The notes beneath the pieces are model-generated. The model had not been told where the DNA came from. It was given only the letters and a program-made list of their open reading frames with translations, and ran no database searches. The translations under genes were made by a program, and so were the position numbers. A DNA stretch of 55,641 bases. It comes from Pseudomonadota bacterium. GTDB taxonomy: Bacteria; Desulfobacterota; Desulfobulbia; Desulfobulbales; SURF-16. The DNA is taken from the NCBI GenBank assembly GCA_018897105.1, contig JAHILF010000047.1, forward strand, positions 1-55,641, given 5' to 3'. Of this stretch, positions 1 through 55,641 are shown one piece after another; positions within the stretch are counted from its first letter, which is position 1, and each line of letters begins with the position of its first letter.

Positions 1-1
1 C

Positions 2-343
2 ATCCTCATCGGCGAGCCCTACTGGCGGCAGTTACCGCCGACGGAAGATGTTGCCAAGGGGTGTCTTGCCAACTCAATCTCCGACTTTCTCATGCTTCCA
101 GAACTTCTCGCGTCTTTCGGCCACCTTGGCTACGACGTCGTGGAAATGGTTCTGGCTGACCAAGACGGCTGGGACAGATACGAGGCGGCAAAATGGCTCA
201 CCATGCGCCGATGGCTTGAAGCCAATCCCGACGACGAGTTAGCCAAAGAGGTTCGAGCCCAACTGACCTCGGAACCGGAGCGCTACGCCGCTTACACGCG
301 TGAATACCTGGGCTGGGGTGTGTTCGCCCTGATGCCGCGGTGA
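2..343 (+). CDS. SAM-dependent methyltransferase, C-terminal part (cut by window edge)
   Basis: The reading frame is open from base 2 to the TGA at 341-343, so the 5' part lies outside the window. The visible 113 residues begin ILIGEPYWRQLPP, which resembles the strand-and-loop after motif III of class I SAM methyltransferases (a G-E-P-Y-W segment is common in Methyltransf_25/31-type enzymes). They end in a helical tail with YTREYLGWGVFALMPR. The substrate cannot be inferred. The gene ends about 100 bases before an attC-like site in the same orientation, the usual layout of an integron gene cassette. Family call moderate, coding status high. Confidence 0.7.
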   Translation: MLIGEPYWRQLPPTEDVAKGCLANSISDFLMLPELLASFGHLGYDVVEMVLADQDGWDRYEAAKWLTMRRWLEANPDDELAKEVRAQLTSEPERYAAYTREYLGWGVFALMPR

Positions 344-446
344 TGCCGCGCAACAGTTGGAGGCTCGCCGAGATGTGGTTGCGCCTGAATTCATTTCTTA
401 TGGTCTAGTTATCCGTGCAATCAACAGAAAACTCTGTCTCAAGCAG

Positions 447-506
447 GCCTAACGATTCATTCAAGCCGACGGCGCTTCGCGGCGTGGCTTAATTCAGGCG
501 TTGGCT
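447..506 (+). other. attC-like integron recombination site
   Basis: A 60-base imperfect palindrome opens with GCCTAAC (R'' type, RYYYAAC) at 447-453 and closes with GTTGGCT (R' type, GTTRRRY with one mismatch) at 500-506. In between, TTCAAGCC pairs with GGCTTAA around a GC-rich TTCG apex. The ATTCATTCAAGCCGA segment is typical of cassette attC sites. It follows a methyltransferase gene in the same orientation. No integrase gene is visible, so this could be the edge of an array or an integrase-less attC cluster. Confidence 0.7.
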
Positions 507-518
507 GCGGTATGAGTA

Positions 519-705
519 ATGATGAAGAGACTCCTTTTGGTAGCATTTATTTGCTTTACTCAGCACGGCCATTGCTGATGACGTCGAGAACCATGAATTC
601 CTGTATGGTTATTTGTCCGGAACATATCATGTTATTGGCCAATAACCGGACAGTGATAAAACTTCAGACAACCTGATCTCGGCAGATTTTACTTTGATAC
701 CATGA
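519..705 (+). pseudogene. decayed small secreted-protein gene after attC
   Basis: An ATG 12 bases after the attC core starts MMKRLLLVAFICFT, a good signal-peptide start, but that frame stops at once. In another frame the sequence continues STAIADDVENHEFLYGYLSG, with a signal-peptidase-like AIA-D junction, then meets a TAA before PDSDKTSDNL. A frameshift near base 560 plus a nonsense codon explain both. The position right behind attC fits the next gene cassette in an array. The family is not recognised. Confidence 0.4.
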
Positions 706-720
706 TTGCGATTCGAGAAG

Positions 721-849
721 AGTGCCTAAAGTACTTAAAATGCCTAAAGTACTTGAAGTTGCGGTACTTTCTGATCAGATAACTCCTCTAATTTTATACC
801 CTCAGGGGGCACAAGGGCACTTTAAGTACTTCAAGTATTTTAGAACACT
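721..849. repeat. dispersed palindromic repeat with GCCTAAAGTACTT arms, copy 1
   Basis: Tandem AGTGCCTAAAGTACTT-like units on the left are matched by an imperfect inverted arm (GCACTTTAAGTACTTCAAG) on the right. The centre, 759-780, contains TTGCGGTACTTTCTGATCAG and two more bases. The exact reverse complement of this 22-mer occurs at 20337-20358 inside a similar arrangement. This is a repetitive intergenic element with no coding content. Confidence 0.65.
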
Positions 850-974
850 CAAACTGGTAATAGGACAGAATCCCTGACGGTGGCATAACCTATTGAAATT
901 GCGTCACGACATCAGGAGTTCTGACGTTACAATGCCGGGATAGATAGGGGGAGAAAGGAAAGGCGGAATCAAAT

Positions 975-1102
975 CTATGGGAGATTTTTGTAAATGTCTT
1001 CTCTATAGCCCATCTTCTCCACAAGAATGACCAGCAGGTCTCCATGAATCTCATACACAATGCGATAATCTCCTGTTCTCACCTTAGGGACTCGGAAAAT
1101 AC
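975..1102 (-). pseudogene. ParE/RelE-type toxin, C-terminal remnant
   Basis: Read on the minus strand, the stop at 977-975 is preceded by FRVPKVRTGDYRIVYEIHGD and then LLVILVEKMGYREDIYKNLP. This is the conserved C-terminal half of RelE/ParE toxins (GDYRIVYEI, G-(H/Y)-R-x-x-(I/V)-Y). The reading frame is broken at about 1102 by a 185-bp inverted-repeat element, and no N-terminal half is visible on its other side. No partner antitoxin is present. Certainly non-functional. Confidence 0.7.
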
Positions 1103-1268
1103 CAATTTACCATCACGCATCCCGTCTTCGGGTCATCTTTGGCTGCGCCTCAATCGCAAAATCCTCAACGTAGCCCTGCTACGCTTGCGGTTTTGCTCAA
1201 TCGGTGCAGCCAAATCTAACCCAAATCCGGGCGCGATCCAGGTATATTAGTATTTTCCGAGTCCCTTA
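1084..1268. mobile_element. 185-bp MITE-like element
   Basis: The ends are 19-base inverted repeats, TTAGGGACTCGGAAAATAC at 1084-1102 and its complement at 1250-1268, with one mismatch. The interior is one long imperfect palindrome: GGCTGCGCCTCAATCGCAAAA pairs with GGTTTTGCTCAATCGGTGCAGCC, and CGTAG/CTACG flank a CCCTG apex. It has no coding capacity. It lies in the toxin remnant, so it looks like a non-autonomous transposon insertion. No target-site duplication is obvious. Confidence 0.65.
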
Positions 1269-1282
1269 TGAAAATCATTGTC

Positions 1283-1337
1283 TGCCCGCGATAATGGAAT
1301 TTTGGCTATGCCAAAGGTCGCGGGTAAGGCCCGCTCC
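1283..1337. repeat. GGAGCGGGC hairpin repeat, truncated copy
   Basis: The right arm TCGCGGGTAAGGCCCGCTCC and the inner hairpin TTTGGC-TAT-GCCAAA match the complete copies at 24481-24553 and 45993-46064. The left arm is reduced to TGCCCGCGA. The missing outer left arm lies beside the MITE-like element, so the insertion or an associated deletion probably removed it. Confidence 0.7.
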
Positions 1338-1379
1338 CAAAGCCATCTTATTTGCTGAATTCGTAAAAATTGAAAATTA

Positions 1380-1462
1380 ACCACGGAGAGCACGAAGCAC
1401 ACAGAGATAACTTGCTGAAAATAAAAATATTTTCTCTGTGATCTCTGTGTGCTCCGTGGTGA
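1380..1462. repeat. ACCAC(A/G)GAGAGCAC...GTGGT inverted repeat, copy 1
   Basis: An imperfect inverted repeat of about 83 bases: ACCACGGAGAGCAC and CACACAGAGATAA on the left, TCTCTGTGTGCTCCGTGGT on the right, with an AT-rich centre. Related copies occur at 32761-32835, 35981-36165 and (half) 46181-46211. It sits just downstream of the minus-strand binding-protein gene and could act as its transcription end. Confidence 0.7.
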
Positions 1463-1486
1463 AAACAGACTTTTTACGAGATCATC

Positions 1487-2644
1487 TTATTTCAGCGGCG
1501 CGAATTTGCCGTTTTTCACGGTCAGCATGGTAAAGGCATCGATGCCCAGGCCGCAGTGATCCTCCGGACTGAAATTAAACTCGCCGGCCGTGCCGTAAAA
1601 ACCCTTGATGTTCTCCACCGCGTCCCGGATCTTTTTCGTATCCGTGCCTGCGGTTTCAATGGCCTGCTTGAGGATCAGCATGGCATCATAGGCATGACCA
1701 CCAAAGGTGCTGACGTTTTCACCGTATTTCGTCTCATAGTCGGTCTTGTATTTCATCAGGAAATCCTTCTGCGGGCCGGGGGGGAGGCTGTCGGCGATCA
1801 TCAGCCGGCTGGCGGGGAAGATAATGCCTTCCGCCGCTGCTCCGGCCGCTTCCACATATTTGATATTGGCAAAGCCGTGGCTCTGGAAGATGGGGATATT
1901 CCAGACTGCCTGGCGGATGTTTTTGGCGATGATGGACTGGGCCGGCACAATGGACCAGTTGATCACAGCCTGCACCTCGGGATTGGCTTTGATCTTGGCC
2001 ACCAGGGAGGTTAAATCCGTGGCGTTCTTATCATAGGTCTCGTTTTCGACAATTTTAATACCGTACTCCGGGGCAATCTTTACCATCTGGTCCTTGCCGG
2101 CCTTGCCGAATCCCGTATTGCCGGTGAGCACCGCAATGCTGGTGATGGACATCTCCTTCATGGTTTCAAAAATCCGGCGGGCGGCAAAGCTGTCCGTGGG
2201 GGCGGTTTTAAACACATAGGGGGTGACCGGCATGACAATCAGCTCGGCCGAGGCGCAGGAGATGAGAATAACCCCGGCGTCTTCACAGATTTTCTTGATC
2301 TTCAGACTCTCGCCGCTGGTGGAGGGGCCGATGATGGCAAAGACCTTTTCTTCCTCGATGAGCTGGCGGGCAAACGAGACGGCTTTTTCCGGGGTGCCGC
2401 CGGAGTCGCGGAAGATAAGTTGCACCTGGTTGCCGCTGATGCCGCCGGCGTCGTTTATTTCCGTTTCAAGCATGCGCAGGGAGCGGACCTCAGGTCCGCC
2501 GAGGAAGGAGGCTGGGCCGGTTTCCGCCAGAATGACCCCGATTTTCAGCGGGTCGGCAGAGGCCGGCGTTGGTGTCAGGAAAAAGAGAGCCAGCAACACC
2601 ACCTGAAACAAAAGCATGAATCCCGAATGTGCAAATTTTTTCAC
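1487..2644 (-). CDS. branched-chain amino-acid-type ABC transporter substrate-binding protein
   Basis: A 385-residue periplasmic binding protein of the LivJ/LivK (Peripla_BP_6) class. The GTG at 2644 is chosen because GGAGG sits seven bases upstream and the product then begins with a clean signal peptide (VKK, a hydrophobic stretch FMLLFQVVLLALFFL, TPTPASA). The mature start PLKIGVILAETGPASFLGG is the family hallmark, followed by GGISGNQVQLIFRDSGGTPE and AIIGPSTSGESL. An upstream ATG at 2743 would add 33 residues with no signal character. No permease or ATPase genes are adjacent, so this is an orphan receptor. The ligand could be an amino acid, urea, amide or aromatic acid. Confidence 0.9.
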   Translation of the reverse strand: MKKFAHSGFMLLFQVVLLALFFLTPTPASADPLKIGVILAETGPASFLGGPEVRSLRMLETEINDAGGISGNQVQLIFRDSGGTPEKAVSFARQLIEEEKVFAIIGPSTSGESLKIKKICEDAGVILISCASAELIVMPVTPYVFKTAPTDSFAARRIFETMKEMSITSIAVLTGNTGFGKAGKDQMVKIAPEYGIKIVENETYDKNATDLTSLVAKIKANPEVQAVINWSIVPAQSIIAKNIRQAVWNIPIFQSHGFANIKYVEAAGAAAEGIIFPASRLMIADSLPPGPQKDFLMKYKTDYETKYGENVSTFGGHAYDAMLILKQAIETAGTDTKKIRDAVENIKGFYGTAGEFNFSPEDHCGLGIDAFTMLTVKNGKFAPLK

Positions 2645-2804
2645 GAAATTTCCTCCCCGTGCGCTTAGAGTTGATTTGATACCCCATGTTTTAGGCAAAA
2701 ATTGACGCGGGGGTATTTTTACCCATGCCGCATGGGGTGTCAATGATTTTTATCAAGCAGATCCGGTCATTATTTGTTGCATGTTCAAGACGGGTGAGGG
2801 GGGC

Positions 2805-3602
2805 TTAGAACAGGCTGACCAGCATGCGGGTACCGACGATGTAAAGCAGGACGGCAAAAATGCGTTTCAGCCGTCCCACCGGCAGGCTGTGGGCCAGCCG
2901 CACGCCAAGGGGTGCGGTGAGGACACTGGTGACGATGAGTCCTGCCAGGGCGGGCAGATAGACATAGCCCAGCGAATATTGAGGGAGATTGGCGGTTTGC
3001 AGCCCGTTATAAATGTATCCGGCCGTGCCGGCGATGGCAATGGGAAAGCCGATGGCAGCCGAGGTGCCGATGGCCTCATGCACCGCAATATTGCACCAAG
3101 TCATAAAGGGCACGGACAGGGTGCCGCCGCCGATGCCGACCATGCTGGAGAATGCGCCGATCACATTGCCCACGCCGAACATGCCCATTGGGCCGGGAAG
3201 CTGGCGGGAGGGTTTTGGCTTTTTGTTGAGCAGCATCCGGCTGGCCACATAAAAGAGAAAGATGACGAAAAAAACCTTGAGGAAGTTGGTGGACATGCGG
3301 GCCGCAAAGCAGGAACCGATAAATGTTCCCAGAAAGATGCCGAGCACGATGCGGCGCACCACGATCCAGTGCACTGCCCCCCTTTTGTGGTGGGCCCAGA
3401 AACTTGATACCGCGGTGAAGATGATGCTGGCCATGGAGGTTCCCAGGGCCAGATGCATGATGAGTTCATTGGGGATCTGCTGCCAGGTAAAGCAAAATAC
3501 CAGCATGGGGACGATGACCAGTCCGCCGCCGATGCCGAGCAGTCCGGCAAGGACTCCGGAAACCGCGCCGACCAGCGAGTAGGTGAGAAGGATGGTAATC
3601 AT
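2805..3602 (-). CDS. TauE/SafE family permease
   Basis: 265 residues, the usual length of a complete eight-helix TauE/SafE (TSUP) protein. Both repeat motifs are visible: GLLGIGGGLVIVPMLVF near residue 21 and SSMVGIGGGTLSVPFMTW near residue 152. The family exports sulfite, sulfoacetate or other organic sulfur anions, but the substrate here is unknown. The start has GGAGG six bases upstream of ATG. The upstream intergenic region holds a palindromic REP element. It is transcribed toward the binding-protein gene and could share its transcript. Confidence 0.88.
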   Translation of the reverse strand: MITILLTYSLVGAVSGVLAGLLGIGGGLVIVPMLVFCFTWQQIPNELIMHLALGTSMASIIFTAVSSFWAHHKRGAVHWIVVRRIVLGIFLGTFIGSCFAARMSTNFLKVFFVIFLFYVASRMLLNKKPKPSRQLPGPMGMFGVGNVIGAFSSMVGIGGGTLSVPFMTWCNIAVHEAIGTSAAIGFPIAIAGTAGYIYNGLQTANLPQYSLGYVYLPALAGLIVTSVLTAPLGVRLAHSLPVGRLKRIFAVLLYIVGTRMLVSLF

Positions 3603-3646
3603 GAAGTTCCTCCAAGGGTTAATTCAATGTCGTTAACTATAAGGCC

Positions 3647-3758
3647 GGGAGACAGATTTTATTTTTCCTCCGGACCGAGGGGACTGAATTTTTTTCGCGG
3701 GTTTGGCGAAAATCATTCTGTCCCCAGCTTTGGAAAAGGAAAAATAAAATCTGTCTCC
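3647..3758. repeat. GGGACAGA-type composite palindrome, copy A
   Basis: Outer arms GGGAGACAGATTTTATTTTT and its counterpart AAAATAAAATCTGTCTCC enclose a second inverted pair (GGGGACTGAATTTTTTTCGC / GCGAAAATCATTCTGTCCCC). Related elements lie at 32548, 36015, 44803, 52841 and 53527. The last two flank RAYT and toxin-antitoxin genes. Such pairs of inverted REPs are the typical substrate of REP-associated tyrosine transposases. Confidence 0.75.
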
Positions 3759-3835
3759 TCTGCCACTCACTTTTAACTTAATGATATTGGCGGATAATTT
3801 TTTAAAAAATAGGATTTGAGCCTTTACCTATATTT

Positions 3836-4534
3836 TCATGCATCGCCGTAAACGGTCTGTTTCACCTTCTGCAGGTGGTTCTGCATGGCCCGGCAGGCAG
3901 CGTCCTCATCGTGTTTTTCCAGGGAATTGATGATGTCGATATGGGACCTGACCGAGGCCGTGCGTCGGGCCTCGCTCTGGAGAAACTCGGAGCGGGTCTC
4001 AAGCAGAATGGAGTTAAGCAGTTTGACCACCTCAAGCAGGACCATGTTCCTCGCTGCCTCGGCCAGAAGGAGATGAAACTCCATATCCAGTTCAGCCATG
4101 TCTTCTTCAGCAAAGTTTTTTCGCTCCTGCTCAAAGACCAGGATCTTGAGGCGGGATAATTCATCCGGGGTGATATGGCGGGCGGCGAGTGCGGCGATCT
4201 GCGGCTCGATTATCTGTCTGAATTCGAATATATCGCGCAGGCGGTTCTGCTGCACCTGGATGGCCTGGGCCAGGGACGACACCAGGGCCGAATCGTCCGG
4301 GCTGCAGATATAGGTGCCGTCTCCCCGCCTGCTTTCCAGCAATTTTTTTTCGGTCAGAGCCCGGAGCGCCTCCCGGACGCAGTTCCTGCTGACCTTGAAG
4401 GTCTGGGCAAGAGTCCGCTCTGGCGGCAGCCTGTCGCCGGCCTTCAGCTCGCCCCGGAGGATGAGCTGCTGGATCTGTTCCACGATCTCTTCGTACAGGC
4501 GTTTTCCCTGGTCAGGAGTGGTTTCTTTCTTCAT
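3836..4534 (-). CDS. FadR-subfamily GntR transcriptional regulator
   Basis: 232 residues. The N-terminal winged helix (residues about 8-75) includes LKAGDRLPPERTLAQTFKVS and RNCVREALRALTEKKLLESR, diagnostic of GntR. The all-helical FCD effector domain follows (residues about 95-225), with the metal-ligand type segments DMEFHLLLAEAA and RSHIDIINSLEKHD, as in LldR/PdhR relatives. Effectors of this class are usually organic acids. It stands alone. Its promoter carries two TGGTACTACCA-type operators, so it is probably autoregulated. Confidence 0.92.
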   Translation of the reverse strand: MKKETTPDQGKRLYEEIVEQIQQLILRGELKAGDRLPPERTLAQTFKVSRNCVREALRALTEKKLLESRRGDGTYICSPDDSALVSSLAQAIQVQQNRLRDIFEFRQIIEPQIAALAARHITPDELSRLKILVFEQERKNFAEEDMAELDMEFHLLLAEAARNMVLLEVVKLLNSILLETRSEFLQSEARRTASVRSHIDIINSLEKHDEDAACRAMQNHLQKVKQTVYGDA

Positions 4535-4546
4535 AAAAATAGCAAA

Positions 4547-4588
4547 GGTAGTACCAATTTATTAAAATAGCATTATTGGTACTACCAA
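4547..4588. promoter_or_regulatory. two FadR/GntR-type operators upstream of the GntR gene
   Basis: GGTAGTACC at 4547-4555 and the perfect palindrome TTGGTACTACCAA at 4576-4588 both fit the FadR-subfamily pattern TGGTNNNACCA. Their centres are 31 bases (three helical turns) apart, and they lie just upstream of the regulator start codon at 4534. This position fits autorepression. Confidence 0.7.
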
Positions 4589-4666
4589 TATCATTTTGAC
4601 AGGAAAAGTGCAAGGGGAAATATGAACCTTAATGCTTTATTTGCGGCGGAGCGGCAGCGCTGCCGA

Positions 4667-4864
4667 TTACTGACGGGGTGTTATTTTCAGGACAAAAAGC
4701 TGGCATTCCATGCCTGAGCTGTCAAAGACAACCTGGGACGGGATTTTTTTTGATTTGAAACCCATGGCACGGCAACCATATGGGCGAGATGGTTCATGGG
4801 TGATAAAAAAATTGCGGCAGCCAAAACAGTTTGGACGATTCTGCGGATTCTGCTGTGTGGTCAT
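4667..4864 (-). CDS. small Cys4 (zinc-ribbon-like) conserved protein
   Basis: 65 residues with four cysteines, C13-x2-C16, C31 and C54, in the pattern NCFGCRNFFITHEPSRPYGC ... GFKSKKIPSQVVFDSSGMEC. I recall similar small proteins with this C-x2-C / PxGC / GFKSK / SG-x-x-C layout in Geobacter- and Desulfo-type genomes, annotated hypothetical. A zinc site is inferred from the cysteines. Its ATG overlaps the stop of the activase gene by four bases (ATGA), so the two are translationally coupled and it ends this operon. Confidence 0.7.
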   Translation of the reverse strand: MTTQQNPQNRPNCFGCRNFFITHEPSRPYGCRAMGFKSKKIPSQVVFDSSGMECQLFVLKITPRQ

Positions 4865-5526
4865 AGGGCAATTGACAGGAGCTCTCTGGCGGTTTTTTCC
4901 AGGCCTTTAATGAGAACGTATCGGCCCAGAGGGATTATGTTACAGGGAAAACTGCTGACAAAAAGGGGATTATCGCACAGGCCGCCGGACAGGTAAAGGG
5001 TCTGGGGGGAGCCGCTGAAACGATAGGCGTTGAGGGCGATGCCCTTGACAAAGCGGGCCACCGCCTCTGCCTCGCTGATGCCGGATGTCACGGCGTCAAA
5101 GATGTGGCTCATGCCCAGTACGCCGCAGGTGATGGAAAAGGTTCGGTCCGGCACCGCCAGTGTGTCATAGTCGAGATTGTAATATTTTTCCAGCAGCTCG
5201 ATGGTAAAACCCATGGAGGCCCCGCATTCACTGTTCCAGCCCATGTCGGCCAGCTTGCCGTGGCGGTAGGAGACATACTTGATGTCCCGGCTGCCGCAGT
5301 CGAGCAGCACATAATCCGGGGCGGCGATCAGTTCCTCGCCGCCTCTGGCCAGGGCGGTCAGTTCGTTTACATAGCGGTCGCTGAAGCGTTTGCCGTTGTG
5401 GCCGGTGGCTAGATCCACCCGTAAATTCTTCGGCAGGTCCTTGGTGGCGATAAGGTAAGGGTGTCCGGCCGACTCGGAAAGTTCACGGAACTTGCAGTAA
5501 GAGGTGCCGAAATCAGCGAGAAGCAT
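4861..5526 (-). CDS. BadF/BadG/HgdC-like ATPase (ASKHA-fold activase)
   Basis: 221 residues, somewhat shorter than HgdC-type activases (about 260). ASKHA motifs are visible: phosphate-1 LADFGTSYCK near the N-terminus, phosphate-2 LLDCGSRDIKYV near residue 75, and the adenosine-type motif LYLSGGLCDN near residue 180. HgdC bridges its [4Fe-4S] cluster between two subunits through two cysteines; C101 (ECGASMG) and C134 (ITCGVLGMS) occupy comparable places here. This suggests ATP-driven electron transfer to a dehydratase or reductase-like partner. The start overlaps the upstream gene by 14 bases, making that gene the obvious partner. Confidence 0.8.
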   Translation of the reverse strand: MLLADFGTSYCKFRELSESAGHPYLIATKDLPKNLRVDLATGHNGKRFSDRYVNELTALARGGEELIAAPDYVLLDCGSRDIKYVSYRHGKLADMGWNSECGASMGFTIELLEKYYNLDYDTLAVPDRTFSITCGVLGMSHIFDAVTSGISEAEAVARFVKGIALNAYRFSGSPQTLYLSGGLCDNPLFVSSFPCNIIPLGRYVLIKGLEKTARELLSIAL

Positions 5527-6298
5527 GGTCGACTCCGGAAAGCTCGAGAAAGGCCTGGATTTTTGCCTGGGTGCTGCTGCTGCAGGTCACATCCACATCA
5601 AGAAAAAGGCCGCGGGGGTGTTTGGCGGCCAGAAATTTTGCCAGGGCGGTTTTGGCGCAGAAGGACTGGGCAAAGAATATGGTGGGCACATCGGCGTTAA
5701 ATATTTCCTCAAGTTCCCCGTCGGCCGGGGTTTTGTTTTCCATGCAGCGGGTCCAGCCGTAGATATGGGTGGTGTCCGGAAAGTGGGTGAGCAGGGAGAA
5801 GTCCCTGGGCGGTACCCCCCAGAAGGCTGCGGTGGGTTTGCAGGGCGGGAATTTTTCCGGCTGATAGGGCGCGGCGCTCTGCACGCCTGCGGTAATTCTC
5901 TGCAATTTTTCCAGTAGACTCATCCTGGTCTCGCACAGCGGATGGCCGAAAGGAACATCGTCCTCATTGCGGGTACGGATGACCGGGATGCGCAGCACGT
6001 CCTGCAGCACGGTTGACACGTGGAGCGCGCAGTCGCATTTCCCCGGCCCCACATCGATGACGATCATGTCAAGTTCCAGGTGCAGGGCATTAAGCACCGC
6101 GGTGCGGAGAATGGCGCAATAGACCCTGGGCAGAAACGGGGCGGTCACTTCCATGTCCGTGTTGACCTGGGGTTCATCCAGATCATGGATACGCGCCCCC
6201 AGGCTGTTCAGTCTGCCGATGACTGCCAGGGGGGGGATGCCGACAATGCCGACACGACTGTCAGGCCGCAACTGGGCAAATGGATTTTCCTGTTTCAC
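5513..6298 (-). CDS. unknown Cys-rich protein, presumed activase partner
   Basis: 261 residues, not confidently recognised. It begins with a Rossmann-like strand (RVGIVGIPPLAVIGRLNSLG) and contains VIDVGPGKCDCALHVSTVLQ (C88, C90) plus further cysteines at 61, 122, 153, 185, 214 and 239. It has no signal peptide or membrane segment. Pairing with a BadF/HgdC-type ATPase by a 14-base overlap recalls HgdB-type proteins, which carry Fe-S clusters and receive electrons from the activase. That analogy is inference. It starts 29 bases after lptG ends, so it is probably co-transcribed. Confidence 0.6.
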   Translation of the reverse strand: MKQENPFAQLRPDSRVGIVGIPPLAVIGRLNSLGARIHDLDEPQVNTDMEVTAPFLPRVYCAILRTAVLNALHLELDMIVIDVGPGKCDCALHVSTVLQDVLRIPVIRTRNEDDVPFGHPLCETRMSLLEKLQRITAGVQSAAPYQPEKFPPCKPTAAFWGVPPRDFSLLTHFPDTTHIYGWTRCMENKTPADGELEEIFNADVPTIFFAQSFCAKTALAKFLAAKHPRGLFLDVDVTCSSSTQAKIQAFLELSGVDHASR

Positions 6299-6327
6299 TT
6301 TCTCTTTCTCAAAATCACTCAGATTTT

Positions 6328-7413
6328 TTATATTCTATTCATCCGCCACAGCAGAATCAACCCGGTCACGGTCAGGATAACATGGATGGACCAGGAGGCA
6401 ATAAGGGGATTGACAAAGGCCGCCTGGGCCAGGGACTGGGTGACGTTCCACAGAGCCCAGGCAAAAAAAGCGAGTACGCAGCTGATGGGAATGGTCATGG
6501 ACAGGTCTCTGTTCCATTTGCGCTGCAGCGAGTGCATCAGCGGAATGGAGAGCAGCAGCAGCGGCACCCCGAGAAAAATAAAGGACAGGCGCTGATTGAT
6601 TGCCACCATGCCTCGCCAGTCTCCCTTTTTAAGGCTGGCCATGGCCTTCCGATGCAGTTCATAAAGGGAAAGTTCGGTGACCCGGTATTCCGGGACGAAA
6701 AAATCAGCCGGGGTGTCGGGCAGGGCATATTGGAGATCCTTGAACAGCTTGATATCGTAGCTTCCATCCTGCCCACGTGTTTTCAGCTGCCCGCGCTTAA
6801 AGGACCAACCCGTATCCGACCAGGAGGCTTTCTGGGCGGTAAGAAGCAGGGCCGGATACTGGCGGGCGGCATCCCAGGCTATATAGTTGAACTGGGTAAA
6901 ATCATTGTACTTCGGATCCGGCCGCTTAAAGGTATAGATCCCTTCCGTGCCCCGGTAAAAGATGCGCCCCTTTCTGACAATGCCGTTGGCGACCTGCTCG
7001 TTGACCTCCCGGTACCATATTTCATTGGTTCTGGTATTGGTGCGCGGCAGAACCCACTGGCCAACGGCGACGGTCAGCAAGGTGAACAGCAGCGAGGCGG
7101 CAATAAGCGGCACCACGATACGCATGAGCGAAATTCCGCCGGCGTTGAGCGACATCAGTTCCCGGTTCTTGCTCAGCAGCCCCAGGGTGATAACCCCGGC
7201 GAGCAGAATGCATACCGGCGCCATCTGATTGTAAATGAAGGGAATTTTGAGCAGAAAATATGTCAGAGCCAGACCAATGGATTTGCCCGCCTCGGTGAAG
7301 TTGTCTATCCGTTCAAAGAAATCGACCAGCAGATAGATTGCCACCAGCGAAGCTAGCACCAGCAACAGATTCATGAAGAATTGTCTGAAAATATAACGGT
7401 CAAGCAGTGTCAT
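6328..7413 (-). CDS. lptG: LPS export permease LptG
   Basis: 361 residues from the ATG at 7413, which overlaps the lptF stop as ATGA. MTLLDRYIFRQFFMNLLLVLASLVAIYL is a typical LptF/LptG (YjgP/YjgQ) first helix. It is followed by further N-terminal helices, a periplasmic jellyroll, and three C-terminal helices (LGVPLLLLSIPLM, VLAFFAWALWNVTQSL, HVILTVTGLILLW). With LptF and LptB it extracts LPS from the inner membrane. A start at 7563 inside lptF is unlikely because the added 50 residues are charged and unlike the family. Confidence 0.92.
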   Translation of the reverse strand: MTLLDRYIFRQFFMNLLLVLASLVAIYLLVDFFERIDNFTEAGKSIGLALTYFLLKIPFIYNQMAPVCILLAGVITLGLLSKNRELMSLNAGGISLMRIVVPLIAASLLFTLLTVAVGQWVLPRTNTRTNEIWYREVNEQVANGIVRKGRIFYRGTEGIYTFKRPDPKYNDFTQFNYIAWDAARQYPALLLTAQKASWSDTGWSFKRGQLKTRGQDGSYDIKLFKDLQYALPDTPADFFVPEYRVTELSLYELHRKAMASLKKGDWRGMVAINQRLSFIFLGVPLLLLSIPLMHSLQRKWNRDLSMTIPISCVLAFFAWALWNVTQSLAQAAFVNPLIASWSIHVILTVTGLILLWRMNRI

Positions 7414-8609
7414 GAATTCTTCTTCTTTCCCGGGCCGGGCAGAATGCTCTGCATGAGGTGAATGATTCTGATGAAAAAATCGATCAGGTGCAGCGTGCTT
7501 TCCCGGTTGGCGAAACGGAGTATGTAGAGAGTCACGACGCCGAAGATAATATTGGGCAGCCACATGGTGATGGCCACGGGCAAGGGGCTGCCGGCGCTAA
7601 AGGATTTGACGGTGGTCAGAATCACATAATAACAGATGAAGATGATCAGTCCCAGGGGGACGCCTATTGAGCGCTGACCCGGCCTGGTACGCAGGGCAAG
7701 GGGCAGACCGAGAATGGTCAGGATAAAGCAGCCGCCTGGCAGCACCAGCCGGAGATGATATTGGATCAACTGCGAGATGCTCTCAGGGGATTGCCGCCCA
7801 TGGGTAGACACATAGTCTGTGATTTCATGCTGGGTCATTTCGCTGTTGCTGATGGACATTGCTCCCTCTTCATCATCCATGCCCGGTCCCTGCAGGGGAA
7901 TATTGATGCGGTAAGTGGCAAAGCTGATCGTCTGGGTGCGGTCCTCCTTGGCCTGGTGAATGGAGCCGTGGTCGAGCTGCAGGGTGAGCAGCAGGTTCGG
8001 CATGTCGGCATGGATAAAGCCGCTTTCCGCAATGATGGTGAGGGGATTTTCGCTGTCCCGGCTGTCGGCCACGTAGACGCCATGCCATTTACCTGTTTTC
8101 GGATCCTTCTGATCAATATAGATCACCACATCCGGCAGGCCGTCGCTGAATTTTTTCTCCTGCAGTCCCTTGTCGATTTTCTCCTTGGCCAGCTGGAAAA
8201 AAAGTTTCTTCATGGCAGTGGTGCCGCTGGGAATCAGGGTGGTGGAAAAATAGCCGGTCAGCAGAGAGGTGCACAAGGCAAAAAAGACCACCGCAGGCAG
8301 CATGCGGTAGAGACCGATGCCGGCAGCTTTTAAGGCGATCAGTTCATTGTCGTTGCCCATTCTGGTGAAACAGAGGATGACCCCCAGCATGCTGGCCATG
8401 GGAATGGCAAACAGGAAGAGATTGGGCGCCATGTAAGCGCACAGCCTGATAAAGTCCGGCAGGCTGATGCCGAAGTTGATGATGAAGTCAAACAGGGGAA
8501 GGATGCGTCCGAGAAAGAGGATTGTCGTCAGAATAAGCAGGCTGGCAAAGAAGGGAGCCAACGTCTCGGTGACCAGGTATGCGTAAAGTAACAGGGGCAA
8601 GTCAATCAT
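7410..8609 (-). CDS. lptF: LPS export permease LptF
   Basis: 399 residues. The N-terminal helices (YLVTETLAPFFASLLILTTILFLG, FIRLCAYMAPNLFLFAIPMASMLGVIL) carry the ELIALKAAGIG segment conserved in LptF/LptG. A periplasmic beta domain follows (about 150-270), then C-terminal helices starting RLVLPGGCFILTILGLPLALR. It pairs with LptG, to which it is joined by a four-base overlap. The gene begins 54 bases after crcB ends, in the same direction. Confidence 0.92.
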   Translation of the reverse strand: MIDLPLLLYAYLVTETLAPFFASLLILTTILFLGRILPLFDFIINFGISLPDFIRLCAYMAPNLFLFAIPMASMLGVILCFTRMGNDNELIALKAAGIGLYRMLPAVVFFALCTSLLTGYFSTTLIPSGTTAMKKLFFQLAKEKIDKGLQEKKFSDGLPDVVIYIDQKDPKTGKWHGVYVADSRDSENPLTIIAESGFIHADMPNLLLTLQLDHGSIHQAKEDRTQTISFATYRINIPLQGPGMDDEEGAMSISNSEMTQHEITDYVSTHGRQSPESISQLIQYHLRLVLPGGCFILTILGLPLALRTRPGQRSIGVPLGLIIFICYYVILTTVKSFSAGSPLPVAITMWLPNIIFGVVTLYILRFANRESTLHLIDFFIRIIHLMQSILPGPGKKKNS

Positions 8610-8663
8610 CCATTAAGATTTGCAGATATCTGCTGCGTGCAGGCCGGTCCTGCCGAGGAGGGC

Positions 8664-9032
8664 TCATCGTCTGGCCAGCATGAAGCCGAAAAATACCAGG
8701 AGGATGCCGGCAATATTGCTGATCAGCATATAGGTCAGAGCAGTCCTGTATTCCCCCACTTTCAGCAGCTGGGTCGCCTCCCTGGCAAAGGTCGAGAAGG
8801 TGGTAAATCCGCCGAGAAAACCGGTGAAAATAAAGAGTTTCCAGCTGCCGGTCAACCGCGTCCCCTCGAAAAATGCCCAGAGATAGCCGATGAGAAAGGA
8901 GCCGAGGAGATTCACCGCCAGGGTGCCAAAGGGAAAGGCCTGTGAGGTAAATCGCTGAACCAGGACGAAAAGCAGATAGCGGAAAACGGCGCCCAGACCG
9001 CCGCCGGTCATTATTGCCAGAATTTTTGTCAT
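8664..9032 (-). CDS. crcB: fluoride channel Fluc/CrcB
   Basis: 122 residues with four membrane helices. Family hallmarks: GGGLGAVFRYLL at the N-terminus, PFGTLAVNLLGSFLIGYL in helix 2 (pore Asn), and TGFLGGFTTFSTFAREA in helix 3 with the Phe box and Na+-site backbone region. It forms a dimeric fluoride exporter in the inner membrane. It is the first gene of the minus-strand run leading into lptFG. I see no convincing fluoride riboswitch in the short leader. Confidence 0.93.
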   Translation of the reverse strand: MTKILAIMTGGGLGAVFRYLLFVLVQRFTSQAFPFGTLAVNLLGSFLIGYLWAFFEGTRLTGSWKLFIFTGFLGGFTTFSTFAREATQLLKVGEYRTALTYMLISNIAGILLVFFGFMLARR

Positions 9033-9122
9033 AATTATATTGAGCTAGTTGGTATGAGAGTGTTAAAAACATTTCAATTTATCATATTTCACCATATCTA
9101 ACACTTTTTTTCGAATCAGGGT

Positions 9123-10658
9123 ATGCAACCATTTGTTTTTGCAGTTGCGGTTGAGGCGATTGCTCCCAGCCTGCATGATAATACCGGCGACATCGACCGG
9201 CTGAAAAAGGCAGTGTCTGCCGCAAAGGGTATGGCGCTGACGATCCCCTTGCGCCATATGGCGGAGATTGCAGCAAATTTCAGGAAAGCCGGCTTTAAAG
9301 GGGCGGCCATCATCAATGATCTGCCCGCCGGAGCTGTGCTGGTTGATTTTATGGCGGAGCAGCCCGTTATGCTGCCCGCCATGGCCCTTGATCTGGGCAC
9401 CACTCATCTTGAGGCCAGCCTGATCAATCTGGTAGACGGCCGGGTGGTGGCCAGGAGCAACCGGGAGAACAGCCAAATCGAGTTCGGCGCCGACATCCTC
9501 ACCCGCATTCATTATGCCGCCAAAGAGAACGGTCTGCGCCGCCTGCATGAAATTATTGTGGCAACGATCAACGAGCTGGCCACAGATCTGGCCGAACTGG
9601 CAGGGGAAAAAAGAGAAAATATCCGGGCGCTTTCGGTGAGCGGCAACACCACCATGGTGCATCTGCTGCTGCAGCTTAATCCCTTTCACCTCTGCCGGGA
9701 ACCTTACATCCCCATGGTCAACAGCCCTGATCCTTTTGCGGCCGCGGAAATCGGTCTGGCTCTTCATCCGGCGGCGCCGGTGTGGGTCATGCCCAGTATC
9801 GGCAGCTATTTCGGCGGCGATCTCATCTCCGGTATCGTGGCCAGCGGCATGGACCAGCAAGATGAGACCTGCATGCTGATTGACGTGGGCACCAATGCCG
9901 AGGTGGTTGTGGGCAACAGGGAATGGCTCATTGCCTGCGCCGGGGCCGCCGGCCCGGCACTCGAAGGCGGGGTGGCCCGCATGGGCATGCGGGCGGGACC
10001 CGGTGCCATCGAGCATGTGGAGATTGATCCGCAGACCCTGGAGCTGCGCTACCGGACCATTGACAACGGCAAACCGCGGGGCATATGCGGATCAGGCATC
10101 ATTGATCTGGTGGCCTGTCTGTATCTGGCGAGAATCATTGACATCCGCGGCAAATTCAGGCTGGAGCGCTGTCCTGATCGTTTTATCGATACCCCGCAAG
10201 GTCCGGCCTTTGTCGTGGTCGGCCCTGCAGAGGCGGCCGGCGGTGAACCGGTGGTGCTGGGTCAGGTGGACCTTGATGCCATGATGCGCTCCAAGGCTGC
10301 CATGTATGCGATCCTGACCACCCTGATTAATCAGGTGGGGCTGGAATTCGCTGATCTGCACCGCATCTATGTGGCCGGGGCCTTTGGTCGCCATATTGAC
10401 CCGCGCCGGGCCATCACCCTGGGCATGCTGCCCGATCTGCCACTGCAAACCTTTCAGTCCATCGGCAACAGCTCTCTGGCCGGGGCGGAACTGATCCTGC
10501 TTGAGAGGCGTAGCCGAGAGCGCTGCCGGCAGTTGATCAGCAAAATTACCTACCTGGAGCTCAACGTCAACCAGGAGTTCATGATCCGTTTCTCCGGCTC
10601 CCGCTTCATCCCCCACACCGACACCTCCCTTTTCCCCTCGGTTCCTGTTTTTGATTGA
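9123..10658 (+). CDS. RACo-like corrinoid-activating ASKHA protein without ferredoxin domain
   Basis: 511 residues. The core matches the C-terminal DUF4445/RACo ASKHA region: MALDLGTTHLEASLINL (phosphate-1, near residue 87), ALSVSGNTTMVHLLL, MLIDVGTNAEVVVGN (phosphate-2), CAGAAGPALEGG, ICGSGIIDLVACL and IYVAGAFGRHI. RACo proteins use ATP hydrolysis to drive reductive reactivation of inactive Co(II) corrinoid proteins. They normally carry an N-terminal [2Fe-2S] ferredoxin domain (about 630 residues in all). That domain is absent here: an in-frame TAA at 9099 shuts off upstream extension. No methyltransferase or corrinoid protein is adjacent. Confidence 0.85.
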   Translation: MQPFVFAVAVEAIAPSLHDNTGDIDRLKKAVSAAKGMALTIPLRHMAEIAANFRKAGFKGAAIINDLPAGAVLVDFMAEQPVMLPAMALDLGTTHLEASLINLVDGRVVARSNRENSQIEFGADILTRIHYAAKENGLRRLHEIIVATINELATDLAELAGEKRENIRALSVSGNTTMVHLLLQLNPFHLCREPYIPMVNSPDPFAAAEIGLALHPAAPVWVMPSIGSYFGGDLISGIVASGMDQQDETCMLIDVGTNAEVVVGNREWLIACAGAAGPALEGGVARMGMRAGPGAIEHVEIDPQTLELRYRTIDNGKPRGICGSGIIDLVACLYLARIIDIRGKFRLERCPDRFIDTPQGPAFVVVGPAEAAGGEPVVLGQVDLDAMMRSKAAMYAILTTLINQVGLEFADLHRIYVAGAFGRHIDPRRAITLGMLPDLPLQTFQSIGNSSLAGAELILLERRSRERCRQLISKITYLELNVNQEFMIRFSGSRFIPHTDTSLFPSVPVFD

Positions 10659-10689
10659 AAGGAGAATTTCGGGCGCGAAAAAACAGTTT

Positions 10690-10717
10690 CCCCCGCTTGA
10701 CGCTGGGGGTGGTTTTT
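10690..10717 (+). terminator. putative intrinsic terminator after the RACo-like gene
   Basis: CCCCCGC-TTGAC-GC(T)GGGGG forms a GC-rich stem with one bulged T, followed by TGGTTTTT. It lies about 30 bases after the stop codon at 10658. Confidence 0.5.
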
Positions 10718-10763
10718 GGATTATTGAAGGGACGGCTAACGGTATCGGTTCCTGCCGTCAGTC

Positions 10764-11723
10764 TCATGCGTCCTTGGCAGGACATGGTCCGCAATCCTGT
10801 TTTTGCCATAGGACAACCCTGTTCCTGCCGGTCTGCTTGGCTCTGTAGAGTGCCTGGTCAGCCCGTTCCGTGAGTTTTTCCAGGGTGTCGCCTGCTTTAT
10901 ACCGGGCGACTCCGGCTGAGATCGTCACCGGAAACGGGATTTCCTCACTGAAACCTGCGGCTATGCCGCACCGTATCCTCTCTGCGCAGGCGGCCGCTTT
11001 TGTTTCATCGTCTGCAGGCAGCAGAATGACAAACTCTTCACCTCCCCAGCGCGCCGCCGTATCATATGGTCTGCACTGTTGCTGCATATAGCGGCTGACT
11101 TCCCTGAGCACTGTGTCTCCCCTCAGATGTCCGTGGGTGTCATTGATTTTTTTAAAAAAATCCAGGTCAAGAAAAATAATTGACAGAGGAAGGTTCTGGC
11201 GGACGGTTCTGGCAACCTCTTCCTCAAAGGTATGGATGAAATGGCGTCGGTTGGCCAGGCCGGTCAGCGGGTCCTTGGTTGACAGTTCCCTCAGTTCTTC
11301 AACCAGATTCTGAATCTGTGTGTCTTTTTCCTGACGTATAGTGCCAAGTATGCCGAATAGTGCCCCGAATAAAAGCGGGTGCGCCAGAAAAAAACACTGG
11401 AGTGGGCTCTGGAAAATATCAGAAATGTCTGGGGCAAGGTGGCCCTTGGCAGTCATTGCCAGAGAAGTTGTAACAAGCGGAATAGGTATCCCCCAGAGAA
11501 GCCCGAACCAGATATAGGGGTTCTTGAAAAGATTATAGCTGTGCAGGCACAGGCATGCGGAAAGGAATTCCCGCACCTCATCTGTGAATGTACGGGGCAT
11601 TGAGGAGATCATTATCTCTTCGGGACTCGGAAATGTGCTTTCGTCTTCATTCCGGTTCTGCCCCTGGTCCGAAGAGCTTTGGCCGCTCGATTGTTTATTT
11701 TGTTTAACCCTCAATTTTTTCAC
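10764..11723 (-). CDS. membrane-bound diguanylate cyclase (GGDEF)
   Basis: 319 residues. A hydrophilic N-terminus precedes two membrane helices (about 70-91 and 109-129). A GGDEF domain follows with KDPLTGLANRRHF, LDLDFFKKINDTHGH and the active-site loop GGEEF at 227-231. The inhibitory I-site RPYD (218-221) lies five residues upstream, so product inhibition by c-di-GMP is expected. It makes c-di-GMP from two GTP at the inner face of the membrane. There is no obvious sensory domain between the helices. Monocistronic and convergent with the preceding gene. Confidence 0.92.
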   Translation of the reverse strand: MKKLRVKQNKQSSGQSSSDQGQNRNEDESTFPSPEEIMISSMPRTFTDEVREFLSACLCLHSYNLFKNPYIWFGLLWGIPIPLVTTSLAMTAKGHLAPDISDIFQSPLQCFFLAHPLLFGALFGILGTIRQEKDTQIQNLVEELRELSTKDPLTGLANRRHFIHTFEEEVARTVRQNLPLSIIFLDLDFFKKINDTHGHLRGDTVLREVSRYMQQQCRPYDTAARWGGEEFVILLPADDETKAAACAERIRCGIAAGFSEEIPFPVTISAGVARYKAGDTLEKLTERADQALYRAKQTGRNRVVLWQKQDCGPCPAKDA

Positions 11724-12099
11724 TCCGCAGGGGCTGGCTTGTGCGCTGTGGACCCTGCATGAACTGTTAAAACGTAATTTCAGAAGGAAAGGTCTTCAAT
11801 TTTCCAGGATTCAGCATGGTTGAAAAAGGATACAGTATATCCCATGCAGTCTTTAATTATACCACTTATATCACGTTTTTTGTAGGCTACACCCGGTTGG
11901 TTCCGGTCCCGTATTCATTATTTCCTTTTATCCCGATAGATTTTGCTCTTTCACTTATTTTATCGGCATGTTGGGTTTACCCCTTGTCGAGGAGGTGATC
12001 CCACGGGAATATCGGGCGGATCGCGTGCGAGAAGTCCTATCGCTACGATTCGCTACGATGTCGTGATCTTCGAATTGTACTACCCGCCTCAGACCACAC
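11724..12099. other. non-coding stretch upstream of the kinase pseudogene
   Basis: This 376-base stretch contains no convincing gene. A 60-codon frame at 11816-11998 has no ribosome site or family resemblance. Around 11985-12065 the bases look like a short coding fragment (REYRADRVREVLSLRF), perhaps debris from the truncated gene that follows. Confidence 0.5.
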
Positions 12100-12728
12100 A
12101 AGCAGGTTGATTCAATCCGCGAACTCGGCTCCTCCATTGCCCGTATTCAGCTGGGACTCGGCATCCTGGAGCAGCGTCTTGAGGGAGATAACCGGGAACG
12201 GACAAGAGATGTCATGGAGGATGTGGACCACATGTCAAACCTGGGGAATGAACTGCTATCATTTTCACGGGCGGAAATGAACCCGGCGAGGATCAGATTG
12301 GCGGTAACGGAATTGCTGCCCCTGGTGCAGGGGGTGGTGCAGCGGGAAGGGGCTCCCGGGGCAGAGATTGTCGTGCAGATAGATGCGGGCATTTCTGTTG
12401 TGGCGGCCCCGAGCTGCTGACCAGGGCCATTGCCAACCTTATCAGAAATGCCGTGAGATACGCCGGCAAGACGGTCACGATTTACATTACTGCAGAGAGA
12501 AAAAATGCTGTGGTAGCTATTGAAATAAGAGACTCCGGTCCGGGAGTGGCCGAGAAGCTGATGAAGCGCATCTTCGAGCCTTTCTTACGTCCCGAACTTT
12601 CCCGGGATCGGGATTCCGGCGGCGTGGGCCTTGGCCTTGCCATTGTCAAGACCTGCATCGAAGCATGCAAAGGCACAGTCTCTGCCCGCAATAGCCAACC
12701 CACAGGATTTGCCGTGACCATAAATTAG
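12100..12728 (+). pseudogene. sensor histidine kinase, N-terminally truncated and frameshifted
   Basis: Two frames together give a kinase core. Frame one reads SIRELGSSIARIQLGLGILE, a degenerate CpxA/EnvZ-type dimerisation box in which the phospho-accepting His is replaced by Arg, then FSRAEMNPARIRLAV. After AGISVVAAP it hits TGA at 12418. Deletion of one C in the GGCCCC run near 12410 shifts the frame. The continuation reads ELLTRAIANLIRNAVRYAG (N box), EIRDSGPGVAE (G1), FEPFLR and SGGVGLGLAIVKTC (G2). No sensor or membrane part is left. It is not a working kinase. Confidence 0.8.
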
Positions 12729-12738
12729 CAGCAGGTTG

Positions 12739-12777
12739 AAAAAAGAAACGGGGCGATCCGGATGTGCCGGATCGCCC
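12739..12777 (-). terminator. strong intrinsic terminator of the porin gene
   Basis: On the minus strand GGGCGATCCGG-CACAT-CCGGATCGCCC (perfect 11-bp stem) is followed by CGTTTCTTTTTT. It lies about 45 bases after the porin stop and can also block transcription from the kinase remnant. Confidence 0.85.
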
Positions 12778-12820
12778 TGTGTTGTTCAGTCAATATGGGG
12801 CCTTGATCAGACTTCGCTCA

Positions 12821-14140
12821 TCAGAACTTATACTTGGCGTCTATAAAAATTATCTCAGCATCTTCAACCTTTGAGGTGGATGCATTATAGAAATCTTCGT
12901 CCTGTTCGTACCAGAGATAGCTGATAAGTGCTGACCAGTTTTTGGTGAAATCATATCCAGCCTGCAGCCGGTAGCCTTTCTTGTTGGTCCAGGACATTCC
13001 GCTGCCGAAATCGGCATCGGCCAGGAAACCATAGAGAGAATCAGCTTCAATGACTGAATAGTCCAGACCAAGATAAATTTTATCTATCTGGGCATTCACC
13101 CCGACAGCCCAGCCCATGTCGGCATCATCAGGTTCCTTTGGGAAATTTTTTATCTGGCTTTCACCCACATCGCCATCGGCGCCGAAATTCTTCCAGATCT
13201 GGCCATATGCACCAAGCGTGGCACTGCCGGCCGGGACGGAAATCTTCCCATACAGGTCACCAATCTCCAGGCCGTATTCGTCAGGGTCAATATTGCCTAA
13301 TGAGCTATCGCTGTAATCGTTGATTAATGATTGGTCATATTTCTGGTAGCCGGCTGCCAGGGTGTACTTCACATCCCCTGCTGCACCCCGGTAACCGGCC
13401 TGGCCATAATAGAGCATTGCCGTGTTATCTCCCGCACTGTTCCCAGTAGGGACCAGTTTGGCGTCATAGGCGCCCAGTGTGGCAAATGGTCCGGTCTTCT
13501 GGCCGTATTGGGCGGTGAGGCCGGCAAAACGCACGTCACCGTCATACATGACCCAGGCCATTTCGTACGGGTTGGGCTGTTGGCCGAGGGTGAAGCTGAA
13601 GTCCTGCCATTTGTGCTTGGCATAGGCATAATCGAGACTGACATAGTTGCGATCAAAGGCACTGTTCTGACTCCAGGTGCCATTGGAGTTGGTTGCCTGA
13701 TTCTGGTCATTGGCGATAAGGCCGGCGCCTACCTGCCAATCCTCAGCCTCATTGTCCCACACCAAGCCTATGCGGAAACGGGTTCGCCACCGGTCACGGT
13801 TATAGTCATTACTGGATGACTCATTGTAGTAGTTTCTGCTACCCCGATCATAACGGACGCGCAGGTCGCTCTTAAGGGTCAGTTGGTTAATGAATTTGTT
13901 GGCCAGCGCAACCTTGCCTGCAGCCTTTTCTTCAACAACAGCCCCCTCAACCTTTTGTTTTTCCACCTGTTCAAGTTTGCTTTCCAAGGCGGAAATTTTC
14001 TCCATCTGGGCGGCGAGCTGGGCGCGCATGGCCTCAAGCTCCCTCTTGATATCATCTTGTGATGTGCTCTGTGCATCGGCTATGGCGGGTAGCGCGACAG
14101 ATACACTCAAGGCAAGTACGGTGGACAAAATCTTTTTCAT
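12821..14140 (-). CDS. putative outer-membrane porin
   Basis: 439 residues from the ATG at 14140 (AGGAG seven bases upstream). A signal peptide (MKKILSTVLALSVSVALPAIADA) is followed by a short coiled coil (about 26-65, DIKRELEAMRAQLAAQMEKISALESKLE split by heptads). A beta-barrel then starts LTLKSDLRVRYDRG and ends in VDAKYKF-like ...FIDAKYKF, with a C-terminal Phe. This layout matches the Porin_5 'putative porin' family. The substrate is unknown. It is monocistronic, with a strong terminator downstream and a palindromic operator just upstream of the start. Confidence 0.85.
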   Translation of the reverse strand: MKKILSTVLALSVSVALPAIADAQSTSQDDIKRELEAMRAQLAAQMEKISALESKLEQVEKQKVEGAVVEEKAAGKVALANKFINQLTLKSDLRVRYDRGSRNYYNESSSNDYNRDRWRTRFRIGLVWDNEAEDWQVGAGLIANDQNQATNSNGTWSQNSAFDRNYVSLDYAYAKHKWQDFSFTLGQQPNPYEMAWVMYDGDVRFAGLTAQYGQKTGPFATLGAYDAKLVPTGNSAGDNTAMLYYGQAGYRGAAGDVKYTLAAGYQKYDQSLINDYSDSSLGNIDPDEYGLEIGDLYGKISVPAGSATLGAYGQIWKNFGADGDVGESQIKNFPKEPDDADMGWAVGVNAQIDKIYLGLDYSVIEADSLYGFLADADFGSGMSWTNKKGYRLQAGYDFTKNWSALISYLWYEQDEDFYNASTSKVEDAEIIFIDAKYKF

Positions 14141-14166
14141 GAAAGTTTCTCCTGGTCTCCTTAAGA

Positions 14167-14192
14167 TTAATGAATGAACGGCCATTCATTAA
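14167..14192. promoter_or_regulatory. TetR-type palindromic operator at the porin promoter
   Basis: TTAATGAATG and CATTCATTAA form a perfect 10-bp inverted repeat with a six-base spacer, 27 bases upstream of the porin start. Size and symmetry fit a TetR/AcrR-family operator. The TetR regulator in this window (50767-51381) has different palindromes (CGACYNTGGTCG) at its own promoter, so the cognate regulator is probably elsewhere. Confidence 0.55.
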
Positions 14193-14341
14193 CAATACCA
14201 TAAATCAGGAAAATATGCAAAAGAAAATCGCCGTATTACAACGAGTTAACTCCTATGCCTTATGGTTCTAATGGGCTCGTAATTAATTTGTAGTTAGGTG
14301 GGATTAGTAATTGATCTAATCGAAACGAATTGAAACGGAAT

Positions 14342-14371
14342 AAGCTGCGGAAGATGTTTCTTCCGCAGCTT
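14342..14371 (-). terminator. hairpin downstream of the molybdoenzyme operon
   Basis: AAGCTGCGGAAGA and TCTTCCGCAGCTT form a perfect 13-bp stem with a TGTT loop, about 100 bases beyond the last gene of the operon. The U-tract is poor, so termination is likely but not certain. Confidence 0.5.
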
Positions 14372-14468
14372 CTGGTGAAAACGAACTGGACCTGCCTGGA
14401 AAACTGAAAATGGTTAGTTGAAGGGTTATGAATTTTCGATAAACACTGGCCATTTTTGACGGAAGTCG

Positions 14469-14921
14469 CTAAATCTCCTGCAAGGTGACAAATTTGAGGG
14501 CATGGGTGGCGCAGCGGGTGACGCAGGCGGGTTTAAGGCCGGCATCAATCCTGTCCATGCAGTAATCGCACTTGACCACCTTACCGGTATCCGAATTGAG
14601 CTGGGGCACGCCCCAGGTGCAGGCGCCGATGCAGGCCATACAGCCGATACATTTCTCCTGCTCAACCAGAACAATGCCGTCATGCCGTTTCTGCATGGCG
14701 CCCGTCGGGCAGACCGCCACGCAGTCTGGGTCTTCGCAATGATAGCAGGAACGGAACCGGAACTCGGTCTTGGGCACTCCCGCCACCATTTTGAGCGGTT
14801 CCTGGCTGATCTCGCAGAGAATGGGGCCGACCGGCAAGCCTTTGTTGGTCTTGCAGTGGATCTCGCAGCCGTGGCAGCCGATGCACCGCTTCGAGTTGAG
14901 ATAGAGCATGTACTTTTTCAT
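14469..14921 (-). CDS. 4Fe-4S electron-transfer subunit of a molybdopterin oxidoreductase
   Basis: 150 residues, DmsB/PhsB/PsrB type. Four cysteine clusters are visible: CIGCHGCEIHC, CYHCEDPDCVAVCP, CIGCMACIGAC and CDYCMDRIDAGLKPACVTRC (last one split by the usual loop). It would pass electrons between the catalytic subunit and a redox partner. The ATG at 14921 overlaps the catalytic-subunit stop (ATGA). No membrane anchor (PsrC/NrfD-like) gene follows, so the quinone link, if any, is encoded elsewhere. Confidence 0.9.
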   Translation of the reverse strand: MKKYMLYLNSKRCIGCHGCEIHCKTNKGLPVGPILCEISQEPLKMVAGVPKTEFRFRSCYHCEDPDCVAVCPTGAMQKRHDGIVLVEQEKCIGCMACIGACTWGVPQLNSDTGKVVKCDYCMDRIDAGLKPACVTRCATHALKFVTLQEI

Positions 14922-17035
14922 AGTTCCACCATTCGTTTCGGGTTTTTCGAACTGCGTCGCACGGTGACAAAGCACTCGCAGAGGCATAATCCCCCACCGG
15001 CGGGATCCATTTTGGTCAGGAATCCTTTCATCAGCTTCTGATCGGCAATGCCGGCATGGTAGGCCCGGGTCTGCAGGGGCACCTGCCGCCCGAAGCCATG
15101 CACCATGTAAATCGCCTCCGGGTGGATGAAGTCGGTGACATGCGCCTTGATGGTGCCGGTGACGCCATTGCTGATGACATCAACCCAGTCCCCTTCGGTG
15201 ACCCCAAGTTTCGCTGCCTGCCTTTTATTGATCCACAGGGTGTTGTCCGGCATCAGTTCATGCAGCAGTGGATTGTTGATGGTGTGGCTGTGGGCATGGA
15301 GCGGCGAGCGGCCAAAGACGAGACGGAACTGGCCCTTGGCAGGTTTTGCCGGGCTCACGTAAGGTTTCAGCGATGGCAGGCCGGCCTCGGTCAGCACCTG
15401 GCTGATGATCTCGATTTTGCCGGACGGAGTTTTGAATTTGCCGTCAAGCTGAGTGCGATCAAACATGACCGGTTGGTCCGCCAATGAGATAAAACCCTTG
15501 GCATCAAAATCACTGATGGTAAAACCGGTGGGTTCCAGCTGCCAGTTCCATAACTCCTCGGTGGTGGTAAAGGGAAAATACTGGCCGATGCCCAGGCGGT
15601 CGGCCAGAAGTTTGATGATTTCATTAAGGGACTTTGTGTCATGCTGGGGCTCCACTGCCTTGCGCCTCATGATGAAACGAGGTTTCGGCCCCTTCTGGGT
15701 GGCAATCAGGCTGTCCCGTTCCAGATAGGTGGATTCGGGCAGAATGATGTCGCTGTACCAGCCGAATTCACTGTAATGGGTATCCACGGACACCAGCAGG
15801 TCGAGTTTGTCCAGCGCCTCCTTTTGCGCCTGGGGGTCTGGGAAGCAGGTGAACGGATCATGCCGCACGCAGATCAGGGCTTTGAGGGGATAGGGCTCAC
15901 CGGTCTGCATCGCCTCATAGAAGAGGGGGAACAGCCCTGGCCCCTTGTCAAAGTGGGTATATTTCCACCCCACGCCGTCAGCCCTTTTGGCCGTGGGTTT
16001 CGGCACCTGGGCATCCAGGCTCCTGAGCCCTTTTGCTCCGCAGTCGCCCGGTCCCTTGGCAAAGATCTGTCCGCCCTCGACCTCGACATTGCCCATCAGG
16101 ACATTGAGAATATGCAGGGCCCGGCTGGCGTAAAAGGAATCCTGGTAACGCGACATCATCCAGCCGGGGTGGAAGATAACCTTTGGCCGGTCAGCGGCAA
16201 TCTCCTGGACAAAGTCCCTGATTCGTTCGGCCTTGATGCCGCACTCACTGGCGGCCCACGCCAGGGTATAGGTTTCCACGAATTCCTCGAGTTTATCGAA
16301 GTCGCTGACATACTTCTCGATAAACTCTTGGTCATAGGCCTTTTCCTTCAGCACCTCGTGGATAATACCCAGGGCCAGGGCATAGTCCGTGCCGGGCCGT
16401 ACCTGGAAGAAACGCGTGGCCTTGATGCCGGTCAGGGACTGCCTGACGTCAACATAGGTCATCTTGCCTCCGGCATCCAGCATATCAAGCACCTGGTTGA
16501 CTTCGGCGATGCGCAGGGAGGCAAGGATATTGCGGCCGAACAGCACCAGATGTTTGCTTTTTTTGATGTCGTAGACAAAGCCCTTGCGACCCAATCCATA
16601 GAGTGAAAGGCTGGCATGATGCACGTTGCGGCCGCAGCCGCTGTCGTGATTGGTAAAGTTGGGCGAGCCCAGGCCATGGATAAATGCCTTGAGCAGATCG
16701 ACGAAAGGACCTCCCCGGCAACTGAGCATGATGCTTTCCGGCCCATGTTTCTTGATGATGGTTTTCAGGTGGTCGGCGACGTAATCGAGTGCGGCATACC
16801 AGCTCACCTCTTCCCAGCGGCCGGCTCCCCGCCCCCCTTTGCGGATGAGGGGACGTAAAGGACGCTCCGTATCATTTAACAGCGCGATTCCCGCCGATCC
16901 CTTGGCGCACAGGGCGCCCCCAAGCAGATGCTGGTTTCCTTCTATCCAGGTAACCTTGTTGTCCTCGGTTTCCACCCGGATCGGACAGCGAACAGTGCAC
17001 ATGCCGCACATGCTCCATACTGACTTCTTGACCAT
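14918..17035 (-). CDS. molybdopterin oxidoreductase, thiosulfate/polysulfide reductase-like
   Basis: 705 residues. The N-terminal [4Fe-4S] motif is C-x2-C-x3-C...C (CGMCTVRCP, then ALCAKGSAG). Moly-domain signatures follow, such as NHDSGCGRNVHHAS (likely Mo-ligand Cys region), WYSDIILPESTYLER and FKTPSGKIEI. The C-terminal MopB-CT domain includes SPLHAHSHTINNPLL. These features place it near PhsA/PsrA/SrrA. Unlike those enzymes it has no Tat signal at the N-terminus, so it may act in the cytoplasm or be carried by a partner. It sits between TauE/SafE half-genes and its Fe-S subunit, pointing to inorganic sulfur oxyanions. The exact substrate is unproven. Confidence 0.85.
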   Translation of the reverse strand: MVKKSVWSMCGMCTVRCPIRVETEDNKVTWIEGNQHLLGGALCAKGSAGIALLNDTERPLRPLIRKGGRGAGRWEEVSWYAALDYVADHLKTIIKKHGPESIMLSCRGGPFVDLLKAFIHGLGSPNFTNHDSGCGRNVHHASLSLYGLGRKGFVYDIKKSKHLVLFGRNILASLRIAEVNQVLDMLDAGGKMTYVDVRQSLTGIKATRFFQVRPGTDYALALGIIHEVLKEKAYDQEFIEKYVSDFDKLEEFVETYTLAWAASECGIKAERIRDFVQEIAADRPKVIFHPGWMMSRYQDSFYASRALHILNVLMGNVEVEGGQIFAKGPGDCGAKGLRSLDAQVPKPTAKRADGVGWKYTHFDKGPGLFPLFYEAMQTGEPYPLKALICVRHDPFTCFPDPQAQKEALDKLDLLVSVDTHYSEFGWYSDIILPESTYLERDSLIATQKGPKPRFIMRRKAVEPQHDTKSLNEIIKLLADRLGIGQYFPFTTTEELWNWQLEPTGFTISDFDAKGFISLADQPVMFDRTQLDGKFKTPSGKIEIISQVLTEAGLPSLKPYVSPAKPAKGQFRLVFGRSPLHAHSHTINNPLLHELMPDNTLWINKRQAAKLGVTEGDWVDVISNGVTGTIKAHVTDFIHPEAIYMVHGFGRQVPLQTRAYHAGIADQKLMKGFLTKMDPAGGGLCLCECFVTVRRSSKNPKRMVEL

Positions 17036-17076
17036 GCCAATTCCTCCGTTTCAGGTCTTGTCATACACTCTCGCGG

Positions 17077-17466
17077 CTAGTAAAGCCCGAGCAGTTTCAG
17101 GCCCAGCAGCACCAGACCAACACAGGCAACCCGTTTTACCACTGTGGGGCTCACCCGTTTAGCTATCTGCGGTCCGATGTAACCGCCGAGCAGAGCCGCG
17201 GGAAACATGCACAGAAACAGGATCAAATCGAAGTTGCCGAATTGATAATGCCTGATGGTGCTCATGCTTGTGTTAAAGAAAATTGCCAGCAGAGAACTCC
17301 CAACCACAATATACATGGGCAGCCTCAGCCCGACAGTCATCAGCGGCACCATGAATGGGCCGCCGCCGAAGCCGAACATGGAAGACATGACGGCAATGAG
17401 AAAACCGCCTATGCAGCCTATGATCATATTTGCCTCAAATTCTTGTTGCCAGAAAACTATTTTCAT
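17077..17466 (-). CDS. TauE/SafE half-transporter (second half)
   Basis: 129 residues, half the length of a normal TauE/SafE protein. Four helices start with MIIGCIGGFLIAVMSSMFGFGGGPFM, the repeat signature, and end GLVLLGLKLLGLY. GGGAGG stands eight bases before the ATG. The upstream gene, 15 bases away, encodes the matching other half. The two probably form one functional exporter as a heterodimer. Confidence 0.8.
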   Translation of the reverse strand: MKIVFWQQEFEANMIIGCIGGFLIAVMSSMFGFGGGPFMVPLMTVGLRLPMYIVVGSSLLAIFFNTSMSTIRHYQFGNFDLILFLCMFPAALLGGYIGPQIAKRVSPTVVKRVACVGLVLLGLKLLGLY

Positions 17467-17481
17467 CGCTGTATCCTCCCC

Positions 17482-18759
17482 TTACGCCTGTTTGGCTTTT
17501 GCCGCTTCTTCGGCTCTCTTTTTGAACTCCTGCAGGATGGCCTTCTCCTTTTTGTTCTTGGCGAGGTAGCCGGGGGTAGTCTGCCAGAACATCAGGGCTG
17601 CCAGCACCAGCAGGATCCAGCCAAAGGCAAATTTGAACTGATTGAGAGTGATCAGCTCCGTGAGTTTCGGGCCGATGAATCCGCCGAGCAGCATGGACGC
17701 GCCGATGGTGCAGCCGAGCTTCCAGTTGATGAATTTGATTTTTGAATAGTTATAGATGCCGCTGCCCTGGGAAAAAAGCACGGTGGGCATGACGGTCCCC
17801 GCCACCACGGTATGGGGAAGCGGGAAGAGAGAAACCAGGATGGGATTAAGAATAAAGCCGCCGCCCGCACCCATGAGCACGCCGAAAACGGAGATCCCCA
17901 GCGTGATCAGGAAAGGCCAGAAGATATTCTGGCTGGTGCCGGCGATGCTGAGATAGACAAGGGGGAAATTGATCTTATTTTCAAATTCCACTGGGAAACT
18001 GCGCCGGTCCTTATCCACCACGGCCACGATATTGTATTTTCCCGGGGCAAGGCCGGTGCGGATGTTGATCGCCGCACGAAAAGTGCCATCCGGATTTACC
18101 ACAATATCCGCCCCCAGCACCTTGTCAGCGCTCTTAAAACGTGATTTGACCAGCTGCATGGAGCTTTTTCTGTTTTCTTTGTTGTCCATGTCCGGCATCA
18201 GTGTGCCGCGGCTGCCGATGATGCTGGCCATAATGGATGCCTTGTAGCGTTCAATGGACATTTCGGCCGGCACCGAATAGGCGGCGTCGGCATTAAGCTC
18301 CTGCAGGGCCTTGGAAAAACTCCACTTGTCGCCCTCTTTTTTTATGGCATCGAGTTTTGCCTGGTCGCTTGTGGGCACGAAGATCTTGTAATAGGCCGGC
18401 ATGTCGTAGGTAAGATAGAAGACATAGGGAATTATGCCGGTTTTGGGGTCCTTCTTATTGTCAAAGCGATTGGCCCTGACGGTCTTGTCCGCGGCCCACA
18501 CCTCAAGAAAGACCGGTTTGCCGGCTGCTGCCTTACCGGTGACAATGATCTCTCCGCCATTTTCCAGGCTGTTCTTGTCGATCTGTACTGTCGGTCTGGA
18601 TGGAGGTTGGGTCGGAGACGCCATTTCCGCAACAGCCAGCTCAACCTGTCCGGTATCCGGCTCAGCCGGGGGCTGCGCATTGGCTGTCAATGCTGACATG
18701 AGGAATAAAAATGCGAGGAAGACCATCCAAAATGGCATCAAGCGGACAGTTTTTTTCAT
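17482..18759 (-). CDS. TauE/SafE half-transporter with signal peptide and periplasmic domain
   Basis: 425 residues from the ATG at 18759 (AGGAG upstream). A signal peptide (LMPFWMVFLAFLFLMSALTANA) precedes a periplasmic region of about 250 residues. This region has a beta-sandwich-like segment (VQIDKNSLENGGEIIVTGKA) and a second (LGADIVVNPDGTFRAAINI) resembling Ig-like folds. Four helices follow, opening FLITLGISVFGVLMGAGGGF, the TauE repeat motif. The C-terminus is a charged cytoplasmic tail. The periplasmic domain could bind or release the exported sulfur compound. It heads the operon with the other half and the molybdoenzyme. Confidence 0.8.
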   Translation of the reverse strand: MKKTVRLMPFWMVFLAFLFLMSALTANAQPPAEPDTGQVELAVAEMASPTQPPSRPTVQIDKNSLENGGEIIVTGKAAAGKPVFLEVWAADKTVRANRFDNKKDPKTGIIPYVFYLTYDMPAYYKIFVPTSDQAKLDAIKKEGDKWSFSKALQELNADAAYSVPAEMSIERYKASIMASIIGSRGTLMPDMDNKENRKSSMQLVKSRFKSADKVLGADIVVNPDGTFRAAINIRTGLAPGKYNIVAVVDKDRRSFPVEFENKINFPLVYLSIAGTSQNIFWPFLITLGISVFGVLMGAGGGFILNPILVSLFPLPHTVVAGTVMPTVLFSQGSGIYNYSKIKFINWKLGCTIGASMLLGGFIGPKLTELITLNQFKFAFGWILLVLAALMFWQTTPGYLAKNKKEKAILQEFKKRAEEAAKAKQA

Positions 18760-19203
18760 TGCTTCTCTCCTTACCTTACTTTTTAGATGCGGGACGGTTA
18801 TTTTAGGGCAGGAAAAAATTCCGCCGGACAGACAACCGCCCGACCCGGTTTTCATCATCTGCTAGTATCATCAGCTATTATAATGGAAATATATGCCCCC
18901 ATTGCTTCCTTTCTCCTCCTCTGCATGTTATGCGGGTATAATGATAAACCCACGGGAATTTATTGCCAATGCCCGCCGGGAAATGAAAAAAGCCTGAAGA
19001 TAGGTGACCAAAAGAAATTATTGAATAGGAAGTGAGGAAAGAATTCGATGTCGAAGCATCACTGTAATGATGTTTTGGGATAAAGGGTGCAGCAAATGAT
19101 TCAGTCTTATTGGTCAAGGAATATCTTCCTCTCGTATAAACGACAACATCCTGATCCCAGGGTAATATAATTCTGTAAATTTATTGGTGAGTTATATCCT
19201 AAC
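18760..19203. other. intergenic region upstream of the sulfur operon
   Basis: No gene is seen in these 444 bases. The part next to 18759 must hold the promoter of the minus-strand operon, but no clear operator was found. Confidence 0.5.
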
Positions 19204-19322
19204 CTCAACTTTCTGACTTTGCAACTTACGAGAGAAAATACCGGTGGAAACGATGCACCGTGCTTTCCGCCTGGGACAGCTTTCATTAAATGCCGTCAGG
19301 CCGGATAAATCAGAAAGTTGAG
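19204..19322. repeat. 119-bp element with 13-bp inverted ends
   Basis: CTCAACTTTCTGA at 19204-19216 is repeated in inverted form at 19310-19322. The interior has no coding capacity. Such short ends around a small interior suggest a MITE or insertion-sequence relic. It lies just beyond the rhodanese stop and might also form a long hairpin in the transcript. Confidence 0.5.
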
Positions 19323-19339
19323 TTCTTTGGTTGAAACGG

Positions 19340-19858
19340 TTACTTGTCGTCGCGATGCTGGTAATCTTCCTTCAACTCTTTCGCATACTCTGTAACCTTG
19401 ATTTGTCCCATGTACTTGTTGACCAGGGGATAACCTTTCTCGGCCCAGCCGACAATGCCGCTTTCAACCAGGTAAACATTTTTGTAGCCGTATTTGTACA
19501 GTATGCCGGTGAAGTAGGTAGCCCGATGCTGGGTCCGGCAGTAGACATATATTTCGGTATTGGCATCCGGGAAAATTTTGGGCATGGTGTAGGCATGGCC
19601 GGAATCAATATTATTCGAGTTAATAATGTGGCCACAATCAAATTCCGCCTCGGTGCGGACATCAAGAAGAATTATTTTGCCTTGAGCTTTTTCCCATCTG
19701 TTGTGGAGTTCATCAATAGATATGATTCTGTCAGCCGGGATGGCCTTTTTCATCTCGGTCACGAACGCCTTTTCCCCCTCTTTCGGGTCAGCAAAAGAAA
19801 CGGATGATATGGCGCAAAAGCACAGCATCAAAGCAAGACACAAAAATACTCTTTTCAT
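19340..19858 (-). CDS. periplasmic rhodanese-like sulfurtransferase
   Basis: 172 residues. The signal peptide is MKRVFLCLALMLCFCAISSVSFA. A single rhodanese domain follows, with ISIDELHNRW, ILLDVRTEAEFDCGHI and the active-site loop VYCRTQHRATY. The loop Cys lies in a six-residue CRTQHR loop, as in sulfurtransferases rather than phosphatases. It would carry sulfane sulfur as a persulfide in the periplasm. GAGGT precedes the ATG. It is transcribed toward the TauE/molybdoenzyme operon, about 580 bases away, and may serve the same sulfur metabolism. Confidence 0.88.
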   Translation of the reverse strand: MKRVFLCLALMLCFCAISSVSFADPKEGEKAFVTEMKKAIPADRIISIDELHNRWEKAQGKIILLDVRTEAEFDCGHIINSNNIDSGHAYTMPKIFPDANTEIYVYCRTQHRATYFTGILYKYGYKNVYLVESGIVGWAEKGYPLVNKYMGQIKVTEYAKELKEDYQHRDDK

Positions 19859-20285
19859 TTTTATTACCTCTAATTGTTGACGTGATTCTTAAACGAGAAT
19901 CGTTGATAATGAAGAATGATTGGTACCCTCCGGCCTTATGCCGTCATAAAGCGGAAAACCTGCGATTGTTTCTTGTTGATCCTCCTCTTCACCTCCTTTC
20001 GGCAGCATTATGAGTTTTCCTCATGGTGCCCGGCTCTAGTTGCTTGACAAGGTTTGAAAATCCTTTTTCAGGCTAGCACTGTTTTTTCACAATTTCAAGC
20101 TAACAAAATTATTTATCCATCTGTGGTGGAGCAAGTTGATTGGAAGTCAATCCGGCAGGTTGCCACCCCTGCATGGTGCTTTAGCCAGCCCACCATGGCC
20201 GGGGTCGGTGCCGATCCCCGCACATTCGTTCTGAACCTCAAAACACTTGACAAAGGGGCCGCCTGCCGGCCTACACTATAGAAAG
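19859..20285. other. intergenic region between divergent rhodanese and formate dehydrogenase genes
   Basis: This stretch should carry both divergent promoters. I see no gene, riboswitch or obvious operator in it. Confidence 0.45.
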
Positions 20286-20384
20286 AAAGTGCCTACAATG
20301 CCCAGAGTACTTAACGTGCCTAAAGTTAAAGGAAATATCTGATCAGAAAGTACCGCAATTTCAGGCACTTTAGCGCACTTAAAC
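20286..20384. repeat. dispersed palindromic repeat, copy 2 (inverted)
   Basis: AAGTGCCTACAATGCC and GTGCCTAAAGTTAAAGG on the left face TTTCAGGCACTTTAGCGCAC on the right. The centre 20337-20358 is the exact reverse complement of bases 759-780. It lies 20-120 bases before the formate dehydrogenase start and so inside its probable promoter or leader. Confidence 0.65.
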
Positions 20385-20404
20385 GACTTTTTCCGGAGCA
20401 CCCC

Positions 20405-22435
20405 ATGCACGACATTCTGACTACCTGTGTCTACTGCGGCTGCGGCTGCGGCGTCTATCTCCATGAGCAGCGCGGTCGGGTGGTGGGCGCAACACCGAGC
20501 AGAAATCACCCTGTTTCCAGAAACAATCTCTGTGTCAAGGGCTGGCATCTGCATGAATTCATCCACCATCCCTCTCGCCTCAAAGAGCCCCTCATGCGCA
20601 AAAACGGCAAACTCACGCCGGTCAGCTGGGATGAGGCCCTGTCCTTTGCCGCACATGAACTGGGCAGGATCGCCGCGGCAAGCAACGGCAATGCCGTGGG
20701 GCTGCTCAGCTCGGCCAAATGCACCAATGAGGAGAATTACCTGCTGCAGAAACTGGCCCGGGCCGTGCTGCACACCAATAATGTCGACCACTGCGCCCGG
20801 CTTTGACACGCTCCCACCGTGGCAGGTCTTGCCACCACGTTCGGCAGCGGCGCCATGACCAACTCGATCAACGAGATCGAAAACGCCCAGGTGATGCTGG
20901 TCATCGGCTCAAACACCAGCGAGGCCCATCCCCAGGTTGCCCGCCGCATGTTCACGGCCATGGACCGGGGCGCCAGGCTGATTGTCATTGATCCACGCCG
21001 CACCCTGCTGGCGCAAAGGGCGGATATCCATCTGGCCATCCGGCCCGGCACCGACATCCCGCTGCTCAACGCCATGATGCGCATTATTCTCGATGAGAAT
21101 CTGGCCGACGATCTGTTCATCGAGATGCGCACCGAGAATTTTTACGAGCTGCGCGATATGCTCTTTCGGCTCGATCTGGAGGAGGCGGCCCGCATCACAG
21201 GGGTGGAGCTGGCCAGTATCCGCGCCGCGGCCAGACTTTATGGCCGCGCCCAGAAGGCGGTGATCTGCTACTGCCTGGGCATCACCCAGCATGTCTGCGG
21301 CACCGGCAACGTGCAGTCCATTGCCAATCTGGCCATGATGACCGGCAATGTGGAAAAGGAGGACACCGGCGTTGATCCCCTGCGGGGACAGAACAATGTG
21401 CAGGGGGCCTGCGACATGGGGGCACTGCCCAATGTCTTTCCCAGTTACCAGCAGGTGGACATCGATGACTTCCGGGAGAAATTCGAAAGGGCCTGGCATG
21501 TTTCCCTTTCTCCCCGGCCCGGGCTCACCCTCATGGAGATGACCCATGGCGGGAAAAACGGTCCGCTCAAGGCCATGTTCATCATGGGCGAGAATCCCGT
21601 GCTCAGCGATCCGGTCATGTCCAGGGTGGAGGAGACCCTGGACAACCTGGAGTTTCTCCTGGTGGCCGATATCTTTCTCACCGAGACGGCCCGGCGCGCC
21701 CATGTGGTGCTGCCCGCCGCCTCCTTTGCCGAAAAAACAGGCACCTTCACCAATTCGGAGAGAAGGGTGCAGATGGTGCGCCGGGTGATCCCGCCCCTGG
21801 GCCAGAGCCGCACCGATGCCGACATCATCATGGATCTCTCCGCGCGGCTGGGTTACGTCATGGATTATGAGAGCCCGGCGGAGATCATGGAGGAGATAGC
21901 TATGCTGGCCCCGATTTACGGCGGCATGCATCATGACCGGCTGGAAAACTCCTGGGGACTGCAGTGGCCTTGCTGGGACCGGGAACACGGCGGCACACCC
22001 TTTCTGCACAAATATTACTTTACCAGGGGCAAGGGGCGTTTCGTACCAGCCGCCCATGAACCGCCCGCCGAGCTGCCGGACGACGACTATCCCTTTCTGC
22101 TCATCACCGGCCGCATCTATCACCAGTACCACACCGGCACCATGAGCCGGCACAGTGTGCTGCTGTCCCGCGAGGCGGGTGAGGCCCTGCTGCAGCTTCA
22201 TCCCGAGGACGGCCGCCGGCTTGGGGTGCGAGGCGGCGAGATGGTGCGCATGCGTTCCCGGCGGGGCGAGGTGCGGGTCAAGGCCCAGCTCACTGAGACG
22301 GTGAAGGCGGGGGAGGTGTACACCACTTTTCATTTCAGCGAGATGCCGGTGAACCTGTTGACCGTCAGCGCCAAAGATCATTTTTCCCAATGCCCTGAAT
22401 ACAAAATCTGCGCAGTTCATCTTGAAAAGGTCTGA
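20405..22435 (+). CDS. fdhA: selenocysteine-containing formate dehydrogenase catalytic subunit
   Basis: Read through the TGA at 20804-20806, the gene encodes 676 residues with Sec134. The N-terminal 4Fe-4S motif is C8-x2-C11-x3-C15-x27-C43, followed by the conserved KG. The segment DHCARL-U-HAPTVAGLATTF is the FdhF/FdhA signature, with Sec as Mo/W ligand and the following His as proton acceptor. Later motifs include PLRGQNNVQGACDMGALP, VLPAASFAEKTGTFTNSERR and the C-terminal GRIYHQYHTGTMSR. It has no signal peptide and no extra N-terminal ferredoxin domain, so it is a minimal cytoplasmic subunit. GGAG precedes the ATG. It forms an operon with two electron-transfer genes. Confidence 0.95.
20804..20842 (+). 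promoter_or_regulatory. bacterial SECIS element in fdhA
   Basis: Immediately 3' of the in-frame UGA, GTGGCA-GGTCT-TGCCAC forms a hairpin at 20819-20835. Its apical loop GGTCT begins 19 bases after UGA and is the same loop sequence as in the E. coli fdhF SECIS recognised by SelB. This supports decoding of UGA as selenocysteine. Confidence 0.85.
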
Positions 22436-22440
22436 TCCCT

Positions 22441-23487
22441 ATGCCGGATAAATATATTCTCAAAAAAGATCATCTGCTGCCCTTGCTCCGCAAGCTCAAA
22501 AAAACGCACCGGCTCATCGCCCCGGTGCGAAACAGACACGGCGATACGCTTTTTGCCGGGATCGACAACCTCGATGAGGTGCGGATTGATCTGGAAAATC
22601 AACCGCAGAACTCCCTGAAACAGTTTTTCTTCCCCCAGCAGGAGACACTCTTCACCTACAGCAACCCGGCCAGCGACAGCTATCATTTCGAACCGGTGGT
22701 TGAGGAGAGCCCGCCCACCCTCTATTTCGGGGTGCGGTCCTGCGACCTCTCCGCCGTGCTTTACATGGATGTGGTCTTTTTAAAAAACGTCAAGGACCCG
22801 AACTACCAGCGCAAAAGGCAGAATACCATTCTGGTGGGTCTCAACTGCAATGATCCCTTTGCCAACTGTTTCTGCAATGCCACCCGCAACGGCCCTTTTA
22901 TCGATTTCGGCTTTGATCTGCAGCTCACCGACCTGGGCGACCGTTTTCTGGTGGAGTACGACCGGTCCCGGGGGCAGGAGATTATCAGCGACTGGCGGCA
23001 GTTTTTTGCCGAGGCAGACGACCAGGATGTCAAGGCGCAGTATCAGGCCTTTCTCGAGGCCAGGGGTAAATTCAGACTGCAGGTTCATCTTGACCAGGCC
23101 GTTAAAAAGCTTGCCAGGGATGAGGTGCCCGAGTCGGTCTGGGAGGAACTGTCCATGCGCTGTCAGGATTGCGGCGGCTGCGCCTACATCTGCCCGACCT
23201 GCACCTGCTTTTCCATCAGCGATCTGCAGACAACGGACCATGCCGGGGAGCGGATCAGGAGCTGGGATGCCTGCACCTTCAGCGGCTTTACCCGCATGGC
23301 CGGGGGCCATAACCCGGTGGACCGGCAGATGCGGGGCATCGAGAAAAGATTCCGGCACAAGCTGCAGTTCGATGTGAAAAAAGATAACCGGCCCAGCTGC
23401 GTGGGCTGCGGACGGTGCGTCAATATCTGTTTCGGTGGTACGGATATTGTCCGTTTTATCAATATGACCTGCTGCGAGAATATCTGA
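22441..23487 (+). CDS. 4Fe-4S subunit of hydrogenase/sulfite-reductase beta type (HydB/AsrA-like)
   Basis: 348 residues. The body (YFGVRSCDLSAVLYMDVVFL) matches the AsrA/HydB family. The C-terminal third holds two 4Fe-4S motifs, CQDCGGCAYICPTCTCF (about 241-257) and CVGCGRCVNICFGGTD (about 320-335). It would carry electrons between the formate site and the flavin subunit downstream. The stop is two bases before the next start. The family also occurs in sulfhydrogenases and anaerobic sulfite reductase, but no hydrogenase or sirohaem subunit is here, so the partner is formate dehydrogenase. Confidence 0.88.
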   Translation: MPDKYILKKDHLLPLLRKLKKTHRLIAPVRNRHGDTLFAGIDNLDEVRIDLENQPQNSLKQFFFPQQETLFTYSNPASDSYHFEPVVEESPPTLYFGVRSCDLSAVLYMDVVFLKNVKDPNYQRKRQNTILVGLNCNDPFANCFCNATRNGPFIDFGFDLQLTDLGDRFLVEYDRSRGQEIISDWRQFFAEADDQDVKAQYQAFLEARGKFRLQVHLDQAVKKLARDEVPESVWEELSMRCQDCGGCAYICPTCTCFSISDLQTTDHAGERIRSWDACTFSGFTRMAGGHNPVDRQMRGIEKRFRHKLQFDVKKDNRPSCVGCGRCVNICFGGTDIVRFINMTCCENI

Positions 23488-23489
23488 TC

Positions 23490-24335
23490 ATGCCAAGTTC
23501 GTCTCAAGATCTCTATCAGCCGAAACCTGCGGAAATCCGCGAGGTGATCGAAGAAAATTCCCAGATCAAAACCTTTGACCTCTCCTTTGTCGACCGCGAG
23601 TATAACGACGGATTTTCCTATGAGCCCGGCCAGTTCATGATGGTGTCCATACCCCATTGCGGTGAGGCGCCCATCTCTGTTTCCTCCACCCCGTTAAACG
23701 GCGGCACTATTCATCTGAGTGTGCGTCGGGCGGGCAAATTGACCGAGGTCATGCATGAGATGAAAAGAGGAGATGTGGTCGGGTTGCGCGGGCCTTACGG
23801 ACGCCCCTTTCCCATGGCATCGCTTTCCGCTAAGGACCTGCTTTTCGTGGCCGGCGGCATCGGGCTTGCCCCGCTCCGGTCGGTGATCAATACCTGCCTT
23901 GCCGCAGGCCATGAGCGCCGCATCACCATCCTCTACGGCAGCAGGACCCCGTCCGATATCGCCTTTAAGGAGGATCTGGCCAGCTGGGGGCAAACAAAGA
24001 ATGTTACCTGTCTGCTCACCGTTGATCGGGCGGAACCGGGCTGGGAGGGCGAGGTGGGGCTGGTCACCGCCCTTTTGGCGCATTGTTCCCTTGATCCCCA
24101 TGAAACCAAGGCCTTGCTCTGTGGGCCGCCCATGATGATCAGGGCGGTGTTGGCGCAACTTGCGGACCGGGGCTTTGCCGACGGGGATATTATCACCACC
24201 ATGGAGCGTCACATGAAATGCGGGGTGGGTATCTGCCGACACTGCCATATGGATGATAAATTGGTGTGCAAGGATGGTCCGGTATTCACCCTGGAGGAAC
24301 TCAAGCAGCTTAAGGTGATGGAGTTGCAGGGGTGA
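23490..24335 (+). CDS. FAD/NAD(P)-binding subunit, AsrB/HydG-like
   Basis: 281 residues. The FAD domain has YEPGQFMMVSIP and EAPISVSSTP. The NAD(P) domain has LLFVAGGIGLAPLRSVI and LLCGPPMMIRA. The C-terminal [2Fe-2S] cysteines are in MKCGVGICRHCHM and LVCKDG. This is the ferredoxin-NAD(P) reductase-like gamma subunit of sulfhydrogenases, AsrB, and some formate dehydrogenase complexes. Together the three genes predict a soluble NAD(P)-linked formate dehydrogenase. NAD versus NADP cannot be decided by eye. The ATG at 23490 is used because it abuts the upstream stop. Confidence 0.9.
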   Translation: MPSSSQDLYQPKPAEIREVIEENSQIKTFDLSFVDREYNDGFSYEPGQFMMVSIPHCGEAPISVSSTPLNGGTIHLSVRRAGKLTEVMHEMKRGDVVGLRGPYGRPFPMASLSAKDLLFVAGGIGLAPLRSVINTCLAAGHERRITILYGSRTPSDIAFKEDLASWGQTKNVTCLLTVDRAEPGWEGEVGLVTALLAHCSLDPHETKALLCGPPMMIRAVLAQLADRGFADGDIITTMERHMKCGVGICRHCHMDDKLVCKDGPVFTLEELKQLKVMELQG

Positions 24336-24480
24336 AATCCGTCATGCCGGACTTAATCAGGCATTCAGGAAAACCGGATAGCCCTCACAGGATCACCTGA
24401 AGTCTGGATTCCGGTTAAACCCCATGTCGTAAGAGCGGCACAACCATGACGCCGCTTTGTTGCTATGAAAGTCTCGTGGC

Positions 24481-24553
24481 GTAGGAGCGGGCCATGCCCG
24501 CGATAACAGTGTCTTTGTGATGCCAAAAGGTCGCGGGCATGGCCCGCTCCTAC
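24481..24553. repeat. GGAGCGGGC hairpin repeat, complete copy with 23-bp perfect arms
   Basis: The left arm 24481-24503 (GTAGGAGCGGGCCATG then CCCGCGA) and right arm 24531-24553 are perfect complements. The loop contains a weak ATGCCAAA motif. The copy at 45993-46064 has different but again fully complementary arm bases. It sits between the formate dehydrogenase operon and the glucoamylase gene. Confidence 0.8.
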
Positions 24554-24655
24554 CGCCGAATGACATGCTGCCTAGGGGCGCAGGCCCGGTGCTTTCGCCC
24601 TGGCGAGTGGATCAGCGCCAATGCATTGAATTGAGAAGAGCTTTGAGGAGGAGGA

Positions 24656-27409
24656 ATGCAAATGATGAGGCAAAAAACATGCAGTGCTTTTGTGGTGGCA
24701 GTTGTTGGGGGATTGGTTGCCGCATTGTCGGCCTTTGCCGGCGGCGGCGCGCCGGGCGCGCAACAGGCCCAGGATAACGCCACCTGGACCTATGCGGGCA
24801 AAACCGGCATCGGCACCTCGTTTGAGCGCTATGCGGATCGGCAGTACAGCGACACCGGGCCCAGCGGTCCCATCTCCAGGGTATGGTTTTCCATCGCCCA
24901 GGGAATCATTACCGAAACCGCCTATGGCCGGATCGATGCAGCCCAGATCAAGGATCTGCAGTTTCTGGTGACCGGCCCTGATTTTTTTGCCGAGGAAAAG
25001 ACCGCCACCGAGCATCAGATAGAGTATCTGACCACCGACACGGCCGGACGACCCACCTCCCTGGCCTACCGGGTGACCAACACGGACAGGGACAACAGGT
25101 ACGTCATCGAGAAATGCATCTTCACCGATCCGGACAGGCAGACCCTGTTTATCCGCGTCCGATTCACCGCCAGCCAAGACAATATCACCCCCCATATTCT
25201 CATTAATCCGCACATGGCTAACTCCGGCCGCTACGATGTGGCTTATGTGGGCCGGGACCAGCAGGGCAGGGGCTATCTCAATGCGCGGCAGGGGCATGAG
25301 CTTTTTTTGAGCCTGCGCAGCACAGCCCCCTTTGCCAGGATGTCGGCCGGTTTTGTCGGCGCCTCCGACGGCTGGCAGGATCTCAACGATAACCGAGTAA
25401 TGGACTGGGATTACGACTATGCCGACGACGGCGGCGGCAATGTGGCCATGATGGCAAAGCTTACGACACTGCAGGCCGGACAGACCGCCGACTTTGACCT
25501 GGCCGTGGGCTTTGGCGCCAGTCACAAGGAGGCCATGGCTGCTGCCGATGCCTCGCTTGCCGAAGGCTATGAGGCCCTGCTCGCCAAGTATAACGGCGCA
25601 GGTTCGGCCGTTGGCTGGGAGGATTATCTGGCCGGTCTCTACCGGCTGCCGGAGATGATCGGCGCCACCGGGGACCAGGGCAGGCTGCTCTATGCCAGCG
25701 CCATGGTGCTGAAAGCCCTGGAGGACAAGCAGAACCCGGGCGCGCTGATCGCCTCGCTTTCCATCCCCTGGGGCGATACCACCCCGGCCAACGAATACGC
25801 CACCGGCTACCGGGCCGTCTGGCCGCGGGATTTCTACCAGTGCGCCATGGCCTTGCTGGCCCTGGGCGACCGGGAGACCCCGCGGGTCGCCTTTGACTAT
25901 CTGCCCCGGGTGCAGGTGCAGTCCACCCATGTGGAGCGGGACGGCATCACCATTGACAGCAGCCGGCCGGGCTGGTTCCTGCAGAAAACCCAGGTGGACG
26001 GCCACCTGGAGTGGCTGCAGATCCAGATGGACCAGACCGCCATGCCCATCATGCTCGGCTGGAAGCTGTGGAAAAATGGGCTGCTGCCCGATGATGAGCT
26101 GGTTACGCGTTACTGGCAGATGCTGAAACCGGCGGCCGAGTTTCTGGCCAACGGCGGTGATATCAAGGTGTCTTTCCCGGGCGGCAGCGAGGAGTATACG
26201 GTGCAGCCGCCGTGGACCAAGATGGAGCGCTGGGAGGAACAGGCAGGCTATTCTCCCTCCACCGAGGCGGCCATCATCACCGGCCTGATCACCGCCGCGG
26301 ACATCGCCCGCCAGGTCCATGATCCGGGCGCCGCCGCCTGGTATGAGGCCAGGGCCGATGCCTTCGCCGGCCGGCTCGCCGCCACCATGTTCACCACCAG
26401 CGGTGTTTTTACCGGCGGCGAGAAAAACGGCAGATATTATCTGCGCATCAGCAAAAATGATAACCCCAACGACGGGGAGATGATTGCCGGCAGCAACGGC
26501 AGGCCGGCAATCAATGAAAAGAAGGTGCTGGATGCCGGCTTTCTCGAGCTGGTCCGTTACGGGGTGGTTGCCGCCAATGACCCCGATATGCTCGATTCTC
26601 TGCCCGAACTGGACGCCATGGACCTGGAAGAAAATCTCCGGGTGAGGTACGACTTCAGCTTTGACGGGCAGGCAGGATTTCCGGGCTGGCGGCGTTACGG
26701 CAATGATGGCTACGGCGAAAGAACGGATAACGGGGGTAATTACAGCGGCAGCAACTCCCTGCAGCGGGGGCGGGTGTGGCCGATCTTTACCGGTGAGCGC
26801 GGCCATTTTGAACTGGAACGGCTGAAGGCCGCAAATAACGGCCAGATCAGCCAGCAGCAGCTGGATGGACTCAAGCAGACCTATGTGCGGGCCATGGAGT
26901 ATTTTGCCAATGAGGGGTTGATGCTGCCGGAACAGGTGTTCGACGGGGTGGGTGACAACGCGACCCACCATTATGCCGTGGGTGAAGGCACGGACAGCGC
27001 GACGCCGCTTGCCTGGTCCCACGCCGAGTACATCAAACTGGTGCGCTCCCTGGCCGACCGCAATGTCTGGGATTCCTGCCAGCTGGTCCGCGACCGCTAC
27101 GCACCCCGTTTCAAACACAATTTCCCCACCCTGTTCCTGCGGGGCACCTTTAACAGCTGGCAGGTCACCCCCATGACGCTGAAGGGCGATAATACCTGGC
27201 AGGCCGACCATGTACTGTTTGGCGACGGCCCGGAGGAGCGTTTCAAGTTTGACCTGCGGGGCGACTGGACGGACAACTATGGCGACAACCCCATGCGGGA
27301 CAGGCAGGCAGACCCTTTTGGCGCTGATATTCCCATTAGCCAGGGGGCAGGGACCTATACCATCACCTTTGACGAGCAGACCATGGGCTACCAGGTGACC
27401 AAGGAGTGA
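24656..27409 (+). CDS. secreted glucoamylase, GH15
   Basis: 917 residues with signal peptide (VVAVVGGLVAALSAFAGGG) and GAGGAGGA just before the ATG. The N-terminal super-beta-sandwich domain (about 35-310) is the glucodextranase/bacterial glucoamylase type. The (alpha/alpha)6 barrel follows with AVWPRDFYQC (W389-P-R-D), RWEEQAGYSPST (general acid Glu at about 527-528) and LAWSHAEYIKL (general base E791). The C-terminal 100 residues (TLFLRGTFNSWQVTPMTL, FKFDLRGDWTDNYGDN) form a starch-binding-like beta domain. It would release glucose from alpha-glucans outside the cytoplasm. The domain order is complete and no truncation is seen. Confidence 0.92.
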   Translation: MQMMRQKTCSAFVVAVVGGLVAALSAFAGGGAPGAQQAQDNATWTYAGKTGIGTSFERYADRQYSDTGPSGPISRVWFSIAQGIITETAYGRIDAAQIKDLQFLVTGPDFFAEEKTATEHQIEYLTTDTAGRPTSLAYRVTNTDRDNRYVIEKCIFTDPDRQTLFIRVRFTASQDNITPHILINPHMANSGRYDVAYVGRDQQGRGYLNARQGHELFLSLRSTAPFARMSAGFVGASDGWQDLNDNRVMDWDYDYADDGGGNVAMMAKLTTLQAGQTADFDLAVGFGASHKEAMAAADASLAEGYEALLAKYNGAGSAVGWEDYLAGLYRLPEMIGATGDQGRLLYASAMVLKALEDKQNPGALIASLSIPWGDTTPANEYATGYRAVWPRDFYQCAMALLALGDRETPRVAFDYLPRVQVQSTHVERDGITIDSSRPGWFLQKTQVDGHLEWLQIQMDQTAMPIMLGWKLWKNGLLPDDELVTRYWQMLKPAAEFLANGGDIKVSFPGGSEEYTVQPPWTKMERWEEQAGYSPSTEAAIITGLITAADIARQVHDPGAAAWYEARADAFAGRLAATMFTTSGVFTGGEKNGRYYLRISKNDNPNDGEMIAGSNGRPAINEKKVLDAGFLELVRYGVVAANDPDMLDSLPELDAMDLEENLRVRYDFSFDGQAGFPGWRRYGNDGYGERTDNGGNYSGSNSLQRGRVWPIFTGERGHFELERLKAANNGQISQQQLDGLKQTYVRAMEYFANEGLMLPEQVFDGVGDNATHHYAVGEGTDSATPLAWSHAEYIKLVRSLADRNVWDSCQLVRDRYAPRFKHNFPTLFLRGTFNSWQVTPMTLKGDNTWQADHVLFGDGPEERFKFDLRGDWTDNYGDNPMRDRQADPFGADIPISQGAGTYTITFDEQTMGYQVTKE

Positions 27410-27418
27410 GATTGCGCA

Positions 27419-27459
27419 GCGTCCGGGTGGCAGGGGGATTTCTTCCACCAGCCGGACGC
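27419..27459 (+). terminator. hairpin downstream of glucoamylase
   Basis: GCGTCCGG and CCGGACGC, extended by GTGG/CCAC, form a strong stem just after the stop codon at 27409. No U-tract follows, so its role as a terminator is uncertain. Confidence 0.4.
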
Positions 27460-27700
27460 CGGGCGCTCATCGGTTACCCCCATGCGGCTCGCCGTCCTGC
27501 CTGCTTTTCTCCCCGTGGCGCGGCAAACCCTGTTATCTCGCTTATAGCGAGTATCTCCCAAAAAAATCCACAATCCTGTCGGCCATCCACAATGCCAATT
27601 TTTTCAATATGATGTGGACGCTCCTAAGCCTCCAGGTTATAGTAATCAGGCAAACGAAACCCACATTGCTGTCCTGCCAAACGTTTAAGGTGATGTAAGG

Positions 27701-29254
27701 ATGCTTTTCCGTAATTACAAAATTGCCGAAAGAATCGGGATCATCATAATTATCTTCTCCCTGATCATTGTCGCCCTCGGCATCATTGAATATGTCAGCA
27801 TGGGCAAGATCAAGCAAGGGCTGGAGGAGATCATCAACGAAACCAATGTGGAAGTCGAACTTGCCCAGGAGATGCGGTTTCTTGCCCGGCATAAGGCGGT
27901 TATCATCAGAAATATTCTGCTGCTGCAGGAGCAGGCCGACAAAGAATACGAGCTGACCCGCATTGAAAAAGAGGAAAAGGATTATGCCCTGGCCCAGGCC
28001 AAACTTGCCGAAATAGTCAAGGATGCGGAGGGCAGAGCAATTCTGGCCCGGATCATCAAAGGCCGTGAAGAAACCAGGCCTTTATGGGACCAGGTGATTG
28101 AGCTCGGCCTGGCCAACCGGCGGGATGAAGGGATCAAGCTGCTGGTGCAGGAGGTGAGAAGCCGCCAGTGGGGATGGCTGGACAGCTTAAACGACATGGT
28201 CGCCCTGCAGAAAAAATATGCCGCCCGCAATTATGAAAAGGCGCTGCATACCTATACCACAACGCGCGATACCTTTATTATTATCGATATATTGGCAATT
28301 ATTGCCGGCCTGTTCACCGCGGTGTCCATCAGCAAAAGCATCACCAGCCCCCTGGTCGATATCACCGAGAAGGTGGACCGGATCGCCCACGGTGATCTGG
28401 CGGTCTATGTGGATTATGACGAAAATGATGAGATCGGACTGCTCGGCAAGAACATCAATCACATGGTTGCTTTGCGCAAACAGAGCGAACAGGAACTGGA
28501 GGAGTACCGCCTGCACCTTGAGGATCTGGTGGAAGAACGAACCGAGGCCCTGAACCGGCAGCGGGAAAAATTCATCTCGGTCCTCATCCATGATCTGAAA
28601 GGTCCGGTGACGCCCATCCAGGGCTTCACCCGGAGACTGCTGACCGGCAAGGCCAAATCCCGGGAGGATGTGGAAAGGTACCTGAAGACCATTGAAAAAT
28701 CATCCCAGCAGCTGCTGGATACCATTGAAACGACTTCCAAGGATCTGCGGGACAAATTATCCCTGGGGGTATTCAAAGCCGAAGAGGTGAATCTGGCCGA
28801 GCTGGTGGTCACCGTGGCCAACAGCTTCATTGCCGACCTGGAAGACCGCAAAATTGCCATGACTATCAACAGTAATCCCAGAAGCGCCTGGGATAAACTG
28901 GCAGAGATCACCATCACCGGTGATCGCTCCCAGCTGAAAACCCTGCTGGAAAATTTGATCGGTAATGCAGGCAAATATGCCACAAAATCCATTGATATGG
29001 AGTTGCGGAAAATAAACAGTGATATCGTTCTTGCCGTGGTTGACGATGGCCCGGGTATTGCCCAGGAATATCATGATAAAATCTTTGAACAGTATTTTCA
29101 GGTGCCTGGCAGCCGGAAAGGAACCGGCATCGGTCTGTACAGCGTTAAAAAGGTAGTGGAGAATCACCATGGCTCCATTGCCGTGTCGTCCGTTCCGGGC
29201 AAAGGGGCGCGCTTTCAGGTGGTGCTTCCTTCCCCGACCTCCAGGTGCGCCTGA
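27701..29254 (+). CDS. sensor histidine kinase with MCP-type four-helix sensor
   Basis: 517 residues. Membrane helix 1 (about 11-33) and helix 2 (about 192-213) flank a four-helix-bundle periplasmic domain of the 4HB_MCP type. A HAMP domain follows (SKSITSPLVDITEKVDRIAHGDLAV). The HisKA box is FISVLIHDLKGPVTPI with phospho-acceptor H297. The ATPase domain shows N box LLENLIGNAGKYA, G1 VVDDGPGIA and G2 GTGIGLYSVKKVV. No response regulator lies next to it, so it is an orphan kinase. The stimulus is unknown. Confidence 0.92.
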   Translation: MLFRNYKIAERIGIIIIIFSLIIVALGIIEYVSMGKIKQGLEEIINETNVEVELAQEMRFLARHKAVIIRNILLLQEQADKEYELTRIEKEEKDYALAQAKLAEIVKDAEGRAILARIIKGREETRPLWDQVIELGLANRRDEGIKLLVQEVRSRQWGWLDSLNDMVALQKKYAARNYEKALHTYTTTRDTFIIIDILAIIAGLFTAVSISKSITSPLVDITEKVDRIAHGDLAVYVDYDENDEIGLLGKNINHMVALRKQSEQELEEYRLHLEDLVEERTEALNRQREKFISVLIHDLKGPVTPIQGFTRRLLTGKAKSREDVERYLKTIEKSSQQLLDTIETTSKDLRDKLSLGVFKAEEVNLAELVVTVANSFIADLEDRKIAMTINSNPRSAWDKLAEITITGDRSQLKTLLENLIGNAGKYATKSIDMELRKINSDIVLAVVDDGPGIAQEYHDKIFEQYFQVPGSRKGTGIGLYSVKKVVENHHGSIAVSSVPGKGARFQVVLPSPTSRCA

Positions 29255-29473
29255 GCACTGTTTTCGCTGTCAACGTTCCCTTTCTGATCACCATCTCTGC
29301 CTTGCACTCGGAAGATAAAATACAAAAATGCATTTTCCTGTTTGAATATATCGGTAGTTCTGCCTATATTGATCAAGGAGGGAAGGGGATCACCAGGTAT
29401 ATCTTTACGTCAGGCATGTAAGGTTATGTCCGGCATCCTCTGCCAAAATACCGCATAACAGACTATTACTATT

Positions 29474-30760
29474 GTGAAAATTCATCTGATGACCACCCGT
29501 AAAAATTGCAGACAATCGGCACACTACGTTTCTCGCCGTGGAAAGAGAGGGCTCTGTTTCCTCCTGTTTGCTCTGGTGTCCCTGCTCTGCTGCACCGCCG
29601 GTTTTGCCCGGACCAGAACCGCAGCCTGGGTCATCCGTTTTGATGTGGATTCGGAGAAGAAGATTGACGCTATCTGCACCGAGGCCAGAAAGAGCGGTTT
29701 TGACGAGCTGCTGGTCCAGGTGCGGGGCCGGGCCGATGCCTTTTACCGTAGCGACATAGCGCCGTGGCCGGAAAGCCTGTCCGATGCCCCGCCGGATTTT
29801 GATCCCCTGGCCCGGACCCTTTCCCAATGTGCCACCACGGCCGTGCATGCCTGGCTCAACGTCTATTATCTGTGGGGCGATACGATCCCGCCGAAAAATC
29901 CGTCCCACCCCGGCTCCCCTGGCCAACCCTGGATTTTAAGCGATGATGAGGGCCGGCCACTTACTGCCTACAGCGAATTTGACCTGAAACGCAACTGGCT
30001 GGAAGGGGTGTATGCCGACCCGGCTTCCCCTGAATACAGAAAGCTTTTTGTCGAGGTGGTGCGGGAGCTTGTAACCCGGTACCCGGTCAGCGGCATTCAT
30101 CTTGACTTTATCCGCTACCCCGGGCCGTCCTTTGGCCGCAGCGGCGCCCTTGGCCGGGAGTTCACCCAGAAAATGGGTATCGACCCCCGCCTGCTGCCCG
30201 AGCATCTGAGCCGGGATGTATTGTTCGACTGGCTCTATGGCCGACAGGCAGCCGCGGACCGGGTTCTCACTACCGGGGCGCTTTACTGGAAGGAGATGCG
30301 GGCCGCCCAGGTGTCGGCACTGCTCCATGACGTGCACCTGACCATAAAAAAATATGGCGGCGGTGCTGTCACACTCTCCACAGCCGTCTTTCCGGACCCG
30401 GGCCAGGCTTACCTGGAAAACGGGCAGGATTGGCGCAGCTGGGCAACCGATGAACAGATTGACGCCCTGTATCCCATGGCCTATTTCGGCAGCAGCCAAC
30501 GGGTAGGATCCCAGCTGCAGGAGGTGGCCGCGGGTCACAAGAAGGGTTCGCCGGTGGAGATGTGGGCCGGTCTCGGCGCCTATATCAAGGACTCCGGGCA
30601 GATTGCCGAGGAGGCGCAGATCGCCCGAAATAACGGTTACGACGGCGTCGCGCTGTTCAGCCTTGGTCACCTGCTGCACGGTTCTGAGCCGGTATCGACC
30701 TACACCGATGCAGCAAAGGGTTTTACCAGCAACGCCAGCGGCAAGCCCGTCCCCCTTTGA
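29474..30760 (+). CDS. GHL10-type glycoside hydrolase (DUF187 family)
   Basis: 428 residues from GTG 29474 (ATG 29489 is the alternative). A basic N-terminus and hydrophobic stretch (LCFLLFALVSLLCCTAGFA) give a signal peptide. The TIM-barrel family signature is clear: TAAWVIRFDVDSEKKIDAIC, FDELLVQVRGRADAFY, VHAWLNVYYLW, YPVSGIHLDFIRYPG and IDALYPMAYFG. Relatives act on peptidoglycan-related or other polysaccharides at the cell surface. The frame continues without further stops past its TGA into the parvulin frame. Confidence 0.85.
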   Translation: MKIHLMTTRKNCRQSAHYVSRRGKRGLCFLLFALVSLLCCTAGFARTRTAAWVIRFDVDSEKKIDAICTEARKSGFDELLVQVRGRADAFYRSDIAPWPESLSDAPPDFDPLARTLSQCATTAVHAWLNVYYLWGDTIPPKNPSHPGSPGQPWILSDDEGRPLTAYSEFDLKRNWLEGVYADPASPEYRKLFVEVVRELVTRYPVSGIHLDFIRYPGPSFGRSGALGREFTQKMGIDPRLLPEHLSRDVLFDWLYGRQAAADRVLTTGALYWKEMRAAQVSALLHDVHLTIKKYGGGAVTLSTAVFPDPGQAYLENGQDWRSWATDEQIDALYPMAYFGSSQRVGSQLQEVAAGHKKGSPVEMWAGLGAYIKDSGQIAEEAQIARNNGYDGVALFSLGHLLHGSEPVSTYTDAAKGFTSNASGKPVPL

Positions 30761-30814
30761 AAAAACTGCTTCCCGGGCGGGTCCCGGGCAGAAAACGGCA
30801 AGGATGACAACCCC

Positions 30815-31426
30815 TTGCTGAAAATTCTGGCCAAGGCCATGGGCGGCACCCTGCCACCCCTGCCCGCGGCTGAACTTGATAAGGCCTTAAAGGAGCGCCG
30901 GCAGGAATTTGACGATGCCGTCAGGCAGACCATTCCCCAGGCCCTGGCGCGGCTGCAGACCGAACAGGTCATGCTGCCCAAAAGTGTTGAGCTGCGCGGC
31001 ATCTTTCGTTTTGCCCATCGACTGGACAGCCCGGAGCAGTGGCAGGAGCAGGAAAACCGCTGTGCCGAGGCCAGGGGCCGGCTGCTGGCGGGGGAGGATT
31101 TCGCCAAGGTTGCCGCCCAGGTGTCCCAGGACGCAACCAAAGAGCTGGGCGGCCGCTTGGGCTCCCGCTTTCTCGACCCGCTTAAACCGCTCGATCAACA
31201 GCTGGCCCGTCTGAGGCCTCAGGGGATCAGTCCGGTTTTCGAGGTTGACAACGGCTTCTGGTGTTACCGGCTCGAAAAAAAGAGTGCCGGGAAGCCCATG
31301 ACTTTCAGCGGCATGCCTTGGGAGGCAAAGCGTATCCTTCTGCGGCAGACCCTGCACCAGCTCATGGAGATTGATAGCGACAGGCAGCCTCTGGCGATGC
31401 TGTCTCCACTTTCCACTGACAAATGA
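30815..31426 (+). CDS. parvulin-type peptidyl-prolyl isomerase (PpiC-like)
   Basis: 203 residues if started at TTG 30815. No ATG with a ribosome site exists upstream, and the next ATG is 30836-30838. The parvulin domain is recognisable: VELRGIFRFAHRLDSPEQW, RGRLLAGEDFAKVAAQVSQD, LGGRLGSRFLDPL, ISPVFEVDNGFWCYRLEKK. No signal peptide is present, unusual for SurA/PrsA-like partners, so the 5' end may be lost or the protein may be cytoplasmic. It is in the same frame as the upstream hydrolase, separated only by TGA 30758. Confidence 0.7.
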   Translation: MLKILAKAMGGTLPPLPAAELDKALKERRQEFDDAVRQTIPQALARLQTEQVMLPKSVELRGIFRFAHRLDSPEQWQEQENRCAEARGRLLAGEDFAKVAAQVSQDATKELGGRLGSRFLDPLKPLDQQLARLRPQGISPVFEVDNGFWCYRLEKKSAGKPMTFSGMPWEAKRILLRQTLHQLMEIDSDRQPLAMLSPLSTDK

Positions 31427-31439
31427 GCGGAGGACGCGG

Positions 31440-31889
31440 ATGCTCAATATCTATTTTGCCGGAGCCATACGGGGAGGGCGCGATGACGCCCAACTCTATG
31501 CCCAACTGGTCACCTATCTGAAAACCTTCGGCACGGTGCTCACCGAGCATGTGGGTGATGAGGGGCTGCTGCAGGAGGAGAAATCCCTGGGCGAGGAACA
31601 GATCTTCCAGCGGGATATGCAGTGGCTCAAGGCAGCTGATCTGGTTATCGCCGAGGTTTCCACCCCCTCCCTTGGGGTCGGTTATGAAATCGGCCTGGCC
31701 CAGGCCATGGGCAAGCAGATTTTCTGCCTGTATCGGCCAGGGGAAAACAGACGTCTCTCGGCCATGATCGCCGGCAATCCTGCTCTGCAGGTGGGGAGTT
31801 ACACCAGGCGCGCTGAAGCGGAAAAGCTGCTGGCCGGTTGGATCGAACAATTTCGCAGCAACCGGGAAGCGGGCTCTGTTAGAAGTTAA
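31440..31889 (+). CDS. nucleoside 2-deoxyribosyltransferase / DNPH1-like hydrolase
   Basis: 149 residues. NIYFAGAIRGGRDDAQLY is the Rossmann-like N-terminus. VSTPSLGVGYEIGLAQAMGK carries the catalytic Glu of this fold, and DMQWLKAADLVIAE is also conserved. The spacing resembles DNPH1/Rcl (2'-deoxynucleoside 5'-phosphate N-hydrolase) more than transferases. It would cleave dNMPs or modified nucleotides in the cytoplasm. GGAGGA precedes the ATG by six bases. It begins 14 bases after the parvulin gene, so probably one transcript. Confidence 0.82.
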   Translation: MLNIYFAGAIRGGRDDAQLYAQLVTYLKTFGTVLTEHVGDEGLLQEEKSLGEEQIFQRDMQWLKAADLVIAEVSTPSLGVGYEIGLAQAMGKQIFCLYRPGENRRLSAMIAGNPALQVGSYTRRAEAEKLLAGWIEQFRSNREAGSVRS

Positions 31890-31993
31890 ACGGCGGTTGG
31901 CGGGTTTCTTTTTTCAATATGCCTGCAGGTGAAGCAGGCCTTGAGAACGGTTTGCTGCCACGCGTCTGCTGAAATTATTACGGGGTATGTCGA

Positions 31994-32218
31994 GTGAGTA
32001 AGGAAAAAATCATCCTGTCCATACTGGGAGGAGTATTTTTGCTGGGGGTTCTGTTCAGAATCCTTTTTGCCGCTTTTTTCCCCAGGAAGTTCGCGGATGG
32101 CGCCAAGGATGTTTTATTCCTTGATGAGAGGGAGAAGGCTCTCTTTCGCCCCGGCACAAAAAATAAGGGTCAGGCTGGTAACGGACCGGGTGACCCGGAG
32201 TTGCCGGATTTCCCTTAA
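31994..32218 (+). CDS. small single-helix membrane protein, unknown
   Basis: 74 residues from GTG. One membrane helix (ILSILGGVFLLGVLFRILFAAFF) is followed by a charged tail ending PGDPELPDFP. No ribosome site is strong. Not recognised. The composition matches real small membrane proteins, but no homology is claimed. Confidence 0.5.
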   Translation: MSKEKIILSILGGVFLLGVLFRILFAAFFPRKFADGAKDVLFLDEREKALFRPGTKNKGQAGNGPGDPELPDFP

Positions 32219-32264
32219 TCTGCAAAAAAATATCCTTCCCACCCCTTCTCCAGTATCTGCGTTT

Positions 32265-32436
32265 TTACTTCGCCTCTTCCACCATTTTGGTAATTTTTTC
32301 TTCTACTGCAATGGCAACCTGCGCAAGCTCTGCATCCTGTGACAGGGCGGCCAGCATGGGCTTTGGCCGGATAAAGCCGATCTTTGTCCGGCCCAGCTCG
32401 GTAAACACCGAAATCCGGCAGGGCAGCGCCATAGAG
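32265..32436 (-). pseudogene. DUF302-family protein, C-terminal remnant
   Basis: On the minus strand SMALPCRISVFTELGRTKIG and then FIRPKPMLAALSQDAELAQV lead to EEAK and stop. This is the conserved C-terminal half of DUF302 proteins (LPCRI-V, x-x-IG-x-IRP-x-x-ML). Upstream of base 32436 the frame is lost and no N-terminal half is found, so the gene is a fragment. A REP element lies just behind the break. Confidence 0.65.
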
Positions 32437-32547
32437 GTGTGATGGAAGGGAATGAGGCTATTACAATGCAGAGAGCAAGCTGATTTACGGGTAAGCCCTT
32501 AATGTAGAGACGAACAATTTGCAAAAAAAGCTGCATTAAATAAAGTA

Positions 32548-32621
32548 GGGGGTAGAATGATTTACGCGATTTTTGCGAAAATCATTCTGCCCCCTCTGTC
32601 AGGGAAAAATTAAATCTGCCC
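32548..32621. repeat. GGGGACAGA-type palindrome, copy B
   Basis: GGGGGTAGAATGATTT and AAATCATTCTGCCCCC pair around a GCGATTTTTGCG centre. The tail GGGAAAAATTAAATCTGCCC is the outer repeat half. Here T/C changes give GGGTAGA and CTGCCCC instead of GGACAGA and CTGTCCC. Confidence 0.7.
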
Positions 32622-32760
32622 TTTATCTTCCAGACTCATTTCCCCCCATAGGCATGGGAAGGACTCCTGAAAGAAAAATCCAGGGATTGCCGGTCGTGCT
32701 TTGCTTGCCGGCAATGACATCCCGGTTGCAGGTTCGATGAACTCGACAAATGTCTTTTTT

Positions 32761-32835
32761 TCACCACAGAGCACACAGAGAAATATTTGTTATTACAGTT
32801 AGCTAGCTCTGTTGGTTTTGTGCTCTCTGTGGTGA
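32761..32835. repeat. CACAGAG inverted repeat, copy 2
   Basis: TCACCACAGAGCACACAGAG on the left and TGCTCTCTGTGGTGA on the right form an imperfect inverted repeat of 75 bases. It lies downstream of the minus-strand amylase gene. Confidence 0.7.
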
Positions 32836-32885
32836 ATTTTTAGTAGTTACGAAGCCATCATGTTAGAATAAAAAAAAATCATTTT

Positions 32886-34196
32886 TTACTCCGGCAGGTA
32901 AACCGCATAACCCCTTGGAGGGGCAAAGACCTGCGTCCAGCCGCCGCCGTCCGAGTGTTGGTCATAGGGTTTGTTTGTGTCGCGGCCCCACCAGGCGGAA
33001 CAGGTGAGGGTCGTGTTCGGCCACTTTGTCTGCACCCAGGCGCCGCGCCATGCCATGGGGTCGGTATTGATCACCACCACCAGGCCTTTCTGGTTCTGAT
33101 AACCATGGCGCTGGGCAATATAGAGATGCTCGTCGCTGTAAAGCAGGGTCGTTGCTCCGCCTGCATAGCCCAAGTGGATTTGACAGAGTCTGTCGATGCC
33201 GCCGGCGCTATCTGGTAAGGCCAGGCCGTAGTTGTAATAATCTTTCCAGTAGATGCACGGCACGCCCTCGTGGGTCAGGATAAAGGCGTAGGCCAGCAGC
33301 TTGTCGTTGACAATGGGCTGGCTGCGGTCGGTGTCGTGGTTGTCGCAGAAGGTGACGGCATTCATGGGGACATCAAAGACCAGCCCGCTGCCCCACAGCC
33401 GGCGCATATCATAATGGGGATTGTCGCACATCTCCCGCAGGGCGTAGAAGAGCGGGAAATCAAAGGCGGAGCACGACCAGCGCACGTAATCGAGATAGCC
33501 TTTGATGGCGTCCTTGCTGCCATCCCAGTATTCCACCACGCCGAAACACTTCTGCCACTCCTGGATGCTCTGCACGATCCAGGAATCGTAGTATTTGACG
33601 GCGTCGTAGCGGAAGCCGTCGTAGCCCATGCCCTGCTGCCGGTCTTTGAGGTAACGGATGTACTCCATGACTCCCAGATAGGTGTAGGGATTGTCATGGC
33701 ACAGGTCCGGCAGATCGTAGCCTTCCAGGTCGCCGTAAAAGGAGCCGGCGTCGGCTGAGGAGTATTCGCAGGGATGGAAATTGGTCCAGTCGCGGGGGAA
33801 CTTGCCTGATTTCGGGGTGAATTTCGTCTTCAGGTCCTTGCCGGTGAGGGGATTGACTTCCTTGGCATCGCCGATGTCGCAGTGATTGAGCACGGCATCG
33901 GCAAGGACAATCATCCCCTGGTCGTGGGCCGCCTGGGTCAAGGCCCGCAGTTCATCGTTTGAGCCGAACCAGGTCTTGACGCCGCCCTTCTGGTCGAACT
34001 CGCCATGATCGTAGTAATCATAGGGAGCGTAACCCATGCTTTCCACATGGCTCGACTTGGCTGACGGCGGCAGCCACAGGGCCGTGATGCCGATATCCGC
34101 CAGTGCGGGAAGGCAGGACTGCAGATGGTTCCACCATTGCCCCTCTTTCCCCTCGGCCCGGGGGCAATCCCAGTAAAAGGTTTGCATCAGTATCAT
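32886..34196 (-). CDS. cytoplasmic alpha-amylase, GH13
   Basis: 436 residues from the ATG at 34196, with AGGAG upstream. MILMQTFYWDCP is a typical start of signal-less GH13_5/6-type amylases. Conserved regions: DAVLNH (100-105), GFRYDAVKYYD with nucleophile D198, VVEYWDG with acid E222, and FCDNHDTDR with D288. No signal peptide, so it should act on internal glycogen or imported maltodextrin. A longer start at 34259 lacks a ribosome site. It is divergent from the porin gene and physically near the secreted GH15 enzyme and GHL10. Confidence 0.92.
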   Translation of the reverse strand: MILMQTFYWDCPRAEGKEGQWWNHLQSCLPALADIGITALWLPPSAKSSHVESMGYAPYDYYDHGEFDQKGGVKTWFGSNDELRALTQAAHDQGMIVLADAVLNHCDIGDAKEVNPLTGKDLKTKFTPKSGKFPRDWTNFHPCEYSSADAGSFYGDLEGYDLPDLCHDNPYTYLGVMEYIRYLKDRQQGMGYDGFRYDAVKYYDSWIVQSIQEWQKCFGVVEYWDGSKDAIKGYLDYVRWSCSAFDFPLFYALREMCDNPHYDMRRLWGSGLVFDVPMNAVTFCDNHDTDRSQPIVNDKLLAYAFILTHEGVPCIYWKDYYNYGLALPDSAGGIDRLCQIHLGYAGGATTLLYSDEHLYIAQRHGYQNQKGLVVVINTDPMAWRGAWVQTKWPNTTLTCSAWWGRDTNKPYDQHSDGGGWTQVFAPPRGYAVYLPE

Positions 34197-34592
34197 TGAG
34201 GTTCTCCTTGTCATTTGGGGTGGGTCTTCGAGGCAGGGTAGATATCCAACCTCACTCATTGCGGCAGGACGGTAAATATATGGGCAGCAGTCAGGTATCT
34301 GTTTGTCTTACCCGCTACTAGCCTAACAATTAACTATAATGACAGGACTCAGATGTAAATGCGGTAGATTGTCGCACCTTACTGCGCTGAGCGGGTTTCG
34401 TTTCTGCAGGCTGGGCGGTGGTGGGGAAGAAAATTTCTTGACCATCGGTATGTTTTGCGATACACATCGACTCGGTAAAAATACGCACTCTCCCCCAAAA
34501 AGAAAATGGCGCCATAATTCGTTACCACTTCCGGGGAAGTATCGGGATTGCGGGCAACATCAGAATTATTTTGGCCAGAGGCTCAATAGAAA
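34197..34592. other. divergent promoter region between amylase and porin
   Basis: These 396 bases contain no gene. They must hold the amylase and porin promoters. One weak sigma70-like candidate for the porin is TTGACC at 34438 with TACACA 17 bases on; no operator is clear. Confidence 0.4.
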
Positions 34593-35954
34593 ATGATAAG
34601 GATAAAAAAACTCTTTCCGGCTCTTGTTGGATTTCTCATTTTTTCATCTCCAAACATCGCACAGGCCGTAGCGGATGACACGCTTGTTTTCGGCATGTCC
34701 ATGCGGTTCCGCTATGAATTCCAGGATAATTTCAACCAGAAGTACTATGGGGAAAATCCCAAACTGGGGTCGGCCGACGATGGTTTCCTGCTGGGAAGGC
34801 TCAGGGCCGGCTTTGACTATAAACCATCGGAGAAGATCCATCTGGCTCTCTGGCTGCAGGATTCGGAATGCTGGGACATGGCCTTGCCTGACAGCGCCTT
34901 TTATGACCGGAAGCTGGAGATGGGGAACAATCCCAACAAGGATCATTGGGAGTTGTGGGAGACCTACCTGGAGATCATGGAGCCCGCTGATGTCCCCCTG
35001 ACCGTAAAAGTGGGAAGACAGAGGATCTACTATGGCGACAAAAGGATCTTCGGGCCGGGTGAGTGGGGGAATACGGGGAGATGGATCTGGGATGCGGCAA
35101 AGTTCTCCCATACCTTTCAGGGCGGCTTTGTGGATGCCTATTACGGCCGGACCATGGTGCATGAGCCGACAGAGTTCAGCCTGAACCATCGCCATTATTA
35201 TGAATCCTTTGGATTTTACGGTCAGTATGTCGCGGCCGGATTATCTGCCATCGGCTTTGAGCCCTTTTTCATGAGTAAACAAGATGACCATGAATCCTAT
35301 ACCGGCGAGGATGGCCGGACCGGAAATCTTGATGCCTATTATGGTGGTCTCAGGATCTTCAAAAATGATCTGCAGGGTTTTGATGGTTCTCTGACCTATG
35401 TGCGGCAGTTTGGCGATTATGCCGGGGACGACATCCGGGCCTACGGCTACCATGCTCTGCTGGCTTACAACTTGAAGCAGGTCAGTATGAAGCCCAGGGT
35501 GAGTGTCGAATACAGCTTTGCCTCAGGGGATTCCGACCCAGGTGATGGCAGGCATGAGTCCTTTGACGGGGCATTCGGGGCCAGGGATACCATGTATGGG
35601 CGGATGAATCTCTTCCACTGGATGAATCTCAAGGATGCTCAGATTAACCTGGAGATCAGGCCGCGGGACTGGTTTTACCTCAAGGCAGAGTTTCATAAAT
35701 TCCGTCTGGCCGAAGAAAAGGATGCCTGGTACCTCAACGCTTCCACGTACCGGGATAAGGCGGGCATGTCCGGCGATGAGGTGGGCAGAGAGTTTGACTT
35801 GGTGGGTAAATTTGATCTTCCCAAAGGCAACACTGTTCAGGTGGGCTTCGGCCATTTCTGGCCCGATGAGTTTGCCGAAAAGCTGGCCTCGAGCAAAGAG
35901 GCGAACTGGGTTTTTGTGGAGTGGATGTATAAATTCTCCACGGGAATTTTTTAA
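34593..35954 (+). CDS. outer-membrane porin, alginate-export family
   Basis: 453 residues. The signal peptide is followed by FGMSMRFRYEFQDNFNQKYY and FLLGRLRAGFDYKPSEKIHL. The central VKVGRQRIYYGDKRIFGPGEW is the signature of the AlgE-like Alginate_exp family (G-R-Q-x-x-Y-G-x-x-R). The C-terminus ends in a barrel strand with terminal Phe (MYKFSTGIF). Most family members outside Pseudomonas have unknown cargo, so the name gives the fold and not the substrate. Near a glucan-degrading gene set, oligosaccharide uptake is a reasonable guess. Confidence 0.85.
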   Translation: MIRIKKLFPALVGFLIFSSPNIAQAVADDTLVFGMSMRFRYEFQDNFNQKYYGENPKLGSADDGFLLGRLRAGFDYKPSEKIHLALWLQDSECWDMALPDSAFYDRKLEMGNNPNKDHWELWETYLEIMEPADVPLTVKVGRQRIYYGDKRIFGPGEWGNTGRWIWDAAKFSHTFQGGFVDAYYGRTMVHEPTEFSLNHRHYYESFGFYGQYVAAGLSAIGFEPFFMSKQDDHESYTGEDGRTGNLDAYYGGLRIFKNDLQGFDGSLTYVRQFGDYAGDDIRAYGYHALLAYNLKQVSMKPRVSVEYSFASGDSDPGDGRHESFDGAFGARDTMYGRMNLFHWMNLKDAQINLEIRPRDWFYLKAEFHKFRLAEEKDAWYLNASTYRDKAGMSGDEVGREFDLVGKFDLPKGNTVQVGFGHFWPDEFAEKLASSKEANWVFVEWMYKFSTGIF

Positions 35955-35980
35955 CACAGCTTCGTAACAACTGAAAATTT

Positions 35981-36165
35981 ACCACAGAGAGCACAGAGCG
36001 CACAGAGCTATCAAGGCCGGGGACAGAATGATTTTCGCAAAAACCGCGAAAAAAATTCAGTCCCCTCAGTCTGGAGGGAAAATTAAATCTGTCTCCGGCC
36101 TTAAGTTAACGACATTAAGAGATAACTAGTCGTAATAAAAAATATTTCTTTGTGAACTCTGTGGT
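35981..36165. repeat. CACAGAG inverted repeat, copy 3, interrupted by a REP element
   Basis: ACCACAGAGAGCACAGAG at the left and TTTGTGAACTCTGTGGT at the right are the two halves of the CACAGAG repeat. Between them sits a complete GGGGACAGA composite palindrome at 36015-36100. One repeat family has therefore inserted into another. Confidence 0.7.
36015..36100. repeat. GGGGACAGA-type composite palindrome, copy C
   Basis: GGCCGGGGACAGAATG at the left end and CTGTCTCCGGCC at the right end form the outer pair. Inside, TTTTCGC/GCGAAAA and GGGGACAGAATGA / ATTCAGTCCCC pair. It lies inside a CACAGAG repeat. Confidence 0.75.
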
Positions 36166-36248
36166 AGAAAAAAGACTTTTTACCCTTGAATGGTCAGATC
36201 CTTCCCCTCCGTGTGCAAGCGAGGCAAAACCCCTGCAACCGCAACCTG

Positions 36249-36593
36249 CTATGCGTAATTATGGGTGCCGAGCACAACCTTGATGCCGGTTTTACCTTCA
36301 ATCATCTGCGCCTTTTCTTCCGCAGTTGAATAGGGGCAGTCCGGTTTGGCGTTTGCCATGCAGCTGCTCAGATAGATGGTATCCGGCTTGATTTCAGAAA
36401 GCTTGATCGCCATGCCGATATTGGCCACTGTGGATCTGCCGGGGCACTGGCATTTCACCATGGAAACGACCTGGGACTCTTCTTCAAACTTACCATCGCC
36501 TAAAGCCGCCGCCTTCAGACAACGCCATTCCCCCGGGCAGCCATATCCACTGTCCATGTAAGACCCGCACGCTACAACCATTACCTTTTTCAT
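36249..36593 (-). CDS. CGGC domain-containing protein
   Basis: 114 residues. The family signature is the cysteine-rich CQCPGRSTVANIGMAIKLSE region (CGGCPGR in relatives), with MVVACGSYMDSGYGCPGEWRC at the N-terminus, SSCMANAKPDCPY, and GIKVVLGTHNYA at the end. The function is unknown; metal or Fe-S binding is inferred from conserved Cys. GGAG precedes the ATG. It is divergent from the ferredoxin-nitroreductase gene, and both starts face a region with two GntR-like sites. Confidence 0.85.
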   Translation of the reverse strand: MKKVMVVACGSYMDSGYGCPGEWRCLKAAALGDGKFEEESQVVSMVKCQCPGRSTVANIGMAIKLSEIKPDTIYLSSCMANAKPDCPYSTAEEKAQMIEGKTGIKVVLGTHNYA

Positions 36594-36691
36594 TTCGTCT
36601 CCTTTGTCAATGATGTGGTGATAATGAAAAAAATGTCACTTGCTCTCAACTTAAACCCCTCAACCAGGGGCGTGTCAATTTTTTTGTAGGG

Positions 36692-36731
36692 GATAGTACC
36701 ACATTTTTTTTAAGTAATATCAAATAGTACC
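36692..36731. promoter_or_regulatory. two TGGTACTA-type sites in the CGGC/nitroreductase intergenic region
   Basis: GATAGTACCAC (36692-36702) and AATAGTACCAC (36723-36733) share the TAGTACCA core with the operators at 4547-4588. The two cores start exactly 31 bases apart (36694 and 36725), the same spacing as between the two operator centres of the GntR gene. The second half-sites are degenerate. Suggested role: binding of the same FadR-type regulator. Confidence 0.5.
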
Positions 36732-36960
36732 ACGATGTTGTATGAGAGATTGCGCGTCAGGCGCCATGGCGTCATATGCAAGAGAGGAAAGACGGAAGGC
36801 GGTCTTTGCAGAGAAAGAATTGTCTTCCTGACGTACAACTGGTATTTTTAGAAGACCACCCATAAATAACCATGACCGCTGCTGTTGGCCTTCAATTTCC
36901 GCGGGATAAGGCTGGGAATCGATTTCAGGCAGGCGCGGCGGGGAGAAAAAGGAGAATGCT

Positions 36961-37779
36961 ATGATCGGGTTCCGTGTTGATGAAGAACGCTGCATCCAGT
37001 GCGGCGAATGCGAGATTGAATGTCCGGCAGGGATCATCACCCTGGAAGAGTTCCCCACGATCACCGACGAGGAGAGCTGTATCAGATGTCAGCACTGTCT
37101 GGCCGTCTGCCCTACTGCGGCCATATCGATTCTCGGCAAGAATCCCGATGAGAGTGTAGCGCTTGAAGGAAATATGCCGGACCCGGCCAGGCTGGTGACC
37201 CTGATCAAAGGGCGCCGGACCATCCGTCGGTATACGCAGGACGAGCTGCCCTCCGAGTTGATTGACGAGCTGCTGGACATTGCCTGTCACGCCCCCACCG
37301 GGGTCAACGACCGCGGCGTGCTGTTCACCGTGGTCAAGGATCTGGCAGTGATGAATTCCCTCAAGCAGGAGGTGATGGCGTGTCTGACGCAACTGAAAGA
37401 CCAGGGGCGATTGCCGGAAGGGTTCATCGGTCAATATCTCGGCCGGGCAGTAAAGGCCTGGCAGGAGGAAGGCAAGGATATCATTTTCCGCGGAGCGCCG
37501 CATCTGCTGGTGACCAGCGCCCCCAAGGACGCTCCATGCCCGGTGCAGGACACCCACATCGCCCTGACCACCTTCCAGCTGATGGCCCATGCCCGGGGAG
37601 TGGGCACGGTGTGGGATGGGCTGTTCATGATGGTCCTTTCCCTCTGCCCGAACCTGGTTTCGCGGCTCGGCATCCCGGCAAATCACATTCTTGGCTATGC
37701 CATGGCCTTTGGCACGCCGGCGGTTGTGTTCTACCGCACGGTGCAGCACGGACCAGCCCAGGTGAATGTCGTCAAGTAG
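36961..37779 (+). CDS. ferredoxin-nitroreductase fusion protein
   Basis: 272 residues. The N-terminal dicluster 4Fe-4S domain (about 5-55) has CIQCGECEIECP and CIRCQHCLAVCP. A nitroreductase FMN domain follows (LIKGRRTIRRYTQDELP, ACHAPTGVNDRG and the C-terminal GYAMAFGTPAVVFYRTV). Such fusions are common in anaerobes; electrons would come from a ferredoxin pool rather than NAD(P)H. The substrate is unknown. AAGGAGAA stands before the ATG. Confidence 0.9.
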   Translation: MIGFRVDEERCIQCGECEIECPAGIITLEEFPTITDEESCIRCQHCLAVCPTAAISILGKNPDESVALEGNMPDPARLVTLIKGRRTIRRYTQDELPSELIDELLDIACHAPTGVNDRGVLFTVVKDLAVMNSLKQEVMACLTQLKDQGRLPEGFIGQYLGRAVKAWQEEGKDIIFRGAPHLLVTSAPKDAPCPVQDTHIALTTFQLMAHARGVGTVWDGLFMMVLSLCPNLVSRLGIPANHILGYAMAFGTPAVVFYRTVQHGPAQVNVVK

Positions 37780-37851
37780 GCTGGAGTTCGGCCGGTGGTG
37801 GATGCTGCAGTGAGTCGCGGCACGAAAAGGGATCTGCCCGCTTACTGAGCA

Positions 37852-39027
37852 TCACGAGGTGGTATTGATCATAATGCCGGTTTCGTGCAGCAGGTTGGTG
37901 ATAGTCGTGTCCTCGAATTTGAGGGGGACATCGCGGGTCAGCCGGCACAACTCATTATCGGAGCAGTCGTAGACGTTCAGGGCGTATCCCGCCTCATTCC
38001 TGGCAAAAACCAGATGAAGGGGAAGCCCGTTGGCCGCCATATCCGCATTGACCTGGGTCAGCACATGCCGGAGGTTTCTTTCCCCCACCGGTGTGGCGGG
38101 AGGGATATTTTCCTCATATGCCCGAGCCTGGTAGTTTGACCACGCCTGTCTGAGAGCAGCCCTGCCGACTTGCCGCACCCTGTCGGCGGGCAGGGGCGGA
38201 CGGACTTCATTGGGGATCGGCGCTGGTTCTGCAGGAGTCGGGCTCGGGTTGCTGACCTCATAAACAGCGACCACATAGGGCGTTCTGTCCGGATTCTGCA
38301 GAAAGAACGGCACCGGAAAGGTGGTAGATTCCTGGCTCACAAAGGTTGCGGCAACAGGAGTTGACGTGAGAACGGTGGTGACTGCCCCCGGGGCAAGTGG
38401 TACAACCGGCGGCGTCGTTACCGAAGTGGCAGCGGCAACTGCCGTCGCCTGCGCAGCCACCTGGGGTGCGGCAACAGCGGCTTGCTGCGGTGCGGCAGCC
38501 GCCACCCCGGCGGTTACTGTCGCCGTTGCGGCGGGGGTGGTTGTCCGGGCAGTGGCGTTCAGATTGAGCAGGGCCTGGTTGGTCAGCAGTTGGTTCTGCT
38601 GGACGGCAGTAAGGTTTTGCAGTGCTGGATTGGCTGCCACCTGCGCAGGTGTCTCATTGATCAGCAGGGGATTTGTCTGGGGCTGGGACACAAAGCTTAA
38701 ATTCTGCAGGGCCTGGTTGATCAGCAGCTCATTCTGCAGAATGACGTTCCCCTGGGTCGCGTTAGAGGTAGCCATGGGCGGCGGCGTTATGTTGATCAGC
38801 GGGTTATTCGCCGTACCGCTCGACACAAAATTCAAATTTTGCAGGGCCTGATTAATCAGCAGCGCATTCTGCAGGATGGGATCCGCTTGCTGGGGCGCGG
38901 CAGTCGTGGTCTGGGGCTGATTGGCACTCCTCTGCCGGGCAGAGGCGGCGGCCCTTGCATAGCTGCTTGCAATTTGTTGCGCTGATGCTGGAATCGGATT
39001 GGTCGTGGTAATTTCATTGACGGCCAT
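37852..39027 (-). CDS. repeat-containing protein with FlaG-like C-terminal domain
   Basis: 391 residues. Three imperfect 18-residue repeats, ILQNALLINQALQNLNFV (51-68), ILQNELLINQALQNLSFV (97-114) and AVQQNQLLTNQALLNLNA (141-158), are spaced about 45 residues apart. They are followed by an Ala/Thr/Val-rich low-complexity stretch (160-230). The last 70 residues (NADMAANGLPLHLVFARNEA, then YALNVYDCSDNELCRLTRDV and IMINTTS) resemble FlaG, a flagellin-associated protein. No flagellar gene is nearby and there is no signal peptide. GGAGC precedes the ATG. The FlaG match is by eye. Confidence 0.65.
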   Translation of the reverse strand: MAVNEITTTNPIPASAQQIASSYARAAASARQRSANQPQTTTAAPQQADPILQNALLINQALQNLNFVSSGTANNPLINITPPPMATSNATQGNVILQNELLINQALQNLSFVSQPQTNPLLINETPAQVAANPALQNLTAVQQNQLLTNQALLNLNATARTTTPAATATVTAGVAAAAPQQAAVAAPQVAAQATAVAAATSVTTPPVVPLAPGAVTTVLTSTPVAATFVSQESTTFPVPFFLQNPDRTPYVVAVYEVSNPSPTPAEPAPIPNEVRPPLPADRVRQVGRAALRQAWSNYQARAYEENIPPATPVGERNLRHVLTQVNADMAANGLPLHLVFARNEAGYALNVYDCSDNELCRLTRDVPLKFEDTTITNLLHETGIMINTTS

Positions 39028-39309
39028 ATCGTTGCTCCATTGAAATGCTGATCACTTATTTATACAAATAGGTGCCAATGGTGATAATGTCAAGCAAAGG
39101 CAGGGAACGTACTGGGTTTCCCTTGCAAAAATCGGATGCCATGTTTTTTAAGGCACCCAAGCCTTAGCCTGTTCGGGTTCTTTTTTTCTTACATTTTATA
39201 ACTTATCCGCTATAATTATAAGTGACATTTTTTTCTGCGTATAATATAAAACTATCCGTTTTTTCACTATTTTTGTATTACATTTTTCGTGACATTTAAG
39301 GCGGCAATT

Positions 39310-40431
39310 GTGAAAAGCGTTTTAACATTTAAATCAGGAAAGTTTTATTTCAGCGAAGAGTATGATGTTTCTCAAATTGACAGTCTATTGGTTCGCGCCA
39401 CCGTGCTCAATGAAACCATTGTCGACCTGCCGATACTGCCAGAATTGGCCTCGCAGATCGATCCGGACATAATGTACAGCTCTATTTCCGGCACGGCCGC
39501 AATTGAGGGCAATCCTATAACCGGTGAGGATGTCAAAAGGATTGCCCAGGGCGAGGAGTTGCAGATTTACAGCAAAAAGGATCAACAGGAAATCAAGAAC
39601 CTGATTAATGCCTACGATATTCTAGCCGGGTTTAAGCCGACTGCCGATCCTCTTATTATAGACGAAGGAATCATTTGTACACTTCACGAAGCCATAACCC
39701 ACGATCTGCCTGATGAAAATAATGTGCCCGGAAAATACAGAAATGGACTTGTGTATGTCGGGGACAAGGCCCATGGCGGTGTGTACACACCGCCGAAGAT
39801 TCTGAAAGATATTCAAAATCTGATGCAGGAGTTTGTGGAGTGGATTAACAGTGAGGAAATACTCAGTCTTAATCCCTTTGTAAGAGCAGCACTTGCTCAT
39901 TACTATCTCGGTATTATCCATCCCTTCTGGGATGGCAACGGCAGAACAGCCAGACTGCTGGAAGCCCTTCTGCTGCAGGGGGCAAATATCAAATACGTCC
40001 CACGCGAGCTCTCCAATTATTATTACCGGAATGTCGATGAGTACTACATTTCCTTCTCCAAAAGCCTCCAGCTCAAAAAGGAGATCACCCCGTTTCTGAG
40101 ATTTTATCTGGAAGGTGCTGTCGACAGTCTTACTAGGATGAAAGAGGTGATTGTATCCTTTATCAGGAAATTTTCCCTCAGGGATTATTATAGATCGGAA
40201 AGGAAAACAAAAAAACTTACGGCAAGGCAATTTGAGCTGCTGGATTTACTTTTGGATAATCCCGTCACCTTTACCCTTAAGGATCTGCACGACAGCAAGA
40301 CATTTTCAATTTTATACGGCAAGGCTTCAACCCAGACGGCACGGCGTGATTTGAAAAAACTTGCAGCCCAAGGACTTCTCCTGGGTGATGAAAACAATAA
40401 ATATACCCTTAATTTCAGAGTGCTGGGGTGA
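39310..40431 (+). CDS. Fic domain adenylyltransferase-like protein
   Basis: 373 residues from GTG 39310, preceded by AAGGCGG; GTG 39289 is possible and adds seven residues. The catalytic motif HPFWDGNGRTAR (His at about 204) is complete. The inhibitory helix motif S-G-x-x-x-I-E-G-N (SGTAAIEGN) lies upstream, the class II arrangement. A C-terminal winged-helix follows (RQFELLDLLLDNPVTFTLKD, TARRDLKKLAAQGLL). It probably AMPylates a protein target and is autoinhibited. No Fic antitoxin partner gene is present, as expected for class II. Confidence 0.9.
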   Translation: MKSVLTFKSGKFYFSEEYDVSQIDSLLVRATVLNETIVDLPILPELASQIDPDIMYSSISGTAAIEGNPITGEDVKRIAQGEELQIYSKKDQQEIKNLINAYDILAGFKPTADPLIIDEGIICTLHEAITHDLPDENNVPGKYRNGLVYVGDKAHGGVYTPPKILKDIQNLMQEFVEWINSEEILSLNPFVRAALAHYYLGIIHPFWDGNGRTARLLEALLLQGANIKYVPRELSNYYYRNVDEYYISFSKSLQLKKEITPFLRFYLEGAVDSLTRMKEVIVSFIRKFSLRDYYRSERKTKKLTARQFELLDLLLDNPVTFTLKDLHDSKTFSILYGKASTQTARRDLKKLAAQGLLLGDENNKYTLNFRVLG

Positions 40432-41207
40432 TTCAAGCATTTGTGGGAATAATTAGGTAAGATGTCCCCAGAACTCTTCAGAAGAGACATAATAAATCTT
40501 ATTTTTCAAGACCTGGCCCTGATTCGCGTGGCCCTGATTCGCGCACGGCCTTATCGGGCAAGGCTTTTGGCGCGCCCCTCACCCAAGTCGAACCCCGCAG
40601 TGAAAGATCGAGTTAGGCGCAATTTTCGAGCGAAAACCGGCGCGTTAGCGCAAAAAGGAAACCGTTTTTCTTTCCGTTAACGGTTTGTTGTTTTTAATGC
40701 AATGGATTTCCTTGTTACTGAAGTAATTTTTACAAAAAAGTGTAGTAATATGCAGAAAATAGGCGCACTTCTCCTATAAAATTGCCTATGATCACAATAT
40801 TCGGTTGGATCATGCAATATCAAATGGTTACGCTTGTTACTTATGCTATACTTCATCAAAATTCTAAGGACTCACGATCAAAGGTGAATAATGCCAACAA
40901 GATGTTTTCTGCCGTAACCATATGAAATATAAAGGTTTAAATTGTTTGCGCCCAATGTGCCGCTTAGTGGGCTTGCCTGGGCAAATAAGTCAACTCTTGA
41001 TAAAGTATTGCACAGATCAATTAATATCAGCGCAGCATGCAATACTTTATCATTGAGGTTGCCATTCCGGCGAAATCCTTGTCACACCAGAGAACTTTAA
41101 AGAAAAATACAAATGATTATTCGCGAAGTACGTAACCATTTTTGTTAAATCCAACCGGCTTTTGTGGCAATAGAAAATTGCATTTTTTTTGCTGAAAAGA
41201 GGACCAG
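40432..41207. other. long intergenic region beside the recombinase locus
   Basis: No gene is seen in these 776 bases. CCTGATTCGCG(T/C) is directly repeated at about 40508-40545. The main structure is the inverted repeat at 40998-41052. GTTAGGC at about 40613 has no partner of attC type. The base composition is more AT-rich near the recombinases. Confidence 0.5.
40998..41052. repeat. 15-bp perfect inverted repeat downstream of the recombinase genes
   Basis: TGATAAAGTATTGCA (40998-41012) and TGCAATACTTTATCA (41038-41052) are perfect complements with a 25-base spacer. It lies 155 bases beyond the recombinase stop. It could be a recombination-site or end motif of the element, or a transcription terminator. 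No second copy was found on the other side. Confidence 0.6.
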
Positions 41208-43094
41208 TTACTCTTTCTGCGATCTGGCACCCTGAAATCGTAAATTTAAAATACCCTGTTCGATGAGTTCATTCATGAAGATCACGGCCGGAAGTTTCTC
41301 CATAGCTTTTCTAATTTTTTGCTGGGAAGGATGGATGTAGGATTCCGTGCTTTTCGGGGTCGCATGCCCCATCAGGCTCTGGATTACCAGGATGTCTACT
41401 TCCTTCTCGTTGAGATGGAAAGCGAAGGTATGCCTCAAAGTGTGACAGACAACAGGAAAAGATGCTCCGAAATCAGCACGGGCAAGAATTTTCTTAAAAT
41501 TGTCCTCCATGGTCCGGATCGCCAGCCGATTGCCCTTTTTCGAGACGAACAAGGCTTCCGAACCGGCATGGTTATGAAAGGCTGTCCGGACATTGAGATA
41601 TTCGACCAGAATCTGCAGGAGTTCGTCATGGAGATAGAGATCTCTGACCCTGTTTCCTTTGCCCATTACCATAAGGGACCGCCTGTCAAGATCAATGCTG
41701 CCGAGATCAAGCCGATGCACCTCTCCGACCCTGAGTCCGGCAAGATACATCAGGCCGTACACGGCATAATCCCGGATTCCGAGAGCGGTTGTTCGGTCAA
41801 TGACGGCAAAGAGACGTCGAACCTGCTGATTGGTAAGTGCCTGAGGGCGGTTCTTGTAACCTCCGCGGATTTTCAAGATGCTGTCAAAAGGCAGACTGTC
41901 AGCGGCCTCGACATCTAATAGACGAAGATGCTGGGCATATCTTTTGAGGGTAAATATTTTGCGGTTGATGGATCCACCGCTATTGTTGCGTTCTAGCTTG
42001 AGGAAATACTGAAAATATATGACCGCCGGCCCGTCAATGACGGAGTAATTCCCATTGTTGACAAAGTCTTTGAACAGTTGCAGGTCGATCTGGTTTGACT
42101 TGATCGTCTGGTCGCTGGCCTCGTAAATGTTTTTGCGGTAGTCAAAGAAGGTGTCGACGTGGCCGAAGAAATCGTCAATTGCTACTGCCATGAAGTCACC
42201 TCCGGAGAGGACGACTTTGGCCAGGGCCTCTCTCTTCATCTGGTCCGTGATATGGACGTAGAGAGCGGTTTCCTCTTTTTTTTCATGGCCCATCATGGCC
42301 TGGATAGCGGAATACGGAACACCCTGGCGGTACATTTCGGTGGCAAAAGAATGGCGGAGAATATGCGGAGTAACGACCGAGGAAATTTCTGCTTTGCGCA
42401 CATATTCCTGCATCAGCTTCTGGACCCGGTTGTTTGAGATGGCTTTGTCCTGGCTTACCGGGAATAAAGGCTTCTCCTGGCCTCCAGGAGATTGAGGATC
42501 AGCGAGATAGTCCCGGAATTCGTCGTAGAGGACATCGACCACAAAAAGGGCGCGCTGCTTTTTGTTTTTACCTCGCACCCTCAGGAGCCCGATTCTCTCC
42601 CCGGCAACATGCTCCGGCTCAAAGTTTTTTACCTGAAGTCCGGTCAGTTCACTGATTCGCAGGCCGAGACACCAGAGGATTGCAAACATCAGATGGTTGC
42701 GCTTTCCGTACCAGTTTGAGCGATCCACTGCAGCGAGCAACTTGAGAGCCTCATTGGCGGAAATCGGCTGTATTTTTTTACATTTCTTTTTTTTCAGGTA
42801 CGGCAAGGCCTCGGCGGGGTTTTTCTTGATAACGCCGAGTTTGCCGAGAAAGGCGAAGAAGCTTTTCAGGGCGTACTGATGTTGCCGCAAACGGCTGCGG
42901 CTGATGGTGGGGCTGAGAGTTTTCAGCCAGTCCTGGAGGTGTTTTCCCCTGGAGTTCATTGGGTCGATAAGACAGGAATTTTCGGCAAAATTGCAGAAAG
43001 AAACAATGCTTGACGAATAAGTGTCCACCGTACTCGTGGCAAATCCGGCGACCTCAAGAAGTTCCTTTTTGTATCGGACAATGAAATTTTTCAT
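41208..43094 (-). CDS. double tyrosine recombinase (two complete integrase modules fused)
   Basis: 628 residues with two full phage-integrase modules. Module 1: SAM-like core-binding domain (about 1-100), then R146 (CLGLRISEL), K176, H244-x2-R247 (HILRHSFA), H270 and Y279 (ETALYVHI). Module 2 (about 310-628): R455 (AGLRVGEVH), K479, H551-x2-R554 (HTLRHTFA), H577 and Y586 (TESYIHPS). Both active sites look intact. The ATG overlaps the upstream recombinase stop (ATGA) and GGGAGG precedes it. Three recombinase modules in two coupled genes recall RIT (recombinase-in-trio) elements, here with RitB and RitC apparently fused. TnpB of Tn554 is of similar length but has one module. Confidence 0.85.
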   Translation of the reverse strand: MKNFIVRYKKELLEVAGFATSTVDTYSSSIVSFCNFAENSCLIDPMNSRGKHLQDWLKTLSPTISRSRLRQHQYALKSFFAFLGKLGVIKKNPAEALPYLKKKKCKKIQPISANEALKLLAAVDRSNWYGKRNHLMFAILWCLGLRISELTGLQVKNFEPEHVAGERIGLLRVRGKNKKQRALFVVDVLYDEFRDYLADPQSPGGQEKPLFPVSQDKAISNNRVQKLMQEYVRKAEISSVVTPHILRHSFATEMYRQGVPYSAIQAMMGHEKKEETALYVHITDQMKREALAKVVLSGGDFMAVAIDDFFGHVDTFFDYRKNIYEASDQTIKSNQIDLQLFKDFVNNGNYSVIDGPAVIYFQYFLKLERNNSGGSINRKIFTLKRYAQHLRLLDVEAADSLPFDSILKIRGGYKNRPQALTNQQVRRLFAVIDRTTALGIRDYAVYGLMYLAGLRVGEVHRLDLGSIDLDRRSLMVMGKGNRVRDLYLHDELLQILVEYLNVRTAFHNHAGSEALFVSKKGNRLAIRTMEDNFKKILARADFGASFPVVCHTLRHTFAFHLNEKEVDILVIQSLMGHATPKSTESYIHPSQQKIRKAMEKLPAVIFMNELIEQGILNLRFQGARSQKE

Positions 43095-43969
43095 GGCTGC
43101 ACCTCCCGCATAAAGGGATGACGCTGCATATAGACCGCATATTGATCCGGATTGAGGTGGGCGTACTTCAGGGTGTTGTGGCGCCGCTCATGGCCGAGCA
43201 CAGCCTGAGTGATAGTAGTTCCGGCGACCTTGTTGAGATGGGTGGCTGCCGTATGCCGGAAAAGTCGGGCATGGAGGCATTTATCTATGCCGAGGCTGTC
43301 TGCCGCAGTTCGAAAGATATCCTGCAGGTTTCGCGGCGAAATGCGTTTTTTGCGAGTGGAGAGGAAGAGAGGGCCATTAGCAAGGTGAAGCCGGTCAATA
43401 TAGATTTCGAGAAGATCTGTCAGCAGTTCCGGGAGAACGATTTGCCGTTGCCGTCGTCCTTTCTCCTTGATCCATGCAAGACCGGCCTCATAGTCAATAT
43501 GTTCGACGTCAAGGGCGATAAGTGTCCCTGTCCGCAGTCCCAGAAGGCCGAGCATGAGAATCATGACAAGGTTTCTGAGCCCATTGGTCGAATCGGCCTT
43601 GCGCCAGAAAAACTTTATGAGGCGGTTGAATTCCTCAATGGTCAGGAAATAGGGAACGGTTTTTTCAATCTTCGGGTAAGGGAGTCCGAGGGCAATATTG
43701 TCTTTGACATGCCCGGTTACGGTAAGGAAGTGGAAAAACTGGTGCAGGCACCAGACCCGTGCCTTCTTTTTGTGAATGGACGGCTCGTTGAAATCGGCAA
43801 CAAAATCGGAAAGATGCCCATATGTGATGTCCGCCGGGGAATCGATCCGCATCGAAGCGGCATAGGCGGTGAATTCCCGGAGGCTTGTGGCAAGAGATTC
43901 AATTGATTTAGCTGAGAAATCGGCAACTTTACAATAGGCAAGAAAATCGGTAGTGTACTTTTTGAGCAT
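43091..43969 (-). CDS. tyrosine recombinase, first of the trio
   Basis: 292 residues. The N-terminal SAM-like domain is followed by a catalytic domain with R146 (LLGLRTGTL), K170, box II, H260 (GHERRHNTLKYAHL) and Y269. In box II the usual His of HxLRH is Arg (R235-L-F-R238-H239), a substitution seen in some XerC/D-like divergent members. AAGGAGG precedes the ATG. It overlaps the fused double recombinase by four bases. It would act together with it in strand exchange. Confidence 0.88.
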   Translation of the reverse strand: MLKKYTTDFLAYCKVADFSAKSIESLATSLREFTAYAASMRIDSPADITYGHLSDFVADFNEPSIHKKKARVWCLHQFFHFLTVTGHVKDNIALGLPYPKIEKTVPYFLTIEEFNRLIKFFWRKADSTNGLRNLVMILMLGLLGLRTGTLIALDVEHIDYEAGLAWIKEKGRRQRQIVLPELLTDLLEIYIDRLHLANGPLFLSTRKKRISPRNLQDIFRTAADSLGIDKCLHARLFRHTAATHLNKVAGTTITQAVLGHERRHNTLKYAHLNPDQYAVYMQRHPFMREVQP

Positions 43970-44085
43970 AGGGGGACCCTCCTTTTAAAACGTGGTGGTA
44001 TTATTAAAGGGTTTCCTTATGCTCTTCTTTGGAAATAATCAACCTCAATGCCGCTTATCAGGGCTCACTGCGAGGTTTATGGGTT

Positions 44086-44697
44086 ATGCTTAGAAAATCA
44101 GATGATCAATCTATGACAGAAACTACGAAAGTAGATAAGATTCTTTTTAAACTTAAAAATAATCGATTTGTATCTGTTATTGTTGTTATTGCCATAATTT
44201 TTCTTGCAATAATTTCGCTTGCTGAAGGTGTGCAGAAAGCTGGGAAGCTATTTGGAAGCACTTTTGCAAAGGAACAATCCTCAATAAATTTTGATAAAGA
44301 AACTTTAGATTCATTTGTAAAGATAGTCCGTAATATAGATTTGTTTCTATTGAAACTTGAGCTGAGTAAAAATGAAGTGTTAACTTTAGAGCAAGAATTT
44401 GATCTTTATGTCACAATTCAAGCAGATTTAAATAGTTGGGCACTTCGTAATACATTAAGTTCGCTAAATGACATCTCTGTGAAGAATTCGCAACTAATGG
44501 CGCAACAATGGGAAGACTTAGGATTACTTTTAAAGAATGGAGCTAATAGAAAAGTAATATCAAGTGCCTCAAAGGCAATTCAAATGTCAATGAATTCCAT
44601 ACTTATTTATGGAGTTTATATATTGAATTCAGGTAACCGATCACAGGGTAGCGGTCAGGCAATAACAGTGAGGCAGCAAGAAATTACAGAGCAGTAA
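44086..44697 (+). CDS. unknown membrane protein
   Basis: 203 residues from the ATG at 44086 (a TTG at 44029 is possible). One clear helix (FVSVIVVIAIIFLAIISLAEGV) near residue 30-50 is followed by a helical, polar domain with no recognised motif. Base use is strikingly AT-rich compared with the flanking genes, which suggests recent transfer. It lies divergently next to the recombinase locus and may be cargo of that element. Function unknown. Confidence 0.6.
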   Translation: MLRKSDDQSMTETTKVDKILFKLKNNRFVSVIVVIAIIFLAIISLAEGVQKAGKLFGSTFAKEQSSINFDKETLDSFVKIVRNIDLFLLKLELSKNEVLTLEQEFDLYVTIQADLNSWALRNTLSSLNDISVKNSQLMAQQWEDLGLLLKNGANRKVISSASKAIQMSMNSILIYGVYILNSGNRSQGSGQAITVRQQEITEQ

Positions 44698-45215
44698 TCC
44701 AAGAGATGTCCGGGGCATGACCGCGAAAATGGGCGGTCAGGGCATCGACGAGGATTGGGAAGGTTGGCTTGTTGTGGAGGCGGCAGGTTTGCCTGGAAAA
44801 AAGGGGACAGATTTAATTTTTCTTTTCCCTATCAAGACAATACCGATGAGAAACGTTGAAAAATAAATCTGTCCCCCTTCCCCAGATTGTCAATTTGGGA
44901 ACGCCAAACATTATTCTTCTGATTCTGCTCATTTGCTAATTAATAGCAATTACTGGCATTATTTTTAATTATAGATTTATGCGTATCAAAGAAGTTCAGA
45001 CCGTTTTCTATAGTGCTTATAAGAATTGTAAAAACTTCCCACAATGCAATAAAGCAAGCATTGACAAAAAAGAACATACCCACAACAATTAAATTCAGGC
45101 GACAGGAAGAGGCTTGGGGCTCTGACGAGGTAAGTCTTTTGACCCGCGTCTAATTTCTGTCGTTCGGGAGTCGTGTTGCAAATGAATGATATTTTAAAGG
45201 AATCGAAGTGGGGGA
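44698..45215. other. intergenic region with REP copy D
   Basis: Apart from the REP element at 44803-44876 no gene is seen. On the minus strand at about 44700-44795 there is a short open stretch (NKPTFPILVDALTAHFRGHA) that looks like the end of a protein, but I do not recognise it. Confidence 0.4.
44803..44876. repeat. GGGGACAGATTTA inverted pair, copy D
   Basis: GGGGACAGATTTAATTTTTC at the left and GAAAAATAAATCTGTCCCC at the right are inverted copies with about 35 bases between them. This is the same end sequence as beside the RAYT gene at 53527. Confidence 0.75.
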
Positions 45216-45857
45216 ATGAATATTAAGACCATGCAAGATTGGATCGAATACTACATGCCCGACTGGCGGCAGCGGTGTTGTGAATTGCAATCTGCCTGTA
45301 AACGGAGGTTGCGTAACATCAAGCTCCATATCATCAAGCTCTTTACCTATTATCTGGCCGCAGTACTCTGCTTCATGCTCGTATTTGGCATGGCGAACTA
45401 CTTCTGGTTTACTTTCCGGCACACCCCGGTTGGAAGTATGTTTCTTGACAGCAACCCGCCGGAAGCCCTTTTGGCCTTCTTCACCGCTACCAATAGCAAT
45501 CTGGTCACCCTGGCCTTCCGGCTCAATATCGATTCGGCCGTTACATGCCTCCTGCTTGGGCTAGTCTGTCAGCTGTTCGCCATCACTCGCTATCTCTATA
45601 CCGGCCGCGGGCTGATAAACCGCCTGCTCTGGTATGCCTTTTGCGCCGCCATAACCAGCTTGGATATCCTTCAGACAGGACAGCAGTTTGACTTTACAAC
45701 CAGCTTTGTCCTATATCTTCTTCCAGCGAGTTGCCTTGCCGGTGTTTGCCTTGAATTTACCTCCCTCCTGCTCCCTGAGATCTGGATAGTGTTCAGGCTA
45801 AAGGAGTTACGGCAAGTTGTCAAGATAGCCAGAATTCGCAATAATCAGCGTAAGTGA
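45216..45857 (+). CDS. unknown polytopic membrane protein
   Basis: 213 residues. Helices are predicted at about 38-60 (LFTYYLAAVLCFMLVFGMANYF), 105-125 (AVTCLLLGLVCQLFAI), 135-150 and 160-188 (FVLYLLPASCLAGVCLEFTS). N- and C-termini are basic and arginine-rich. No motif is recognised. It follows the AT-rich protein in the same direction but has the GC content of the host chromosome. Confidence 0.6.
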   Translation: MNIKTMQDWIEYYMPDWRQRCCELQSACKRRLRNIKLHIIKLFTYYLAAVLCFMLVFGMANYFWFTFRHTPVGSMFLDSNPPEALLAFFTATNSNLVTLAFRLNIDSAVTCLLLGLVCQLFAITRYLYTGRGLINRLLWYAFCAAITSLDILQTGQQFDFTTSFVLYLLPASCLAGVCLEFTSLLLPEIWIVFRLKELRQVVKIARIRNNQRK

Positions 45858-45992
45858 ACAAGGTTAAAGCCCTGAGTTTTTTGGTCCCTCTTCGCGCACC
45901 AAAGGGTCTTGAAATATGAGTTTTGTCAACCCTGAGTCTCCGAATTCACAATTCAAGATTTGTTCTTATCCTTCTCAAGCGTAATGCATCCT

Positions 45993-46064
45993 GCCGGAGC
46001 GGGCCTTGCCCGCGATAACGGAGTTTTGGCAATGCCAAAGGTCGCGGGCAAGGCCCGCTCCGGC
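45993..46064. repeat. GGAGCGGGC hairpin repeat, second complete copy
   Basis: The left arm 45993-46015 (GCCGGAGCGGGCCTTG then CCCGCGA) is perfectly complementary to 46042-46064. The loop has TTTTGGCAATGCCAAA, a nested hairpin. Relative to the copy at 24481, each arm differs at the same base pairs and stays paired. Confidence 0.8.
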
Positions 46065-46180
46065 GCGAACTTTCATACATTGTTGTTCCCGCTTGCGGAG
46101 ATGGCGGTTAGCTGACAGTTATTTTGGCGGGTAAGCACAGATTACTGACCACAAAAATGGGGGACTGTGACAAAATATAT

Positions 46181-46211
46181 TTCTTTGTGATCTCCGTGTG
46201 CTCTGTGGTGA
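46181..46211. repeat. CACAGAG repeat, right half only
   Basis: TTTGTGATCTCCGTGTGCTC then TGTGGTGAA matches the right arm of the other copies. The left arm is missing. It lies just past the RND gene stop. Confidence 0.6.
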
Positions 46212-46242
46212 AAAAAAGACTTTTTAAGTGTGTGTACTCAAC

Positions 46243-49200
46243 TCAGTCAAGATCCACGTTCTTTTCCCCGGAGAGCCAGCCGTACTGTTTCCAATACAGG
46301 CGTTTGATGCGGTCCATGGCCTGCCTGCGTTTTTCTGGCAACTGTTCCAGCAGGTAGTAAAGGGTGGGCACCACCACCAGGGTGAGGAAAGTGGCCACCA
46401 TCAGGCCGAAGATGACCACCACGGCCATGGAGCGCCACCACTGGCTTGATTCGCTGACCCAGGAGATGGTGAGATCGTGGAAATCAAAGGAGACGCCGGT
46501 GACCATGGGGATCAGGCCGAGGATGGTGGTGATGGCGGTGAGCATGACCGGCCGCAATCGGGTGGCCCCGGCGGCAACCACCGCCTCGGCCAGGGCCATG
46601 CCCCGCTCCCGCAGCTTGTTGGTGTAATCGAGCAGGACGATGGCGTTGTTCACCACCACGCCAGCCAGCGAGATGACGCCCACCCCGGTCATGATGATGC
46701 CGAAGGGCTGCCGGAAGAGCATCAGGCCGAGGAAGGCCCCGCCGAGAGAGAGGATCACCGAGGTCATGATGATGAAGGGCTGGGTGATGGAGTTGAACTG
46801 GCTCACCAGGATGAGAAAGATCAGCAGCAGGGCGACGATAAAGGCCTTGGAGAGAAAATCCTCGGACTCCTGCTGGAACTCGAATTCACCGGTGAACTTG
46901 GTCTGATAGCCGGGCGGCAGGGGGAGTTTTTTCAGCAGTTCCTCGGCCTGGGCTCTGGCAACCGGGGCCGGCACCTTGGCTTCATCCACATTGGCCTTCA
47001 CCGTCACCACCCGCTCGTTGTTGATGCGGGTGATATCGCCGATGGAGCCGCCGTATTCTACTTTTGCCATGGTGGACAGGGGCACCAGTTGGCCAGAGGG
47101 GGTGGGGATCATCAGCTCGTGCAGCACGTCCACCACCCGTCGGTCGTCCTCCTGGAGCTGGACGGTGATGTCGTAGTCCTCATCCTTTTCGCGGTAGGAG
47201 GAGACATCCAGGCCGTTGTAGGCGGTTTTCAGGGCAAAGCCGATCATGTCGGTGGTGAGGCCGAAAAGCGCCGCCTTCTGTCGGTCCACGGTCACGTGCA
47301 CGGAGGGGGTGCCTTCGACAAAGTCGTCGCGGATATCCTCCACATGGGGGACCTGTGCCACGATCTTTTTGACCTCGGCCGCCAGATGGCCCAGCACGCT
47401 GAAATCATCGCCGGAGATTTCGATATTGATCGCTGCGCCGGTGGGCGGGCCCTCCTCGGCCGAGGCAATGGTCAGCTTGGCCCCGGGAATGTCTTTGATG
47501 CGCCGGCGGATGGTTTCCAGGGTGTCGTTGGAGGAACCGGTCCGGTCCTTCATCTCCAGAAAGCGGATGCCCACATGGTTGGGGGCGTTGGGGTCAAAGG
47601 CGGTGCCGGCGCTGGCGGTGACGATCCCTTTGGTGTAGATGTTTCTGATGTTGCCCAGATCGCTCGGTCCGGCAAATGACGATCCGTCAGCCTTTTTGTG
47701 TTCCATGGGCTGCAGGGCCCTGTTATATTCTTCGTCCGAAGGCTCCAGCGACACGCGATCCCAGGTCAGTGGGGCGGTCACTGCCAGCTCGATGCGTTTG
47801 AGGATGCGGTCGATATAATCCAGGTCCGCCCCTTCAGGCACATCCAGGTTGACGTACATGCTGGCCGGATCGATGTCCGGGAAGAACTCGATGGGTTTTT
47901 CCAGCCCCACGGCCAGCAGCCAGCCCTGCACCATGAGCACCAGCACGGTAAAGCCGCAGAGTATGACGCTGAAGGGGCGGGCAAGGCAAAGGGTGAGAAG
48001 CCTGGCGTAGCCGCGTAGCCAGCGCCCTTTGATCTCCGCTGGTTTTTCCACGGCGGCCGCCACTTCCTCCATGCTTTTCGCCGGGGCGTTTGGGTCTTTG
48101 CTTTGGACCTTCATGAACAGGGAGGCAAAGGCCGGATTGATGACTAAAGCGACAAAGAGGCTTGAGGTGAGGGTGATGATCAGAGTCAGGGGGAGATAGC
48201 TCATGAACTCGCCCATGATGCCGGGCCAGAAGAGCATGGGGGCAAATGCGCCCAGAGTGGTGAGGGTGGAGCCGATCACCGGGTAGGCCACCTCGGAGGT
48301 GGCTTTTATGGCGGCATCATAGCGCGAGGCGCCCTGTTCCATGAAACGGTAGGTGTTTTCGATGATGACGATGGCATTGTCCACCAGCATGCCGAGGGCC
48401 AGGGTCAGGCTGAAGAGCACCACCATGTTGAGGGTGATGCCGAGCAGGTAGAGGACGATGAAGGTGAGCAGCATGGAAAAGGGGATGGCCAGGCTCACCA
48501 TCAGCGCATTGCGCAGGCCCATGGCAAAGAAGATTACCACCAGCACCAGCACCAGTCCGGTGAGGATGTTGTTTTCCAGGTCCGCCACCATGAGATCGAT
48601 GTCCCGGGCCTTGTCCATGACCTTGGTGATTTCCGTGCCCCGGGGCCAGGTGGGCTGCACCCTGGCAATATGGCTGTCGATCTGTTTGCTGATGGCGATG
48701 ATATTTTCGCCGGAGCGTTTCTTGACCGCCAGGTTCACCGCGGCCCGGCCGTCCAGGCGGGAGCGGCTGGTCTCCTCCTTGAAGCCGTCCACCACCCGGG
48801 CCACATCCTTGAGATAAATCGGTTTGCCGTCATGGGTGCCGATGATCAGTCCGTAAATCTCTTCGGGAGTCTTGAACTCACCGGGCACCCTGAGCTGGAA
48901 ACGTCCATCGCCCATGCGGATAGCGCCGCCCGAGGTATTCTGGTTCTCGCTGGCCACCACCTGCTGCAGGGCGCTGATATCCAGGCCGTAATAGGCCAGC
49001 TTCTCCGGAAAGACCTCCACCCGGATCTCCCGCTCCAGGCCGCCGGTGACATCCACGGCCAGCACGCAGGGGATGGCCTCGATGGCGTCCTCCAGGTCAT
49101 CGGCAATCTCTTTGAGGCAGGGCAGGCCGCAGGTGCCGGAGAGCGAAAAGACCACAATGGGCAGCTCGGAAAAGTTGACCTCGAAAACCGACGGATCATT

Positions 49201-49572
49201 TTCCAGGTCCTGGGGCAGCTCGTTCTTGGCCTCGTCCACCTTGTCCTTGACGTCCTGCATGGCCTGGTCGATATCCGTGCCGGTGACGAACTCAACATTA
49301 ATGGAGGAGAGCCCTTCGGCGCTCACCGATTGGATCTTTTTCAGGCCGTCCAGCCCCTTGAGCTTTTTCTCGATCTCAATGGTGATGGCGGTCTCGATAT
49401 CCGTGGGAGACACCCCGCGGTATTCTGTGGAGACAAAGACGTTGGGAATGGAGATGTCCGGGTCGCTTTCACGGGGCAGCACCATGTAGCAGTAGGTGCC
49501 GAAGACAATGATCAGTACGGCTAGGACAAGCACGGTGACGCTCTTTTTGACGGCGGTGTCGGAGACGATCAT
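46243..49572 (-). CDS. RND-family efflux transporter (inner-membrane pump)
   Basis: 1109 residues, the AcrB/HAE1 superfamily, full length. Helix 1 VTVLVLAVLIIVFGTYCYMVLP is followed by the pore-domain start SDPDISIPNVFVSTEYRG. Helix 4 carries the proton-relay LALGMLVDNAIVIIENTYR. The C-terminal helices include GVVVNNAIVLLDYTNKLRE. The segment ESDPDISIPN and the absence of MexB-like loops suggest the metabolite/hydrophobe-type RND group rather than heavy-metal CusA, but the substrate is unknown. Its ATG shares one base with the stop of the adaptor gene. Confidence 0.93.
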   Translation of the reverse strand: MIVSDTAVKKSVTVLVLAVLIIVFGTYCYMVLPRESDPDISIPNVFVSTEYRGVSPTDIETAITIEIEKKLKGLDGLKKIQSVSAEGLSSINVEFVTGTDIDQAMQDVKDKVDEAKNELPQDLENDPSVFEVNFSELPIVVFSLSGTCGLPCLKEIADDLEDAIEAIPCVLAVDVTGGLEREIRVEVFPEKLAYYGLDISALQQVVASENQNTSGGAIRMGDGRFQLRVPGEFKTPEEIYGLIIGTHDGKPIYLKDVARVVDGFKEETSRSRLDGRAAVNLAVKKRSGENIIAISKQIDSHIARVQPTWPRGTEITKVMDKARDIDLMVADLENNILTGLVLVLVVIFFAMGLRNALMVSLAIPFSMLLTFIVLYLLGITLNMVVLFSLTLALGMLVDNAIVIIENTYRFMEQGASRYDAAIKATSEVAYPVIGSTLTTLGAFAPMLFWPGIMGEFMSYLPLTLIITLTSSLFVALVINPAFASLFMKVQSKDPNAPAKSMEEVAAAVEKPAEIKGRWLRGYARLLTLCLARPFSVILCGFTVLVLMVQGWLLAVGLEKPIEFFPDIDPASMYVNLDVPEGADLDYIDRILKRIELAVTAPLTWDRVSLEPSDEEYNRALQPMEHKKADGSSFAGPSDLGNIRNIYTKGIVTASAGTAFDPNAPNHVGIRFLEMKDRTGSSNDTLETIRRRIKDIPGAKLTIASAEEGPPTGAAINIEISGDDFSVLGHLAAEVKKIVAQVPHVEDIRDDFVEGTPSVHVTVDRQKAALFGLTTDMIGFALKTAYNGLDVSSYREKDEDYDITVQLQEDDRRVVDVLHELMIPTPSGQLVPLSTMAKVEYGGSIGDITRINNERVVTVKANVDEAKVPAPVARAQAEELLKKLPLPPGYQTKFTGEFEFQQESEDFLSKAFIVALLLIFLILVSQFNSITQPFIIMTSVILSLGGAFLGLMLFRQPFGIIMTGVGVISLAGVVVNNAIVLLDYTNKLRERGMALAEAVVAAGATRLRPVMLTAITTILGLIPMVTGVSFDFHDLTISWVSESSQWWRSMAVVVIFGLMVATFLTLVVVPTLYYLLEQLPEKRRQAMDRIKRLYWKQYGWLSGEKNVDLD

Positions 49573-50720
49573 CAGCGCAGTGCTCCCACATCGGTCAACA
49601 GCTTAATGGTGTTGACCTGCTGGCCGGCCTCCACATCGCGGTGGCCCTCGATAATGACCCGTTCCCCGGCTGCAAGCCCCTGGGTGACCTGGGCCTGCCA
49701 CTCCTCCATGATCCCCAGGGTGACCAGTCTTTTTTCCGCCACGCCGTCTTTTTCCACAAAGACATAGTGCTCGTCATTGCGAGTGAGCACGGCGTAAAGC
49801 GGCACGATGATGGCCTGGCCAACGGTTTTTTTGATGATATTGGCGCGCAGGAACATGCCGGGCAGGATCTCTCTCCGGGGATTGTCCACCGCCAGTTCCA
49901 GACGGTACAGTCGGGCCTGGTTTTCCGGTGACGACGACAGAAAAAACTTGCGGCCCGTAATCCTGCGGTCATCCAGGGCCTGAATGGTGAACTCCACTGT
50001 GTCGAGTCCCCGCACCGCGGCCACATCCGATTCCGGGATGCCGATCACCGCCTTGACCTGATCGATTTTGAGCAGTTCCGCCATGGGGTCGCCCACGCTG
50101 AGCATCAGCCCCTTTTTCAGATCAAGCCGGCGGATAACCCCGGACATGGGGGCGGTGATGCTGCAGCGGGACAGGTTGAGTGCGGCATCGTCCATGGCCG
50201 CCCTGGCTGTGCGCATTTGGTTTTCGGACTTGTCCAGCTCGGCGGTGGGGATGATGTCCTGTTCGTGCAGCCGCTTGATCCTCTCGATATTGACCTTGGC
50301 CAGATCATAGTTGGCCTTGGCCGCGTCGAGTGCGATGCGGTAGTCCGCCTCCTCGATGCGGGCCAGCACCTCTCCCTCTTTGACCTGCTGACCTTCAATG
50401 ACCAGGATCTCTTCCACCGCGCCGCGGATTTTGGCCATCATTTCCAGCCTGGTCCAGGGTGCGATCTCTCCGGGCAGATTGATGCGGTCATGGATGGCGC
50501 CCGGACTGACTTCCAGCAGCACTGCATTGACACTGGGCCGCTCCTTGGACAGGGCGGCCGCCTTTTCCGCGGTCAGTTGGGAGTTTTTCTTTTTGACCGC
50601 CATGGACAGGCCGATAATCATGATAACCAGCACCAACAGCACTAGCCGGGGCAGGTTCTGCATGATCAGTTTTACTATCCGCCCTCGTCGGGTTTGTGGG
50701 GTTATGTCGTCGGGCTGCAT
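49572..50720 (-). CDS. RND efflux periplasmic adaptor subunit
   Basis: 382 residues from the ATG at 50720 (AAGGA upstream). A single N-terminal helix (LVLLVLVIMIIGLSMAV) anchors it. The barrel-sandwich halves are AKIRGAVEEILVIEGQQVKEG and SITAPMSGVIRRLDLKKGLM, around a coiled-coil hairpin (YRIALDAAKANYDLAKVNIE). The beta-barrel and membrane-proximal domains end with VTQGLAAGERVIIEGHRDVE. It links the pump to an outer-membrane factor, not encoded here. An upstream ATG at 50747 lacks a ribosome site. Confidence 0.92.
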   Translation of the reverse strand: MQPDDITPQTRRGRIVKLIMQNLPRLVLLVLVIMIIGLSMAVKKKNSQLTAEKAAALSKERPSVNAVLLEVSPGAIHDRINLPGEIAPWTRLEMMAKIRGAVEEILVIEGQQVKEGEVLARIEEADYRIALDAAKANYDLAKVNIERIKRLHEQDIIPTAELDKSENQMRTARAAMDDAALNLSRCSITAPMSGVIRRLDLKKGLMLSVGDPMAELLKIDQVKAVIGIPESDVAAVRGLDTVEFTIQALDDRRITGRKFFLSSSPENQARLYRLELAVDNPRREILPGMFLRANIIKKTVGQAIIVPLYAVLTRNDEHYVFVEKDGVAEKRLVTLGIMEEWQAQVTQGLAAGERVIIEGHRDVEAGQQVNTIKLLTDVGALR

Positions 50721-50766
50721 TGTTTTCCTTGATTTCCCTGGTTGCAATTAGGCGGTAAACAGATAC

Positions 50767-51381
50767 TCATTTCCTGCCGGCCGGCAGCAGGCCTTCCAAA
50801 CTCTGCTGGAGCAGGAGCTGCAAGGCCCCATCCACATCGTCCTCGGTCTGCAGTCGGCCCATGTACCAGGCGGAAACGGTAATCAGGTAAAGGGCATAAA
50901 AATGGCCGCAGACAAAGAGCAGGTCCACATCCCGGCGCAGTTCGCCGCGCTCCTGGGCCTTATTGCACATGGCGGAGAGATAATCGATATAGCTGTTGTC
51001 CAGATCTTTGGACCGCTCCACCGTGAGTTCCTTGGGAAAGATCATCTCCCGCAGCAGCAGGCGGCCGAAGTCCTTGTGTCGGGTGACATAGCGGAATTGG
51101 CCCATGAAAAAGGCCATGAGCTGCTCGGTGAGGGTTGCATCGGGTCCGGTCTTCTGGGCCACCTCGGCATAGACCTGTTCCAGTTCGTCCTCGCAGAAGG
51201 CCAGGAAGATCTCGCTCTTGGTCTGGAAGTAGCTATAGATGGTGCCTTTGCCCACGCCGGCCGCCCTGGCCAGTTCATTAATACTGGTCCGTTCGTAGCC
51301 TTTGTCACCGAAAAGCTGTACCGCCGCCTGCAGAATCGCCTGCCTGGTCCTGCGTTTTTTTGCTTCCCGCACTCCCGCCAT
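50767..51381 (-). CDS. TetR-family regulator of the RND operon
   Basis: 204 residues. The N-terminal HTH has RQAILQAAVQLFGDKGYERT, SINELARAAGVGKGTIYSYF and QTKSEIFLAF, diagnostic of TetR/AcrR. The helical ligand domain follows. The gene is 46 bases upstream of the adaptor gene, in the same operon. Two CGAC(Y)NTGGTCG palindromes lie before its start, so it probably represses its own operon. Confidence 0.93.
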   Translation of the reverse strand: MAGVREAKKRRTRQAILQAAVQLFGDKGYERTSINELARAAGVGKGTIYSYFQTKSEIFLAFCEDELEQVYAEVAQKTGPDATLTEQLMAFFMGQFRYVTRHKDFGRLLLREMIFPKELTVERSKDLDNSYIDYLSAMCNKAQERGELRRDVDLLFVCGHFYALYLITVSAWYMGRLQTEDDVDGALQLLLQQSLEGLLPAGRK

Positions 51382-51396
51382 GTTTCCTCCAATAGT

Positions 51397-51468
51397 AAAA
51401 ATTCGACTCTGGTCGGAATTTTAATCGGCTTAATCAATGGCTGCAAGAAAAAAAGCCGACCGTGGTCG
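51397..51468. promoter_or_regulatory. two TetR operators at the RND operon promoter
   Basis: CGACTCTGGTCG at 51404-51415, inside the longer inverted AAAATTC-GAC/GTC-GGAATTTT, and CGACCGTGGTCG at 51457-51468 (perfect palindrome) lie upstream of the TetR start. The starts are 53 bases apart (five turns). Confidence 0.65.
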
Positions 51469-51524
51469 ACTTTGTGTTTTTGATGGCATCCGGCGGTTAA
51501 ACCGGGTAGGAGGAATTCCCTGAC

Positions 51525-52763
51525 TCAGATGAAATTGCTGGGTATCTGAATTATTTTATCCGTGAGCTGTTCCACCTTTTTTCCCCGATTAATCAGAATG
51601 CCATAGGGAGCCCCGGTGTCGGCTATGAAGCCTTCCAGTCCTCGTAAGGAGATTCGTTTTGCCAGGGAACTGAGCTTGATTTCAAAGGGAATAATGCCGA
51701 AGGAGCCTTCCACCACCAGGTCAACCTCTGATTTGTCAATGGTTCTATAATAGGCGAACTCAAGCTGGGTGGCCATGGTTGCCTGGAGTCCCCGGATTAT
51801 TTCTTCAATGATAAAGCTTTCAAAGGAAAAACCTGCGACCGGATGAATCTGCAGCCTGTCCGGGCCGGCGATTTTAAGAAAGTAATGCAGCAAACCCTGG
51901 TCCCGGAAAAATCCTTTTTTCGCCTTCTGCACTTTTTTAAGCGGATTCTTTGTATAAGGAGGCAGGTTTCGCCACAGGAATGTCTGGTGGATAATATCCA
52001 GGTAATCCTTCACCGTGGATACACTTACTTCGAGGGCTCTGGCCATATCGCTCATATTGAGCTGGTGCCCTGAATACTGGGCCAGGAGGGTGAGGAATCT
52101 CCTGAAATTATAAATGTTCAACCTGGGGAAGAGCATCCGGATGTCGCGGCCGACATAATCAATAATATAGTTTTCCATCCATTGCCGGTAAAAGTCACCA
52201 TTGACTGCACTCTCGATGAGTGGTTCGGGAAAGCCTCCCTTGAACCAGACATTCATGCTCTGCTGGGCTTGCAGGATCGGTTGGAGTTCAAGAAAATCCT
52301 TCGGGCGGACAGCATCGTCAATGAGCATTTCATAGATGCCCGGCAGTGGTTTTTCATACAGTTCGTTTTGCTTGAAAGGCCATAACTCAGCGGTGGCAAT
52401 TCGTCCAGCCAGACTTTCGCTAATCCCTTTGACGATTTCCGGCGAGCTTGAACCTGTCAGCAGGAACCTGCCTTTCTGCTGTCTATCGGCATCAACAACC
52501 CCCCTGAGCACCTTGAACAGGTCCGGGAACTGTTGGGCCTCATCAATGATTACCTGATCCGTATTCAGGGTAAAAAAGGCAACGGGATCGCTGCTGATAA
52601 GCTGGTAATCGTCCGGGCTTTCAAGGTCATAGTATTTCCAGTCGTGCCGTAATCCGCGGACCAGGGTTGATTTCCCGCACTGCCTCGGTCCGATGATGGC
52701 CACTACCGGAAACATCTCCAGAAGACGATTGATTTTCTCTGCAAGAACCCTTTTCTTGTCCAT
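51525..52763 (-). CDS. AAA_14/DUF4143 ATPase
   Basis: 412 residues. Walker A GPRQCGKST (about 25-33), Walker B QVIIDEAQQ and sensor FLLTGSSSPEI form the N-terminal AAA domain. The C-terminal DUF4143 domain contains LEFAYYRTIDKSEVDLVVEG and IIPFEIKLSS, a PD-(D/E)xK-nuclease-like E-V-D...E-I-K pattern. A winged-helix part lies between (MARALEVSVSTVKDYLDII). Members are widespread and often near toxin-antitoxin genes; the role is unproven. Confidence 0.88.
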   Translation of the reverse strand: MDKKRVLAEKINRLLEMFPVVAIIGPRQCGKSTLVRGLRHDWKYYDLESPDDYQLISSDPVAFFTLNTDQVIIDEAQQFPDLFKVLRGVVDADRQQKGRFLLTGSSSPEIVKGISESLAGRIATAELWPFKQNELYEKPLPGIYEMLIDDAVRPKDFLELQPILQAQQSMNVWFKGGFPEPLIESAVNGDFYRQWMENYIIDYVGRDIRMLFPRLNIYNFRRFLTLLAQYSGHQLNMSDMARALEVSVSTVKDYLDIIHQTFLWRNLPPYTKNPLKKVQKAKKGFFRDQGLLHYFLKIAGPDRLQIHPVAGFSFESFIIEEIIRGLQATMATQLEFAYYRTIDKSEVDLVVEGSFGIIPFEIKLSSLAKRISLRGLEGFIADTGAPYGILINRGKKVEQLTDKIIQIPSNFI

Positions 52764-52840
52764 GATATTTACAGTCTACTCATAAAATTCATGGGTGTCA
52801 ACTTCACGTAACGCGACCCGCCGACCTGGAATTTGTCTAG

Positions 52841-52867
52841 AAAAAGGGGACAGATTTATATTTTTTT
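52841..52867. repeat. GGGGACAGATTTATA half-element, copy E
   Basis: AAAAAGGGGACAGATTTATA followed by TTTTTTT, in the same orientation as copy F at 53527. It lies immediately after the RelE gene stop. Confidence 0.65.
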
Positions 52868-52871
52868 GGCG

Positions 52872-53162
52872 CTAAACCGCTGGTTCTTTTGGAATCTGTG
52901 CTCCATGCCATACTGCGACAATCCAAACGACATCGACTTTGATTTTATAAAAAAAACGGTATGGCGATATAATCACCTCCCGGTAGGGAAGTTCCGGGAA
53001 TTCCGGTATGATTCTTCCGGATTCGGGAAAGTCCTCAAGCCTTCGTAAAATTTTTTCGGTTTGATTTCGAAAGCTGACTGCCGCTGCAGGTTTATCCTTA
53101 TGGATATATGATAACGCGGAAAGGAATTGGGTCCGTGCCGCAGGGGTGAATTGAACCTTCAC
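52872..53162 (-). CDS. RelE/ParE-family toxin
   Basis: 96 residues. The N-terminal FTPAARTQFLSALSYIHKDKP, central RRLEDFPESGRIIPEF and LPYREVIISPYRFFYKI are ParE/RelE family marks. The protein ends with VWIVAVWHGAQIP. It follows the Phd-type antitoxin with a four-base overlap. Whether it cuts mRNA or poisons gyrase cannot be told from sequence; the W-H-G-A end and the Y-R-F-F-Y core are closer to ParE types. Complete. Confidence 0.88.
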   Translation of the reverse strand: MKVQFTPAARTQFLSALSYIHKDKPAAAVSFRNQTEKILRRLEDFPESGRIIPEFPELPYREVIISPYRFFYKIKVDVVWIVAVWHGAQIPKEPAV

Positions 53163-53440
53163 GAGGGCTCCCTGGCCAAAAAGGCATCGGCTTCGGCAAG
53201 GACGGCATCCAGATCATATCCTTCACCTGTTTCTATTTCCCTCTCTCCCTTGGCCAGAAGAAGCAGAATTTTTTTTTCTTGTTCAGCTTTCTCATAGGCA
53301 TCGACCCCGATTATTACCGCTGTTGCCCTCCCTCTTTGGGTAATAATCAAAGGTTCTTTGTCGTTTCGCAATTGTTTCAAAAGCTTGGCAGCATCTTGCC
53401 GCAAATCGCTCACCGGAATGATATTTGATAGCTTGCCCAT
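53159..53440 (-). CDS. Phd/YefM-family antitoxin
   Basis: 93 residues. The N-terminal NIIPVSDLRQDAAKLLKQL and PLIITQRGRATAVIIGVDAY are classic Phd/YefM DNA-binding domain segments. The C-terminal acidic tail (IETGEGYDLDAVLAEADAFL) would cover the toxin. AGGAGG is before the ATG. AGGTAC is repeated around the ribosome site (AGGTACAACAGGAGGTAC), a possible autoregulatory half-site pair. Confidence 0.9.
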   Translation of the reverse strand: MGKLSNIIPVSDLRQDAAKLLKQLRNDKEPLIITQRGRATAVIIGVDAYEKAEQEKKILLLLAKGEREIETGEGYDLDAVLAEADAFLAREPS

Positions 53441-53526
53441 ATAGTACCTCCTGTTGTACCTTTACATGTATCACTAACGGCTCTGCAAAGCAAGCGTTTG
53501 GTGAATGCGATAGAAGGTGAAAAAGG

Positions 53527-53552
53527 AAAAAGGGGACAGATTTATATTTTAT
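53527..53552. repeat. GGGGACAGATTTATA half-element, copy F, beside RAYT
   Basis: AAAAGGGGACAGATTTATAT lies just beyond the RAYT stop codon. Adjacent placement to a RAYT gene is typical of the cognate REP. Confidence 0.65.
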
Positions 53553-53555
53553 TCT

Positions 53556-54235
53556 TCATGGGCCGTCCTGGACCGCGCAATTAATTCGGCGACCCAATTT
53601 TCGTGAAATTTCCTTTTCAAACTTGCTGTTCGCCGTCAATTGTCCCCGTTGAGTCGCCTCACGGATCAATTTCCATTCCCCATCCGGAACGGTCCCACAA
53701 AGCCATTTTGCGTACTTCTCCGTCCTTTCATTTGCAGTATCAGCAAGGCCCAGATAGAAAATATCGAGATCGAGCCATGACTGTTCTTTGATGCCGGTCT
53801 TTGCAGGACAACTTGACCAGGCATATTGAGAAGGGTCTTCAACCATACCCGCACGTGCTGGATTCAACTCCACGTACCTGCAGCAGGCAAGCAGATATTC
53901 ATTTGCATTGATCGGGCTTGACTTGTAACGGCCTTCCCAGAGCGAAACGCTTCGCTTCTCCATCTTGTTGACATAGCGGGTCTGCGAGCAGCTAACCGTT
54001 TCATGAGCAGACCCAAATTTTCAGCTTGATCTCCCGGATCGATAACGAGATGGACATGGTTGGTCATCAGACAGTAAGCGTAAACTTTACATCCCAACTC
54101 GATTTTCCATTCCCGGAGATTATCAAGGTAATACAGGTAATCACCATCTCCAGCAAACACCACCTGTCGGTTGTGACCGCGCTGAATGATGTGGTGCGGA
54201 CAGTTTGGCAGAACTATTCGGGCTCGACGTGGCAT
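53556..54235 (-). pseudogene. REP-associated tyrosine transposase (RAYT), frameshifted
   Basis: Two overlapping frames give one RAYT. The first starts MPRRARIVLPNCPHHIIQRG at 54235 and contains CLMTNHVHLVI, the HUH-type His pair. The second resumes QTRYVNKMEKRSVSLWEGRY with the expected catalytic Tyr region and continues NANEYLLACCRYVELNPARA. A single-base deletion near 53985 separates them (680 bases, one less than a multiple of three). The C-terminus is complete. RAYTs cleave REP DNA via a Tyr nucleophile. Confidence 0.85.
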
Positions 54236-54442
54236 AAAAAAACTTACCATCCGCTGAAAGGCCTTTTTCTGTTTCTCTGCACCGGTCATGATCTTGAGCA
54301 ACTCCCAGCGCTTACCCGAGAGAACCTTGAAAAGGAGGGCAGACGACTCGAAGCTAATGAACTCTCCTTGAGGTTCTCCCTCAAATGCCTGCAGAAAGCG
54401 TTTGTTGATTTTCGCAGGCCCCTCTTAATGCGATTGTTCGCT

Positions 54443-54760
54443 TTACTTATATATGATTGGCATAGTTGAATGGAAAATTGGTTTTACGTTTTCCCAAGAT
54501 TTTGAATCATGTGCTGCATGCCAAAGATCATAATTTTTCTGGAGATTCAGCCAAAGTTCAGGAGTAGTATCAAAAGCGCGAGATAACCGCAAAGCCATAT
54601 CTGGTGTAATAGAGCCCCGGCAGTTGATGATTTTAGATAGAGTTTTCCTTGAAACACCAAGAATTGATGCCATATCCTGAATAGTAATTGAAAGTGGTTT
54701 AAGATAATCATCCTTCAGTATATTGCCTGGATGGGTGGGTTGTCTTTTTATAGTAGCCAT
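54443..54760 (-). CDS. higA: HigA-family antitoxin
   Basis: 105 residues. THPGNILKDDYLKPLSITIQ and DMASILGVSRKTLSKIINCR then GSITPDMALRLSRAFDTTPE and LWLNLQKNYDLWHA are the HigA (XRE) signature. AAGGAGG lies ahead of the ATG. It follows a HigB gene whose frame is broken. The C-terminus is complete. It probably binds its own promoter. Confidence 0.93.
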   Translation of the reverse strand: MATIKRQPTHPGNILKDDYLKPLSITIQDMASILGVSRKTLSKIINCRGSITPDMALRLSRAFDTTPELWLNLQKNYDLWHAAHDSKSWENVKPIFHSTMPIIYK

Positions 54761-54774
54761 GAGCCACCTCCTTA

Positions 54775-55054
54775 TTAATGATAATCGTCGTAATCGACAA
54801 TATATGCGTCACCATTTTCGAATTCGAAAATTACACGCCAATTACCAGAAACCCTTACTGAATACTGACCTTTAAGGTCTCCACTCAGCGCGTGCAGGTT
54901 TGATCCTGGATAATTCATATCTTTTAAATCATTTGCCGCATTTAATCGGTCCAGGATTCTTTCCAGCTTTCCAGCATGTTCTGGCTTTATGCCTTTCTTT
55001 GTACCGGTGTAAAAAAAACTGCTCCAGCCCTTTATGTTTAAATGATTTGATCAT
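54775..55054 (-). pseudogene. higB: HigB toxin, frameshifted in a poly-T tract
   Basis: From ATG 55054 the frame reads MIKSFKHKGLEQFF. A run of eight T (55018-55011 on the minus strand) then puts it out of phase. Removing one T restores YTGTKKGIKPEHAGKLERIL, then DRLNAANDLKDMNYPGSNLH, the HigB family pattern, up to VSGNWRVIFEFENGDAYIVD and stop at 54777-54775. The length of 280 bases is one more than a multiple of three. It is either inactive, phase-variable by slippage, or a sequencing error. Confidence 0.8.
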
Positions 55055-55115
55055 GCGCCAATTGTAACCCATCGGGTTACGTTAATCAATTTATTATTTG
55101 GAAGCGAACGTAAAG

Positions 55116-55505
55116 CTAAGGGGCGGGCGAAAGCGGGGGGAAGGTCTTGCAATGCCATTTTTTTGTGCGGACAACCCAGCTGAGTGTGGAATAATGGATA
55201 CTCAGATGATCTGCGATCTCTTTCAAAGTATACCCGTGGGATATATGAGCCTGCACGATCTGCTGATTTCTATGCTCCTTGTCCTTTTGGGAAACGTCAG
55301 CAAATAGACTATCCAGAGAGGGCCAGCCTGGATAGCGTTGCGCTCTGGGGATTTCTCCTATTTTCTCTCTGTCACCTATCAGATCCTGCATTGTCTGCAT
55401 AAAATCACCGCTTCCCAAAAAAATCTGCCCCACCAAGTTCTCCATTGGTTTGACATCGGACTGTTGCTCAAGCCCATCTAAAACAAAGGAGCGGTATCGT
55501 GCTTC
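55116..55505 (-). pseudogene. second RAYT, C-terminal fragment
   Basis: ARYRSFVLDGL, PMENLVGQIFLGSGDFMQTM, EIPRAQRYPGWPSLDSLFAD and the HTH-like GYTLKEIADHLSIHYSTLSW match the C-terminal part of a RAYT with a DnaA/HTH-like tail. The N-terminal transposase half is missing: the sequence beyond about 55505 does not continue it and contains GGGTGGGTCAGTTTTGATTA, which may be the end of another insertion sequence. The fragment starts within about 130 bases of the window end. Confidence 0.7.
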
Positions 55506-55641
55506 GCCGCTAATCAAAACTGACCCACCCATGCTCACCTAAATTGACCATTCTGGGCCAATGTCCGTATTAAGATCATCGAGTTGTTGTCTCACTTTTT
55601 CCTCCCCCATTATAAATCAATTCCATAATCGCACATCCTCC

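Follow-up and report, generated by a model that had tools for sequence, protein, structure and literature searches.

A member of a mobile three-recombinase element family with two of its recombinases in a single reading frame

The recombinase trio of the window

The window considered here, that is, the whole 55,641-nucleotide stretch of DNA that was analysed, carries on its minus strand two open reading frames that together encode three tyrosine recombinases (Pfam recognizes all three genes as recombinases), in the order A, then a fused B-C, within an element whose left end is at 44086 and whose right end is at 40589 (Table 1). A first-pass annotation made from the letters of the sequence had reported these frames and their coupling, and they are real: A and B-C overlap by ATGA. 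In the 628-residue product of the second frame, a Pfam search finds PF00589 in two separate stretches, and with the NCBIfam models the best stretch is 8-289 for XerC and 315-600 for XerD. The same annotation had read two full sets of catalytic residues in this protein, and alignment with four Xer proteins bears this out: R146/K176/H244/R247/H270/Y279 in the B module and R455/K479/H551/R554/H577/Y586 in the C module (R151/K175/H247/R250/H273/Y282 when numbered from residue 305). Aligned in the same way, A has R146/K170/R235/R238/H260/Y269, with arginine at the position of the usual box II histidine. This arginine had been singled out earlier and is indeed present, without being exceptional: it occupies the position in 10 of 14 A rows and in 7 of 14 B rows of the family alignment. 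A 'broken' box II in A is ruled out, arginine being the majority state of A; it is a family trait.

Table 1. Features of the element and of its genes, in window coordinates
Feature	Position	Strand	Basis
Whole element, 3,498 bp	40589..44086		Flank comparison among copies
Left end, TAACCCATAAACCTCGCAGT	44067..44086	-	17 left ends aligned; homology of the identical G669 copies begins here
Right end, first box, CGAACCCCGCAGT	40589..40601	+	21 right ends aligned; homology of the identical G669 copies stops here
Right end, second box, GTTAGGCGCAATT	40612..40624	+	10 nt from first box
Nested insertion, about 400 bp, MITE-like, imperfect 31-nt inverted repeats	40780..41180 (edges approximate)		Inverted repeat; alignment with three other copies
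Gene A, tyrosine recombinase, 292 aa	43091..43969	-	ORF, Pfam, residue alignment
Fused gene B-C, 628 aa, two complete tyrosine recombinases	41208..43094	-	ORF, Pfam, NCBIfam
B module, residues 1-301	42192..43094	-	Aligns with separate B gene of relatives
C module from Met302, 327 aa	41208..42191	-	Aligns with separate C gene of relatives
B/C junction, GGAGGTGACTTCATGGCAGTAG	42182..42203	-	Kept Shine-Dalgarno; kept C ATG at 42191-42189

Ends, movement and surroundings of the element

The conserved left end of the family reads TAACCCATAAACCYCGCAGT, and its right end, in reverse complement, consists of CGAACCCCGCAGT, 10 nt and then GTTAGGCGCAATT. The first right box is inverted relative to the left end, the two sharing the inverted end box AACCYCGCAGT. 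The 12-base core of the second right box is found at the same place in all 21 right ends, with at most two mismatches in 20 of them and four in the last (L090). On the left, 9 of 17 copies have a similar box, again with at most two mismatches, that follows the first without a gap, at a distance about 12 bp shorter than on the right; at the window's own left end no good match to a second box was found.

Movement can be read in a complete genome (G669), where two 3,090-bp copies are 100% identical, lie between unlike flanks and lose their homology at the ends, a third copy being diverged and broken. Two identical copies in different flanks imply that the family moves, and the conserved ends, together with the limits of homology of these copies, define the extent of the window element given in Table 1. 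The comparison of flanks across genomes, which the first-pass annotation had proposed as a way of locating the ends, has thus located them, and its proposal of a recombinase trio on a mobile element finds support in the relatives, in the ends and in the identical copies. Within the genus of G669, partial matches stop no more than 3 bp from the same points in G660, G842, G923, G957, G652 and, for one match, G817; those of G964 and another of G817 extend 25-37 bp past the ends. Eleven other full-length copies measure 3,075-3,182 bp.

Tyrosine recombinases generally bind DNA arms and exchange strands through a Holliday junction, with no duplication of the target, and the end boxes of the family are about the size of Xer arms. 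The inverted end boxes, some 11 bp long like the arms of Xer sites, may be the arms to which the recombinases bind; these would pair the two ends of the element, and tyrosine-linked strand exchange via a Holliday junction would then move it, leaving no target duplication. Inspection by eye of the two identical G669 copies showed no such duplication. Neither excision nor transposition of the window copy itself was seen. Targeting of hairpins or terminators was considered and set aside as a lead: strong hairpins occur in some right flanks, many flanks have none, and the strongest come from related hosts; the mean z of flank hairpins is about -0.9 in 19 right flanks vs about -0.1 in 15 left flanks, relative to letter shuffles that do not keep dinucleotides. 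The motif GTTAGGC may resemble the core of an integron attC site.

Between the two identical trio copies of G669 lies a reverse-transcriptase element of about 1.9 kb (L084, 6820-8754), of which the same genome holds at least 15 further near-identical copies; judged by its YADD motif alone, it is probably a group II intron.

The length of the window element, 3,498 bp, set beside the range of the eleven other copies, is the length basis for recognizing a nested insertion in it. This insertion follows C, short of the right end, and leaves genes and end boxes untouched; it has inner hairpins, and a 78-bp piece of it matches G000:C28:15629-15706 at 76%. The element as a whole sits in an AT-rich segment. 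A search of six genomes of the genus found a region of about 7 kb (approximately 39133-46177) to be variable, its two sides being about 94 bp apart in G004 and its outer flanks being separated by about 2.2 kb of other DNA in G002. These flanks place a Fic gene, membrane ORFs and the element all within the variable region; an empty site of the element itself was not found among the six genomes. The Fic-domain protein (PF02661, 39289-40431) is encoded just past the right end and has about 73% DNA identity in G005, where the Fic gene is all that is present of the variable segment.

The membrane protein next to the trio had been suggested as cargo. Its frame (44029-44697) extends back to a TTG that falls within the left end, but the ATG codons at which it could start are at 44086 or further out, which places the ORF outside the element, and the suggestion had to be abandoned. 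No neighbour could be established as cargo carried by the element. Repeats at 44633-44795 and 45978-46142, the second of which contains a perfect 23-bp inverted repeat, recur in the window's genome and its congeners, with copy numbers from several to many.

Relatives of the trio and other recombinase systems

A pattern-based scan, which detects close relatives only, covered one genome for each species and yielded eight loci, seven of which encode the trio wholly or in part, far beyond chance. Six of these come from Desulfobacterota MAGs and one from an Elusimicrobia MAG; the eighth (L016), a single recombinase at 28% identity, was for these reasons dropped from the comparisons. In overlapping sets of genomes searched with strict cut-offs, the trio was present in 2 of 395 genomes of the phylum and 3 of 257 of the order (both counts including the window's own genome), in 16 of 389 genomes of the class of G127 and 15 of 389 of its order, and in 4 of 86 of the family of G669. 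Some of these searches scored three or four candidates per genome, so that copy numbers are lower bounds, and loci taken to lie on the same contig as a named locus were counted once. No second copy of the trio was found in the window's own genome, a draft of 177 contigs. No relatives were found in viral contigs, and plasmid and phage collections gave distant recombinases alone, at no more than 32% identity among the matches listed (30, 15 and 12 rows).

In the relatives the trio consists of three genes, A, B and C, with B and C mostly overlapping. The two halves of the 628-residue protein match two different genes of these relatives, at 46-56% identity for B and 56-68% for C (38% and 51% in the Elusimicrobia copy, L015), and it is on this point that the earlier view of the protein as a B-C fusion holds. 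The grounds on which the annotation would have given the fusion up, relatives with a single module or two halves that match the same gene, do not apply. The closest known C genes are those of L036, the sister of the window copy (68%), and of G447, where C lies at a contig edge (71%). The annotation had also proposed searching for the fused protein in other genomes: no second fused copy appeared among the matches listed, nor any uninterrupted frame spanning both modules, the long row of G801 having two internal stops.

A more distant trio of the same layout, encoding proteins of 293, 305 and about 350 aa, occurs at 174-2969 of L146 (G1015:C882); its identity to A, B and C is 23-38%, and its B and C frames are separate. 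L089 (G712) holds, at 2884-4270, a derivative of 1,387 bp that retains both ends of the element and has one ORF, of 355 aa; this ORF aligns to A and to C alike over the greater part of its sequence (46-60%) and looks like an A/C chimera.

The trio had been likened to RIT elements. According to the available text of the reports, these consist of three adjacent overlapping tyrosine recombinase genes, RitA, RitB and RitC (PMC3414803, PMC2864759, PMC8138268), and the sharing of four strand cuts by three recombinases has been called hard to understand for them (PMC3414803). As far as those parts describe them, the family is like them in its three adjacent genes with their overlaps (the window copy departs from this, two of the three being fused), the ATGA overlap, its inverted end sequences, its several copies per genome and its length, the roughly 3,500 bp of RIT elements being matched by the eleven full-length copies and by the window element. 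This part of the likeness stands; it does not extend to the proteins one by one. RitA is described with two core-binding domains (PMC8138268), whereas A has one, and A is 291-313 aa long in 14 rows vs 400-420 aa for four RitA rows, a fifth RitA being annotated at 325 aa. For RIT, 34-bp terminal inverted repeats are described (PMC10214605); the family end is an 11-bp inverted core with a second box at a different spacing on each side, which does not make a continuous 34-bp repeat. In a model of C folded separately, a predicted helix at 298-308 follows that at 287-294 (pLDDT about 72-77), and this extra C-terminal helix may resemble the additional one described for RitC (PMC8138268).

A tree built from 59 proteins gave separate clades for A, B and C, each with support 100/100; the B clade joins RitA (94/83), not RitB, and A and C join no Rit clade. 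Profile scores of B follow the same direction (RitA 218, RitC 173, RitB 134), yet A, B and C all score highest with the Xer profile, and there is no one-to-one pairing with the Rit proteins. The Rit set comprised 5, 5 and 4-5 rows, from pHG1 and others, with long branches for which the tree tool gave a warning, so that this result is moderate evidence for a lineage outside RIT, and the grouping of B with RitA means that the separation is not clean for B. The tree omitted the partial or broken L009, A, B and C of L012, L076, L077, L085 and L087-L091, took A and B only from L086 and left out the B of L036 because of its stop; the RitC of L122 (254 aa) was kept out of the profile test.

We can accordingly ask whether the element is a canonical RIT whose divergence hides the orthology of its genes. 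The type of gene order, the overlaps, the size of some 3.1-3.5 kb, the end repeats, the possibly RitC-like helix of C and the affinity of B for RitA all speak for this, but the missing second core-binding domain of A, the failure of A and C to pair with any Rit, the pairing of B with RitA and not with RitB, and the preference of all three for Xer, moderate evidence in view of the Rit set, make it unlikely. The element, while built like a RIT, probably represents a separate lineage of trio elements, as the sequence comparisons would have it, and this suggests that such elements arose in more than one lineage.

A RIT-type trio, with its first gene broken, was met at 2340-5838 of L012, with identical 20-bp palindromes TTATGGGGAGCTCCCCATAA on both sides and a RitC-like protein 47% identical to that of pHG1. 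It occupies the place of the front of a family gene A, of which the last part alone remains, and the palindromes that flank it differ from the end sequences of the family.

Further systems invite comparison. GInt (ginABCD), as described in the available text of its report, also has three tyrosine recombinase genes in one operon, with a fourth gene, ginD, that is essential for recombination, and with variable cargo, whereas at L084 206 nt separate the stop of C from the end of the element; the first catalytic arginine, which is described there as missing in GinC, is present in A, B and C (PMC5385486). Tn554-type elements have TnpA, TnpB and TnpC, the last of which is not a recombinase; in the present family all three genes encode recombinases. 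Of the groups tested, the Xer proteins (XerC, XerD, XerA) give each of A, B and C its best profile match and have the same two-domain build; unlike them, the trio resides on a mobile element, three per element, with 20-28% identity to Xer in the profile alignments.

The B/C junction and the meaning of the fusion

The frame of C relative to B was measured in 20 rows, and the window is the sole copy in which the two are in frame. At all 17 measurable junctions outside the window (16 distinct, two copies being identical), C lies in the -1 frame, separate from B. The stop of B is there at or before the start of the aligned part of C, typically inside ATGGCAGTAG or a variant of it: it precedes the reference point by 2 nt in 14 rows, by 8 in two and by 17 in one. 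The two rows that gave no measure are L076, with a broken B whose stop is 60 nt upstream, and L085, which is without B. In the window the junction reads, in order, GGAGG-TGACTTC-ATGGCAGTAG; the letters TAG of the ancestral B stop persist at 42184-42182, out of frame, and the spacer after the Shine-Dalgarno sequence is 7 nt, compared with 6 in L036, which is the nearest of the relatives whose junction can be read, and 5 in many further copies. Since the frames are out of step at 17 of 17 junctions elsewhere, and since the Shine-Dalgarno sequence, the ATG of C and the stop letters of B are preserved here, the fusion can be ascribed to a net change of one base near the junction, by which the stop of B left its frame and the 628-aa frame was opened. 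The first-pass annotation, which supposed that the fusion would fix the stoichiometry of two modules in one synapse, had noticed neither this internal start with its Shine-Dalgarno sequence nor the ends of the element. Preservation of the internal start further suggests that free C accompanies B-C; C is probably still initiated from its own start in the window copy, and a cell with this copy would make A, the B-C chain and some free C.

A single base may also be an error of the contig, in which case B and C would be separate overlapping genes in the window as they are elsewhere. That the fusion is seen once only, in a draft genome, that the 17 other junctions are unfused and that the unused TAG is still in place would all agree with an error of sequencing or assembly; against it, long homopolymers are absent from the junction and the window holds long open frames, up to 1,109 aa, which would be consistent with sound sequence. 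We regard such an error as rather unlikely.

If the base is real, the fusion would be, so far, private to the window copy. A close relative of that copy is lacking, and for this reason the age of the frame change is not measurable. For each of A, B and C, every comparison showed more changes at third codon positions than at second ones; fourfold sites were too diverged to yield rate ratios. Relaxed evolution of B was considered: B is the more divergent in most comparisons, some of them without the window too, and there is no clear signal specific to the window.

The copy might also be decaying, an inactive element of which the fusion was the first lesion. It is the single copy in its genome and has received a nested insertion, and broken members of the family exist elsewhere (L009, L036, whose B has a stop at codon 26, L076, L077 and L085). 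On the other side, the frames of its three modules run through uninterrupted, the active sites are in place, neither end is missing, and the nested insertion has spared the genes and the end boxes. This is a serious possibility, which we nevertheless incline to doubt.

The reading that we prefer, and hold to be fairly probable without great assurance, is that of a compact mobile three-recombinase element, RIT-like but separate, in which the fusion is a one-base accident, recent and nearly neutral. For the fusion itself, the most likely account, as far as the letters of the sequence allow, would be such an accident in one resident copy, and not a new enzyme established by selection; its recency and neutrality are inferred, for want of the close relative just mentioned.

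An enzyme kept by selection would be one in which the linkage of B to C holds two different recombinases on one site. Both modules are complete, and RecF8, an engineered heterodimer in which two Cre-type monomers are linked, is described as active and more specific in the available part of its report (PMC8776779). RecF8 and B-C are alike in holding two different tyrosine recombinase monomers in one chain, but RecF8 was designed, with linkers of 24 residues (PMC8776779), whereas B-C is natural and, unlike RecF8, retains the internal start of its second module. A model of the whole fusion, with an alignment behind the B half only and low confidence in the C half, predicts helices at 284-293 and 302-311, with some 8 residues between them, where confidence is low as well. 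This short predicted connection, the retained start of C and the single occurrence of the fusion all count against a selected single-chain enzyme, which we find very unlikely; selection for natural B-C linkage is unsupported.

One may go further and imagine a natural single-chain heterodimer that keeps B and C on the two arms of a single recombination site; free C would come from the internal start, and the proportion of B-C to C in a synapse of three enzymes would be set by one gene. Its trio lineage, separate from RIT, would have related binding boxes at the two ends, with spacings that differ by about one helical turn. This is a long shot. A literature search found no description of fused or tandem tyrosine recombinases, a 2013 RIT paper in Plasmid being outside its scope.

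What is solid is the element family; the joined enzyme may be useful, a first stage of decay or a slip of sequencing. The family is a small, sharply bounded and recently mobile system with exact ends, in which each of A, B and C can be examined for its role in turn, and the window copy offers a ready-made version with B and C linked, which limits the arrangements that are possible. A fold search made with the model of the fusion returned Xer, integron, lambda and Cre structures.
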